Origin: a virus
Length of the DNA stretch: 42,013 nt
Reading direction: 5' to 3' (one strand)
IMG/VR virus record: IMGVR_UViG_3300017991_000187
Coordinates: 1-42,013 of that record
The notes under the pieces: model-generated
Seen by the model: only the letters and a program-made list of their open reading frames with translations
Database searches by the model: none
Told to the model about the DNA's origin: nothing
In this document: piece after piece, positions 1 to 42,013 of the stretch
Layout of the letters: each line of letters begins with the position of its first letter
Position numbering within the stretch: the stretch's first letter is position 1
Program-made: the position numbers and the translations under genes

Positions 1-241
1 CGCTTAACCATCCCTTGAATGTCTTTGTCCATTTCTTATTCCACTTTCGATGATTTTCGTATTCTTTACTACCTTTCGGTCTTTTAATGGGTCTGGAAGG
101 ATATAATTCTCTTTGTCTCACATTATAACAACTTCTACATTTTGCTCCAAGACCATCCCTATTTCGAGGGTCTTTTGTAAATAAATCTGCGGACTTTGCA
201 ATTCCACATTTCTTGCATATCTTGGTAATGATAGGTGCCAT
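1..241 (-). CDS. zinc-ribbon protein, 3' end cut by the window
   Basis: An ATG at 241 follows an AGGA ribosome site and opens a frame that runs off the window edge (80 codons visible). The N-terminus has two CxxC pairs (CKKCG near residue 9, CRSC near residue 36) separated by a FTKDPRNRDGL segment, then a basic stretch rich in K and R. This paired-cysteine knuckle with an RDGL linker is common at the front of phage HNH and other homing-type nucleases and of small phage zinc proteins. The nuclease part, if any, lies outside the window, so the function stays open. Confidence 0.7.
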   Translation of the reverse strand, partial: MAPIITKICKKCGIAKSADLFTKDPRNRDGLGAKCRSCYNVRQRELYPSRPIKRPKGSKEYENHRKWNKKWTKTFKGWLS

Positions 242-258
242 CTTTCCTGACCTTTTTT

Positions 259-292
259 CAAAAAGGAGGGAGAAGTTTTGAGGCTCCTCCCC
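259..292 (-). terminator. probable terminator after the 305-1279 gene
   Basis: On the minus strand an 8-bp stem GGGAGGAG/CTTCTCCC (one G-U pair) with an 8-nt loop is followed by TCC and then five T. The U-tract is displaced by three bases, so strength is uncertain. Confidence 0.5.
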
Positions 293-304
293 CAATCTCA
301 TCTC

Positions 305-1279
305 TTAGTACCGTCTGCTGCCAGGACGCATCGGGTCGGAAGAACCCGATTCATCCACAGACGTGCGAAGCTTGAGGCTCGGAAGATTATCTTCCGATTT
401 CAATTCCTCGAAGCGCAAAGCCACCTTTGGATAATCCTCTTTGAGTCCCTGAATCCCATACTGCCTTGCGTCGTTGATGAATTGGCGCAGATAGGCACCA
501 TTGGGAACTTCTCCAGCCTGCTCAACCAAACGAGCGAACTGGAGCACTTCATAGTTGGATATATCCCAAACATGACCGCACTCATCGCAATAGCCGTCAA
601 TCAGAATGACATCTGGATGAAAAGGACAGCGGAACAGAACCAAAGAAGGAAAGTGACCAGCCTTGTAGAGTCTTTTCAGGCAGTCACCCACCTTGTAATG
701 AACAGGAGGTTTCCCACGACGAGCATACTTCAACATGCTCAAACTGGCACCCACATCAACGATGCCTTCTTGCTCGTTCTGGAAAATGATGAACGCAGCA
801 CCTTTAGCCCGTTTGTCCAGAGCATCTACAATGCTGGTATCACATACAGGATTGTAAGCTTCAAGCAGTTCCTTGTCACTCCATTGACCGATAGGACGCT
901 GTGCCTGAATCGCCTCAGCCACCTTGTCCATCGCTGTCTTTGGAGTTTCTTCCCTGCCTTCCTTGCCTTTGAGAATCGCCCAAATCGCCGCAAAACGGGC
1001 TTCGGGAATCTTCGGGTCGCCATCTTCGCAAAAATACTTTCTGGCTGTTCCTTCCTTCGTCGAGTCAGAAACCAGAAGCTCATGGCTCACATCATCCTGA
1101 TAAATGCCGAGTTGTGAAAGCCTGTCCCAAATGAGTGTCACGGAATATGCCTCAACGGTCATTACCTTTTCACCTGACAATCCAGCAGCACATTCTTGCA
1201 CTTGCGGCACGGCTTCAAGAAGTTTTGCGGCTTCAATGACTTTGGAAACGAGAGCTTCAGAAGTGAGATTCGTAGACAT
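305..1279 (-). CDS. unknown protein with a zinc ribbon
   Basis: 324 residues. I chose the ATG at 1279 (MSTNLTSEAL) because GAAAGGAG lies 8 nt upstream; the frame is open further upstream but without a ribosome site. The protein is soluble and mostly helical. It has a CPFH...CDEC pair about two thirds along that could bind zinc, and a Ser/Pro/Arg-rich C-terminal tail. I do not recognise the family. It is the gene after Ro60, but has its own consensus promoter at 1455-1482 and follows the Ro60 terminator, so it is a separate transcription unit with an unusually long leader. Confidence 0.8.
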   Translation of the reverse strand: MSTNLTSEALVSKVIEAAKLLEAVPQVQECAAGLSGEKVMTVEAYSVTLIWDRLSQLGIYQDDVSHELLVSDSTKEGTARKYFCEDGDPKIPEARFAAIWAILKGKEGREETPKTAMDKVAEAIQAQRPIGQWSDKELLEAYNPVCDTSIVDALDKRAKGAAFIIFQNEQEGIVDVGASLSMLKYARRGKPPVHYKVGDCLKRLYKAGHFPSLVLFRCPFHPDVILIDGYCDECGHVWDISNYEVLQFARLVEQAGEVPNGAYLRQFINDARQYGIQGLKEDYPKVALRFEELKSEDNLPSLKLRTSVDESGSSDPMRPGSRRY

Positions 1280-1454
1280 GATACATACTCCTTTCACGCA
1301 CTGTTTGTTTTGGCCTCCCCATTCTCCGACCCACAATGGTCAGGAAGGTTCAGCCAAACAGTTTTGCCACGTCAAGGCTGTGGCTACGCCTGCATACAAA
1401 TCTTGTCCAACGGTTTCTCGATAAGCAGCCTCCTTTCTATTAAAGTTCAAACTC
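1280..1454 (-). other. long 5' leader of the 305-1279 gene
   Basis: About 170 nt lie between the -10 box and the start codon. A strong AGGAGG (1429-1434) sits near the 5' end with no good ATG at proper spacing, and a GCCAC/GTGGC stem can form in the middle. This may be a structured or regulatory leader. I see no known riboswitch and no convincing leader peptide. Confidence 0.35.
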
Positions 1455-1482
1455 ATTATACCCTGCAAACGACAAATGTCAA
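1455..1482 (-). promoter_or_regulatory. consensus sigma-70 promoter TTGACA-16-TATAAT
   Basis: Perfect -35 (1477-1482) and -10 (1455-1460) hexamers with a 16-nt spacer. It lies just after the Ro60 terminator and drives the 305-1279 gene. Confidence 0.85.
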
Positions 1483-1503
1483 GAACTTTGTTGACAAAAT
1501 TCC

Positions 1504-1535
1504 AAAAAAATTCCCGCCCATTTCTGAGCGGGAAT
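1504..1535 (-). terminator. Rho-independent terminator of the Ro60 gene
   Basis: Minus strand: ATTCCCGC and GCGGGAAT flank a short loop and are followed by a run of seven T. The next promoter begins 22 nt further on. Confidence 0.9.
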
Positions 1536-1554
1536 CACCGGCAACAGCGTATTT

Positions 1555-3354
1555 TTAGAACTTCTGGCGAATCTGCTCGATGGTGGGAATCTCTTCCTCA
1601 GCCATCACGCCTTCGGTCTGCAACAGCATTTGGATGATTTTCTCGCTGAAACCTCCAACGAGATTGACCTTCTCCTTCTTTTCATCTACAATACTGTCAC
1701 CATAACCATGCAGATTGACAGAGTGCAGCCACGTATTGGCAGACTGCTTGCTTCTTTTGTAACGCTGCCATGCGTCTGCCACATTGCTGCTGCTGCCACC
1801 ATACCCATAACCATAACCGTCCGTCCAGCACTGCATATCGCTGAGCAGAATAATTCGGTCAGGATGCGCATTCTTCCTAATCAAATACTCAAAGCAAAGA
1901 TGTCCATTCGTGCTGCATCCATTCGTATTGGCATTCGCCAGCTTCTTTACCATCTCCATCACGCTCGTGCGCTTCGTGTAGGAAACAGGCGCAACAGCCG
2001 TGGCGAATGCGGCCACAATGGACTTCTCCGAACGCTTCGCACAAATTGCCGCCAGTGTGTTCGCAGCGTTCTTGCAGGACATCTTGCTTCTGTCTGACAC
2101 AGCAGACTCCATCGAGCCACTGTTATCCGCGAAGACTGCGGTCTCGCCAGTCAGAAAAGGCACGTTCTCGCAAGCCGCCTCAGCCGCATCCTCGATGGCT
2201 TCCAGCACAGTCTTCAGCTTGGAGTCATCAATCGTTTCCCGCTCATCCTCATAGCCGTAACCGTAGCCATGCTGAGAGCCAAAACCCTGAAGCATCTCGT
2301 AAGCCATCGTGAAACGGAAAGGCAATTGCTTGCTCCGCAGCACTTCTTCCTTGTCCGACAACTTCTTCGCCACAGCGTCGATGACTTTGGAACTTACATC
2401 TGTTTTCATCAAGTTCCGCAGATTCCGCAAAAGGGCCATATACCCGACCAGATTCTTCTCAATCAGGTATTCCCATACTTCGCGCTTGGTTTTGTCATCG
2501 CGGCCAAACTGAGAAAGCACAACTTCCCAATTCGCCAATGACTTCGCAACAAGCTCCTTGGCCTTTTTGTCGAATTTCTCCTGCTTCGTCATTTCCCTAC
2601 GAGCGAAAGCGACAGGAGTTCCCTCTTCGTCCACTTCGCCTTTGATGAAATACTTGCAAACCGCATCAGGAAGAGGATAATCCTTCTTTCTCTTCCTCAC
2701 AAGCCGGAGTACATCCTTGAAAGTAGGATAGCCAGGGCTATCATACTTCATCAGGCCGCGCTCATTGAACTTGTGAAGAGCGTCTCCAATTCCACGGCTC
2801 AAGCAGTTCTTGAGGCTCTTGCTGCCAAAGAAATACTTGTGCAGGGCCACGACCGTCTTGACCTCATCAGGACGCCGGATAATTTTCGTAGCATACTGGC
2901 GCACATACTCCTGACAATTCTCATGGGCCGAAGCCAGCACGAGAAGAACTTGAGGAGTGAGACGAATGTTCATCTCATTGCGCAGCCAGTTCGCGATTGC
3001 CAGCGCGTCACGGGGATTCTCCGTACCCATGATGTCTACCGCCGTAGCGATAACTTCCTGAGCCACGTCGTCCAAATCACCAGCATCGACAAACTTGGCC
3101 TTTTCCCTGACAATGCGCAGCCTCTCAGCCAACTTGGAGTATTTTCCAGCCGCCCCCCTCTTCGCCACAACGGAATCACCATTGTAGTATCGAGGTTCGG
3201 AAAAAAAGGAGCCTCCCGTCATGGTAATCAGCTTCGTAGCAGGGCACTGAATCTCAAAAGCCACACCGCCTGCCCTGTTGACTGTGGCATTCGCAGCCTT
3301 CGAAGCTTTGTTCTTACCAACTCTCGACTTTAGTTTCTTCTTCATTGTTCCCAT
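1555..3354 (-). CDS. Ro60/Rsr-like TROVE-vWA RNA-binding protein
   Basis: 599 residues, start at ATG 3354 with AGGAGG 7 nt upstream. Residues about 60-390 form the helical TROVE ring region. Residues about 400-570 form a von Willebrand A domain with a complete MIDAS site: D410-N-S-G-S-M, the Thr of NGCSTNG near 475-482, and the Asp of LLSDMQ near 505. Ro proteins bind misfolded RNA ends in the ring and Y RNAs on its outer face; in Deinococcus, Ro joins PNPase through a Y RNA. Gly/Tyr-rich patches (GYGYGYED near 363, GYGYGYGG near 513) look phage-specific. A Y RNA unit lies directly upstream and three more copies lie at 17.5-18.1 kb. The gene ends in a strong terminator. Ro genes are known in some tailed phages. 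Confidence 0.95.
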   Translation of the reverse strand: MGTMKKKLKSRVGKNKASKAANATVNRAGGVAFEIQCPATKLITMTGGSFFSEPRYYNGDSVVAKRGAAGKYSKLAERLRIVREKAKFVDAGDLDDVAQEVIATAVDIMGTENPRDALAIANWLRNEMNIRLTPQVLLVLASAHENCQEYVRQYATKIIRRPDEVKTVVALHKYFFGSKSLKNCLSRGIGDALHKFNERGLMKYDSPGYPTFKDVLRLVRKRKKDYPLPDAVCKYFIKGEVDEEGTPVAFARREMTKQEKFDKKAKELVAKSLANWEVVLSQFGRDDKTKREVWEYLIEKNLVGYMALLRNLRNLMKTDVSSKVIDAVAKKLSDKEEVLRSKQLPFRFTMAYEMLQGFGSQHGYGYGYEDERETIDDSKLKTVLEAIEDAAEAACENVPFLTGETAVFADNSGSMESAVSDRSKMSCKNAANTLAAICAKRSEKSIVAAFATAVAPVSYTKRTSVMEMVKKLANANTNGCSTNGHLCFEYLIRKNAHPDRIILLSDMQCWTDGYGYGYGGSSSNVADAWQRYKRSKQSANTWLHSVNLHGYGDSIVDEKKEKVNLVGGFSEKIIQMLLQTEGVMAEEEIPTIEQIRQKF

Positions 3355-3396
3355 GACTGTCCTCCTTTCATCTCATCTCTGGCTATAGTGCCTTCC

Positions 3397-3432
3397 AAAA
3401 AAAAATGGGAAACACTCAGAGAATGCTTCCCA
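3397..3432 (-). terminator. terminator of Y RNA unit A
   Basis: An 11-bp stem GGGAAGCATTC/GAGTGTTTCCC (two G-U pairs), loop TCT, then a run of nine T on the minus strand. It ends the Y RNA A transcript before the Ro60 ribosome site. Confidence 0.9.
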
Positions 3433-3482
3433 CTGCGTCCCGCCAGCAGACAGAATCTAATGGCGGCAATGAAAAGAAATCT

Positions 3483-3550
3483 GAGTACCAATAAGCGCAG
3501 TAGCGGTTTCTTTCTCTATGATAGAAGTATGCCACTGCTGGAGCGTACTC
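3483..3550 (-). ncRNA. Y RNA copy A, minimal form, upstream of Ro60
   Basis: 68 nt. Outer helix GAGTAC/GTACTC, internal loop with 5' side GCTCCA and 3' side GCTTATTG, inner 8-bp helix GCAGTGGC/GCTACTGC, then ATACTTC and a small TCTA/TAGA hairpin. The two loop strands and the TACTTC motif match copies B, C and D while the helices differ by compensatory changes. It has its own promoter (3598-3625), a CRISPR-repeat-like hairpin abutting its 5' end, and a terminator at 3397-3432. A further hairpin with CCGCCA/TGGCGG ends lies between the core and the terminator. Identification as a Y RNA rests on the Ro60 gene next door and on copy C's tRNA mimic. Confidence 0.82.
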
Positions 3551-3581
3551 TTTTCAATCCACACACTTTTATAAGTGCGAC
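3550..3581 (-). repeat. solitary CRISPR-repeat-like hairpin (type I-C style) before Y RNA A
   Basis: 32 nt on the minus strand: GT, then a 7-bp stem CGCACTT/AAGTGTG with loop ATAA, then TGGATTGAAAAG. Type I-C repeats have the pattern GTCGC, short stem, GCGTGGATTGAAAC, so both the 5' start and the 3' tag match closely. There is a single copy with no spacer array, and its last base is the first base of the Y RNA outer helix. Confidence 0.75.
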
Positions 3582-3597
3582 TCTATATTAACGTAAT

Positions 3598-3625
3598 ATT
3601 ATACAGCAGAGTTCGAACTTTTCAA
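3598..3625 (-). promoter_or_regulatory. promoter of Y RNA unit A, TTGAAA-16-TATAAT
   Basis: -35 TTGAAA at 3620-3625 and perfect -10 TATAAT at 3598-3603, 16-nt spacer, TG one base before the -10. Transcription should start near 3591, a few bases before the CRISPR-like hairpin. Confidence 0.82.
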
Positions 3626-3645
3626 CAGAAAAAAATCTCTTTTTA

Positions 3646-4536
3646 TCAAATAAACTTCAGCATGTGTTCTAACCTGTGTGTGTATAGATGCTTATGAATC
3701 ACATCTTCGTAGCTCTTTTCTGCTAATTTTTCACGCTGCGCTTCGTTCTCAAGATAGAAACGAATTTTTTCTGCCCATTCCAAAATCACCTGCTCGATGT
3801 TTGAACTACTCGGAAGAGTCGTCTCGGCAATGAAATTCGCACCATGAATGTCCTTCAGCCCCTCACGATACGCCTGTATTTGAAAAGCTCCCGTTGCAGG
3901 AACATCGAACGTGCGGCACGGACAACCAAAAACCAACGAAGGGTTATATTGGTCTCCATCCTGCATTGGCGCAATCATTACTCGCGTCTGGTTGTAGAGA
4001 AGATTTATCTCGCGGTCGCTCATGCTCATTGAAAAACTGAATCTGCAATTCGGAAAAAAGCGACTGATTTCCTGAGCAAACCGAACCCTCCAAGGATGTG
4101 CGGCTCCAATCATTGCAATGTCATATCGTTTTTTGCATCTCGAAATCTGAAAGTAAGTCATCGGGTCGGCAGCAAGCGGAAGATACTCAACATGGTCTCC
4201 GTAGCCATGCGTTTTTGTATAAGAGAAATGCCTGTCCACCAGTTTCGTAATCCTACCTATTCTCTCTTGCCAGTGAGGAATCTCGTCATTATGCGTCCAG
4301 ACAAAGAATTTGCATCGCTTTCTGAACCGTTCGACAAGAGAAGGTGTCAAGCCAAAACCCGCTGAACTGATAACTACGTCCAGACCCAAAGGCATTTCTT
4401 GCGCTTGAACACCGCCCATAGAACCAATATAAGTCAATTCGTGCCCTTCTACCAGCACCGCATTGCCAAGAAATTCGGCAACGTAATCGGCACCATTGTT
4501 CTCCGTGACACCCGAATACATCACGCCAATTTTCAT
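3646..4536 (-). CDS. glycosyltransferase, CgeB/YkvP-like group
   Basis: 296 residues. The start is the ATG at 4536 (MKIGVMYSG), which shares an ATGA with the stop of the upstream radical SAM gene, so the two are translationally coupled. The N-terminus is a GT-B-type Rossmann strand (KIGVMY), followed by EGHELTYIG and VVISSAGFG segments. The C-terminal half carries NPSLVFGCPCRTFDVPATGAFQ, matching the R-x-FE-x-x-A(C/T)GA-type nucleotide-sugar motif of CgeB-like transferases, then a helical tail. It probably adds a sugar to a phage or host surface polymer. Last gene of the three-gene modification operon. Confidence 0.8.
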   Translation of the reverse strand: MKIGVMYSGVTENNGADYVAEFLGNAVLVEGHELTYIGSMGGVQAQEMPLGLDVVISSAGFGLTPSLVERFRKRCKFFVWTHNDEIPHWQERIGRITKLVDRHFSYTKTHGYGDHVEYLPLAADPMTYFQISRCKKRYDIAMIGAAHPWRVRFAQEISRFFPNCRFSFSMSMSDREINLLYNQTRVMIAPMQDGDQYNPSLVFGCPCRTFDVPATGAFQIQAYREGLKDIHGANFIAETTLPSSSNIEQVILEWAEKIRFYLENEAQREKLAEKSYEDVIHKHLYTHRLEHMLKFI

Positions 4537-5528
4537 AGCAACTCCGAAAGAATCTTGTCTTCCACAAACACATGTTCCATTATCTCGTTCGGCTTGTTCA
4601 TCACACAGCGGGGGCAATCTTCTATGTCTATCTCCGCAATTGCTCTTTTGTGCTCTTCGCTTCCCCAAATGTCCTCCAATGCAAGATGATACAGGTCTCC
4701 GAAACGAAGGAACACATCTTGACAGACAATCAGTTCACCTGTTGCTGTCACTACACCATGCAAAGGAGAAGCTAAGCATTCCCTGTATTGCCTTTCACTC
4801 CAGTAACCATCAAACTTCTCTGAAATTGAGAAGAGCTTTACCTTCGTCAGCTTTTTTGCCGCCTCACAAAGATGATAAGCTGGCTCGATAATAGCCCGTA
4901 CTTTCTCGTCCTGTCCCTTATCTCGAAAGTAAGCAGGGCGAATGTGAACGAAATCCGCTCCAAGCTCATCAGCCAGCTTGCAGAACGAAAAAACATCCTG
5001 CCAATTATCATAACTCAAAACAAAGCCGAGTCCAAATGCAAGTCCCTTGCACCACATTCTCACATTGCGAATGTTTTCGACAATCTTGTGGAAACTATGA
5101 GTCCCTGTAATCAACTCGTGTGTTTCGGCGGTTCCGGCATTCAAACTCACACGCACTCGATTGAACATTGAAGCAATTTCCGGCGTCAATGCAATCCCAT
5201 TCGTCGATAGCACCTTGAATCCATCAAAATACTTTACGTGAGATAGATAAGGATATAGAGTCGGTTCTCCTCCCCCGCTGACATGAATCGACTTGATGCC
5301 CATTGAATTTGCAGAAGCTATCAATCCCTGAAATACACTATCGCTGAGAGAAAATTCCTTCTTCTGCTCCTCTTTCATAATACAGAAATTGCAGTTCGAA
5401 TTGCACCTGTTCGTAGGATAGATATGAAGAACTACAGGCGACTTGAAACGACCTTCCAAAATTGCTCTGCATTTATCAGCATAGAGCAACGTCTTCCATG
5501 AATTGAATTCATCAAACGTGTTGCTCAT
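4533..5528 (-). CDS. radical SAM enzyme with SPASM-like C-terminus
   Basis: 331 residues. The radical SAM CxxxCxxC motif is CNSNCNFC (C42, C46, C49), followed by SGGGEPTLYP (residues about 84-93), the SAM-binding GGEP element, and a TIM-barrel pattern. The C-terminal part has CLASP, ELIVCQDVF and EDCPRC cysteines that fit an auxiliary Fe-S (SPASM or Twitch-like) site. The start at 5528 overlaps the glycosyltransferase stop by 17 nt, with AGAGGATGATAA upstream. The substrate is unknown. Placement between two glycosyltransferases suggests sugar or peptide modification of a surface component. Confidence 0.85.
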   Translation of the reverse strand: MSNTFDEFNSWKTLLYADKCRAILEGRFKSPVVLHIYPTNRCNSNCNFCIMKEEQKKEFSLSDSVFQGLIASANSMGIKSIHVSGGGEPTLYPYLSHVKYFDGFKVLSTNGIALTPEIASMFNRVRVSLNAGTAETHELITGTHSFHKIVENIRNVRMWCKGLAFGLGFVLSYDNWQDVFSFCKLADELGADFVHIRPAYFRDKGQDEKVRAIIEPAYHLCEAAKKLTKVKLFSISEKFDGYWSERQYRECLASPLHGVVTATGELIVCQDVFLRFGDLYHLALEDIWGSEEHKRAIAEIDIEDCPRCVMNKPNEIMEHVFVEDKILSELL

Positions 5529-8500
5529 TTATCATCCTCTCAAGAAATTCCTTCTGCCCTGAAGTTTCCGCATTGTAAATCACAGTTGGCAAATGAGTCA
5601 CAGCCCATCTGACACCAGCATCCAGCCAACGTTTCACGAATTCCCAATCGTGACAATAACCTCCCTCATTTCTGTCTTTCCACCAACCGAACCTTTGAAT
5701 CAGGCTTTTCCTGTGCAGAAGACAAGACGTATCCACTTTGCCAAAAGCTGGCTGCTCAAAAATCAATGGCTTCCCATCTACTGACATGGAAGAAACAACA
5801 AATTCCACATCGTTTGCCTGAGCTATTTGCATAAGGCTTGACAAATGATTCGGCTGCCATTCATTGTCGTCATCCAGATAAGCTATCCATTGTCCAGCAG
5901 CCAGCATGATAGCATAGTTCCTCGGAACTGCGCCACCTGCTCCATGATTCTTTGGCAGATTGAATCGTCGCTCCGCAGACTCCAATGTTGGACAGTTATC
6001 GCCCACCACAACAGTATCAATCGCCAGATAATCCTGTTTTTCGATGGATGCCAGAGCCTTTTCGAGCAGTTCCTTCCTATTGTATGTCGGCACCACAACG
6101 GAAATGAGCGGCCCCAAATAGACCTTCTTGATTCTTTCGTCGTCTCGATGCTCATAGTTCAGGACAGGAAATCCCTTAGCGTCAGGATGATTCAAAGGAG
6201 CATCTTTATCTCCATACTCTCTTGCCTTCTGGTGCCGTCTTTCTTTAGAGTGCAGTTCCAAGATATGCGTATTCCGAGCATTCATAATAAGGGCCTGAGC
6301 ATGAGAACCTATCAACTTCTCATGGACTGGAAATACCCATCGTATTTCAGGCTTGCTGCGGAACAAAAATGGTTTTGCTACCCACTCCGTTTCCGAGCCG
6401 TCATAATTCCTTGACCACAACGGAGCATAATAAATGTCATACGGGGCCTGAAACATTTCCCAAAAATGCCTGAGCGTGTTCGTGTCAAGACGCTCATCAG
6501 GGTCTATCATAACAATCCAGCCAACAGAATCATCACGAAAAATATCAAGTGCCATGTTTCTTCGTTGGCTATACGATTCAATCTTTCCCTCTTCAACAAT
6601 TACAGATACACTTAACCCATTGCCGTTCTGCTGCCTCAGCCACTCAACAGTTCCGTCATCCGAACCATTGTCAAGAAAACAGAAATCATTTGTAATACTC
6701 TTGAACTGCTCGATGAACTCCGGCAACGCTTTCTTCTCGTTGTATGTCAAAGCAATCACTCGAACATGAGAACGCTTTTCACGGTACTTCCTCTTGTTCT
6801 CTTTCATAACTTCGAAAACATCCAGTTGATTCTCCTTGAACGAGCTATGTCCTTCGTGATATAGCCAAGCTCCTCCTATTACACGACATTTCAAGCCAAG
6901 ATAATGCCGCATCTTGAAACAGAAATCGTCATCCTCAAACGTTGTCAGCCGCGTATCGAAGCCGCCAATTTCCTCGAAAGATTGCTTGCGCATCAGCATA
7001 CAAAAGCCAGAAAGCGTCTCCAAATCGTGCGTTGGTCTGATAACATGCTTTTCAATATTACCTTGCGGATATTTGGCCTCATTCGAATAAGGCCCGACCA
7101 CACCTACATAGGGGTTCTCGACAAGCTCTTTTTCAAGCTTCTCCAGCAACCCTTCTTCCACCACTGTGTCGCTATTCAGAAGCAACAACAATTCATTACT
7201 CGTCTCCATTACGCCACGATTTACACCAGCAGAAAAACCAATGTTCATCTCAAGCTGAATCACCTTATCAGCTTTCAAGCAGTCAAAATGCTTGCCATTC
7301 TGGACAAGTACAACCTCGACATCGGGATAACATTTCTTGAGAGAATCAATGCACTTCTGTGTGTGCTCCTCTGTATTCCAGTCCAGAATCACAGCAGAAA
7401 TGCCCTTCTTGAAGGATTCCGTCACAGACTTCTTCTGCGACTGATTCATGCGCTTCGTGTTGAAGTCGATAAACTCCTTCTCGTAATTTCTTCTGCCCAA
7501 TGCCAGATGGTCTTGAATTGACTTATTGCGAGTGAACGTTGTGTTCGACCAACTATCAAGAAAGCGATAGAGATAGAGCATCCTGTCCAGATGCAGACAC
7601 TTCGAGTAGAGAAAGAATCTCGCATACACGTCCCAATCATCGGCAATCGGCAAGTTGCGGTTGTAGCCTCCAAGCCGCTTCAACTCGCTGGCTCGGTAAG
7701 CCCGCAAATGATTCGGCCCCACAGTCAGGAACCAGCCGAATTGCTGGAAGTGGTTCGGGCCAAAACGGTCATAGATGTCTGGATTCATACACTCCAGATA
7801 CGTCTTTCCCCGATAAACTGTCTCCCGATACCGTGTCTTCCAAAAATCATCCGTGAATTGATGAGGCTTGCCATCTTGAAAAAATGAGGCGCAGTTCGAA
7901 TAGACGAAACCGACTTCAGGATTCTCATCAAATGCCTTCCTGACTTCAGCAAGACAATTATCCGTCAGCATGTCGTCATGGTCAAGCTCAACAAGATAGA
8001 CGCCATTCGCAAGGCGCGTAGCAATATCCTTGACGGCTCCTATTTTGCCGCTGTGTTTGATTCTGACAGGATGCACCCGATGGTCTTCACTGGCAATCTC
8101 CATCAATTTTTCCCAAGTGCCATCCGTGCTCTCGTCATCGACAACACTCCACTCCCAATTCGTATAGGATTGTTCTTTCAAAGAAACATAAGTATCCCGC
8201 AGGAAATCACCCGTATTGTAGCTTCCCGTGTAGACTGTGACAAGCGGATTGGTCTTCTGGTTTGGATGCTCAGCCCAAATCAAGGAAGCATAGCAAGATT
8301 CTACGGCATTGATTACTTCTTCATCGGTCGCGCCACTCTTGACATGAATCCATCTTTTGCGCAACTCGAAATCAGCGACGTTGAGCGCACCGGGTATAAA
8401 GTCCGAGGAGACAATGACATCCGGCACAAATTGCGCAACATCTGACATGAGACTTGCGATACGATTACAGACCCTGACCTCGTAAGGCACATTCCAAGCT

Positions 8501-8538
8501 TTACCAATGAAATAAACTTTGATTCCCGCTGTAGGCAT
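5512..8538 (-). CDS. giant glycosyltransferase with four GT-A (family 2-like) domains
   Basis: 1008 residues. Four nucleotide-binding GT-A-like units follow in series. Unit 1 (about 97-340) has VTVYTGSYN, VVDDESTDGT and ELDHDDML. Unit 2 (about 380-590) has SAVILDWNT, VLVQNG, GFSAGVNRG and LLNSDTVV. Unit 3 (about 600-790) has VRVIALTYNE, DNGSDDGT and MIDPDERL. Unit 4 (about 815-1000) has ISVVVPTYNR, VVGDNC, RNYAI and YLDDDNEW. The first about 95 residues are a separate small domain. Units 1, 3 and 4 keep DxD-like metal sites. Such multi-domain enzymes build or decorate polysaccharides. First gene of the operon, with a hairpin-bearing leader (8543-8568). Confidence 0.92.
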   Translation of the reverse strand: MPTAGIKVYFIGKAWNVPYEVRVCNRIASLMSDVAQFVPDVIVSSDFIPGALNVADFELRKRWIHVKSGATDEEVINAVESCYASLIWAEHPNQKTNPLVTVYTGSYNTGDFLRDTYVSLKEQSYTNWEWSVVDDESTDGTWEKLMEIASEDHRVHPVRIKHSGKIGAVKDIATRLANGVYLVELDHDDMLTDNCLAEVRKAFDENPEVGFVYSNCASFFQDGKPHQFTDDFWKTRYRETVYRGKTYLECMNPDIYDRFGPNHFQQFGWFLTVGPNHLRAYRASELKRLGGYNRNLPIADDWDVYARFFLYSKCLHLDRMLYLYRFLDSWSNTTFTRNKSIQDHLALGRRNYEKEFIDFNTKRMNQSQKKSVTESFKKGISAVILDWNTEEHTQKCIDSLKKCYPDVEVVLVQNGKHFDCLKADKVIQLEMNIGFSAGVNRGVMETSNELLLLLNSDTVVEEGLLEKLEKELVENPYVGVVGPYSNEAKYPQGNIEKHVIRPTHDLETLSGFCMLMRKQSFEEIGGFDTRLTTFEDDDFCFKMRHYLGLKCRVIGGAWLYHEGHSSFKENQLDVFEVMKENKRKYREKRSHVRVIALTYNEKKALPEFIEQFKSITNDFCFLDNGSDDGTVEWLRQQNGNGLSVSVIVEEGKIESYSQRRNMALDIFRDDSVGWIVMIDPDERLDTNTLRHFWEMFQAPYDIYYAPLWSRNYDGSETEWVAKPFLFRSKPEIRWVFPVHEKLIGSHAQALIMNARNTHILELHSKERRHQKAREYGDKDAPLNHPDAKGFPVLNYEHRDDERIKKVYLGPLISVVVPTYNRKELLEKALASIEKQDYLAIDTVVVGDNCPTLESAERRFNLPKNHGAGGAVPRNYAIMLAAGQWIAYLDDDNEWQPNHLSSLMQIAQANDVEFVVSSMSVDGKPLIFEQPAFGKVDTSCLLHRKSLIQRFGWWKDRNEGGYCHDWEFVKRWLDAGVRWAVTHLPTVIYNAETSGQKEFLERMINEQHV

Positions 8539-8542
8539 AACA

Positions 8543-8568
8543 AAGGCACCTTTCCTCTCAGGTGCCTT
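8543..8568 (-). promoter_or_regulatory. 5'-leader hairpin that encloses the ribosome site
   Basis: A perfect 9-bp stem AAGGCACCT/AGGTGCCTT whose loop holds the purine-rich GAGAGGAA sits five bases before the ATG at 8538. The -10 box ends one base upstream of it, so the transcript would begin within or at the foot of this stem. It may control access to the ribosome site or protect the 5' end. Confidence 0.55.
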
Positions 8569-8574
8569 ATTATA
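8569..8574 (-). promoter_or_regulatory. -10 box (GGGTATAATAAGG) for the glycosyltransferase operon
   Basis: Perfect TATAAT in the GGTATAATAAG context seen at other promoters of the window. No good -35 hexamer is visible. Confidence 0.5.
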
Positions 8575-8607
8575 CCCTGCTTGGCATGATTTTTTGGAAG
8601 AAATCTC

Positions 8608-8799
8608 TCAACGCATCATTCCATCAACGGTGCCCTTAACGGCTTTCAGCTTTCCTCCTTCAACTTTCCACATAAAGCCAGCAGGAGGCGTAGGCACAAC
8701 TGCTCCTGAAGGAAGCTTGATTGAAACTGCAATTACATTGCCCTCAAAATTGCTAATCATGTCGATGTCGGCTTGTTCAGTCGGCACGAACTCAGTCAT
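8608..8799 (-). CDS. small unknown protein
   Basis: 63 residues (starts MTEFVPTEQ). The ATG at 8799 overlaps the stop of the upstream membrane-protein gene by 8 nt. The composition suggests a small beta-rich domain (NVIAVSIKLPSGAVVPTPPAGF). No family recognised. It closes the run of fibre-region genes before the glycosyltransferase promoter. Confidence 0.6.
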   Translation of the reverse strand: MTEFVPTEQADIDMISNFEGNVIAVSIKLPSGAVVPTPPAGFMWKVEGGKLKAVKGTVDGMMR

Positions 8800-9202
8800 T
8801 GTCCACCTTTGTTTCTTTCAGTTGACCCCAAAGAAAATGTCCGCAAACCACTCCCACTAACAAAGGGACAACGGGATGCGTTTCCAGCCAAGCCCTGAAG
8901 ATATTTTCGCCTGTCTTCAAGACCGTTACAATATCCCACACGAGCCAACACGCAGTAACAGCAAGGAGGATTGGAATTGTCAGCCATCGCGAAGATTTCT
9001 TTTCCAATGTCCAAAAGATATGACCCATCAAACCACCAGCAGCAAATGGAACAACACAGAAACGCCCTGCCCATGAAAGCACTATTTCACTTATTGTGTC
9101 TCCAGAAGCATCATTAACAGCCACTACAATATCCCAAGCGATAAGACCAAACAGAAATGCCAGAAAGATGTATGCAGTGAGCTTTCTTTTTCCTTCAGCC
9201 AT
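8792..9202 (-). CDS. four-helix membrane protein with an internal duplication
   Basis: 136 residues with four hydrophobic segments (about 9-28, 42-62, 73-92, 109-127). The two halves resemble each other: each has a WDIV motif, then a loop, then a glycine-rich helix ending GH(I/F)(F/L)W. The ATG at 9202 overlaps the upstream stop (TGATG). Position after the fibre genes and four short helices would allow a holin-like role, but I see no decisive holin feature. Function unknown. Confidence 0.65.
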   Translation of the reverse strand: MAEGKRKLTAYIFLAFLFGLIAWDIVVAVNDASGDTISEIVLSWAGRFCVVPFAAGGLMGHIFWTLEKKSSRWLTIPILLAVTACWLVWDIVTVLKTGENIFRAWLETHPVVPLLVGVVCGHFLWGQLKETKVDND

Positions 9203-9963
9203 CAGTAGTAATACTCCATAATTACACCTATCTCTTTCCCCTCGCCGCTATTGTTGTTCTTGTACTTCACCTGCAAAATCGTATTTGCGGGCCAATAGAA
9301 TCCTTTGATGGCATTTTCCCCCAACTCAATGATACTATTGTTCACGATTTTGATGAGATGCACAAAGCATACCGTCATTTGGACATACGTTGGACTGCTT
9401 GCCGAAAACGAATGTGTTGTGGCTGTTTGAACTGTGATTTTGTTTGTGTCAGCATCTACATCCAATACCATGCCGCAATTATCCTGATTCACGCCGTCAT
9501 AGAGTTTAACTTCAGCACCAGTGAAGATGTTATTGATGACAGTTTCCGAAACGCTTATCTCCGTCTCCTCCGCTGTAACGTCGGAAGTAATGATTCCAAT
9601 AATCGTGTCCGGCGACATGTGGCAGGACATTTCGTCACCCACACAAGCGTCCTGTAAATACACAGTTCCTTTTTTGACAGTTACATCCTTTGGCATACTA
9701 AAGTTGAATATTTGCCAATCCGCGCCCGTCGTTGGAGTAATGAGAAACTGCTTAGCCTGATACCGTTCCCCTGTTGGATTGTTTTCTTCAATCACGTTTG
9801 CCTTGACAATCTCCTCATCAACATAATCAATGATAGTGACTGAATCAAGGTCGATTTCGTGCTCTGTATTATGATAACACGCCGTTGGAGCAATTGTTCC
9901 CCAACCCGTGACATTCGTCTCTTCGGTGTAGCAGTAAAGCCGGTATTCGTTGACTCGTGTCAT
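9202..9963 (-). CDS. probable virion or fibre-associated protein
   Basis: 253 residues, start ATG 9963 after AAGGAAATAGAG. The first about 45 residues (YRLYCYTEE, P-T-x-C, N-x-x-HE-x-D) match the start of the next gene upstream (10636; YRIYCETE, P-x-E-C, NPAHEVD), so the two share an N-terminal module. The rest is beta-rich with many T, V and N residues, as in phage fibre or baseplate-appended proteins. The exact role is not visible. Confidence 0.65.
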   Translation of the reverse strand: MTRVNEYRLYCYTEETNVTGWGTIAPTACYHNTEHEIDLDSVTIIDYVDEEIVKANVIEENNPTGERYQAKQFLITPTTGADWQIFNFSMPKDVTVKKGTVYLQDACVGDEMSCHMSPDTIIGIITSDVTAEETEISVSETVINNIFTGAEVKLYDGVNQDNCGMVLDVDADTNKITVQTATTHSFSASSPTYVQMTVCFVHLIKIVNNSIIELGENAIKGFYWPANTILQVKYKNNNSGEGKEIGVIMEYYY

Positions 9964-9975
9964 CTCTCTATTTCC

Positions 9976-10636
9976 TTATGCAAATCCTATAAGAATATCG
10001 GTGACATAAGCGGTCTGACCTTCCTGCGCAACCGCCATTTGAACCTCAAGAATCGCTTCCGAGGCAGGCCAATTGCTTGTCGTTCCATCTGTGTAAATAC
10101 CCTGAGAAGTAATGTTTGTCTTCGAGGCTATCGTATTGTTGTTTGTCACGTCACGAATACGAATTGCCATCGCCCTGACTCGGCCCACAATGAAACTTCA
10201 CTCCAATGGGCGTTCCTACTCTGTTTGTTCCACAAAAAACTATTGAGCGAATCACAGTGTATGTAGTGGCATCAGCGACCTTCGAATATTCCTTATCCAA
10301 TGACCCGCATGGAATGTGAAGTGCTTGTTGAACCTGTAATACCCACCTTGCAGCACCCGACGCATTATCTGTGCAAATGAACTCCTTGTCATTACTTGTA
10401 TTCAACCATCTTGAACCAACGCCATAACCGTCATTGATGTCATCATTTACAGTCGGGTCAGTCGTTGCTTCAAGATTGTCGAGGCATAATTCTTCGAGCA
10501 CAACTTTGCTATTCGCATCAACTTCATGTGCTGGATTCACAGGACACTCGGTTGGTGGAGTATCGAGAATCGTGTAGCCTTCTCGTTGACCAACTTCAGT
10601 CTCGCAATAGATTCGATATTTCTTTTTGCAAGCCAT
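9976..10636 (-). pseudogene. fibre-associated gene split by a +1 frameshift
   Basis: Two frames lie head to tail: 10151-10636 (161 residues, starts MACKKKYRIYC) and 9976-10188 (up to 70 residues, possible GTG start). The second frame contains IRIRDVTNNNTIAS followed by WPASEAILEVQM, clearly related to the C-terminus of the collagen-like protein (LRVYDVTNNNEIAS, LPADAAIFEIQV). In that relative, the part aligned to the end of frame one is continuous with it. The total span of 661 nt is one base more than a multiple of three, so a +1 shift near 10160-10185 (around CAGGGCGATGG) restores a protein of about 219 residues. This could be a sequencing or assembly error, a true break, or programmed frameshifting. 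The N-terminus shares a module with the 9202-9963 protein. Confidence 0.65.
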
Positions 10637-10638
10637 GA

Positions 10639-13600
10639 TTAGAAGAACCTAAATGAATGGAGTCTTGCTTTTGAAGAACCACCAGCATCCTTCATCACCT
10701 GAATTTCAAAAATTGCTGCATCTGCTGGCAGGTTCGTCAACGTTGTGTCTTCATAAATTGCCATTACATCTGATGTCCAAGAAATACTGGCAATCTCATT
10801 GTTATTTGTCACGTCATAAACTCGAAGCGTTACTGTTCCACTTGTTCCATTTCTTGAAGCAATAATGTTCATCGTAGTTGCTGTAACTTCGTTTGTCCCA
10901 TTATACCAAAATTCTGCCGCTGCTTGCCATGTTGTAGAATTATACTCAACATAAGCTGTTGATGAAGTATAGAACGACGTGCAAAACAAAGCACGTGAGT
11001 AAGACAAATCAGTGCCTTGATAACCCTGATTGCCTTGGTTGCCCTGCCAACCCTGATTACCTTGAAATCCTCTAAAACCTTGCCAACCTTGGAATCCTCT
11101 AAAACCTTGCCAACCCTGATTTCCTTGAGGGCCAACAATTCCTTGCCAACCTTGATTCCCCTGATAACCAATATCACCCTGCCAACCTTGCGCTCCCTGA
11201 TTTCCAGTCTCACCTACTTCGCCTTGGAAACCTTGCCAACCTTGATTTCCTTGAGAACCCGTATCGCCTATATTACCTTGCGGCCCTTGCCAGCCCTGAT
11301 TACCCTGTACGCCATCAGAGCCTATGTCACCTTGTGGCCCCTGTACGCCATCGGCTCCCACGTCACCCTGCCAACCCTGATTTCCTTGGACACCAGTGTC
11401 ACCGATGTCACCCTGATTTCCCTGATAACCAATGTCACCCTGATTTCCTTGAACGCCAGTATCACCAATGTCACCTTGCGGCCCTTGTACTCCTATTTCT
11501 CCTTGTAAACCTTGCCAGCCTTGATTTCCTTGATTACCCTGAACACCATCAGAACCTATGTCACCCTGTGGCCCTTGAACACCGTCAACCCCAATGTCGC
11601 CTTGTGCGCCTTGATAACCAATATCTCCTTGATTACCTTGATTGCCTTGGACACCGATTTCGCCTACATCTCCTTGGAATCCTTGGTCGCCTTGATAACC
11701 TATGTCACCCTGCCAACCCTGATTGCCTTGAACCCCCGTATTACCAGTGTCACCCTGAAGTCCTTGCCAACCTTGTGGCCCCTGAACACCATCAACACCG
11801 ATGTCACCTTGCCAACCCTGAACACCTTGTACGCCTGTTTCACCTACATCGCCCTGATTTCCTTGGCGTCCCTGATTCCCTTGCGTTCCATCAATACCTT
11901 GGTCGCCCTGCCAACCCTGATTACCCTGAAAACCAACATCTCCCTGATTTCCTTGGACACCAGTTTCGCCTATGTCACCTTGCGGCCCTTGAACGCCGTC
12001 AACACCAATGTCACCCTGTGGCCCTTGGACGCCAGTATCACCTATATCACCTTGTGGCCCTTGTGTGCCCGTGTCACCAGTGTCACCCTGAAGCCCTTGC
12101 CAACCCTGTGCGCCTTGCAAACCAGTATCGCCAACATTACCCTGATTGCCTTGCGCACCCTGAACACCTGTATCGCCAGTGTTTCCTACATTTCCTTGTG
12201 GGCCTTGAACACCCGTATCACCAGTATTTCCTACTTCACCTTGTGGGCCTTGTACTCCCTGAACACCATCAGAACCAATATTGCCTTGCCAACCTTGACT
12301 GCCTTGATTTCCTTGTACGCCGTCAGAGCCGATGTCACCTTGTGGGCCTTGAACACCGTCAACACCGATGTCTCCCTGCCAGCCCTGATTGCCTTGTACG
12401 CCGTCAGCACCAACGTCTCCTTGGAATCCTTGGTCGCCTTGATAACCTATATCACCTTGCCAACCCTGATTTCCTTGAACACCCGTATCACCAGTATCAC
12501 CCTGTAAACCTTGTGGGCCTTGGAAACCAATATCGCCCTGATTGCCTTGGACACCATCTTGTCCTACATCACCCTGCCAACCTTGAACACCTTGGAAACC
12601 AGTATCGCCCACATCGCCCTGATTTCCCTGTACGCCTTGAACACCGTCAAGACCAATCGCACCTTGAAATCCTTGACGACCTTGATTTCCTTGTGGGCCT
12701 ATATCTCCTATGTCACCCTGATTGCCCTGAACACCGTCATTACCCTGCGGCCCCTGAACACCGTCAGCACCGATGTCACCTTGGAATCCTTGTTCGCCTT
12801 GCCATCCTTGTGGGCCTTGCCATCCTTGCGGTGAGTAACCCTGTGGCCCCAAGTAACCCTGATTGCCCTGATAACCTTGAGAGCCAACATCACCCTGAAA
12901 ACCTTGCGTTCCATCAATACCGGCAGGCCCTTGAGAACCCTGATTTCCCGTCCCTTCAATACCTTGTGGGCCTATGTCACCCTGCCAGCCCTGATTGCCT
13001 TGGACACCCGTATCACCAGTATCACCCTGTAAACCTTGTGGGCCTTGGAAACCAGTATCACCAACATCCCCCTGATTACCTTGGACACCCTGAATCCCTG
13101 TGTCCCCTACCGCACCTTGACTTCCTTGGCGTCCTTGATTTCCTTGAACTCCATCTTGTCCTACATCACCCTGCCAACCTTGAACACCTTGTACGCCGTC
13201 AGCACCAATATTTCCTTGTGGCCCTTGAACTCCATCAGCACCAACATCACCCTGTGGCCCTTGAACACCGTCAATACCGATGTCTCCCTGTGGCCCTTGA
13301 ACCCCGTCAATACCGATGTCACCTTGAGGCCCTTGAACTCCATCGGCACCGATGTCTCCCTGTGGCCCCTGAACACCGTCAATACCGATGTCACCTTGAT
13401 TTCCCTGTGCGCCCTGAACGCCAATTCCAATTGCGCCTTGCCAACCTTGCCAACCCTGATTACCCTGAACACCATCCTGTCCTACGTCTCCCTGCCAACC
13501 TTGAGCACCTTGAAGACCAGCAGAGCCTACATCGCCCTGATTTCCTTGGCGTCCCTGATTCCCTTGCGTTCCATCAATACCTTGGTCGCCCTGCCAACCT

Positions 13601-15669
13601 TGAACACCCTGTACGCCATCAGAGCCTATGTCACCTTGTGGCCCCTGTACGCCATCGGCTCCCACGTCACCCTGTGGCCCTTGAACACCGTCAGAACCCG
13701 TGTTTCCTTGAAATCCTTGGTCGCCCTGCCAACCTTGAACACCCTGTACGCCATCAGAGCCTATGTCACCTTGATTTCCTTGGAAACCAGTCTCTCCTTG
13801 CACACCCTGAACACCAGTATCGCCAATGCTACCTTGAAAACCTTGACGGCCTTGCGCACCTTGGTTTCCAGTAACACCTACAGCACCTTGATTACCTTGC
13901 GCCCCTTGTACGCCATCAAAGCCAATGTCACCTTGGAATCCTTGTGCCCCTTGTACGCCGTCAAAACCTATATCTCCCTGATTGCCTTGGTTGCCCTGAA
14001 CACCATCAATGCCTTGGTCGCCCTGCCAGCCCTGTGCGCCCTGAACACCTGTTCCCTGATAGCCCTGTGCTCCTTGGAAACCAATATCACCCGCGACACC
14101 CTGATTTCCTTGAACACCATCGACGCCAATATCTCCCTGCCAACCTTGAACTCCTTGCGCTCCAGTATCGCCAATGGCTCCCTGATTACCCTGACGACCT
14201 TGAAAACCATCGGCACCATCTGCACCAATATCTCCCTGATTACCCTGATTTCCCTGAACACCATCGACACCAATGTCTCCTTGTGGGCCTTGAACACCAT
14301 CAGAACCGATGTCTCCCTGTACGCCCTGAACACCATCGGCTCCGATGTTTCCTTGTGGGCCTTGAACACCATCGGCTCCGATGTCTCCTTGTGGGCCTTG
14401 CCTTCCTTGCGCTCCTGTGTCACCCGCGTTACCCTGAAATCCCTGACGACCCTGATTGCCTTGAACTCCGTCGGCTCCGATATTCCCCTGCGGGCCTTGC
14501 CAACCTTGAGGAGAGTATCCTTGTGGCCCTAAGTAACCCTGATTGCCCTGATAACCTTGTGAACCAACATCGCCCTGAGCACCCTGCGTTCCATCAATAC
14601 CGGCAGGCCCTTGAGAACCTTGCTGTCCTATGCCAACATTACCCTGATTTCCCTGTGGGCCAAGGTCGCCAACATCTCCTTGATTTCCCTGTACCCCATC
14701 ATTACCTTGCGGGCCGACATCTCCAAGACCCTGCCAACCTTGAGCACCTTGAACTCCATCAACGCCTATATCTCCTTGCGGGCCTTGAACACCGTCAACA
14801 CCGATGATTCCTTGATTGCCCTGCCAACCTTGATTTCCTTGAGCACCTGTCTGCCCGACGTTTCCTTGGCTCCCCTGCCATCCCTGAACACCCGTGTCGC
14901 CAATGGCTCCCTGATTGCCTTGCCGTCCCTGATTTCCCTGAACACCATCCGCTCCAGTGTTTCCTTGCGGGCCTTGAACGCCATCGACGCCAACCGGCCC
15001 CTGCCAACCCTGATTTCCCTGCGCTCCGAGAGTGCCCGCCCCATAATCGTACCAGATAACATCCAGAAAATGATTCCAATCGAGGTTTTTGAACATCCTC
15101 GATACAGCAACAAAAGCAAGGTCGATGTCGGCAGTCGAAGTGAAATTGTAAGCGGATTCAACACCGCCATTCCACGTGTACCAGCCTATCGTGTAAGTGC
15201 CAGCAGCGAAACTCAAACGACCGTAAACCGCATTACCGCTGCCGTCGGTTATCGGGTCGCCGGAATCATGGTCTCGAATGAAAATACGATAAGCTCTGGT
15301 CGAGTCAACGATGACGCCTTCAACCGTCGAGGAACCTTGACCATTGTTATGATTCGTGATGCCTTTAATCGCACCATCAAACACGGTCGTGCTGGTTCCC
15401 GCTCCTATCGTGACGTTCTCAAAAGCGGCTTGATGCAACGCCTCCATCAGGAACTTGTCAGCCAGTTCCTTCATGGAAAGTTCGGCAGGGTCATACCAAT
15501 CGGGTTCTCCAATGAGATTTTTCAGGAGTGTGCGCAAGACATTCAAGTCGCCTTCAATATTGACTTGGCCTTCCGCGACAGCCACAGTATGAACGGCTGC
15601 AATCGTGTCATCGTAAGTTGCCGAAGCCGCAACCTGAATTGCCTGTCTGAGAATGCTCGTATCACCCAT
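10639..15669 (-). CDS. giant collagen-like fibre protein
   Basis: 1676 residues. Residues 1-211 form a non-repetitive head domain. About 1340 residues of near-unbroken Gly-X-Y triplets follow (residues about 212-1552), then a 124-residue beta-rich C-terminal domain, as in trimeric phage fibres. The triplets are unusual: Gln dominates position Y, Asp/Ile/Val and Trp fill position X, and Pro is rare. Blocks such as GDIGADGVQGPQ recur. Two copies of a GYLGPQGYSPQGWQG segment break the triplet register. Phage collagen-like repeats form a stable triple-helical rod without hydroxyproline. It probably builds a tail fibre or head fibre. The ATG at 15669 directly follows the 15673-16158 gene. Confidence 0.92.
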   Translation of the reverse strand: MGDTSILRQAIQVAASATYDDTIAAVHTVAVAEGQVNIEGDLNVLRTLLKNLIGEPDWYDPAELSMKELADKFLMEALHQAAFENVTIGAGTSTTVFDGAIKGITNHNNGQGSSTVEGVIVDSTRAYRIFIRDHDSGDPITDGSGNAVYGRLSFAAGTYTIGWYTWNGGVESAYNFTSTADIDLAFVAVSRMFKNLDWNHFLDVIWYDYGAGTLGAQGNQGWQGPVGVDGVQGPQGNTGADGVQGNQGRQGNQGAIGDTGVQGWQGSQGNVGQTGAQGNQGWQGNQGIIGVDGVQGPQGDIGVDGVQGAQGWQGLGDVGPQGNDGVQGNQGDVGDLGPQGNQGNVGIGQQGSQGPAGIDGTQGAQGDVGSQGYQGNQGYLGPQGYSPQGWQGPQGNIGADGVQGNQGRQGFQGNAGDTGAQGRQGPQGDIGADGVQGPQGNIGADGVQGVQGDIGSDGVQGPQGDIGVDGVQGNQGNQGDIGADGADGFQGRQGNQGAIGDTGAQGVQGWQGDIGVDGVQGNQGVAGDIGFQGAQGYQGTGVQGAQGWQGDQGIDGVQGNQGNQGDIGFDGVQGAQGFQGDIGFDGVQGAQGNQGAVGVTGNQGAQGRQGFQGSIGDTGVQGVQGETGFQGNQGDIGSDGVQGVQGWQGDQGFQGNTGSDGVQGPQGDVGADGVQGPQGDIGSDGVQGVQGWQGDQGIDGTQGNQGRQGNQGDVGSAGLQGAQGWQGDVGQDGVQGNQGWQGWQGAIGIGVQGAQGNQGDIGIDGVQGPQGDIGADGVQGPQGDIGIDGVQGPQGDIGIDGVQGPQGDVGADGVQGPQGNIGADGVQGVQGWQGDVGQDGVQGNQGRQGSQGAVGDTGIQGVQGNQGDVGDTGFQGPQGLQGDTGDTGVQGNQGWQGDIGPQGIEGTGNQGSQGPAGIDGTQGFQGDVGSQGYQGNQGYLGPQGYSPQGWQGPQGWQGEQGFQGDIGADGVQGPQGNDGVQGNQGDIGDIGPQGNQGRQGFQGAIGLDGVQGVQGNQGDVGDTGFQGVQGWQGDVGQDGVQGNQGDIGFQGPQGLQGDTGDTGVQGNQGWQGDIGYQGDQGFQGDVGADGVQGNQGWQGDIGVDGVQGPQGDIGSDGVQGNQGSQGWQGNIGSDGVQGVQGPQGEVGNTGDTGVQGPQGNVGNTGDTGVQGAQGNQGNVGDTGLQGAQGWQGLQGDTGDTGTQGPQGDIGDTGVQGPQGDIGVDGVQGPQGDIGETGVQGNQGDVGFQGNQGWQGDQGIDGTQGNQGRQGNQGDVGETGVQGVQGWQGDIGVDGVQGPQGWQGLQGDTGNTGVQGNQGWQGDIGYQGDQGFQGDVGEIGVQGNQGNQGDIGYQGAQGDIGVDGVQGPQGDIGSDGVQGNQGNQGWQGLQGEIGVQGPQGDIGDTGVQGNQGDIGYQGNQGDIGDTGVQGNQGWQGDVGADGVQGPQGDIGSDGVQGNQGWQGPQGNIGDTGSQGNQGWQGFQGEVGETGNQGAQGWQGDIGYQGNQGWQGIVGPQGNQGWQGFRGFQGWQGFRGFQGNQGWQGNQGNQGYQGTDLSYSRALFCTSFYTSSTAYVEYNSTTWQAAAEFWYNGTNEVTATTMNIIASRNGTSGTVTLRVYDVTNNNEIASISWTSDVMAIYEDTTLTNLPADAAIFEIQVMKDAGGSSKARLHSFRFF
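11014..15036 (-). repeat. about 4 kb of low-complexity Gly-X-Y coding repeats
   Basis: Tandem degenerate 9- and 27-nt units encoding collagen-like triplets. The long stretches without stop codons on the opposite strand here are a by-product of the repeats, not genes. The duplicated break segment lies near 12820-12900 and 14500-14580, which implies internal duplication of roughly 1.7 kb. Recombination and assembly collapse are likely in this region. Confidence 0.9.
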
Positions 15670-15672
15670 AGC

Positions 15673-16158
15673 TTATTTCTTCATATAGCCGCACATGACC
15701 CAATCACCAGGGCTTGTGTAAGCTTGCTTGAGTTCAAATGTCTGGTCGTCGAGAATGATAAACCCGTCGTCGTTGTCTTGAGAAAGTGTCAATCCGCGCA
15801 AAGCCACCGTCAACGAATCCACGTAGAACTTATCGGGAGTCTGGAATCGTTTTCCGGCAATGATAGTCGTCAGTTCGCTCGGCCCAACCCAAACAAGATT
15901 GGCTCCAGTAAATCCACCCGGCATCGTATCACCGCTGACCGACTCAGGAATCGTCTCTTCCAACACACAAAAGCGAGTGAAGACTGTGCCGATTCTGAAA
16001 TGATAGACTTTGCCGTTAATGATGACTCTATCCGTATTCTCGGCTTCGTAGATGATTGCTCCCTCGTAGAGCATGAAATTATCTTCATTCGGGTTAATCG
16101 CTTTTATCCGTATCGACTCACCGAGATAAAAGTCCTGAATCACTCGCCATTTTCTCAT
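15673..16158 (-). CDS. small probable structural protein before the fibre gene
   Basis: 161 residues, ATG 16158 preceded by GGAAGGAAAAG at rather long spacing. The sequence is beta-rich (KVYHFRIGTVFTRFCVL; DDGFIILDDQTFELKQ) without signal or membrane segments. It lies 3 nt upstream of the collagen-like gene, so the two are probably co-transcribed, and it may be a chaperone, adaptor or attachment protein of the fibre. Family not recognised. Confidence 0.7.
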   Translation of the reverse strand: MRKWRVIQDFYLGESIRIKAINPNEDNFMLYEGAIIYEAENTDRVIINGKVYHFRIGTVFTRFCVLEETIPESVSGDTMPGGFTGANLVWVGPSELTTIIAGKRFQTPDKFYVDSLTVALRGLTLSQDNDDGFIILDDQTFELKQAYTSPGDWVMCGYMKK

Positions 16159-16231
16159 AGTTTGGCCGCTCTTTTCCTTCCAAGAGTCTGCCGGTACGGA
16201 GACACAGTTTCCCTACACACTATCTCCTTAC

Positions 16232-16262
16232 AATATAAGGTGGAATATAAAAGAATTGTGAA
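16232..16262 (-). promoter_or_regulatory. possible promoter of the fibre gene cluster
   Basis: -10-like TATATT (16232-16237) and -35-like TTCACA (16257-16262) with a 19-nt spacer, in an A+T-rich stretch after the RNA-operon terminator. The spacer is long, so this is tentative. A hairpin with ACGGGGA/TCCCCGT arms lies just upstream. Confidence 0.35.
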
Positions 16263-16327
16263 AATGGCAGACGGGGAATAGCAAAAATCCCCGTTGCCTA
16301 ATTGGATGCCTATAGGCGTGTTAGAAC

Positions 16328-16354
16328 AAAAAAAATCAGGCCGAAGCCTGATTT
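16328..16354 (-). terminator. strong terminator of the Y RNA/tRNA operon
   Basis: A 9-bp stem AAATCAGGC/GCCTGATTT closed by a TTCG tetraloop and followed by a T-run on the minus strand. The 73 nt between it and the tRNA end contain a small CCCGA/TCGGG hairpin of unknown role. Confidence 0.95.
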
Positions 16355-16427
16355 AGTTTGGACGAGCAGCCCCAACCATTCGCTCACGTCCTCTCCCGAC
16401 ATTGAACATCGGGTCTTACCACGAAAC

Positions 16428-16520
16428 TGGTAGCGGAGACAGGAGTCGAACCTGCTATCTTCGGCTTATGAGACCGACATGGTTAGAGGAAATTTCCTCG
16501 TTCCGTTCCACTCCTCCGCA
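16428..16520 (-). tRNA. tRNA with CAT anticodon and an expanded D-loop
   Basis: 93 nt including an encoded CCA. The acceptor stem TGCGGAG/CTCCGCT has a T1-T72 mismatch. The anticodon stem is TCGGT/GCCGA with loop CTCATAA, identical to the E. coli initiator loop. The T-arm is GCAGG, loop TTCGACT, CCTGT. The D-stem GTGG/CCAT closes a 25-nt loop instead of about 8; the extra bases include a 14-nt perfect palindrome GAGGAAATTTCCTC that can fold as a hairpin. It may be an initiator-like tRNA, a tRNA-Ile2-like species, or a decayed gene. Last RNA before the operon terminator. Confidence 0.75.
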
Positions 16521-16526
16521 TCATTG

Positions 16527-16895
16527 TCATTCTTCCACAACCTTGCAGACTAACTTTTGCACTTTCACTTTGGGAGTCCCTTCCTCACCAAGATACTTCT
16601 CTCTCAGTCCTTCCATTTTCGTGCGATACTTATAGGCAGGGGCACCGTAGCCTGCATACCTTTCCAATCCCTGCCTGTGTGCGCTTCCTCGAATCTCATG
16701 GTAGAAATTGATGAGAGCCGTAATCTCAGCCGCCATCTCCCAAGGCTGTTGAAACCGATAGCCTTCAATCTTATGCTCTGACTTCTTCGGCTTTACCACA
16801 ACCACCATGTTATGGAAGCGTATCTTGTTCTCTTTCTGAAAGAGGGCTGCCTGCTTGATTTCTTCCTTGACCTTCCGAATCGTTTCTCTATCCAT
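16527..16895 (-). CDS. small unknown protein inside the RNA operon
   Basis: 122 residues. The start is the ATG at 16895 (MDRETIRKVKEE) with AAGGAG 7 nt upstream; the longer frame upstream runs back through the end of the Pth2-like gene. It is basic and helical, with a strand HNMVVVVKPKK and a conserved-looking FYHEIRGSAHRQGLERYAGYG segment. No family recognised. It lies 6 nt from the tRNA at 16428-16520. Confidence 0.7.
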   Translation of the reverse strand: MDRETIRKVKEEIKQAALFQKENKIRFHNMVVVVKPKKSEHKIEGYRFQQPWEMAAEITALINFYHEIRGSAHRQGLERYAGYGAPAYKYRTKMEGLREKYLGEEGTPKVKVQKLVCKVVEE

Positions 16896-16986
16896 GACTT
16901 GTCTCCTTATGGAAATTGATTTTGTTCTGACCATTACCGCAAGAAACAAATCATGGAGGCGAACGTGTGCATAGCTACAACATAGC

Positions 16987-17313
16987 TCAGCCCTCCTTCC
17001 ATACTTTGAATTTTGAAAGAACATTACGCCTGTCCGAGTCGATAGGTTCGGTGGCAAGCGCAGTCGCCTGACAATCCAAGTCAGGCTCACAAAACATCAC
17101 CGTCCTGATGTCTTGATGGCGTAGGTAGTATTCAATTCTCTTGAGATGTTCTTCGGCCTTTGCCTCGCAGATAACGACCGAAGAGATTGGGTCTGTCTCC
17201 TTGCAGAACTTCTTGCCCGATTCGTGCGCTGCATGTACCGCTTGGCAAAGCTGAACGGCGACCGGCAGGTCTTTTCGGACAAAGACGAAAAAGTGTTTCT
17301 GTACCTACGACAT
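16987..17313 (-). pseudogene. Pth2-like peptidyl-tRNA hydrolase frame with an amber codon at position 3
   Basis: The frame opens ATG TCG TAG GTA CAG; GAAAGGAG lies 5-6 nt before the ATG. After the TAG it runs 105 codons to a TGA. The translation matches the small Pth2 fold: strand HFFVFVRKDL, helix PVAVQLCQAVHAAHES, then SSVVICEAKAEEHLKRI, and a C-terminal RTVMFCEPDLDCQATALATEP. Pth2 enzymes cleave peptidyl-tRNA. There is no other plausible start before the first strand. So this is either inactivated by a point change, a sequencing error, or read through. Its place between two tRNA genes fits the function. Elsewhere in the window TAG acts as a normal stop. Confidence 0.65.
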
Positions 17314-17330
17314 TTTTCTCTCCTTTCAAA

Positions 17331-17407
17331 TGGTAGCGGGAGTCGGATTCGAACCGACGACCTTGAGGTTATGGGCCTCACGAGCTACCAGACTGCTCCA
17401 TCCCGCA
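17331..17407 (-). tRNA. initiator-like tRNA-Met (CAT)
   Basis: 77 nt with encoded CCA. Acceptor stem TGCGGGA/TCCCGCT has a T1-T72 mismatch; weak 1-72 pairing is the bacterial initiator hallmark. D-arm is GAGC, AGTCTGGTA, GCTC, with A11-T24 as in initiators. The anticodon arm TGAGG, CCCATAA, CCTCA has C at position 33 instead of the usual T, and two of the three G-C pairs typical of initiators. T-arm is GTCGG, TTCGAAT, CCGAC. It lies downstream of the Y RNAs on the same transcript. Confidence 0.93.
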
Positions 17408-17422
17408 CCATTCCAATCAAAT

Positions 17423-17493
17423 CTCTCACTGGCCGAAGATAACCATCTCAGGCGTGTGAGGAGGACGAAAGAGAGGAGTATCAACCAGTGAGA
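17423..17493 (-). ncRNA. structured RNA segment between Y RNA B and the tRNA
   Basis: A perfect 10-bp helix CTCTCACTGG/CCAGTGAGAG encloses about 50 nt, with an inner GATA/TATC pairing possible. It lacks the GCTCCA Y RNA motif. It may be a processed spacer, or a separate small RNA of the operon. Confidence 0.5.
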
Positions 17494-17508
17494 GAAAGTA
17501 AAAGAAGA

Positions 17509-17599
17509 TTCAGTACCGATGGTCGAAGAGAGAACATACGTGGTAAACCACGTCTCAATATAGATTGAATTGAAGTAACTCTCTTCTGGAGCGTACTGA
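17509..17599 (-). ncRNA. Y RNA copy B
   Basis: 91 nt. Outer helix TCAGTAC/GTACTGA, internal loop GCTCCA opposite GACCATCG, inner helix GAAGAGAG/CTCTCTTC, then TTACTTC and two hairpins (TCAAT/ATTGA and ACGTGG/CCACGT). Helix sequences differ from copies A, C and D by compensatory changes while the loop motifs are kept, which is strong evidence for a conserved RNA structure. Confidence 0.82.
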
Positions 17600-17638
17600 C
17601 TCCTTTCTTTTCGCTTCACCACACTTTCACTTTTCTTT

Positions 17639-17668
17639 CTTTCAACCCACACTTTCGCAAGGAAAGTG
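17639..17668 (-). repeat. degenerate CRISPR-repeat-like hairpin between Y RNAs C and B
   Basis: 7-bp stem CACTTTC/GAAAGTG with a 5-nt loop, followed by TGGGTTGAAAG, one mismatch and a changed last base from the TGGATTGAAAC tag of type I-C repeats. The GTCG start is missing. A weaker echo (GAAAGTGTGGTGAAG) lies 15-40 nt downstream. Seen alone it would be weak; it gains weight from the two better copies at 3550 and 23156. Confidence 0.45.
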
Positions 17669-17677
17669 AAAAGAAAG

Positions 17678-17812
17678 CCGATACCAATAGTCGCAAAGAG
17701 AAATTTTACGTGTGCTATCTTTTACACTACTCCCCATCAAAGTTGGGGAGGCAGGAGTTGCACCTGCACCACGTCCGTATGATGGAAGTAACTCTTCGCT
17801 GGAGCGTATCGG
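17678..17812 (-). ncRNA. Y RNA copy C with a circularly permuted tRNA mimic (YrlA type)
   Basis: 135 nt. Core: outer helix CCGATAC/GTATCGG, loop GCTCCA opposite GACTATTG, inner helix GCGAAGAG/CTCTTTGC, then TTACTTC. Inside lies a tRNA-like domain in permuted order: a 4-bp ACGT/ACGT helix in the anticodon-stem place, a 3-nt variable loop, a T-arm GCAGG-TGCAACT-CCTGC (17751-17767), directly abutting an acceptor-like helix CTCCCCA/TGGGGAG closed by a 7-nt loop (17730-17750), then TA as at tRNA positions 8-9, then a D-arm GTGT-AAAAGATA-GCAC. Bacterial YrlA RNAs join a Ro-binding stem to exactly this kind of tRNA mimic. Confidence 0.88.
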
Positions 17813-17834
17813 TTTCCTGTGCTATAAAAGAACT

Positions 17835-18072
17835 TTCGATACCTAAGGTCGAATAGAGGATTACGCTACACAGCGTAGTGCCGTCTCTCCAGCAATGTCA
17901 CCGTTCTTTCACGGTCTGTCGTAGGATACTTTGACCCGCAGTCAGCGAAACTTTCCTCGCAGCCATCATGGGTTTTAGCCCATGAGCAAAGCCCGTCTTT
18001 CCGAGCATGTCAGGAGTTCCACTCCTTTTCACATAATCAATGTGAAGTATCTCTACTCTGGAGCGTATCGAA
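17835..18072 (-). ncRNA. Y RNA copy D, long form
   Basis: 238 nt. Outer helix TTCGATAC/GTATCGAA, loop GCTCCA opposite GACCTTAG, inner helix GAGTAGAG/CTCTATTC, then ATACTTC. The interior is larger than in the other copies and holds at least five hairpins (TTCACAT/ATGTGAA, AGGAGT/ACTCCT, CATGGG/CCCATG, ACCGT/ACGGT, TACGCT/AGCGTA). I see no clear tRNA mimic in it. A short frame running through it is best explained as chance. It is the first RNA of the operon, starting about 45 nt after the promoter. Confidence 0.75.
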
Positions 18073-18122
18073 GCGTTCTTTGTTTTCAAAGAGCGTTTAT
18101 CCCTCTATCTCTTGTACGTCAT

Positions 18123-18151
18123 ATTATACCATTTTCGACAGACTTTTTCAA
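18123..18151 (-). promoter_or_regulatory. promoter of the Y RNA/tRNA operon, TTGAAA-17-TATAAT
   Basis: -35 TTGAAA (18146-18151), 17-nt spacer, extended -10 TGGTATAAT (hexamer 18123-18128). It directly follows the U-tract of the upstream terminator. Confidence 0.88.
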
Positions 18152-18160
18152 GCTTTTTTC

Positions 18161-18188
18161 AAAAAAAACCCCGACTGTGTGTCGGGGT
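18161..18188 (-). terminator. terminator after the 18275 endonuclease gene
   Basis: 7-bp stem CCCCGAC/GTCGGGG with a 5-nt loop and an eight-T run on the minus strand, immediately upstream of the RNA-operon promoter. Confidence 0.93.
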
Positions 18189-18274
18189 CATGCTCGGCTT
18201 TAGGGGTGGGAACCGAGCAATTGAGAAGGGAGAAGAGGGTAAAACGCTTTGCTAAAACATGTTATGATTCCTTT

Positions 18275-19339
18275 TCAAGATACAAAACTGACAACTTTAA
18301 GCAAGGAAGAACAATCTGCCTTGCCACTAACCCTGCCACTCTCCCATTGAATAGCATCTGGAAACATCTTCTTCAAACCAAGAAAAACCTTCTTGTTTAT
18401 CTCGAAGAAGCTCTCATCAGGATACTGCTCATGGAAAAGTTTCAACTTGGCCGTCTTCTTTGGATGTCTCCAGCCGGTAATCTCGACGTATAGTTCAAAG
18501 TCAGGCAAGTAAAGGTCGGGCAAGTATGAATCTACTGTTTCCCCCGCTTGCCGCAAATAGAACTTTCTCGGTTCGTAGAGATACTTGATGCCAAAATATT
18601 TCAGAAGGCGACAAACATCGGCCTCCCAAGTGGAGCGAACGAAATGACCAATGTCTAAACGATAGCCTGACTTTCCAACTCCAGAACCCTTAGCTGGCTT
18701 GTGACCAACTATCTTTTTCGCTTGCGCTGCTACCTTCTTGCTTGTCTCCTTCGTTAAACCTTTATTCCAAGGGCCACCATGCTTTTCAGCATTAACTTTG
18801 CCACCTTGAGAAGACCAACGCTTTCGCTGCTCCTTAGTATATCTCCTGTTAATTGTTTTTCTTGCTTTTCGAGCAGACTCCTTTGTAGTTTTCGGCAAAG
18901 AAAGAGCCTGCTGTTTCAACCGTCCAGCATATTCAGAGTCGTTCTTGATTCTTTCACGTTTTGCCTTGGATATTCTCTCAGCCCAATCCTTGCTCTCTTT
19001 CGGGCACTTCTTGTGCCACAACGAGATTTTCTTACCTCGCTGCTTTTTCTCCTTCGCGGAGAGTCCAGCATGATACTCCGTCATATACTGGCATCGAATT
19101 TCCGCAAGACCCTTATTCATACACTCCGAGGAACAATATGTCCTTCCTTTTCTTACCTCACAAGGACGAACCTGAACCATCTTGCCACAATATTTGCAAG
19201 TGAATGTCGCTCTCTTAATCTTCGCCAAGCCAGTGCATTTGAAAGAACAATACTTGCCAAGACCCTTCGCAACTTTGTAACGCAGGGCCTCAAATTCTTT
19301 ACCGCAATAATGACAGTTGACTTTGACAAGACCTGACAT
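18275..19339 (-). CDS. homing endonuclease with zinc fingers and a PD-(D/E)XK domain
   Basis: 354 residues. Two cysteine knuckles occupy the first 75 residues (CHYCGK...CSFKC and CKYCGK...CSSEC). A basic linker with NUMOD3-like segments (GGPWNKGLTKETSKK) follows. Residues about 225-320 have the nuclease core: RSTWEADVCRLL, YLYEPRKFYL, then YLPDLYLPDFELYVEITGW, fitting a PD-(D/E)XK site. Phage free-standing homing endonucleases of this build cut an allelic site lacking the gene. The start at 19339 has AGGA upstream; it lies 15 nt after the previous gene and in its frame, past a TAG stop. Confidence 0.85.
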   Translation of the reverse strand: MSGLVKVNCHYCGKEFEALRYKVAKGLGKYCSFKCTGLAKIKRATFTCKYCGKMVQVRPCEVRKGRTYCSSECMNKGLAEIRCQYMTEYHAGLSAKEKKQRGKKISLWHKKCPKESKDWAERISKAKRERIKNDSEYAGRLKQQALSLPKTTKESARKARKTINRRYTKEQRKRWSSQGGKVNAEKHGGPWNKGLTKETSKKVAAQAKKIVGHKPAKGSGVGKSGYRLDIGHFVRSTWEADVCRLLKYFGIKYLYEPRKFYLRQAGETVDSYLPDLYLPDFELYVEITGWRHPKKTAKLKLFHEQYPDESFFEINKKVFLGLKKMFPDAIQWESGRVSGKADCSSLLKVVSFVS

Positions 19340-19354
19340 ATTTTTATCCTGAAA

Positions 19355-19792
19355 CTACTCCTTAATTTTAGGAGTATGAGTCTCAAGCCACTTCTTTGAC
19401 CTCCACATTGTCGTCATGTAAATTCTGTCGGCCAGCGACCCGCACACGGCTCCAACATCGTCAAAATGAGGTTTAAGTTTCTTCATACACTCCGTAACCT
19501 TATGTTCCGCATTTCCTGTCAGTGTTTTCCAGAATTTCACCAGACTTTTCCTCGTCCAGCCCTTCGGCAATTTGCTCCAAGGCTTCTTCGCAGTCCTCAC
19601 TATCTCATCAATCAACGCATCCTCCTGAGCTTGAATGATGATGGAAGCTCTCAATCCCTTCCATTTCTTCTGCCGAATTTTCTCAGCGCAGTCAGGGCAG
19701 AAAAGCTCAACCTCGTCAGCCGTCAAAAGTCTGTCAGGGTCGGCCAGAATCAAGTCCTTGGCAATGTCTACGAGTTCCTCAGTTACATTCAT
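19355..19792 (-). CDS. conserved phage-type protein of unknown function
   Basis: 145 residues. I chose the ATG at 19792 (MNVTEELVDIAKDLI) because AGGAG lies 7 nt upstream. A CPDC pair near residue 38 could bind metal. The KLPKGWTRKSLVKFWKTLTG...HKVTECM segment and GAVCGSLADRI resemble a small protein I associate with large phages, but no function is known to me. It ends in TAG, and the next gene starts in the same frame 15 nt later. Confidence 0.75.
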   Translation of the reverse strand: MNVTEELVDIAKDLILADPDRLLTADEVELFCPDCAEKIRQKKWKGLRASIIIQAQEDALIDEIVRTAKKPWSKLPKGWTRKSLVKFWKTLTGNAEHKVTECMKKLKPHFDDVGAVCGSLADRIYMTTMWRSKKWLETHTPKIKE

Positions 19793-19793
19793 C

Positions 19794-20135
19794 TCATGTC
19801 TCCTGACCATTTTTCAATATCAGAAATGGCGTATCGTTCAAGGCCACTTCCAATGTTTCCTTGATGGCCTCTTTCAGATTCCAAGCGACCTCTATCGTAA
19901 CTTCTGCTTTGAAGTTTACGCTATTATCTCTCTCGTCATAGCCAGCATTCCGAATTCCGTTGACCGTGACTTGAATGCTGTCCATCTCAAGAAGCAGGTC
20001 AAAATTAGTGTTGACATAAAGTTGAGCCTGATTCTTGACCAGCCTGTGAACCAACATCTTCAACATGTTGTCGGGAAGTTCGCCACCCGTTTCAGGAATA
20101 GTACCGTTCACTTCCCTCTTCAGTTTTACGTTCAT
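19794..20135 (-). CDS. unknown protein
   Basis: 113 residues, ATG 20135 after AGGAAATTAGCAA. Alternating strands in the second half (SIQVTVNGI, SVNFKAEVTIEVAW) suggest a small beta-sheet domain. It overlaps the end of the HigA-like gene by 44 nt, so the two are probably co-transcribed. No family recognised. Confidence 0.65.
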   Translation of the reverse strand: MNVKLKREVNGTIPETGGELPDNMLKMLVHRLVKNQAQLYVNTNFDLLLEMDSIQVTVNGIRNAGYDERDNSVNFKAEVTIEVAWNLKEAIKETLEVALNDTPFLILKNGQET

Positions 20136-20421
20136 TTGCTAATTTCCTAATCTCTTTCATAGGATTGTATTTTCCTTCGAGTTCAAGGTGGTACTTCTCA
20201 TCGCGAATAAGCCAGAAATCCTCAGCAATGTAAGCAAATACCTTGCTGAGCTTCTCGGCTATGTGCTTTGTTATTCTCTCCCTGCCCGTCATAATGGCGC
20301 GAAGCTTGCTTGGTTTCATGCCAAGTCTTTTTGCCAGCATTCTTCCTGAAATCCTCTTGGCTTTCATCTCCTCCTGAATGGTTTCGCCCGGAGGAGATAC
20401 GTATGTCGGCCTCGCTGCCAT
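20092..20421 (-). CDS. HigA-like XRE-family regulator
   Basis: 109 residues, ATG 20421 with AGGAG 9 nt upstream. The N-terminus has the HigA signature PPGETIQEEMKAKRISGRMLAKRLGM, then KLRAIMTGRERITKHIAEKLSKVF and an aromatic DFWLIRDEKYHLEL, i.e. a helix-turn-helix (about residues 22-70) followed by the family tail. HigA proteins are antitoxins that repress their own promoter. No HigB toxin gene is adjacent, so it is more likely a solitary phage regulator. It has its own promoter, which overlaps the end of the receiver-domain gene. Confidence 0.82.
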   Translation of the reverse strand: MAARPTYVSPPGETIQEEMKAKRISGRMLAKRLGMKPSKLRAIMTGRERITKHIAEKLSKVFAYIAEDFWLIRDEKYHLELEGKYNPMKEIRKLANERKTEEGSERYYS

Positions 20422-20440
20422 TGTTTGATTCTCCTATACT

Positions 20441-20468
20441 AATATAAGCTTTATAAAAGATTTGTCAA
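20441..20468 (-). promoter_or_regulatory. promoter of the HigA-like gene, TTGACA-16-TATATT
   Basis: Perfect -35 (20463-20468) and near-perfect -10 (20441-20446), 16-nt spacer, overlapping the 3' end of the receiver gene. An autoregulatory operator would be expected here, but I cannot point to a clear inverted repeat. Confidence 0.75.
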
Positions 20469-20813
20469 TACTTTTTCCATTCGATTCCAATCGCAAGGCT
20501 TGGGTACAACGGATAGAACATTCTTAATCACCTTTATCCTGCTCTTGTTCCTTTCGTTGACAAATGCAGTAACAAAAACGATGGGAGTCTGATTGCCCTG
20601 CCGCCTCAGGTCTTCAGCAAAAGTAATCCCGTCCTTACCCGGCATATTGATGTCCAGAGAAATCAAGTCAAAACTCGAATCCTCAAGCTTCTTTTCCGCT
20701 TCGCTCACAGAATTGACCTCGACTGCCTCCATGCCAAGAGTTCCAAACTGGTAAGATAATACCTCCGTAATCGAAGGCTCATCATCCACAACAAGAACTT
20801 TCTTTGCATCCAT
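20451..20813 (-). CDS. stand-alone CheY-like response-regulator receiver
   Basis: 120 residues, the length of a single receiver domain, with no output domain. All key residues are present: the acidic pair in VLVVDDEPS, the phospho-acceptor Asp of DLISLDINMPGKDG (about residue 54), the Thr of IVFVTAF and the Lys of VPKPCDW. CheY-like proteins are phosphorylated by histidine kinases and bind partners by surface change. In a phage it could intercept host two-component or chemotaxis signalling. ATG 20813 has AGGGG upstream, and the gene has its own promoter. Confidence 0.92.
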   Translation of the reverse strand: MDAKKVLVVDDEPSITEVLSYQFGTLGMEAVEVNSVSEAEKKLEDSSFDLISLDINMPGKDGITFAEDLRRQGNQTPIVFVTAFVNERNKSRIKVIKNVLSVVPKPCDWNRMEKVLTNLL

Positions 20814-20855
20814 GAAAAGCCCCTAACAGTGAAAGGAAGGGCCTCTCCCTCTACT

Positions 20856-20885
20856 ATTATACACAGACGATAAAGGAAATGTGAA
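20856..20885 (-). promoter_or_regulatory. promoter of the receiver gene, TTCACA-18-TATAAT
   Basis: -10 TATAAT (20856-20861) with TG upstream, -35 TTCACA (20880-20885). It lies end to end with the preceding terminator. Confidence 0.75.
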
Positions 20886-20915
20886 AAGAAAAAGGGAAGC
20901 CATTCAAAGCTTCCC
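20886..20915 (-). terminator. terminator of the radical SAM gene
   Basis: 7-bp stem GGGAAGC/GCTTCCC with 8-nt loop and a T-rich tail on the minus strand, 27 nt after the stop codon. Confidence 0.85.
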
Positions 20916-20941
20916 AAGGTATGCTTTTAGAAAAGTAGTGC

Positions 20942-21817
20942 TTAAAAAATTAGAGCACCACTCTTCTGCCAGTCATAGCGCAAGTGATTATCAGGGCAGA
21001 AAATCAACTGCCGAATCTCTCCATCCTTGCTCGGATAGGTCAGGCAATTGTTCAGGCAGACATTCTGGTCGTTCAAGTCATAGACGACGGCTCCATGCGG
21101 CAATCGAAGCAACTCCGTCCCTTTCTTGCACAGAAACTCCTCCAGTCCGGCTTCCGCAGAACAAACCTTATGCTTGTCCACCCATTGTTTGACATGCTGA
21201 CCTTTCCATGTTTCTTCCGGCTCCCCAAGTTCGCGCACTGTCAACTGGTCAACCTTCAAATCCCTACAAACCTCAACAAGCTTCTTCAGGCGGTCAACAT
21301 TGTCCACATGGCCCTTGCAAATGACACAGGAAACGCGAACCATGAAACTATGCTGCTTGAGAATTCTGCATGATTCGTTCCAGTTGAATTTCGGTTTGTT
21401 GTCCGTCATCAAACGAGCATTGTTCTCAGGCTCGATGTCTCCTATCGAGAGACACACAGAAGTCAGACCAAAATATTTCCAAGTCTCCAGATAACGATTC
21501 TGGAAATCATCATCCTCGAAAACAATGCCATTGGTCTGCAACTCGATAAGAGGAAACTCATGCTGGCGCAAGACAGAAAGAAATGTCGTAATCTGCTGTG
21601 GAAAAAGAGTAGGCTCACCTTTGCCGGTGAAAAGGGCGGTTGTGATACCATGTGCTCTTGAATACCTACAAGCCGCTTCGAATGCTCTCCAATCGACAAC
21701 TGGAAGCTCTTTCTCCATGCCAAAGCTTGGCGTCATCTTCGAGACGCAATAAGGGCATCTGGCGTTACAAGCGCGTGAACCTGTCACAATGGAAAGAGTT
21801 GTCGCCTCAATTTTCAT
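20942..21817 (-). CDS. radical SAM protein
   Basis: 291 residues. The Fe-S motif is CNARCPYC (C17, C21, C24) close to the N-terminus, followed by TGKGEPTLFP (GGEP-type element, about 64-73) and LQTNGIVF. C-terminal cysteines (CLNNC and a later CPDN) could hold a second cluster. The ribosome site (AAAGGCAG) is weak. Substrate unknown; it is not closely similar to the 4533-5528 enzyme and its neighbours give no pathway. Phage radical SAM proteins with TNG and GEPT motifs resemble 7-carboxy-7-deazaguanine synthase-like or anaerobic-activase-like enzymes only in general shape. Confidence 0.85.
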   Translation of the reverse strand: MKIEATTLSIVTGSRACNARCPYCVSKMTPSFGMEKELPVVDWRAFEAACRYSRAHGITTALFTGKGEPTLFPQQITTFLSVLRQHEFPLIELQTNGIVFEDDDFQNRYLETWKYFGLTSVCLSIGDIEPENNARLMTDNKPKFNWNESCRILKQHSFMVRVSCVICKGHVDNVDRLKKLVEVCRDLKVDQLTVRELGEPEETWKGQHVKQWVDKHKVCSAEAGLEEFLCKKGTELLRLPHGAVVYDLNDQNVCLNNCLTYPSKDGEIRQLIFCPDNHLRYDWQKSGALIF

Positions 21818-21829
21818 TTGCTTCTGCCT

Positions 21830-22114
21830 TTACTTCACAAAGCCAATTTTGCCTTTTGGTGCCTCTGGAGTATTCCAAACTCGATACTCATCCAATTGTG
21901 CCTTCATCGGTTTGCGAAGGTCATAAACCTCCATGACCCGCTGCATATTCTTGCCATTATATTCTTTTACTTTCTGAAGGCATTCCGCATCGGTAGCCAC
22001 GTAAGTAGGATAGTCTTCGTGGTCAAAACCATCACAGACCACAATCAGGTATGCCTGTTTCTCTTCCTTGCCTCTTTCAAACCAGCCTTGAATATCTTCT
22101 CTTGTTGTAGCCAT
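21830..22114 (-). CDS. conserved small phage protein
   Basis: 94 residues, second of two adjacent ATGs chosen for spacing to AAGGAC. MATTREDIQGWFERGKEEKQAYLIVVCDGFDHEDYP and the following DGKNMQRV-like KNMQRVMEVYDLRKP form a pattern I recognise from many phage genomes without a known function. It lies between a homing endonuclease gene and the radical SAM gene, 12 nt from the latter. Confidence 0.8.
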   Translation of the reverse strand: MATTREDIQGWFERGKEEKQAYLIVVCDGFDHEDYPTYVATDAECLQKVKEYNGKNMQRVMEVYDLRKPMKAQLDEYRVWNTPEAPKGKIGFVK

Positions 22115-22138
22115 CATATTGTCCTTGTAAGGAAAACT

Positions 22139-22774
22139 CTAAATCGCAGCCAACAATTTAGCCACTGAGAACCTTGTATTCTTGTTCACCCTGATTCTTA
22201 CAACCTTCCAGCCTTTTGATTCTGCAAATTCATCCTTCTCTGCATCTTTCTGTGCCATAACAGTCCACTCATGGTCTTTGCCGTCAAACTCCAAAAACAA
22301 TTTCCTATCTGGCAAAGCTAAATCAAAGACATATCGACCAAGAGGATACTCTGGCTCGAATCTTTCTCCTCTTGATAGAAAAAATTTCTTCAACTCTTCA
22401 TACTTCCAAGACTCCCTTGTTCTTAAACCCTTCGCAATGACAGCTATATCGTTAATTGCTCCAACATTCTGAGAACCCATCTCACGAGCTTTCTCCCTGC
22501 GATATTTGGTCACACTACCCGCAGAAGCACACCCTCTCGAACAAAACGTAGCCTCTGTTTTGCCCGTTCTTGTCTTAAAAGATTTGTCGCAGTAAGGACA
22601 TGTCTTCTCTATCTCTCTTGTCCTGTTCTCGCGATTATCATTACCGTACTTAGCAGAGCAAGAACGAGAACAGAAAAATCTTTCCCTACCTTTTCTTACT
22701 TGCCGGTTATATTCTGCCTTGGAAAGAAGAAAAGGCTTAGAACAATAGCTGCATTCAAGAGGAACACTACTCAT
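22139..22774 (-). CDS. homing endonuclease with zinc fingers and a Vsr/DUF559-like domain
   Basis: 211 residues from ATG 22774 (MSSVPLECSYC), preceded by GGAG at 6 nt. Two zinc knuckles (CSYCSK...CSRSC and CPYCDK...CSRGC) lead to a C-terminal nuclease domain: LGRYVFDLALPDRKLFLEFDGKDHEW, then a helix and GWKVVRIRVN. The FD...EFDGxxHE arrangement is that of Vsr-like, EDxHD-type phage homing endonucleases. The gene starts 18 nt after the tmRNA, so insertion next to the tmRNA is plausible. It ends in TAG with the next gene in the same frame. Confidence 0.85.
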   Translation of the reverse strand: MSSVPLECSYCSKPFLLSKAEYNRQVRKGRERFFCSRSCSAKYGNDNRENRTREIEKTCPYCDKSFKTRTGKTEATFCSRGCASAGSVTKYRREKAREMGSQNVGAINDIAVIAKGLRTRESWKYEELKKFFLSRGERFEPEYPLGRYVFDLALPDRKLFLEFDGKDHEWTVMAQKDAEKDEFAESKGWKVVRIRVNKNTRFSVAKLLAAI

Positions 22775-22792
22775 CAATTTCTCCAAAGAAAA

Positions 22793-23148
22793 TGGTGGAG
22801 GCGGCGAGGAGTCGCACCTCGCGTCCAGTGGTGCTCTCGATAGGGCGTCTACACGCTTATCCAGTTGATTCTATATCTCGGCTCATCTGGCAAGCCTCAG
22901 GCGGCTGTTTACCCGCCACGTCAGGCCGTCTTTCCAGCCTGCCAACCTGTCTTTCCAAGCTGCCAGCCCTTGTGTCGTACCCTATTCCCGCTTACTAAGG
23001 ACGAATCTCAACGGTTTTGGGGCTGCCTAAGCAGCGATTCTGTAGGAGTTGCCAAGTAAATGGCATAGTCGGCTTTTTACGAGGCCAACCGACCAACCTC
23101 GACGTGCAGCCATTCTCGATACGCATCCTGTCGATACTACGCGCCCCC
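22793..23148 (-). ncRNA. ssrA: tmRNA
   Basis: 356 nt on the minus strand. The ends pair as an alanyl-tRNA-like acceptor, GGGGGCG/CGCCTCC, with A73 and encoded CCA. The 5' part has the conserved TATCGACAGG (compare TTCGACGGG). Pseudoknot 1 is unmistakable: GTCGGTTGGCCTCG, TAAAAA, GCCGAC. About 14 nt later the tag frame reads GGC AAC TCC TAC AGA ATC GCT GCT TAG, giving GNSYRIAA (AGNSYRIAA with the charged Ala). TA occupies -5/-4 before the resume codon, and the stop lies in a GCTGC/GCAGC hairpin as usual. The T-arm CGAGG-TGCGACT-CCTCG has an extra sixth pair. tmRNA with SmpB rescues stalled ribosomes; no smpB lies in the window. Phage copies are known. Confidence 0.95.
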
Positions 23149-23155
23149 AATTGTC

Positions 23156-23184
23156 GTTTCAATCCACGCCCTCACACGGGCGAC
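23156..23184 (-). repeat. solitary type I-C-like CRISPR repeat just before the tmRNA
   Basis: 29 nt on the minus strand: GT, stem CGCCC/GGGCG around the 6-nt loop GTGTGA, then TGGATTGAAAC. This matches the type I-C repeat architecture (GTCGCCC, loop, GGGCG, TGGATTGAAAC) base for base at both ends. There is no second copy nearby, hence no array. Only 7 nt separate it from the tmRNA 5' end. Confidence 0.82.
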
Positions 23185-23284
23185 TAACGTTTACTCTCAC
23201 GCGCCTTAAAAAGGAAAAGAAAAGTAAGGAAGATAGTGGTGTTTCATCATCGACGCATCCGTTGGAGGATTTTCAACCTCTTTT

Positions 23285-23380
23285 GCTCCATTGCTTTTTT
23301 TACTAAATCAATGCCGTCTTTCCGGCTGTCAGCGAGACTAAATATCTCGCTTACCAATAATTTTTTTAGAGCAATGGAGC
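23285..23380 (-). ncRNA. structured RNA upstream of the tmRNA
   Basis: 96 nt. A perfect 11-bp helix GCTCCATTGCT/AGCAATGGAGC encloses a CTAAA/TTTAG pairing and two hairpins, GCGAGA/TCTCGC and GCCG/CGGC. No reading frame explains the stretch 23149-23490. It is probably a small RNA co-transcribed with the tmRNA; class not recognised. Confidence 0.6.
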
Positions 23381-23490
23381 TTATTTCACGGATAAGCAAA
23401 AGCCCTTCGCTAACTGCTCGAAGCGTCTCCCACCTACCCTACACTCTCCCAACCCACGCTTGCAATCATGGGCTGTCCTTTTCTTACCCC

Positions 23491-23518
23491 TCTATACGGA
23501 TTTCTCGACAAATTTCAA
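23491..23518 (-). promoter_or_regulatory. class-2 promoter motif, TTGAAA-16-CCG.TATAGA, for the tmRNA unit
   Basis: The block CCGTATAGAGGGG recurs at 31789, 38259 and 40470 as CCGTATAGAAGG. TATAGA at 23491-23496 and TTGAAA at 23513-23518. It is the only promoter-like site before the structured RNA and tmRNA. Confidence 0.6.
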
Positions 23519-23835
23519 CATCTTTTTTTGATTTTTTCGAAATCGAACGCTTCAATTTTAGCCTTCAGCCTATGACAGAGCTTCGGGTTCATCTTCCCTT
23601 GAAATGCCAGAAGAACCGTTGTCCAAAAGTAAGTACATTCGTCAAGGGCAAATCCCGAAACATGACAGGTCGCATGAGCCGCCACTTTGTTCCTTTTGCA
23701 GAATTGGGAAAGAACTCCCTCCACATGCTTTTCAATAGCAGCCGTCACCACATGCCTGCAATACGGGCCATTGAGAATACCCGCTATGGTCTCATAAGTT
23801 CTGCAAGCTTCGCAGTTTTCGTATTCATTGTTCAT
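23515..23835 (-). CDS. unknown cysteine-rich protein
   Basis: 106 residues, ATG 23835 with GGAG 11 nt upstream. Eight cysteines and several histidines (CEAC, YCRH, AHATCHVSG, CTYFW, LCHR) suggest metal binding. No known fold recognised. It overlaps the preceding zinc-protein gene by 11 nt and so belongs to the 24.9-23.5 kb operon. Confidence 0.65.
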   Translation of the reverse strand: MNNEYENCEACRTYETIAGILNGPYCRHVVTAAIEKHVEGVLSQFCKRNKVAAHATCHVSGFALDECTYFWTTVLLAFQGKMNPKLCHRLKAKIEAFDFEKIKKRC

Positions 23836-24055
23836 TCAACTTGTGCTCCAAGTAAAAAGGACAGTAGTCAGGCGGCTCATTCCGCACCTTCCGCATCTTC
23901 TCTCTGATGCTCAACGTTCCATCCCACGGAGGACACAGCACAAAACCAAAATTGATTCGACCATGCTTGCCGCTCCACCATCTTTCTTTGTAGCTGTCCC
24001 ACTGCGCTCGATTCGATTGAGCGAAACAACGAACACAAAATTCCTTCGTCAGCAT
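23825..24055 (-). CDS. small zinc-binding protein, paralogue of the next gene upstream
   Basis: 76 residues. FCVRCFAQ near the N-terminus and LCPPWDG, CPFYLEHKL at the end give a probable two-pair zinc site. The C-terminal (D/Y)CPFYLE(H/Q)(K/E)L is shared with the 24049-24306 protein, so the two arose by duplication. The start overlaps that gene's stop by 7 nt. Confidence 0.7.
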   Translation of the reverse strand: MLTKEFCVRCFAQSNRAQWDSYKERWWSGKHGRINFGFVLCPPWDGTLSIREKMRKVRNEPPDYCPFYLEHKLNEQ

Positions 24056-24306
24056 TGCCTTTTAAGCTCCTGCTCCAAGTAAAAGGGGCAATCCAATGGT
24101 GTCTCCATGCTGACAGGAATCTCGTCACCTTTGTCGGGACAGTAAGGGCAATAAACCGCCCCATGCTGTTCATAAAGCATCTCGAAAATCTGTTCATGGT
24201 CTTCGTTGGAAATGCCGAATTTTTCTGCAATCTCGGAATCATCATTGAAGAAATTCCGAGCACAGCAACGGCATATTTCCTTGTCCAGAGCTAATCGACA
24301 TCCCAT
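24049..24306 (-). CDS. small zinc-binding protein
   Basis: 85 residues. Cysteine pairs ICRCCARNFF, YCPYCPD and CPFYLEQEL indicate zinc binding. The middle is helical (EDHEQIFEMLYEQHG). It overlaps the upstream gene by 16 nt and has AAGGA about 11 nt before the start. Phages often carry several such proteins; role unknown. Confidence 0.7.
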   Translation of the reverse strand: MGCRLALDKEICRCCARNFFNDDSEIAEKFGISNEDHEQIFEMLYEQHGAVYCPYCPDKGDEIPVSMETPLDCPFYLEQELKRQC

Positions 24307-24887
24307 GTGGAAGGCTCTTTCCTTTTCTCGGAATCATAAATTGCATAGAGGTCGTCTTCGCTGCCGCTGACAGGCTTGACCATAACGGATTTGCCCTGCC
24401 GATTCAGACGCACCACTTCGAAGTAAATCCAATCCTCAGGAAGCTCCTCTCTGCAAAAGCAGGTCATGCCCTTGGTTCCTTCTTCGATAGGTGTGGCGAC
24501 AGGAAAAGAACTGCCGTTCTCGAATACAGCCTTGAAAACAAGGTCGCCGGAATCTGTTTCATCGAATACGGAATCGACCAACTTGGAAGGATAGCCGGAA
24601 GTATCTACTTCTCTGAGAATCTTCGTGCCGACCTCAAAACGACTCGGTGGAAATGACCTTCTTTGCTCCCCTCTATCGTCTCTCTGGAATCTTTTCTTGA
24701 ATCCTGCCTTCAATTCCTCGCTGAAATTCCTGCACATAGTTTGAAGCTCTTTTTCCTCCATTGATTCAAACACCATTGCCATGCCATCAAGCTCCGAAGC
24801 ACGTCGCGCCCGAAATTTACCATATTGCTCTTTACCTGCGCGGTACACTCCACTCACCAATTCTCTCAGTTTCTCTTTCTCGCTCAT
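24291..24887 (-). CDS. unknown protein
   Basis: 198 residues from ATG 24887 (MSEKEKLREL), with GGAAAGGAAAAACAG upstream. The first half is charged and helical, rich in E, K and R. The second half is a beta-rich domain (GDLVFKAVFENGSSFPVATPIEEG; DWIYFEVVRLNRQGKSVMVKPV). No family recognised. First gene of the 24.9-23.5 kb group. Confidence 0.7.
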   Translation of the reverse strand: MSEKEKLRELVSGVYRAGKEQYGKFRARRASELDGMAMVFESMEEKELQTMCRNFSEELKAGFKKRFQRDDRGEQRRSFPPSRFEVGTKILREVDTSGYPSKLVDSVFDETDSGDLVFKAVFENGSSFPVATPIEEGTKGMTCFCREELPEDWIYFEVVRLNRQGKSVMVKPVSGSEDDLYAIYDSEKRKEPSTWDVD

Positions 24888-24976
24888 CTGTTTTTCCTTT
24901 CCAATAGAACTGTCCAATAGGCTCCCTTCCTATTATCCGAGCCATTCACAAAAATAGTAAATGTCAAAGAGCGAAA

Positions 24977-25309
24977 TCAATCCAAGGAATAATACGCCAT
25001 CATGTCATGCGTCTCAGAAATCTCCTCCCGATTCCACTGGATGTTTATTGCATCCTCATACGGCCTGAAATTCTCTGGAGTCTGCGTTTGAAACACCCAT
25101 GTCTTCAGTTCTCTGTCAAAAACCCTGAGCGGATGCTCATGGACGCCCTTAGGATGGGTCTTACATATCTCCAGAACGGCCAAAGCCGTCTTTTTTGGGC
25201 TTCTAAACTCGCATTGATAACCATAATGTGGCAACACACTAAGAGGTTGCCAAGGCAGTCGCCCTCTCAGGCTCACCTGCAACTCGTATCTCGGTTGTTT
25301 CTTTGCCAT
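24977..25309 (-). CDS. unknown small protein
   Basis: 110 residues from ATG 25309 (MAKKQPRYELQVS). AAGGAA is almost directly before the start, and a TATAAT lies only 7 nt upstream (25317-25322, with TGGAAA 18 nt further), so if that box is real the transcript would be nearly leaderless. The sequence looks like a beta-sheet protein with one helix (KTALAVLEICKTHP). It overlaps the end of the HNH gene by 71 nt, which may mark the HNH insertion edge. Confidence 0.65.
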   Translation of the reverse strand: MAKKQPRYELQVSLRGRLPWQPLSVLPHYGYQCEFRSPKKTALAVLEICKTHPKGVHEHPLRVFDRELKTWVFQTQTPENFRPYEDAINIQWNREEISETHDMMAYYSLD

Positions 25310-26087
25310 CTTCCTTATTATACCTTTCTTTGGCTCTTCTTTTCCAGATTTTCTTGAAATGTTTCTTGAGCGACTTATACTCGGCCACGCTGCCACATAA
25401 CCAGAGATTGTCAGGAGAATCATTAGCTACGTTTCCATCTTTATGAAAAATGCGTTCCTGTGTCTTGAGCTTCCGCTTTATCATCTGTTCCATGACTTTT
25501 CTCGACCGTGACCGATAGCCTTTCTTTCGTTTGTCAAAAACGAGGACATGCCCTGTCTCTGTCTTGATTGTTCCTCTGGCAAACACCTTTCTGACCTCCA
25601 AATTGTCAGACGAATCATCCGTATTGTCGCCGTTTTTGTGGAACACTCTCTCTTCTTCTATGAGTTTACGACCGAGCTTCTGCTCCATTATCCAGCGGGA
25701 TTTCATTACCCATTTTCTCCCGACCTTGACATACCGATAGCCATGCGACCCAACACGTTCAGAAAGTTCTTCCTTACACTTGACGTGCGGAATGTCGATT
25801 TTTAACCGATATGCCAGATTGTAAATAGTCGAAACACTATGGCCCATCGCTTCGGCAACTTCCTTAGCTGTCAATCCTTTTGCAATATAGCCCTCGATGA
25901 GTTCACGCTTTTGAAGAAGCCTCATTGCCATCAGCTTCTTCCCATCATAGCCATACTGCGTTGTTATTTGACGCACCCATTCTCTTGTGACGCCAAAATT
26001 CCTTGCCGTCTGCGAGTGGCTACAAGTTTCCATAAGGTCTTCTATGACAGCTTGATGATACTTTCTCTGCTCCTCACGACTCTTCAT
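25239..26087 (-). CDS. HNH homing endonuclease with two HNH-like units
   Basis: 282 residues, ATG 26087 with GGAG at 8 nt. An N-terminal HTH region (CSHSQTARNFGVTREWVRQI; GLTAKEVAEAMGHSVSTIYNLAYRL) is followed by two copies of an HNH_3-like unit: RWIMEQKLGRKL-EEERVFHKNGDNTDDSSDNLEV, then VMEQMIKRKL-TQERIFHKDGNVANDSPDNLWL. Each has the H and N pattern of the beta-beta-alpha metal site. Tandem HNH repeats are uncommon and may act as an intramolecular dimer. Ends in TAG within the next gene. Confidence 0.85.
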   Translation of the reverse strand: MKSREEQRKYHQAVIEDLMETCSHSQTARNFGVTREWVRQITTQYGYDGKKLMAMRLLQKRELIEGYIAKGLTAKEVAEAMGHSVSTIYNLAYRLKIDIPHVKCKEELSERVGSHGYRYVKVGRKWVMKSRWIMEQKLGRKLIEEERVFHKNGDNTDDSSDNLEVRKVFARGTIKTETGHVLVFDKRKKGYRSRSRKVMEQMIKRKLKTQERIFHKDGNVANDSPDNLWLCGSVAEYKSLKKHFKKIWKRRAKERYNKEDGKETTEIRVAGEPERATALATS

Positions 26088-26157
26088 TCCGCAGGCTCCA
26101 AAGATACTATGCTGCCATCCAGCCCTATGAAAAACAGACAGTCAAAACCGCTGGTGC

Positions 26158-26322
26158 TCAGTTTACCTGCTGGTCGAGAACATTCACGAGAGCCTCAATA
26201 GCGCGGCTCACGCTCCTATTTCTCCGAACCTTGTTCAACTGAGCCTGCTCCAGAATAATGCCTTTGAATCTCGCATACTTGTCTACAGGCACTGGAGACC
26301 TTTTCACCTTATTTCTTTTCAT
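26158..26322 (-). CDS. small basic protein
   Basis: 54 residues: begins MKRNKVKRSPVPVDKY and continues with a helix rich in R, A and Q. GGGGG lies 6 nt before the ATG at 26322. The tail (VSRAIEALVNVLDQQ) could be a small helical DNA- or protein-binding unit. Weak resemblance to ribbon-helix-helix proteins only. It is followed by a short gap before the HNH gene. Confidence 0.55.
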   Translation of the reverse strand: MKRNKVKRSPVPVDKYARFKGIILEQAQLNKVRRNRSVSRAIEALVNVLDQQVN

Positions 26323-26364
26323 ATTTTCCCCCTTCTCATTAAGGCCCCTCTTCGTTTCCCCCTT

Positions 26365-26721
26365 TCATAGCTCAATCTGGTTAGACACGTCAAACACGAA
26401 ATATATGTGAATGCCAAAGCTGGCTTCGGCTTCGTACATGACCTGCCTGCCGCACTTCGATTCATACCATGTCTCGTAGACAAAAGTACCCTTCTTGCCC
26501 TCCAACTCATCCATTTCTTCAGAGAACAGAAGTTCTTTGTCTTCGGCCCATACTACTGTTCCGTTGCCTGAGTTCTGAAGCCAGCGAAACATAGTCAGGT
26601 CAAGTACCGCGCTGCTCCCAATATGCTCATCTGACAAACCAAAACGTTTGAAGATTTCTCCCTTTACATCATCCGAGAAACGAATCAGAGAAGCATCATC
26701 CTTAGTCTTGAAACTACTCAT
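26365..26721 (-). CDS. unknown protein
   Basis: 118 residues from ATG 26721 (MSSFKTKDDAS). First gene after a consensus promoter with a short leader. Mixed alpha/beta, acidic, with TFVYETWYESKCGRQVMYEAEAS and HIYFVFDV strands at the end. No family recognised. Confidence 0.65.
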   Translation of the reverse strand: MSSFKTKDDASLIRFSDDVKGEIFKRFGLSDEHIGSSAVLDLTMFRWLQNSGNGTVVWAEDKELLFSEEMDELEGKKGTFVYETWYESKCGRQVMYEAEASFGIHIYFVFDVSNQIEL

Positions 26722-26753
26722 GGTGTCTTTCCCTTCCAAGCCCTCTTGCTGTT

Positions 26754-26781
26754 ATTATACCACTCCCTTCACAATTGTCAA
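26754..26781 (-). promoter_or_regulatory. consensus promoter TTGACA-16-TGG.TATAAT
   Basis: -35 at 26776-26781 and -10 at 26754-26759, 16-nt spacer, extended -10. Drives 26365-26721. Confidence 0.85.
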
Positions 26782-26816
26782 GTCCTTTCTCAACATTTTC
26801 CACACTTTTTCCACAG

Positions 26817-27272
26817 TTATTCAACAGCGATTTTCAGCCCTCGAAATACCGCCGCGAAACCAGCAAAATTGCCTCCATCTGCCTTGTGCTTGCGTAAAAA
26901 GGCCGCAATCATCATTCCTCCGTCCGTCATCTTCACAAACCCATTGATGGTGCTCAGAATCTCCACAAGACCCGCTTCTTCGAGGTCTTCGAGACAATCC
27001 CAATCATCATGTTGAGGAAGTCTTCGTGTCTTGTCGGTTGTATCGTTTTCTTTCCAGTAACCGTCCAGTCTTGTACCATAATCCTCTTCCCAAGCCCCTA
27101 CGTGACTACGAGCACCGACCGGAAGAGGACAATGACTCTCAGACTGCCTGTTGATTCTCATCTTGGCGAAATCAATCTCGCCCACTCCCTTCTTACCATC
27201 CACACAAATGCACTCGATGTAGGCCAGTAAGCTCCAGTGGTCTTTGCCAAAATCCTCAATCTTGACTGCCAT
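26817..27272 (-). CDS. unknown protein
   Basis: 151 residues, ATG 27272 with AAAGGAG upstream. N-terminal half includes HWSLLAYIECICVDGKKGVGEIDFAKMRIN, C-terminal half a helix-loop-helix with EDLEEAGLVEILSTINGFVKMTDGGMMIAAFLRKHK, which looks like a winged-helix style domain. A typical small phage protein; I cannot name it. Confidence 0.68.
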   Translation of the reverse strand: MAVKIEDFGKDHWSLLAYIECICVDGKKGVGEIDFAKMRINRQSESHCPLPVGARSHVGAWEEDYGTRLDGYWKENDTTDKTRRLPQHDDWDCLEDLEEAGLVEILSTINGFVKMTDGGMMIAAFLRKHKADGGNFAGFAAVFRGLKIAVE

Positions 27273-27283
27273 GATACGCTCCT

Positions 27284-28420
27284 TTAATAGTAAAGCCCAA
27301 TTCTGCCATATTTTTTTCTCTTTTCCTTGCTTGGCTCATTATGATGTGCCCACCACCAGAATCCCGTCTGGCTTGCCACCATGACGACAATAAGCACGAT
27401 ATAAGACCAGAGAGGCGGTTCAATGGAAATGTAATTGAACTTATCCCATTCCTTGATGATGTAATTCTCGTAAACTTCCTTTTCGATTTTCGGAATAAGC
27501 TCCGTATTGACGTTGTTTTGAAGTAGAATTGTTTCGAGATTCCGCTTGACGATTTCCTGTTCTGTCCAACCAAAGACGTAACTCCATGTGGTTTTGTCGC
27601 CATCCGAGCCAAAGCAAAGCACAAGGTCGTTCTTCTTGCCACCAAACCACGCTGCTTCCTGCCAGAAGCCCATCTGCTTATCCTGATTGCCAAACCCAAC
27701 CAGTATGACATTGACTTTTTTGGTCGGGCCGAGCCGTGAATTCATCCTATCCCATTCGAGAAGATTCACACGGCTGGCTGTTCCTAAGAGTCGATTCGAG
27801 GCCCTCCAGTCCTTGTTCGCAGGATACCCGTAAACCTTGACATCCTTGGGAACCTTGGCAAAGGTAAAGACAGACGGAGCCGCCTTGACTCGATTGTGCC
27901 ACGTGTAGGTTTCGATAGTAGGATAGACATAGCCCGTATTGTTGTGGGCAACATAATCGTTTCTATCGCCGCCATCAAAACCAGGGCGGTATCCTTGTAC
28001 TGTTTCAATCTTATCCCCAAAATTCTTAACTATTTCGTCAAAGAAACTCTCAGTTATTTCCTTGACGGCTTCTTTTGTGCCATAGCTAATGTCACACGTC
28101 CAGTGTTTCCGATGAGTCCTGTGCTCCGTCGTGTAGTAAATCTCCGTCCGCTGATTTTTTCCACTACCGACCGTGCGCATGTGCATCTCCTGATATTCCT
28201 CAATCCATTTCGGATGATGAGTCGTTTTCACAATCTGGCCCGACCATGTTTCCACGTCGGTCGTCAAACCATGAAAGGCAATCAGATGGCAGATGCCCGA
28301 CACCGCAAAACCGACAACACTGCCAGCCACCCATTCCCACCAGACAACTTCCTTGCTGCGTATCCAGCAGAACGCTCCGACCGCAAGAGGAATACAAGCG
28401 AACAGGTAAAAGAAAAGCAT
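27284..28420 (-). CDS. membrane protein of unknown function next to LemA
   Basis: 378 residues from ATG 28420 (MLFFYLFACIPLAV), preceded by AAAGGACAGTAGG. Two N-terminal membrane helices (about 2-18 and 30-50) and one near the C-terminus (about 338-360) flank a soluble domain of about 280 residues with many aromatic residues. The gene follows the 108-residue gene by one base and, with LemA, forms a three-gene envelope-associated set. A role in host envelope takeover or lysis timing is possible but not shown. Confidence 0.7.
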   Translation of the reverse strand: MLFFYLFACIPLAVGAFCWIRSKEVVWWEWVAGSVVGFAVSGICHLIAFHGLTTDVETWSGQIVKTTHHPKWIEEYQEMHMRTVGSGKNQRTEIYYTTEHRTHRKHWTCDISYGTKEAVKEITESFFDEIVKNFGDKIETVQGYRPGFDGGDRNDYVAHNNTGYVYPTIETYTWHNRVKAAPSVFTFAKVPKDVKVYGYPANKDWRASNRLLGTASRVNLLEWDRMNSRLGPTKKVNVILVGFGNQDKQMGFWQEAAWFGGKKNDLVLCFGSDGDKTTWSYVFGWTEQEIVKRNLETILLQNNVNTELIPKIEKEVYENYIIKEWDKFNYISIEPPLWSYIVLIVVMVASQTGFWWWAHHNEPSKEKRKKYGRIGLYY

Positions 28421-28421
28421 C

Positions 28422-28748
28422 CTACTGTCCTTTCTCGAACCCTGTTTTCTTGCCTTCAGCATCAACAGGGTCGCCACTATCGCTCAAACGACATTCGTTT
28501 GGATTATGACCCTTCACGATGAAAAGACTTCTCAGCACCCTCAACAGATGAAAGCGAGGGTCATTTGACTTCAAATCCGTATTTGTCATTATGTAGTAAA
28601 TGACCGCACAAAAATCATCCATCGTGAAAGAAACTTCCACCTGACTGTCTGGAATGTTCAGAGTAATATCGGGCATTCCTACAATCCCTCCCCAACTCTT
28701 GAATTCCATGCCGTCAGGCTTGCTTCCCATCACCAGAGTCAGACTCAT
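28422..28748 (-). CDS. unknown protein between LemA and the membrane protein
   Basis: 108 residues. Its ATG (28748) shares ATGA with the LemA stop, so translation is coupled. Beta-rich start (GMPDITLNIPDSQVEVSFTMDDF) and a helix HLLRVLRSLF. No family recognised. Confidence 0.68.
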   Translation of the reverse strand: MSLTLVMGSKPDGMEFKSWGGIVGMPDITLNIPDSQVEVSFTMDDFCAVIYYIMTNTDLKSNDPRFHLLRVLRSLFIVKGHNPNECRLSDSGDPVDAEGKKTGFEKGQ

Positions 28749-29314
28749 TTCTTTTCGTCCTTTTTCTGAAATACCTCTGTGTCATCGTCTACGCCCGTCT
28801 GCATAGCTGCCTTAGCACGGGTCGAAGTAACAATGGTAATCGAAATCTTCTGCCTTCCGAGGATGCCGCAAACCATGCTCGAAGGAAACTTGTCCAGCAG
28901 ATTGTCGTGCTCTCGTTTCAAATCGACAAGTTCCTTCTGACGCATTGTCCAACGGTCGCGAGAGCCGGTAATGATGTTCTGGAGATTGTTGAACGTGCTC
29001 GTGTCCACGTTCGGCACGGACTCCTTAATCCAAAGAGCCAAAGAGCCTCCAGACTGGCTACCGCCACGGGCCTTTGCGTGTTCATTGAAGATTTCCTTGA
29101 GCGATTCGACCTGTTTGTCCGTCACCTGAGCCGATTGCCCAATTTTCTTGACCATGTTGTCGAACTCACTCTCGTTGTCCGTGTGCTTCGCGCTGATGGT
29201 ATTGCGAAGCCCCACTTCCCTGTTGTGGACACTGACACCATAGATGCCACAAATGAGAACCGTAATTACCAGCACAACCACAACACCGGCTGCTACCATA
29301 CATCCTTTGCTCAT
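28745..29314 (-). CDS. LemA-family protein
   Basis: 189 residues from ATG 29314 (MSKGCMVAAGVV) with GAAAGGAG upstream. One N-terminal membrane helix (about 6-26), then the LemA-type coiled helices: YGVSVHNREVGLRNTISAKHTDNESEFDNMVKKIGQ. The body (NLQNIITGSRDRWTMRQKELVDLKREHDNLLDKFP) fits the family's helical bundle. LemA proteins sit in the inner membrane with the bulk outside the cytoplasm. Their molecular role is not settled, but they recur in large phages. Confidence 0.85.
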   Translation of the reverse strand: MSKGCMVAAGVVVVLVITVLICGIYGVSVHNREVGLRNTISAKHTDNESEFDNMVKKIGQSAQVTDKQVESLKEIFNEHAKARGGSQSGGSLALWIKESVPNVDTSTFNNLQNIITGSRDRWTMRQKELVDLKREHDNLLDKFPSSMVCGILGRQKISITIVTSTRAKAAMQTGVDDDTEVFQKKDEKK

Positions 29315-29337
29315 TTTCTTGCTCCTTTCTAATAGTT

Positions 29338-30072
29338 TCATTCTTCTGAATACACTTCGTCAAGATACTCCTGCCAACATCTTTCTTCTTCCTCGGACAA
29401 CTTGAACCCAAGAGCTTCAATGTCCTTTTTCATTTGCAACATGCCTTCCTTCGCTTGCTGCTCATAATCCCTGACTTCGAAAGGACTCATGTCCAGCACA
29501 AGATAGCCAATGCCACGAAAGCTTTCTGTTAGCTGGAGAATGTCCTTCCATGACTTGGGAGCAGGCATCTCGACCATTTTGTCTTTCTTCGGGTCATACG
29601 AAGAGACACAGCTTATCTTTCCCGCATCGTAGAGACGCTGAGCCTGCCAAGACCTGCTGTCTTTTTCCTCCAACCTGTCATCACGCATCCGCATAGCATC
29701 GAGGCCTACAGCGGCAATGTCGATACCGCCAAGCCGAGTATATCCTTGATGGCTCAAGACCACGTTCCTGTGCATGTCCATCAACACAAGGCCATAACCA
29801 TTGGGAGCCAGACATGTATAATTGCCGTAGCAAGGAGTCATGTTGTGTTTGAAATTGCATTCGATGTGATTTTTCTTCTTGCATTCAGCGACATGGGAGA
29901 GCCAATCCTCTCGCATCCCCTGCCACATGTCAAGATACTCTTTCACGTGTGACGGATTCTTCTCAATGAAATCCAAGTTGTCCACGAACCACGGCATCGA
30001 ATTCGTCCACCGAGCCATTCGATGTTCCGTGCCGTTTGGCTCAACCACTGTCACTGCTACTGTGCCGCCCAT
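29338..30072 (-). CDS. unknown protein
   Basis: 244 residues, ATG 30072 with GAGGAAATC directly before it. A TATAAT lies only about 14 nt upstream, so the leader would be very short. Contains CKKKNHIECNFKHNMTPCYGNYTCLAPNGYG, a Cys/His-rich stretch, then a globular part rich in acidic helices. No family recognised; Ig-like or enzymatic motifs are not visible. Confidence 0.68.
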   Translation of the reverse strand: MGGTVAVTVVEPNGTEHRMARWTNSMPWFVDNLDFIEKNPSHVKEYLDMWQGMREDWLSHVAECKKKNHIECNFKHNMTPCYGNYTCLAPNGYGLVLMDMHRNVVLSHQGYTRLGGIDIAAVGLDAMRMRDDRLEEKDSRSWQAQRLYDAGKISCVSSYDPKKDKMVEMPAPKSWKDILQLTESFRGIGYLVLDMSPFEVRDYEQQAKEGMLQMKKDIEALGFKLSEEEERCWQEYLDEVYSEE

Positions 30073-30079
30073 GATTTCC

Positions 30080-30670
30080 TCACTTATTATACCATTCCCA
30101 ATATTTCACAACGAGAAAATCCCCATTGTCCAAAAACACTCTTGCTTCTTTTATTTCTCCATGTCCATCGGATGCAAGTGTGCAATCCGTATAGCCGCTT
30201 CCGATAAACATAGGGAGAAAACGATGATGCTTGAAAACCTCGTCGCCATTCTCGGAAACAATCATCCGCTTCACGTCGTAAAGATGGTCGTTCTGCATCT
30301 CGCGGGCATTATCCACCCAATCATCCAACATATTCTGGAACATGGTCTGATACCAAGTGCCCGCAAGAAATTGCTCGAAATGATTTGTGATGAGAACCAC
30401 CGGAACAATCCACCAATACTGCTTGTTCGTGTAAGGGCAGTCATACTTCGTTGAATCCAGAAGACACTGACAATCGACTCGCATCTTGGTCAGTGCCCTC
30501 CAAGGATTATTCAGCCGAGGAAAATTGCAGAGCGCAATCGAATCCATCTTGCCGATGTCACTGAACTCGAAAGGCACAAGATACTCGCCACCACAGAGAA
30601 CATCACCAATCTCTGGCTTGAGCATCTTGCCTGCTGGTGCCGGAATAACTTTAGCCAATGCGTCTTTCAT
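30080..30670 (-). CDS. unknown protein coupled to the DHH gene
   Basis: 196 residues from ATG 30670 (MKDALAKVIPAP), which shares ATGA with the DHH gene stop. Rich in W, Y and C (CQCLLDSTKYDCPYTNKQYWWIVPVV). Its last codons overlap the -10 box of the next gene. Function unknown. Confidence 0.7.
   Translation of the reverse strand: MKDALAKVIPAPAGKMLKPEIGDVLCGGEYLVPFEFSDIGKMDSIALCNFPRLNNPWRALTKMRVDCQCLLDSTKYDCPYTNKQYWWIVPVVLITNHFEQFLAGTWYQTMFQNMLDDWVDNAREMQNDHLYDVKRMIVSENGDEVFKHHRFLPMFIGSGYTDCTLASDGHGEIKEARVFLDNGDFLVVKYWEWYNK
30086..30111 (-). promoter_or_regulatory. probable extended -10 promoter TGG.TATAATAAG
   Basis: Perfect -10 (30086-30091) with TG at the extended position. The best -35 (TTGTGA, 30106-30111) is only 14 nt away, so activity would rely on the extended -10. 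It lies inside the end of the 30080-30670 gene. Confidence 0.45.
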
Positions 30671-31761
30671 AGCTGAAAATCCCGCTCCAAACGGAGACCA
30701 TGCTCTGTCCAAATCAGACAACCAAAACAATTGTTTTTCCTCTTCTCGCAGAACCATTCACCCTTGTCATTCCTTGAGAGCAAAGGCGTCATCCCATCCT
30801 CTGTTCTGAACTCTCCTGCTGTCCTGTGATGAGAACATTCTCTTTCATACATGCAATCTTCATCGTTGCAAAGAGGGAACTGCTTCTTGAGTCCGGCAAG
30901 CTCGATATTGACTTTTTCTCCAGCAACGGGCTTCTTCATCCAGAACGGCAGCACTTCACACTGGAATCCAGCCGCGCCCTTGTGACCGCCCCCACCATAT
31001 TTCTTGGCAATGGTGCTCACGTCGATGTGGTCTTTCGTGCTGAAAAGGCTGACCGTGTACTGCCTGCCATCGAAGACAAAGGGAATCATAATATCGTAAT
31101 CCTTGTCTTTGGCCGAATCAAAAAGACCGGAACCAGCCATTCCTTTATTGCAGGCAATGCAGTTGAAGCCTTCAAAAATGGTCTCGAAACCGTAACTCTC
31201 CAGATAGGATTGATTCTCTTTCGCATTGCGTTTGTGAATGAGCTTGCCCTTTTCGACAATCTCTTCAACAAGCGTTCTGTAATCTTCAAAAAGGCTCTTC
31301 CAGATAGGAGCATCCGGCGCGGTATCCATGCCTTCCATGCCGAAATGGAAATCGTCCGTCTCAGGCAGGAGCTTGGCCCAAATATCATAATCCGAAACCA
31401 AACGGACTGGATAGGGAATATCCTGATGGGGATGAACAAACTTCCAAGTCAGCAGGCAAGCGGCCTCACCGTCCTTTCTGAGGCCATCCTGAGCCTGCTG
31501 AGGGCCTTCAGAGGCCAGCGCAGTCTTATGATGGTCAATCCAGACTACTTGCTCTGTAATCGCAAGGAGACGCTCCCATTGGCCTTTTCCTTGAAGCGAG
31601 AAATCGACAATCCAGACTTCCTCGTTTTTGCCGATTCGCTGGAATGGGAAATCATCCTTGTAGTCCATCGGCATCAGTTCAATCTTCTGCTCAGGAAAAG
31701 CATGAAGAATGATAGCTGCCGAGCACTCGCCATCTAAGTCATTGTGATGCACCACTTTCAT
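30667..31761 (-). CDS. DHH/DHHA1-type phosphoesterase
   Basis: 364 residues. DHH motifs in order: HHNDLDGECSA (about 5-15), WIVDFS (about 50-55), VVWIDHHKT (D76-H77-H78), VSDYDIW (about 123-129), then DHHA1 with GGGGHKGAAGF (256-266). This is the NrnA/NrnB-type build; such enzymes degrade nanoRNAs or cyclic (di)nucleotides. A C-terminal Cys-rich extension (CNDEDCMYERECSHH...CFGC) is unusual and may bind zinc. The ATG at 31761 follows CAGGAG and a class-2 promoter. In this genome it could finish RNA decay or cleave signalling nucleotides used in anti-phage defence. Confidence 0.88.
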   Translation of the reverse strand: MKVVHHNDLDGECSAAIILHAFPEQKIELMPMDYKDDFPFQRIGKNEEVWIVDFSLQGKGQWERLLAITEQVVWIDHHKTALASEGPQQAQDGLRKDGEAACLLTWKFVHPHQDIPYPVRLVSDYDIWAKLLPETDDFHFGMEGMDTAPDAPIWKSLFEDYRTLVEEIVEKGKLIHKRNAKENQSYLESYGFETIFEGFNCIACNKGMAGSGLFDSAKDKDYDIMIPFVFDGRQYTVSLFSTKDHIDVSTIAKKYGGGGHKGAAGFQCEVLPFWMKKPVAGEKVNIELAGLKKQFPLCNDEDCMYERECSHHRTAGEFRTEDGMTPLLSRNDKGEWFCEKRKNNCFGCLIWTEHGLRLERDFQL

Positions 31762-31788
31762 ACGTTTCTCCTGTTTGTCTTCTACCCT

Positions 31789-31816
31789 TCTATACGGAAT
31801 CTGCTTACATTTTCAG
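31789..31816 (-). promoter_or_regulatory. class-2 promoter motif before the DHH gene
   Basis: CTGAAA (31811-31816), 16 nt, TATAGA (31789-31794) within TTCCGTATAGAAGGG. The start codon is 28 nt downstream. Confidence 0.6.
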
Positions 31817-31833
31817 CAGACTTTTTGAAAAAA

Positions 31834-32361
31834 TTATGGGCCGAATTCGAGAACGCTGATTTCCTTTTCGACCTTCTTCAGACTTCTTTCCAATCTCTCC
31901 TTTCGCAGCCGGAGTTTTCTCAGTTCTCCACGTCTTTCCTCGTCAATCGAAGTTCCGGCCTTGTGTTGAAAGAAGACTCGTGGGTCTCTCTTGGAGACGA
32001 ATTTTTCGAAGTGCTCAATCTTTTCGCCATGCTTCGATTCCACACGCTCCGACTCAAACTCGAAAAACTCAAAAGGCAAGTAGAGAACCATCCTTTTCTT
32101 CTTCTCGCCTAAACAGCTTTTCTTGACACTGACGGCAAAAGCCTCACCGTCAAAGCGAATTTTTCTACGCAGTGAAACAGAAGGAACATCAATAAATTCG
32201 CCTTCTTTCAGGTTGCTATTGCCGCCAAACCATCCTCTGCCGACATGATATTCTTCGCCGGTTTTTCTGTAAAACACAATATCCTCTATCTCTCGCCAGC
32301 CATGATTAACCAGAACAGAAAGAGGATTGTACCAACTTGCCGTCGAAATAAGCCTATCCAT
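31834..32361 (-). CDS. unknown protein with a C-terminal coiled coil
   Basis: 175 residues, ATG 32361 overlapping the HTH gene by 8 nt. The N-terminal part is beta-rich (NHGWREIEDIVFYRKTG). The C-terminus (about 130-172) is a charged heptad-like helix (RRGELRKLRLRKERLERSLKKVEKEISVLEF). Role unknown; co-transcribed with the HTH protein. Confidence 0.68.
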   Translation of the reverse strand: MDRLISTASWYNPLSVLVNHGWREIEDIVFYRKTGEEYHVGRGWFGGNSNLKEGEFIDVPSVSLRRKIRFDGEAFAVSVKKSCLGEKKKRMVLYLPFEFFEFESERVESKHGEKIEHFEKFVSKRDPRVFFQHKAGTSIDEERRGELRKLRLRKERLERSLKKVEKEISVLEFGP

Positions 32362-32932
32362 TTTCTTTCTCCTTGCGCACCTGTTTGCTTAGCCTTGAGA
32401 TTTCCTTCAGGGCTTGCCGCTGGTCTTTCGGCAAGCTTGTCAGATACCCTGCCACTGTGTTCTGTTTGATGCCAAGCTTTTTGCCAATCTCCGTTTGCGT
32501 GTAGCCTTTCTTGAGAAGCTCTATGATTCTCTGCCTCTTCTCGCCGCAGTCATTCCTGCTGTCTTTGATTGCCTGCCGAATGCGCTCCCGCTTCGACTTG
32601 GACATGGCAAGATAAATGGCTCTCGTTTTTGAGAGCGACATTTTCAGCCATCCAGCCATGCTTTTCACCGAATTTCCCTGCTGTGCCAAAAGCAGGTATT
32701 CGTCGAAATACTTATCCGCTTCGCTGGCGGCAAACTTGACCCTGCGGCGTCCTGTGAAGATATATTTCTTCAGAGAACGACGTGTCTTCTTATCAAGTTT
32801 GGTTACATCGTAATTGATGATGCCGAAGGGAACGCCGAACTTCTCGGCTATCTGCGTCAGCGAGAGACCTTGCCTGAGCAGTTCGGGAATCTTCTCCTGC
32901 CGCTCCAATCTCGCTTGTTTGCGTGGATGCAC
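32354..32932 (-). CDS. multi-HTH DNA-binding protein
   Basis: 192 residues with a GTG start at 32932, GGGAG 9 nt upstream. Three helix-turn-helix units: LLRQGLSLTQIAEKFGVPFGII (about 18-40), LAQQGNSVKSMAGWLKMSLSKT (about 82-104), LLKKGYTQTEIGKKLGIKQNTV (about 139-160). Linkers are very basic. Such repeated Trp-repressor or sigma-region-4-like HTHs occur in phage regulators and nuclease-associated proteins. A transcription role is plausible, but the target is unknown. Confidence 0.78.
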   Translation of the reverse strand: MHPRKQARLERQEKIPELLRQGLSLTQIAEKFGVPFGIINYDVTKLDKKTRRSLKKYIFTGRRRVKFAASEADKYFDEYLLLAQQGNSVKSMAGWLKMSLSKTRAIYLAMSKSKRERIRQAIKDSRNDCGEKRQRIIELLKKGYTQTEIGKKLGIKQNTVAGYLTSLPKDQRQALKEISRLSKQVRKEKENG

Positions 32933-33119
32933 GAAACCAACTCCCTGTCATACTTCATTTCATCGTTTCAGGCGGGAACTTCTCCCATGATTATTATGCC
33001 GCCTGCCTACCTTTTTTATCGGCAACAGGTAATTTTTTTAACAAAAAATCTGAGTTAAAAAAGCAATATTTTTTGACAGAATATGTGCTAATTTAAGTCA
33101 CTGTAAGAAGCGAAGTTAC

Positions 33120-33152
33120 AAAAAAATCCTCCAGCTTTTGACTGGAGGATTT
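33120..33152 (-). terminator. strong Rho-independent terminator
   Basis: 10-bp stem AATCCTCCAG/CTGGAGGATT, 7-nt loop, then a T-run on the minus strand. It ends the 35.4-33.2 kb gene group. The A+T-rich 33000-33119 region after it probably holds a promoter for the HTH gene (a CATAAT lies near 32993), but no clear -35 is visible. Confidence 0.93.
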
Positions 33153-33221
33153 CGGAGCAAACGCAAACCAACTCAGCCTGTAGCTTAATATTCGGTTGGC
33201 TCCATTTGCCTCCTTCCTCAC

Positions 33222-33479
33222 TTAGCTCATAAGAGCTTTAGCGAGATTGATGAGTTCGTTTGCTATCTCGACATCCGCTTCATCGTCTGGTTCCACTTGC
33301 ACGGACTCTTCCCAATCTTCTTCCTTCTCCTCCGCAGCGGCTCTCGGCCCAAGGTCGTGGATGCCAAGATAGGTTTCTATCTCGTCCAGTTCTTTCAGAA
33401 TCTGTTCCTGATTCTCCAGCACAGTATCCTGAAGCGCATCAATTCCCTGTTTGATTCTTGCCGTCAATCTTTTTCTCAT
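33222..33479 (-). CDS. small acidic protein
   Basis: 85 residues, ATG 33479 after GGAAGGACGGGA. A basic helix at the N-terminus (MRKRLTARIKQGIDAL), a coiled helix (ENQEQILKELDEIETYLG), then a very acidic linker (EEKEEDWEESVQVEPDDEADVE) and a short final helix. It overlaps the lipoprotein gene by 41 nt. Function unknown. Confidence 0.68.
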   Translation of the reverse strand: MRKRLTARIKQGIDALQDTVLENQEQILKELDEIETYLGIHDLGPRAAAEEKEEDWEESVQVEPDDEADVEIANELINLAKALMS

Positions 33480-33702
33480 TCCCGTCCTTCCTTTTCTTCA
33501 GATACTCAAGATAGCGACTCAACATGAAGTCCATTTTCCTGATGAGCTTCTGTTCTTCTTCTCTTGTTGTTTTCCCGTCCTCCATCCTTCCAACAAATGT
33601 TTCAAGTGTTTTCTCCGCTTCTGCCAGTTCCTTTTCTGTTACCTTATCACATCCTAAGAAAAACAATATAACCAAAAGGCACAACACGAGGAGACGCCTC
33701 AT
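33439..33702 (-). CDS. small lipoprotein, candidate outer-membrane spanin or inhibitor
   Basis: 87 residues from ATG 33702 (MRRLLVLCLLVILFFLGC), GGAGG 8 nt upstream. The N-terminus is a lipoprotein signal: two Arg, a hydrophobic core, and a lipobox FFLGC with the lipidated Cys near residue 18. The mature part is one long charged helix (EKELAEAEKTLETFVGRMED...). Size and build fit an o-spanin-like or superinfection-exclusion lipoprotein, but no partner i-spanin or endolysin is seen nearby. It suggests a diderm host. Confidence 0.75.
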   Translation of the reverse strand: MRRLLVLCLLVILFFLGCDKVTEKELAEAEKTLETFVGRMEDGKTTREEEQKLIRKMDFMLSRYLEYLKKRKDGNEKKIDGKNQTGN

Positions 33703-33776
33703 TTGGAATACCTCCAAAAAGAGTAGAAGATGTCGCGGCTGTTCTTTGCAACTACTTTCCTTGCAGCCGCTGTCAT
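33699..33776 (-). CDS. possible 25-residue peptide
   Basis: ATG 33776, with a GGAGAGGGAG purine-rich site upstream. Begins MTAAARKVVAKNSRD and ends FWRYSK. The stop shares ATGA with the lipoprotein start, as expected for translational coupling. It is too short to be sure of. Confidence 0.4.
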   Translation of the reverse strand: MTAAARKVVAKNSRDIFYSFWRYSK

Positions 33777-33777
33777 A

Positions 33778-34152
33778 TTATCTCCCTCTCCTCCACTTTT
33801 CAATCTTTACAACAGGCCAATTCAATCCAAGCAACGCTTTAGGATTGACTCGGTAGAAACTGATATTGTACTTCTCCTTTGTCTTGTTGTCCAAAGCAAT
33901 TCCCCAAACACTCCACACATCGTCTCGCTCGGAATAATGTATGTTGTAAATCTCAAGATACTTCCAATCCACCCCACGCGCTTTTCGTTTCAAAGCTCTA
34001 CCGATAATAGGATAGACCTTCTCAGCAGGAAAGCGGAGACGATGAGCTTTACTCCCGCAGATATTGTAGATACCAATACCACTGTACGTCTCGAAACCAG
34101 ATAGCATTCGAGCTACCATTAACAGTTCCCGTGCAACCTTAAGCCTGTTCAT
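33778..34152 (-). CDS. unknown protein
   Basis: 124 residues from ATG 34152 (MNRLKVARELLMVARMLSG). Upstream sequence in this frame belongs to the 47-residue zinc gene, which ends 20 nt before this start. The ribosome site is weak. The ARELLxVAR start is a pattern seen in several phage proteins, perhaps a docking or sorting helix. The C-terminal half is beta-rich (EIYNIHYSERDDVWSVWGIAL). No function known. Confidence 0.62.
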   Translation of the reverse strand: MNRLKVARELLMVARMLSGFETYSGIGIYNICGSKAHRLRFPAEKVYPIIGRALKRKARGVDWKYLEIYNIHYSERDDVWSVWGIALDNKTKEKYNISFYRVNPKALLGLNWPVVKIEKWRRGR

Positions 34153-34171
34153 CAAGCACCCATCTATGTCT

Positions 34172-34315
34172 CTAAAAATTCCTGACGCTTTTCTTCCGGC
34201 AAGCAAAGCCAATTCGAACCCTCTTGCCACAACCAACGCACTCTTTCATATACTGATTGATTTTCTTGTAAACATGCGCTCCACGTTTACATCTACTCGG
34301 TATTTTCTTCGCCAT
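34172..34315 (-). CDS. small zinc-ribbon protein
   Basis: 47 residues, ATG 34315, with GGAGG 8 nt upstream. Four cysteines in CKRGAH, CVGCGKR and FACRKK form a probable zinc site within a very basic chain, suggesting nucleic-acid binding. Ends in TAG. Confidence 0.62.
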   Translation of the reverse strand: MAKKIPSRCKRGAHVYKKINQYMKECVGCGKRVRIGFACRKKSVRNF

Positions 34316-34335
34316 GAGCAATGCCTCCAAAATAG

Positions 34336-34737
34336 TCAGAAGCCCCAAGGCATTTTTGGAGCTTTCTTGTATTTACGCTTCTTCTGATTTATCTTTCCTA
34401 AGGCCGCTCGTTTGGCCGCTTTCAGGTCATCACCACGATAGAGTTCCGCAACTCGATGTTTGCCTCCACCAACATACTTTGAACCTATCCTACCCCAACA
34501 AGCACAAGCCACAAAGTCTCCACTAAGCAGGGTATCATCATAGAGAACGACATAAAAATACTTATTATTGTCCGGGCCTTCAAGATTGAGGCCCTCATTT
34601 ACCTTCAGATTCTTTTCGCTGACAACGATTCCATACCATTCATCCATTATCTCGGCGTTTGAACTGATGTCCAGCTTCTGCTCAATCAACCTGCGAATCT
34701 TGATAAGCTGACGCGGATTGGCCTCAATAATTGCCAT
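34336..34737 (-). CDS. WGR-domain protein
   Basis: 133 residues. The C-terminal two thirds match a WGR domain: KYFYVVLYDD, then FVACACWGRIGSKYVGGGKHRVAELY, and DLKAAKRAALGKINQKKRKYKK. WGR domains bind DNA ends or breaks in PARP-type enzymes and occur alone in bacteria. The phage also encodes PolX, a 3'-phosphoesterase and a ligase, so a DNA-end role is plausible. The start at 34737 lacks a good ribosome site, while a small frame with a perfect site overlaps it (see 34686-34793). Confidence 0.78.
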   Translation of the reverse strand: MAIIEANPRQLIKIRRLIEQKLDISSNAEIMDEWYGIVVSEKNLKVNEGLNLEGPDNNKYFYVVLYDDTLLSGDFVACACWGRIGSKYVGGGKHRVAELYRGDDLKAAKRAALGKINQKKRKYKKAPKMPWGF

Positions 34738-34793
34738 GCCAAGATTTCACGAGCCATGTAAAGAAGTCGTCTCGCTATTTGCCGATTATCCAT
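34686..34793 (-). CDS. 35-residue frame with a perfect ribosome site, overlapping the WGR gene
   Basis: ATG 34793 lies 7 nt after AGGAGG and 10-20 nt after the promoter. It begins MDNRQIARRLLYMAREILA, a helix pattern like the start of the 33778-34152 protein. A -1 shift after about codon 19 would fuse it to the WGR protein's MAIIEANP start. It may be a leader peptide, or the true N-terminus of the WGR protein separated by a frameshift. Confidence 0.5.
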   Translation of the reverse strand: MDNRQIARRLLYMAREILAWQLLRPIRVSLSRFAG

Positions 34794-34809
34794 CGCGTTC
34801 CCTCCTGCT

Positions 34810-34839
34810 ATTATAACCAAAATATAAAGAAAATGTCAA
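34810..34839 (-). promoter_or_regulatory. consensus promoter TTGACA-18-TATAAT for the WGR gene group
   Basis: -35 at 34834-34839, overlapping the U-tract of the terminator; -10 at 34810-34815. Confidence 0.85.
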
Positions 34840-34869
34840 AAAAAGACCCGACTCAAAAAGAGTCGGGTC
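34838..34869 (-). terminator. terminator of the 34899-35381 gene
   Basis: 10-bp stem GACCCGACTC/GAGTCGGGTC with a five-T loop and a seven-T tail on the minus strand. Confidence 0.95.
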
Positions 34870-34898
34870 AAGCCAAGAAAGAAAAAAAGTCGCCAACA

Positions 34899-35381
34899 TC
34901 ACTTCAGAATGCGTTTTACGATTTTGGCTATCCTTTTCTCGTCATAATTCATCTTGCTTTTCTTCGCCACTCGGAGCACTTTTCGCCAATCCTCCATCAT
35001 GTAGTCGATGAAATCGTTGTAGCTGATGTCAATGGATTCATGCGTCCTGAGATTGTTGAACCGCAAAGTAGACATCGGGCCTGCCAAAAACACCTTGTCC
35101 AAAAAGTCCTCAACCGCATGAAGAGTTTTTCGCGTGTCATAGGTGAACTCAAAAGCAATCAGACTCCCATGCCCTCTGATGCGCACCAAGCCCTCGTTCA
35201 TAGCCAGAATAAGAATTTCAGGCCTATCTTTCTGCCAATCCATGTCCTTAATCTGTTTGACAAAACGAGGAGAAAGCCCAACCTTCTTGGCATTCTTCGG
35301 GTCTTTCAGAAAATCGGCATGTTCAAAGACCTTCTTGTACTTGCCATTCTTTGCATTCAGCCAATAGCCTTCCATTGCCAT
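34899..35381 (-). CDS. conserved phage-type protein of unknown function
   Basis: 160 residues, ATG 35381 with GAGGAC at 6 nt. The opening MEGYWLNAKNGKYKKVFEHADFLKDPKNAKKVGL and a later VRIRGHGSLIAFEFTYD look like a protein family I know only as a phage hypothetical. The middle half suggests an alpha/beta domain. It sits alone between the AAA+ gene and a strong terminator; a TTGATA/TATTAT pair near 35430-35455 may be its promoter. Confidence 0.75.
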   Translation of the reverse strand: MAMEGYWLNAKNGKYKKVFEHADFLKDPKNAKKVGLSPRFVKQIKDMDWQKDRPEILILAMNEGLVRIRGHGSLIAFEFTYDTRKTLHAVEDFLDKVFLAGPMSTLRFNNLRTHESIDISYNDFIDYMMEDWRKVLRVAKKSKMNYDEKRIAKIVKRILK

Positions 35382-35452
35382 AGCTCAGTCCTCATGGATA
35401 AACAAGATAATTCTTGCCAGTTTCTATAATAAAGGCTTTGATAAAAGAATTA

Positions 35453-36751
35453 TCAATACTTGTTCAGGGCATCCATGATGAGAGCCTTCAGCTTCTTGTG
35501 ACCAAGCAGCCACTTGATGCACTCGCCATCCCTGCGCTTTGCCAGACGACGGCAGAACGAGTGCCGCAAGTCATTGGGAATATCATCACAGGTAATGAAC
35601 CGCTGGAAATTCTGAATCCGCTTATCCGTAATCTCACAATCCGGCTGCACCATCCTCGCAAACAGACGCTCGACAATAACCGAGAGAACGTCCAGCCTTG
35701 GCTCATCCCGTTTCATCAGTTTCTCAATCTGCTTGTAGACACTCTCGTCACCAGAAAGAATATCCTCCGGTTCGGAAATCATGTCCATCTCACGGGTTCG
35801 AGTGGCGTAGACGATGAAGGTAGAAACGGACTCTTCGTCCAACAGAGAGTTCGCATGGAGCACAACACGCTCCTTCTCAATCTGAATGTCCTTTACGCGC
35901 TTCAACCACTTGAAGAACTCGCTCCAGGTTCGCGGATTCGTCCGCTCCCTGCCAATCATGTCCTCAGGCTTGTAAAGCAGGAAGCCGATTCCGCGCTTGT
36001 CCAGCTTGTTTGCTTCTGCCCAAATCGCCCATTCCGATGCGTCTTCCTTGAGCGTAATATGTTTGATTCGGGTCAAAATCGCATTGTCAATCGTGGTCAC
36101 GAGATAGTCCTGGTCGGAGCCATCAGGGTTGCCCGTCAGCACGATATTGCAGCCAGCCGGAAGCTTCCACGAAACCATACCGTAGTTCTGGAGCAACTGC
36201 ATGATTCCCTTGATGATTCGGATGCTGGCACGGTTCCAGTCATCAAGCAAGAGGATGCTCGGCCCTTCATGCTGCGGCACCCAATCAGGAGGAGCCATGC
36301 GCGTCTGAACGCCCTTCTCGATGTCGATTGTCCACTTCCGCATTTCATAAGCGTGAATATGCTCTTCGGGAACCCACCGAGCTTCTTCCTCCGAATCCTT
36401 TGGGGGAACCATGTAAGAACAGCGAACAGGCATTCCGTGAAGGTCGCCCATTTCCTCAAACTGCGCAATCGGCACGTCGCGAACATCGTAGCCGGAATAT
36501 TTCTTGCCGCGCCACGTAACAGGCGTATTGCGAAAGGACTTGATGGTTTCGGTTTTGCCGATTCCACTGTGACCCCAAATGCAGCCTGCAAATCTCGGCT
36601 TGCCTTCCTTTTCGGATTCGTCATTGACATCGAAAAGGTCTTTGAGGAAATCGACAATCTGCGAGTGCGTCGAAATACTCCCATAACAACCGTCGTAGCT
36701 TTTGCTCCACTCATTGAGCTTCTTTTCATCACTGCTTTTCTTCTTTGACAT
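35453..36751 (-). CDS. MoxR-like AAA+ ATPase
   Basis: 432 residues, ATG 36751 with AAGGAG upstream. Walker A is GHSGIGKTE (G60-T67), Walker B SILLLDDWNRA (about 165-175), sensor region NIVLTGNPDGSDQDYLVTTIDNAILTRI (about 202-229) with the MoxR-style asparagine and arginine. MoxR AAA+ proteins remodel partners and usually pair with a vWA-domain protein; the only vWA protein in view is Ro60, 33 kb away. Its C-terminal third is helical. Expressed from its own promoter at 36784. Confidence 0.88.
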   Translation of the reverse strand: MSKKKSSDEKKLNEWSKSYDGCYGSISTHSQIVDFLKDLFDVNDESEKEGKPRFAGCIWGHSGIGKTETIKSFRNTPVTWRGKKYSGYDVRDVPIAQFEEMGDLHGMPVRCSYMVPPKDSEEEARWVPEEHIHAYEMRKWTIDIEKGVQTRMAPPDWVPQHEGPSILLLDDWNRASIRIIKGIMQLLQNYGMVSWKLPAGCNIVLTGNPDGSDQDYLVTTIDNAILTRIKHITLKEDASEWAIWAEANKLDKRGIGFLLYKPEDMIGRERTNPRTWSEFFKWLKRVKDIQIEKERVVLHANSLLDEESVSTFIVYATRTREMDMISEPEDILSGDESVYKQIEKLMKRDEPRLDVLSVIVERLFARMVQPDCEITDKRIQNFQRFITCDDIPNDLRHSFCRRLAKRRDGECIKWLLGHKKLKALIMDALNKY

Positions 36752-36783
36752 CTTTCTGGCTCCTTGTTTTCGCGGCGTATTCT

Positions 36784-36811
36784 ATTATACTCGATTCACG
36801 CCCTTTGTCTT
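36784..36811 (-). promoter_or_regulatory. promoter of the AAA+ gene, AAGACA-16-TATAAT
   Basis: Perfect -10 (36784-36789) and a partial -35 (AAGACA, 36806-36811) with a 16-nt spacer. Confidence 0.6.
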
Positions 36812-37544
36812 AGAGATTTTCCAAAAAACGCAGCACGTTTGCCACGCTATTCTTTGTTTCACCGATGGCCGCTACGAGCATTTCCAAATCATCCTCGGCT
36901 TTTGTGAGATTTTCCAGAAGACGCTCCAGTTTTTCTCTGGAAACGGTTTCCCTTGGAGCGTTCTTCTTGAGATAGTCGAAGTCGATGAGATTCGGTTCCG
37001 GCGTAATAATGCGAGGCTCTGTCATCTTGACTCGCTCGATTTTGATTCTCTGAGAGACCTTTTCAGCCTTCGCAGCGCGGGCCTTTGCCAAACTCTCCGC
37101 GTTCGTCATCTTTGCTTTGCCGCGTTGCTTTCTTTGAGCGGCATTCCTCTTGGCGATTTTCGCTCTGGACTTGTGGTCAACAGGGTGAGTGGGAGTACCA
37201 GAGTCGAAGTACCGTTTCTTAAACTGTTTGCAGAGCTTGTCCAGAATCTCAGGGTAGGAACAGCCACCGCGCCGTCCCTTTTTGGCCGCTCTCATATTGC
37301 AAAGCCATTTACCGAGCTTTGTGTCCTTCACCGGAGGAAGCCTGCCAAACCTTTCCTCGTAGGCCTTGACTTCCATGAACCGCTTTTCCGACATCTCATC
37401 ACGATGAGTCTTCGTAAAGACTCCGAGCTTAGCCGCTTTGCGCCTGCGACGGGTTTCGGCTCCTTTCTTTGCAGCCCTGTTTCTCTTGCGAGTTACAGCC
37501 GCCTTCTTCCGTGCCGCCTTCACCTTTGCCTTGCTTGTAGCCAT
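36810..37544 (-). CDS. basic DNA-binding protein with a helicase-associated-like segment
   Basis: 244 residues, ATG 37544 with GGAGG upstream. The first 40 residues are extremely basic (AARKKAAVTRKRNRAAKKG), histone-tail-like. Residues about 60-90 (YEERFGRLPPVKDTKLGKWLCNMRAAKKGR) resemble the helicase-associated W-domain pattern. Another basic stretch and a leucine-heptad helix end the protein (REKLERLLENLTKAEDDLEML). It probably binds DNA; role in packaging, condensation or regulation unknown. Confidence 0.72.
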   Translation of the reverse strand: MATSKAKVKAARKKAAVTRKRNRAAKKGAETRRRRKAAKLGVFTKTHRDEMSEKRFMEVKAYEERFGRLPPVKDTKLGKWLCNMRAAKKGRRGGCSYPEILDKLCKQFKKRYFDSGTPTHPVDHKSRAKIAKRNAAQRKQRGKAKMTNAESLAKARAAKAEKVSQRIKIERVKMTEPRIITPEPNLIDFDYLKKNAPRETVSREKLERLLENLTKAEDDLEMLVAAIGETKNSVANVLRFLENL

Positions 37545-37580
37545 GTCTTTTCCTCCAAGAGTTCTCTTCGTTTTGCCAAA

Positions 37581-37641
37581 TGACAGGGATACAGTCGGGA
37601 TGACAGCGGGGCCTGTAACTGTTCATCCCGACTCCCTGTCA
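37581..37641. other. long stem-loop between two genes
   Basis: About 22 paired bases: TGACAGGGA/TCCCTGTCA, a TACA bulge, GTCGGGATGA/TCATCCCGAC and CAG/CTG, around a 12-nt loop. It starts at the stop codon of the upstream gene and has no U-tract, so it is not a terminator. It may be an RNase III processing site or a DNA-level element. Confidence 0.6.
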
Positions 37642-38202
37642 GACCTTTTTCTTGATTGCGTTGTAACGCACCTTTGTGGTCACTTTCTTCTCGACGCAAC
37701 TGTCAATGGCTGCGACCATTTCCTTCTTGCTCTCGTCCTTCCGCGCTTCCTTCCGAAATTCACGAAAGCCCTCAGGGTTGACGCTGAAGTTTGTCACGAT
37801 GGTCACGACTTCATCGAACGATTTGCCAAGAACCTTGCGAACGCGCTCGATGGATTCGGGAGCGATAACCGCCGCGATTCTGGCATTGACCACACCTTCA
37901 AGTTGGCCTCTGCGAACCGCGTCCTTGACGGTCTCGAATGCCGCCTTCGTGGTATTCAGTTCGAAGCTTTCCGTGTCTGAAATGACCGCCTCACTTTGTT
38001 TGCCACGCACCCGAACCGAAAGCTCGTTGCGCTTTTTCAGCTTTCCACCCTCTTCAGCCACCTGTTTGCGGTGCTTCTTCTCGTCTTCCTTCATCTTCGT
38101 CAATTGCTTGTCCAGCTTGTGACCCTCGTCCACAAGCGTAGCCATCTTGCCCGAAGCATCGACCGCCCGAATGTCCTTCGCCTTGACTTTCCTTTTCTCC
38201 AT
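37639..38202 (-). CDS. unknown protein, coiled-coil start
   Basis: 187 residues, ATG 38202 with GAGGTTAAGGCA upstream. Residues about 20-60 form a charged coiled helix (LDKQLTKMKEDEKKHRKQVAEEGGKLKKR). The C-terminal half is a helical domain (GKSFDEVVTIVTNFSVNPEGFREFRKEARKDES). Driven by a class-2 promoter. No Ku-like features despite the neighbouring repair genes. Confidence 0.68.
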   Translation of the reverse strand: MEKRKVKAKDIRAVDASGKMATLVDEGHKLDKQLTKMKEDEKKHRKQVAEEGGKLKKRNELSVRVRGKQSEAVISDTESFELNTTKAAFETVKDAVRRGQLEGVVNARIAAVIAPESIERVRKVLGKSFDEVVTIVTNFSVNPEGFREFRKEARKDESKKEMVAAIDSCVEKKVTTKVRYNAIKKKV

Positions 38203-38258
38203 TGCCTTAACCTCGCTTTCTTTCTTAGCCTTAAGTTCGTCTTGTTCGTTGCCGACCT

Positions 38259-38286
38259 TCTATACGGCAAATGAAAAACTTTTCAC
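38259..38286 (-). promoter_or_regulatory. class-2 promoter motif before the 37639 gene
   Basis: GTGAAA (38281-38286), 16 nt, TATAGA (38259-38264) within GCCGTATAGAAGG. Confidence 0.6.
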
Positions 38287-38304
38287 CAAGTTTCCTGATA
38301 TTTT

Positions 38305-39159
38305 TCAAACAAACTTCATAAGGTCTTCCCACACACACTCTTCGGGAAGCTTGTCATCTCTAACCCTGACGACTGAAGGATGCCGAAGACTGCCGGACTT
38401 GAAAACCTTATAGGTCTTAAGCTCGACAACAGCACCCTTGTATTGAGACCATTTCGCAACAATATCAAGTTTCAGACGGACATCAAAGTTGCCGACGTTG
38501 ACCAGTTTGACCAACTTGCCATCCTTGAAGACGCCGCAACCGATATTCTTGGCAATGTTCTTTCCCTTGTAAGAGTCCGCGTCCGAAAGTTCATAGTCCA
38601 TGATAACCATATCGACCGTGAACTGCTTCTTGACTTTGACCCAATAGGGGTTTCTCGTTCCTCTACGATAAGGATGCTCAGGTCGGCCCTTGACACGCTT
38701 CAGAATCAACCCTTCAGGCACTTCTTCGTAGTGCTTCCGAAATTCCGAATCCCAACGAGGATTCAAAAGAAAATGTTTCTGAAGAACAGGAGTCCAAGCA
38801 GACCAAGTATCCTCCAGCAGTTTTCTGCGGTCATTATCATCCATGCTTTCAATGTTCCTGCCATCCACTTCCAGCAGGTCGTAGACATCCATGAAATCGT
38901 GACCGAGCTTATCGCGCCGAAGACAGGCTTCCTGAGACCCGTATCCAAGCTCTCCTACGGAAATTGTGCCCGAAGGCAGAGAGGGAAGAGCAATCTCCTT
39001 TTCCTTGCCCGGACGGGAAAAGAATCGCTGGCTCCCATTGGAGACGCACACTCCCCAAATTCCATCACGCTTCGGCTCAGCAATCCATTCGCCGGTATCT
39101 TCATAGCGTTCGAGTTCGACTTCGGAAATCTCGCCAGCGCAGCCCATGTAAGCTTTCAT
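38305..39159 (-). CDS. ATP-dependent DNA ligase, minimal form
   Basis: 284 residues from ATG 39159, which shares ATGA with the phosphoesterase stop. Motif I is EPKRDGIWG with the adenylated Lys at about 30. Motif III is SVGELGYG, motif IV EGLILKR and motif V YWVKVKK, followed by an OB-fold with LVKLVNVGNFD and a VELKTYKVFKSGSLRHPSVVRVR end. It seals nicked or broken DNA with ATP. The short length fits LigC- or LigD-type enzymes. Third gene of the PolX, phosphoesterase, ligase operon. Confidence 0.92.
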   Translation of the reverse strand: MKAYMGCAGEISEVELERYEDTGEWIAEPKRDGIWGVCVSNGSQRFFSRPGKEKEIALPSLPSGTISVGELGYGSQEACLRRDKLGHDFMDVYDLLEVDGRNIESMDDNDRRKLLEDTWSAWTPVLQKHFLLNPRWDSEFRKHYEEVPEGLILKRVKGRPEHPYRRGTRNPYWVKVKKQFTVDMVIMDYELSDADSYKGKNIAKNIGCGVFKDGKLVKLVNVGNFDVRLKLDIVAKWSQYKGAVVELKTYKVFKSGSLRHPSVVRVRDDKLPEECVWEDLMKFV

Positions 39160-39548
39160 TTTGCCTTTACCTTTCTCAGAAGCCACTGATTGCCATCACG
39201 CCGCCAAAGCCTCCAATGTCCTCTCAGCTTGCCTTCGAGAATTTCGAACTTGACCTTATCCAATTCCCTCTGGTAGATAATCATATCACCGGAAGCCCAA
39301 ATCTCGACTGTGCCTCTTCCATAGCCTTCTTCGATTTCGCCTTCCCAAGACATGTAGTCAATCGAATGAAGTTCTGTTTCAATCGCCAGCCGAATTTGCT
39401 TTTCATCCTCTGGAAAGCCTTTCGGCAATGCCCAAGAAGGAGCGGCTCCATCCTCAGCAAACCTGAAATCATAATGAAGTCCGGCTCTCTTGGCTTCGTG
39501 TTTCTGGACAACAAAACACGTCTTAGTTCCTGTTCGTAGGTTCGACAT
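39156..39548 (-). CDS. LigD-type 3'-phosphoesterase (PE) domain protein
   Basis: 130 residues, the size of a single PE domain. The signature FVVQKHEAKRAGLHYDFRF gives His17, His25, Asp27 and Arg29; PSWALPKG follows, then ELHSIDYMSWEGEI and GYGRGTVEIW, the family's second half with its catalytic His (about 61). The spacing between the first two His is two residues longer than in Pseudomonas LigD. PE removes 3'-phosphates and 3'-ribonucleotides from DNA ends before ligation. It overlaps PolX by 26 nt and the ligase by 4 nt. Confidence 0.93.
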   Translation of the reverse strand: MSNLRTGTKTCFVVQKHEAKRAGLHYDFRFAEDGAAPSWALPKGFPEDEKQIRLAIETELHSIDYMSWEGEIEEGYGRGTVEIWASGDMIIYQRELDKVKFEILEGKLRGHWRLWRRDGNQWLLRKVKAK

Positions 39549-40449
39549 AATCCATGTGCAGAAGTTTGAAAATGAGTTCTTCGGTTTCGCCAGCGACCTT
39601 GACCTCTTCGCCGCCCATCATCTTGAAAAGCCCGTACTCGTTGAGCTTCATGCCCATCCTCTTGGCTTTCGACCTCATAGAAATGTTGAACTGCTTCGAG
39701 CCGGTAAAGTAAAGAGTACAGGCTCCGAAAGATTCGGGTTCCACCAGCCGGAAATCAGCTTTGATTCCCTTCACTCGACCGGAAGACTTCGTGCTGCCGG
39801 AAGTTTCCACCCTGTCCATCAGCTTCTCGCAGACCGCCATCACAGTCTCGGCGTTTTCATCCGTGACAGCAATGGCAATGTCCAAATCGCCAATGGTTTC
39901 TTTCTTGCGCCGATAAGAACCACAGGCTTTGACATCCATAACTGCGGCAATCCGACGAAGCTTTGCCAGAAATGGCTCAACAATCTTCTCAGCTTTTGCC
40001 AAGGGAGTCCTGCCGTCACCTTTGCCCACCATTGCGGCCACGCCTTCCTTCACCTGTTTGGGAAAGCTGACACCGGATTCGATAAGAGCCTGAACCTCAG
40101 CCACGGTTTGAACCTTGCGCTCGTCGTAAAGCTGCTTCGCTTTGGCAGGGCCGATGCCCGGAATGGAAAGGAGTTCCAGATACTGCGAATAATCTCTGCG
40201 AAGCTCCTCCAGTTTCGGGCATGTTCCAGTCTCCGCAATCTCCCGAATCTTGCAGGCAATCTTCTCCCCAATGCCATCGACTTCACCAGAAGAGATTGTC
40301 TCAAGATTGATAGAGGGAAGCTCCTCGACTGTGCTTGCAGCCCTTTGGTAGGCCCTGGCCTTGAACTTGTTCTCTCCAGCCAGAGATGAAAGATTCGAGA
40401 GAAGCCTGAGTTTTCCCGCCACGTCTTTTCTCATTGTCGCTGTGCTCAT
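39523..40449 (-). CDS. polX: family X DNA polymerase, without PHP domain
   Basis: 308 residues, ATG 40449 with AAAGGA upstream. Residues 1-70 form the 8-kDa helix-hairpin-helix end-binding domain (KFKARAYQRAAST; VDGIGEKIACKI). Residues 95-108 are the fingers hairpin (IPGIGPAKAKQLY). The nucleotidyl-transfer site is GSYRR (177-181), D188-L-D190, and D232 in KADFRLV; then TGSKQFNISMRSKAKRMGMKLNEYGLF. Bacterial PolX usually carries a PHP exonuclease domain, which is missing here, as in viral enzymes. It fills short gaps at breaks. First gene of the repair operon, behind a class-2 promoter. Confidence 0.95.
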   Translation of the reverse strand: MSTATMRKDVAGKLRLLSNLSSLAGENKFKARAYQRAASTVEELPSINLETISSGEVDGIGEKIACKIREIAETGTCPKLEELRRDYSQYLELLSIPGIGPAKAKQLYDERKVQTVAEVQALIESGVSFPKQVKEGVAAMVGKGDGRTPLAKAEKIVEPFLAKLRRIAAVMDVKACGSYRRKKETIGDLDIAIAVTDENAETVMAVCEKLMDRVETSGSTKSSGRVKGIKADFRLVEPESFGACTLYFTGSKQFNISMRSKAKRMGMKLNEYGLFKMMGGEEVKVAGETEELIFKLLHMDYVEPTNRN

Positions 40450-40469
40450 TTGCTTTTCCTTTCTGCCCT

Positions 40470-40497
40470 TCTATACGGAAGCCTCGAAAATAATGAG
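40470..40497 (-). promoter_or_regulatory. class-2 promoter motif before the repair operon
   Basis: TTCCGTATAGAAGGG with TATAGA at 40470-40475. The -35 position holds CTCATT, unlike the TGAAA of the other three sites. PolX starts 21 nt downstream. Confidence 0.55.
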
Positions 40498-40554
40498 CAC
40501 TTTTTCTTTGAATTTTTCATCTTTTCTTTCGCAAACAGCAGGTCATAAATTAAG

Positions 40555-40845
40555 CTATACCAACCTCTTGGGTTCACCGTGCTTGCATCCCTTCTCTTCC
40601 CTTGTTTCCCATACGCCGATTTCAGGCTCGATGCCATCCATTGCTCTCCCCCAACAACCTTCAGACCAATACTCCTTGATTTCGTATGGAGTCACAGGTT
40701 CCCATTCAAACCCTCTCTGCTTGGTAGCCGCTTCGCTACAGAGTCGAATCGCATGAGCTATCGAGTGGGCACAGACATAAAGAGACTGGCCTCTGTCCCA
40801 ACCTCGGCCATTCCAAATCCTGAGTTTCTTATAAATCTTCGGCAT
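40555..40845 (-). CDS. unknown small protein
   Basis: 96 residues from ATG 40845 (MPKIYKKLRIWNGRGWD) with GGAG 6 nt upstream. The start and a helix SIAHAIRLCSEAA followed by FEWEPVTPYEIKEYWSEGCWG resemble small phage proteins of unknown role. Overlaps the upstream gene by 17 nt. Confidence 0.7.
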   Translation of the reverse strand: MPKIYKKLRIWNGRGWDRGQSLYVCAHSIAHAIRLCSEAATKQRGFEWEPVTPYEIKEYWSEGCWGRAMDGIEPEIGVWETREEKGCKHGEPKRLV

Positions 40846-41191
40846 GGGTATCTCCAAAAATCATGTTCGAAAAAGCCTTGCGAATCTTGACGACACGCCG
40901 GTCATAGACATCCATCATATCAGAAAAGTGTTTACGAAGCTTTTTTCTGTTGACTTCGTAATACTCCTCTGTTGTCCATACGTAAAAACTCACACGATAT
41001 TCGAGACGATTAACATCTTCGGTCGCTATGACACCAAGCTTATCCTTTTGAAGCAGAAACCCGAATTCGTCTTCAGGCAAATCAGAAGCAATACGCAAGG
41101 TCTTCTTGTTCTCTTGGACAATCTCGAAGCCCTCAACATGCTCTCCGATGCTATGCTCATCTACAGCGATTGTAATTTTGAAAACTTTCAT
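40829..41191 (-). CDS. unknown small protein
   Basis: 120 residues; ATG 41191 shares ATGA with the upstream stop. Strand-rich N-terminus (MKVFKITIAVDEHSIGEHVEGFEIV), then VSFYVWTTEEYYEVNRKKLRKHFSDMMDVYDRRVVKIRKAFSN, a long basic helix. Family not recognised. Confidence 0.7.
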   Translation of the reverse strand: MKVFKITIAVDEHSIGEHVEGFEIVQENKKTLRIASDLPEDEFGFLLQKDKLGVIATEDVNRLEYRVSFYVWTTEEYYEVNRKKLRKHFSDMMDVYDRRVVKIRKAFSNMIFGDTHAEDL

Positions 41192-41496
41192 GCTCTAATC
41201 ACAATATCCGAATGTCTCAAAGGAGTAGTGGAATAAATGTCCACAAACATATTCTTGGGGAAAAGACCCAAGCGTTGGACGCGAGTAATGCGAATTTCCG
41301 TGATGTTCTTGTCAGGATGCTTTTCCATTACATCGTAGAGCATACGGTCAGCAATCTGTCTCCAAGAGACAAGATGTCCCTTGGAAAGCTCTGCCAGTCT
41401 GAACTCCCCTATGTCAACACCATGCGAAAAGATTCTGCCGTGAATTTGGTAATCAGTCCAAAAGAGGCCCATCTTTTGCCCTTTCAAGCTGTTCAT
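41188..41496 (-). CDS. unknown small protein
   Basis: 102 residues from ATG 41496 (MNSLKGQKMGLFWTDYQI), overlapping the upstream TAA (TAATG). Alpha/beta with FSHGVDIGEFRLAELSKG and ITEIRITRVQRLGLFPKNMFVDIYS. Family not recognised. Confidence 0.68.
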   Translation of the reverse strand: MNSLKGQKMGLFWTDYQIHGRIFSHGVDIGEFRLAELSKGHLVSWRQIADRMLYDVMEKHPDKNITEIRITRVQRLGLFPKNMFVDIYSTTPLRHSDIVIRA

Positions 41497-41648
41497 TAAC
41501 CCATTCCGACGCCATCTTTGCCACAATTGAAACCTGCCAGACAGAAGGAAACTCCATAACCTTCAGGCCACATCCCTTTGTCCTTCAAGTGCTGCCATGC
41601 CTTCAAGTGCTCGATGTCGTGAATGTCGAACCAGTCAAGAATGCTCAT
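41496..41648 (-). CDS. small conserved phage-type protein
   Basis: 50 residues from ATG 41648 (MSILDWFDIHDIEHLKAW), GGAAG upstream. The pattern of HLKAWQHLKDKGMWPEGYG recalls a tiny phage protein family with no known role. Overlaps the DUF262-like gene by 14 nt. Confidence 0.65.
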   Translation of the reverse strand: MSILDWFDIHDIEHLKAWQHLKDKGMWPEGYGVSFCLAGFNCGKDGVGMG

Positions 41649-42013
41649 GCTTTTCTTCCTCCAAGAGCCTTCGCACCTTCTCGATTTCCTCAGTTGTGTG
41701 AACCACGCCACCCGCGTTCAGGTCAATATACCACTGAAGAACCTGTGCTCTGGTCTTCAGGTCGTTGACATTGAACCGAAGACGAGCATCCAGCATATCA
41801 GGCTTATCGCTGTAGTCCTTGTAGAGATAACCAAAAGCGGGAATCTTATTCTCCATGAACCGCCTACAAGCTTCCAGACGCTGCTTGCCATCAACAAGAA
41901 CAAAGTCTTCCCTGCCCCCATTATGCCAGTGGGGGCAATTGAAGTAAATCAGTCGCGCAGACGTGCCGCCTCTCAAGATGAATTCGATGAAGCGAATCTG
42001 CTGCTCTTCGCTC
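41635..42013 (-). CDS. DUF262/ParB-like protein, 5' end cut by the window
   Basis: The frame is open to the right edge (last 125 codons visible). SEEQQIRFIEFILRGG, RLIYFN, then FVLVDGKQRLEACRRFMENKIPAFG is the DUF262 (GmrSD N-terminal, ParB-like) core with the DGxQR nucleotide-binding motif. The end (NDLKTRAQVLQWYIDLNAGGVVHTTEEIEKVRRLLEEE) is also typical. In GmrSD this domain hydrolyses NTP to power cleavage of modified DNA; phage versions are often DUF262-only and their role is unsettled. Confidence 0.8.
   Translation of the reverse strand, partial: SEEQQIRFIEFILRGGTSARLIYFNCPHWHNGGREDFVLVDGKQRLEACRRFMENKIPAFGYLYKDYSDKPDMLDARLRFNVNDLKTRAQVLQWYIDLNAGGVVHTTEEIEKVRRLLEEEKHEHS

Follow-up and report, generated by a model that had tools for sequence, protein, structure and literature searches.

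Introduction

Bacterial LigD (PE-LIG-POL) unites a 3′-phosphoesterase (PE), a ligase and a primase-type polymerase in a single fused protein. Characterised PEs have both 3′-phosphatase and phosphodiesterase activity (PMC8656161). In the Ku, Pol, PE, Lig operon of Methanocella paludicola, a cellular system, a primase-type polymerase, PE and ATP ligase are encoded by separate, co-expressed genes together with Ku (PMC4797286). Compact stand-alone PEs are found in Korarchaeum (3p4h) and Methanosarcina (3p43); these are also cellular, and at the examined loci related stand-alone PE genes had no link to PolX or to a small ligase. Bacterial and archaeal family X DNA polymerases (PolX) have 8-kDa, palm and thumb domains with an Asp triad and combine gap filling with 3′ processing; a PHP domain is present, at the C-terminus in the described architecture of bacterial PolX1 (PMC12926913). 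Among phages, Escherichia phage vB_EcoM_IME392 has a DNA ligase gene immediately downstream of the gene for a PHP-less PolX; no PE was detected there, and the ligase, of 647 aa, is far longer than the one described below.

Here we analysed a locus in which PolX, PE and ATP-dependent ligase genes follow one another on the minus strand (40449-38305) of a viral contig. The window, i.e. the whole stretch of DNA analysed, is the complete IMG/VR record IMGVR_UViG_3300017991_000187 (42,013 bases, classed as linear). Two of its sister records, G242 and G243, are 152 and 181 kb long, which suggests that the window covers only part of its genome; it is probably a piece of a larger phage genome. The locus resembles the M. 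paludicola operon in having separate and, by prediction, co-expressed genes for polymerase, PE and ATP ligase, but its polymerase is PolX, the record contains no Ku and the genes belong to a phage. It shares three activity types and the PE active-site residues with LigD, but the genes are separate, the polymerase is PolX and its PE does not belong to the main LigD PE group. Cellular PolX carries PHP, whereas the phage PolX lacks it, and the 3′-processing role plausibly resides in the separate PE (fused to PolX in another viral lineage, L121/L122).

Results

Organization of the locus

The original prediction of three overlapping genes was borne out, with two refinements. The start of the PE gene overlaps the end of the PolX gene by 26 nt, and the ligase most likely starts at ATG 39159 and not at GTG 39186, the alternative start chosen earlier, because the former overlaps the PE stop codon in the sequence ATGA and is preceded by a purine-rich stretch. 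Coordinates of the features are collected in Table 1.

Table 1. Coordinates and context of features in the 42,013-base window
Feature	Position	Strand	Basis or context
PolX (family X DNA polymerase without PHP domain)	39523..40449	-	308 aa; Pfam, PDB match, residues
Stand-alone LigD-type 3′-phosphoesterase (PE)	39156..39548	-	130 aa; Pfam, PDB match, alignments
ATP-dependent DNA ligase	38305..39159	-	284 aa; Pfam, phrog_114, AlphaFold and Foldseek, motifs
Promoter-like element CCGTATAGAAG, 11 bases	40468..40478	-	19 nt upstream of the PolX start codon; putative beginning of the unit
Second exact copy of CCGTATAGAAG	38257..38267	-	between the ligase and gene 37639-38202; putative limit of the unit
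Third exact copy of CCGTATAGAAG	31787	-	precedes DHH-family gene 30667-31761
One-mismatch copy of CCGTATAGAAG	23489	-	about 340 bases upstream of the tmRNA gene
tmRNA gene	22793-23148	-	Rfam RF00023, 88.4 bits, full model length; missed by ARAGORN
WGR protein	34336-34737		Pfam 7.8e-5, weak; about 3.6 kb from the trio
Ro60/TROVE-like RNA-binding protein	1555-3354	-	phrog_850, 9.9e-51; several large phages have genes of this kind

Exact copies of an 11-base promoter-like element lie on both sides of the trio. In the window, the element has four matches with at most one mismatch, against 0.25 expected by chance, and all four are on the minus strand; we regard it as a putative phage promoter. Given the gene overlaps and the bracketing by the repeated element, the three genes would form one transcription unit, which supports the earlier proposal of a modular, likely co-transcribed set. 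In a wider form, CCGTATAGA(A/G)G, the repeated element is found upstream of gene starts and is often preceded by a TGnTGAAA-like stretch. A short-pattern search of four sister loci (L113-L116) did not find it. PADLOC, applied to the trio and its neighbours, returned no defence-system match.

The complete trio was found in one metagenomic contig only, and single-protein scans of viral contigs with the PE, PolX and ligase gave no confirmed relative. Among 50,697 phage records, tblastn revealed no detectable PE, and PolX was found in only 28, at least two of which look bacterial on inspection. It is therefore very unlikely that the three genes came together by chance. ‘Listeria’ and ‘Staphylococcus’ phage matches to PolX, when examined, turned out to be full-length 570-aa PolX beside housekeeping-like genes; we interpret them as bacterial contigs and set them aside.

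Domains and active-site residues of the three proteins

The polymerase has the 8-kDa, palm and thumb domains and the Asp triad of family X. Pfam detected thumb (6.8e-24), HHH_8 (4.8e-14) and palm (2.3e-9), an HhH is present, and the triad (D188, D190, D232) is intact. The best PDB match, Thermus PolX (8.9e-39), aligns end to end through its polymerase half; the phage protein stops past the thumb and has no C-terminal PHP domain. Its score against PRK08609, the equivalog model for bacterial PolX1, is 151 bits, below the cut-off of 426. K63 and K67 align with the lyase lysines K68 and K72 of Pol beta. The AlphaFold model is poor (pLDDT 63), and its Foldseek matches to Pol beta merely agree with the sequence result.

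The second protein scored 84.3 bits (7.8e-24) against Pfam LigD_N, whose cut-off is 31.1, and matched Korarchaeum PE 3p4h at 9e-24; it is 46-48% identical to the Korarchaeum and Methanosarcina PEs. It belongs to the LigD_N family by this score and by all six active-site residues: H17, H25, D27, R29, H61 and Y65 correspond to H42, H48, D50, R52, H84 and Y88 of the Pseudomonas aeruginosa PE, for which their roles have been described (PMC8656161). Alignments show that Q15, S38 and E59 are also kept. Only 11 residues precede the core, and the N-terminal extension (R14, R15 and E21 in P. aeruginosa) is absent. This extension is tied to phosphate removal by PE (PMC8656161, PMC4797286) and is also missing in some other species (PMC4797286). 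Because of its absence, the phage PE may only remove 3′ nucleotides and have no 3′-phosphatase activity. Before LHYD it has a two-residue AG insertion, which is absent from the Korarchaeum and Methanosarcina proteins. The insertion was seen in 31 of 37 viral loci (28 loci having been selected with a pattern that contains AG, and some being repeat fetches of the same contigs) versus none of 79 readable cellular loci.

The third protein has the nucleotidyltransferase motifs with KxDG and the OB fold of ATP-dependent DNA ligases. It scored above the cut-off for Pfam DNA_ligase_A_M (1.5e-7) and matched phrog_114, a family of ATP-dependent DNA ligases, at 8.8e-22; its AlphaFold model (pLDDT 73) was matched by Foldseek to ATP-dependent DNA ligases at 7e-15. 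The motifs are KRDG (motif I), EGLILK, WVKVK and a C-terminal RVRDDK.

Three of four sister records carry an NAD+-dependent ligase

Sister contigs (L113-L116) encode a neighbouring ATPase 50-57% identical to that of the window and, beside each, a relative of the 187-aa gene 37639-38202. The window has the trio immediately upstream of the block that it shares with these contigs. In three of the four sister records (G241, G242, G243) an NAD+-dependent ligase lies upstream of the common block, at a distance of about 0.7-1.4 kb in L116, a few kb in L114 and ~10 kb in G242. None of the four sister records has a PolX, PE or ATP ligase of the window families, and the 42 kb window record has no NAD+ ligase. 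ATP and NAD+ ligases have been described as mutually exclusive across DNA viruses (PMC9503650) and in jumbo phages (PMC7824862). Since the sister phages have an NAD+ ligase and the two ligase types exclude each other, the ATP ligase of the trio is probably the general ligase of this phage.

PE is repeatedly coupled to PolX or ligase in viruses

Scanning with an alignment of three viral PEs revealed 28 viral PE loci. A first alignment scan had given nine and left the trio looking like a one-off, a view that the later scan overturned. In L121 and L122, PE is fused to PolX in a protein of 376 aa, detected by LigD_N (1.6e-24) together with HHH_8, palm and thumb. It consists of PE (2-120), the 8-kDa domain (138-206), palm (222-286) and thumb (317-376), and the Asp triad is present. 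The two contigs (46.5 and 235 kb) are 98% identical over 10 kb and therefore represent one lineage. In the fused PolX, the counterparts of Pol beta K68/K72 are absent, as is much of the fingers region; PolX lyase chemistry is thus not a common feature of these systems. An RtcB-type RNA ligase gene lies ~1.5 kb downstream of the fusion in L122 (7661-8830). The window and L121 PEs are sisters in the PE tree (support 99/85). The PolX tree is without resolution and does not mirror this pairing.

PE-ligase fusions of 436-556 aa were found in L125, L126, L127, L130/L131, L132/L133 and L145. All of them contain KxDG except L145, whose PE part was detected by phmmer and not by Pfam. They form a separate viral group in the PE tree (98/96), and the fused ligase of L126 belongs, like the window ligase, to phage family phrog_114. 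Elsewhere, a ligase gene directly follows PE (L148), or a ligase-like gene lies 1.3-2.6 kb or less from it (L142-L144). Given the viral PE-PolX and PE-ligase fusions, coupling of PE, PolX and ligase parts recurs in viruses. Our searches of open-licence papers gave no account of either a PE-PolX protein or a viral fusion of PE to ligase.

Independent occurrence of the genes, which the original prediction had treated as evidence against a joint system, was seen in part: each gene also stands alone in other viruses, PE with neither PolX nor ligase nearby in L001-L003, a PolX relative away from PE and ligase in L103, and a ligase relative away from PE and PolX in L105, but the fusions exist alongside them.

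Viral PEs also occur in other contexts. A 1346-aa protein on a 188 kb contig (L005:4186-8226) contains an SNF2 helicase, a PE with RRAGTHYD and a weak DNA ligase domain. On two viral contigs (L008:5353-6396 and L009), a P-loop kinase-like AAA_28 domain is fused to PE; L009 has a gene for a small ATP ligase as well. PE is fused to a TFIIS-type zinc ribbon on a 113 kb viral contig (L136:4914-5720). In the PE-like proteins of L137, L138 and L147, the position of the catalytic tyrosine is E in the alignment, which suggests that their activity is altered or lost.

Relation to LigD and Ku

The original prediction described the locus as a rebuilt LigD that joins ends without Ku. The three activity types agree with the first part of this description, but the polymerase belongs to family X by Pfam and is not primase-type (AEP), and LigD/NHEJ equivalog cut-offs were not reached (TIGR02777, 98.3 bits against 144; TIGR02779, 49.9 against 227.75). 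The main LigD PE group (98/95 and 96/96) leaves out the window PE, with some uncertainty as the latter is a long branch in one of the two PE trees; a smaller Bacteroidota-type LigD group is separate from the main one. Derivation of the window PE from a host LigD is not supported by these trees.

The claim of Ku-less end joining is not supported: no Ku was found in the 42 kb record, but this is probably a fragment, so the absence shows little, and nothing indicates double-strand ends as the substrate. The WGR protein, suggested as a possible end-binding partner, was rejected in this role: a terminator-like hairpin and a sigma-70 consensus without mismatch mark it off as a separate unit, its Pfam match is weak, and no phage relatives of it were found.

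In Chloroflexota, Ku is present in 45/45 genomes with fused PE versus 7/18 with stand-alone PE alone. Among 31 genomes with stand-alone PE (archaea, Chloroflexota, candidate phyla and others; mostly drafts), Ku was found in 5 and PolX above cut-off in 15. PE without Ku is thus common in cells, and the presence of PE does not imply end joining. The idea that PE pairs with cellular PolX in Chloroflexota was rejected, PolX being present in 5/18 genomes with stand-alone PE versus 133/201 overall; cellular PolX carries PHP, so this result is not directly relevant to PHP-less PolX.

Discussion

On balance, we favour the view that the trio is a viral module for 3′-end healing, gap filling and nick sealing, whose main targets in phage DNA would be gaps and single-strand breaks. 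The enzyme activities, step order, substrate and physical cooperation that we infer would be as follows. PE would remove a blocked 3′ end (a 3′-phosphate, a 3′-ribonucleotide or a short displaced tail) to leave 3′-OH; PolX, gripping the downstream side with its 8-kDa domain, would fill the short gap; the ATP ligase would seal the nick last. PE would thereby take over, in trans, the 3′ processing for which bacterial and archaeal PolX have the PHP domain in cis. Replacement of the PHP domain of cellular PolX by PE, which the original prediction had not envisaged, is the most plausible relationship, because the phage PolX has no PHP and the PE adjacent to it here, or fused to it in L121, has an overlapping activity in characterised members.

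Double-strand end joining by a LigD split into separate proteins, with PolX standing in for the primase-type polymerase and with Ku or another end binder supplied by the host, encoded in the missing part of the phage or simply unneeded, seems unlikely to us. The set of activities does parallel LigD, split archaeal Lig/Pol/PE operons perform genuine NHEJ (PMC4797286), eukaryotic NHEJ uses PolX and a noncanonical PolX adjoins LigD in Alphaproteobacteria (PMC9226535), and Ku was found in eleven phages of one survey (PMC8136500). Of the NCBIfam models, that of the NHEJ ligase domain comes nearest to the ligase, at 2.6e-13 and far under its cut-off. By sequence, PolX K252 aligns with Pol beta D276, on our reading the position reported to be basic in Thermus PolX, TdT and Pol mu (PMC9226535). 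However, Ku is absent from the record, and next to the trio no further protein was recognised as end-bridging. Pfam revealed neither BRCT nor any other Ku-interaction domain in PolX, most genomes with stand-alone PE lack Ku, and the main LigD PE group, in which every fused PE from Chloroflexota occurs together with Ku, does not include the window PE.

Short-patch base excision repair, in which PolX would remove the 5′-dRP that remains once an abasic site has been cut and fill in, PE would clean the 3′ side instead of an AP endonuclease and the ligase would seal, is likewise improbable. It could draw on K63/K67 of PolX, on base excision repair by bacterial PolX in vitro via the PHP domain (PMC6616362) and on a eukaryotic DNA virus that pairs PolX with an AP endonuclease for this pathway. 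Yet the lysine pair is missing in the fused viral PolX and in most compared phage PolX, neither a glycosylase nor an AP endonuclease was recognised next to the trio, and PE is not known to cut abasic sites. The fusion without lyase lysines and the want of a recognised end-bridging protein in the record make the base-excision and end-joining versions less likely. We consider it very doubtful that an ATP ligase merely supplanted the NAD+ ligase and that PolX and PE were carried along without a joint function: the sister contigs, which lack all three genes and have an NAD+ ligase ahead of the shared block, and the solitary occurrence of each gene in other viruses fit such a replacement, but the key residues of PE and PolX are intact and PE-PolX and PE-ligase fusions recur.

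More broadly, and only tentatively, we suggest that viruses evolved, apart from LigD, a PE-centred family of break-repair systems (PE-PolX, PE-ligase and the trio) in which PE replaces PHP; in some of them, PolX itself may bridge double-strand ends and make Ku unnecessary for joining. Proteins of the PE-PolX type are small single-chain enzymes that can be directly purified and assayed. The tie of PE to PolX, by an operon here and by fusion elsewhere, suggests a viral form of end healing that is distinct from Ku-LigD NHEJ, and raises the question of whether phages counter nicking or oxidising damage with a single-strand break repair of their own.
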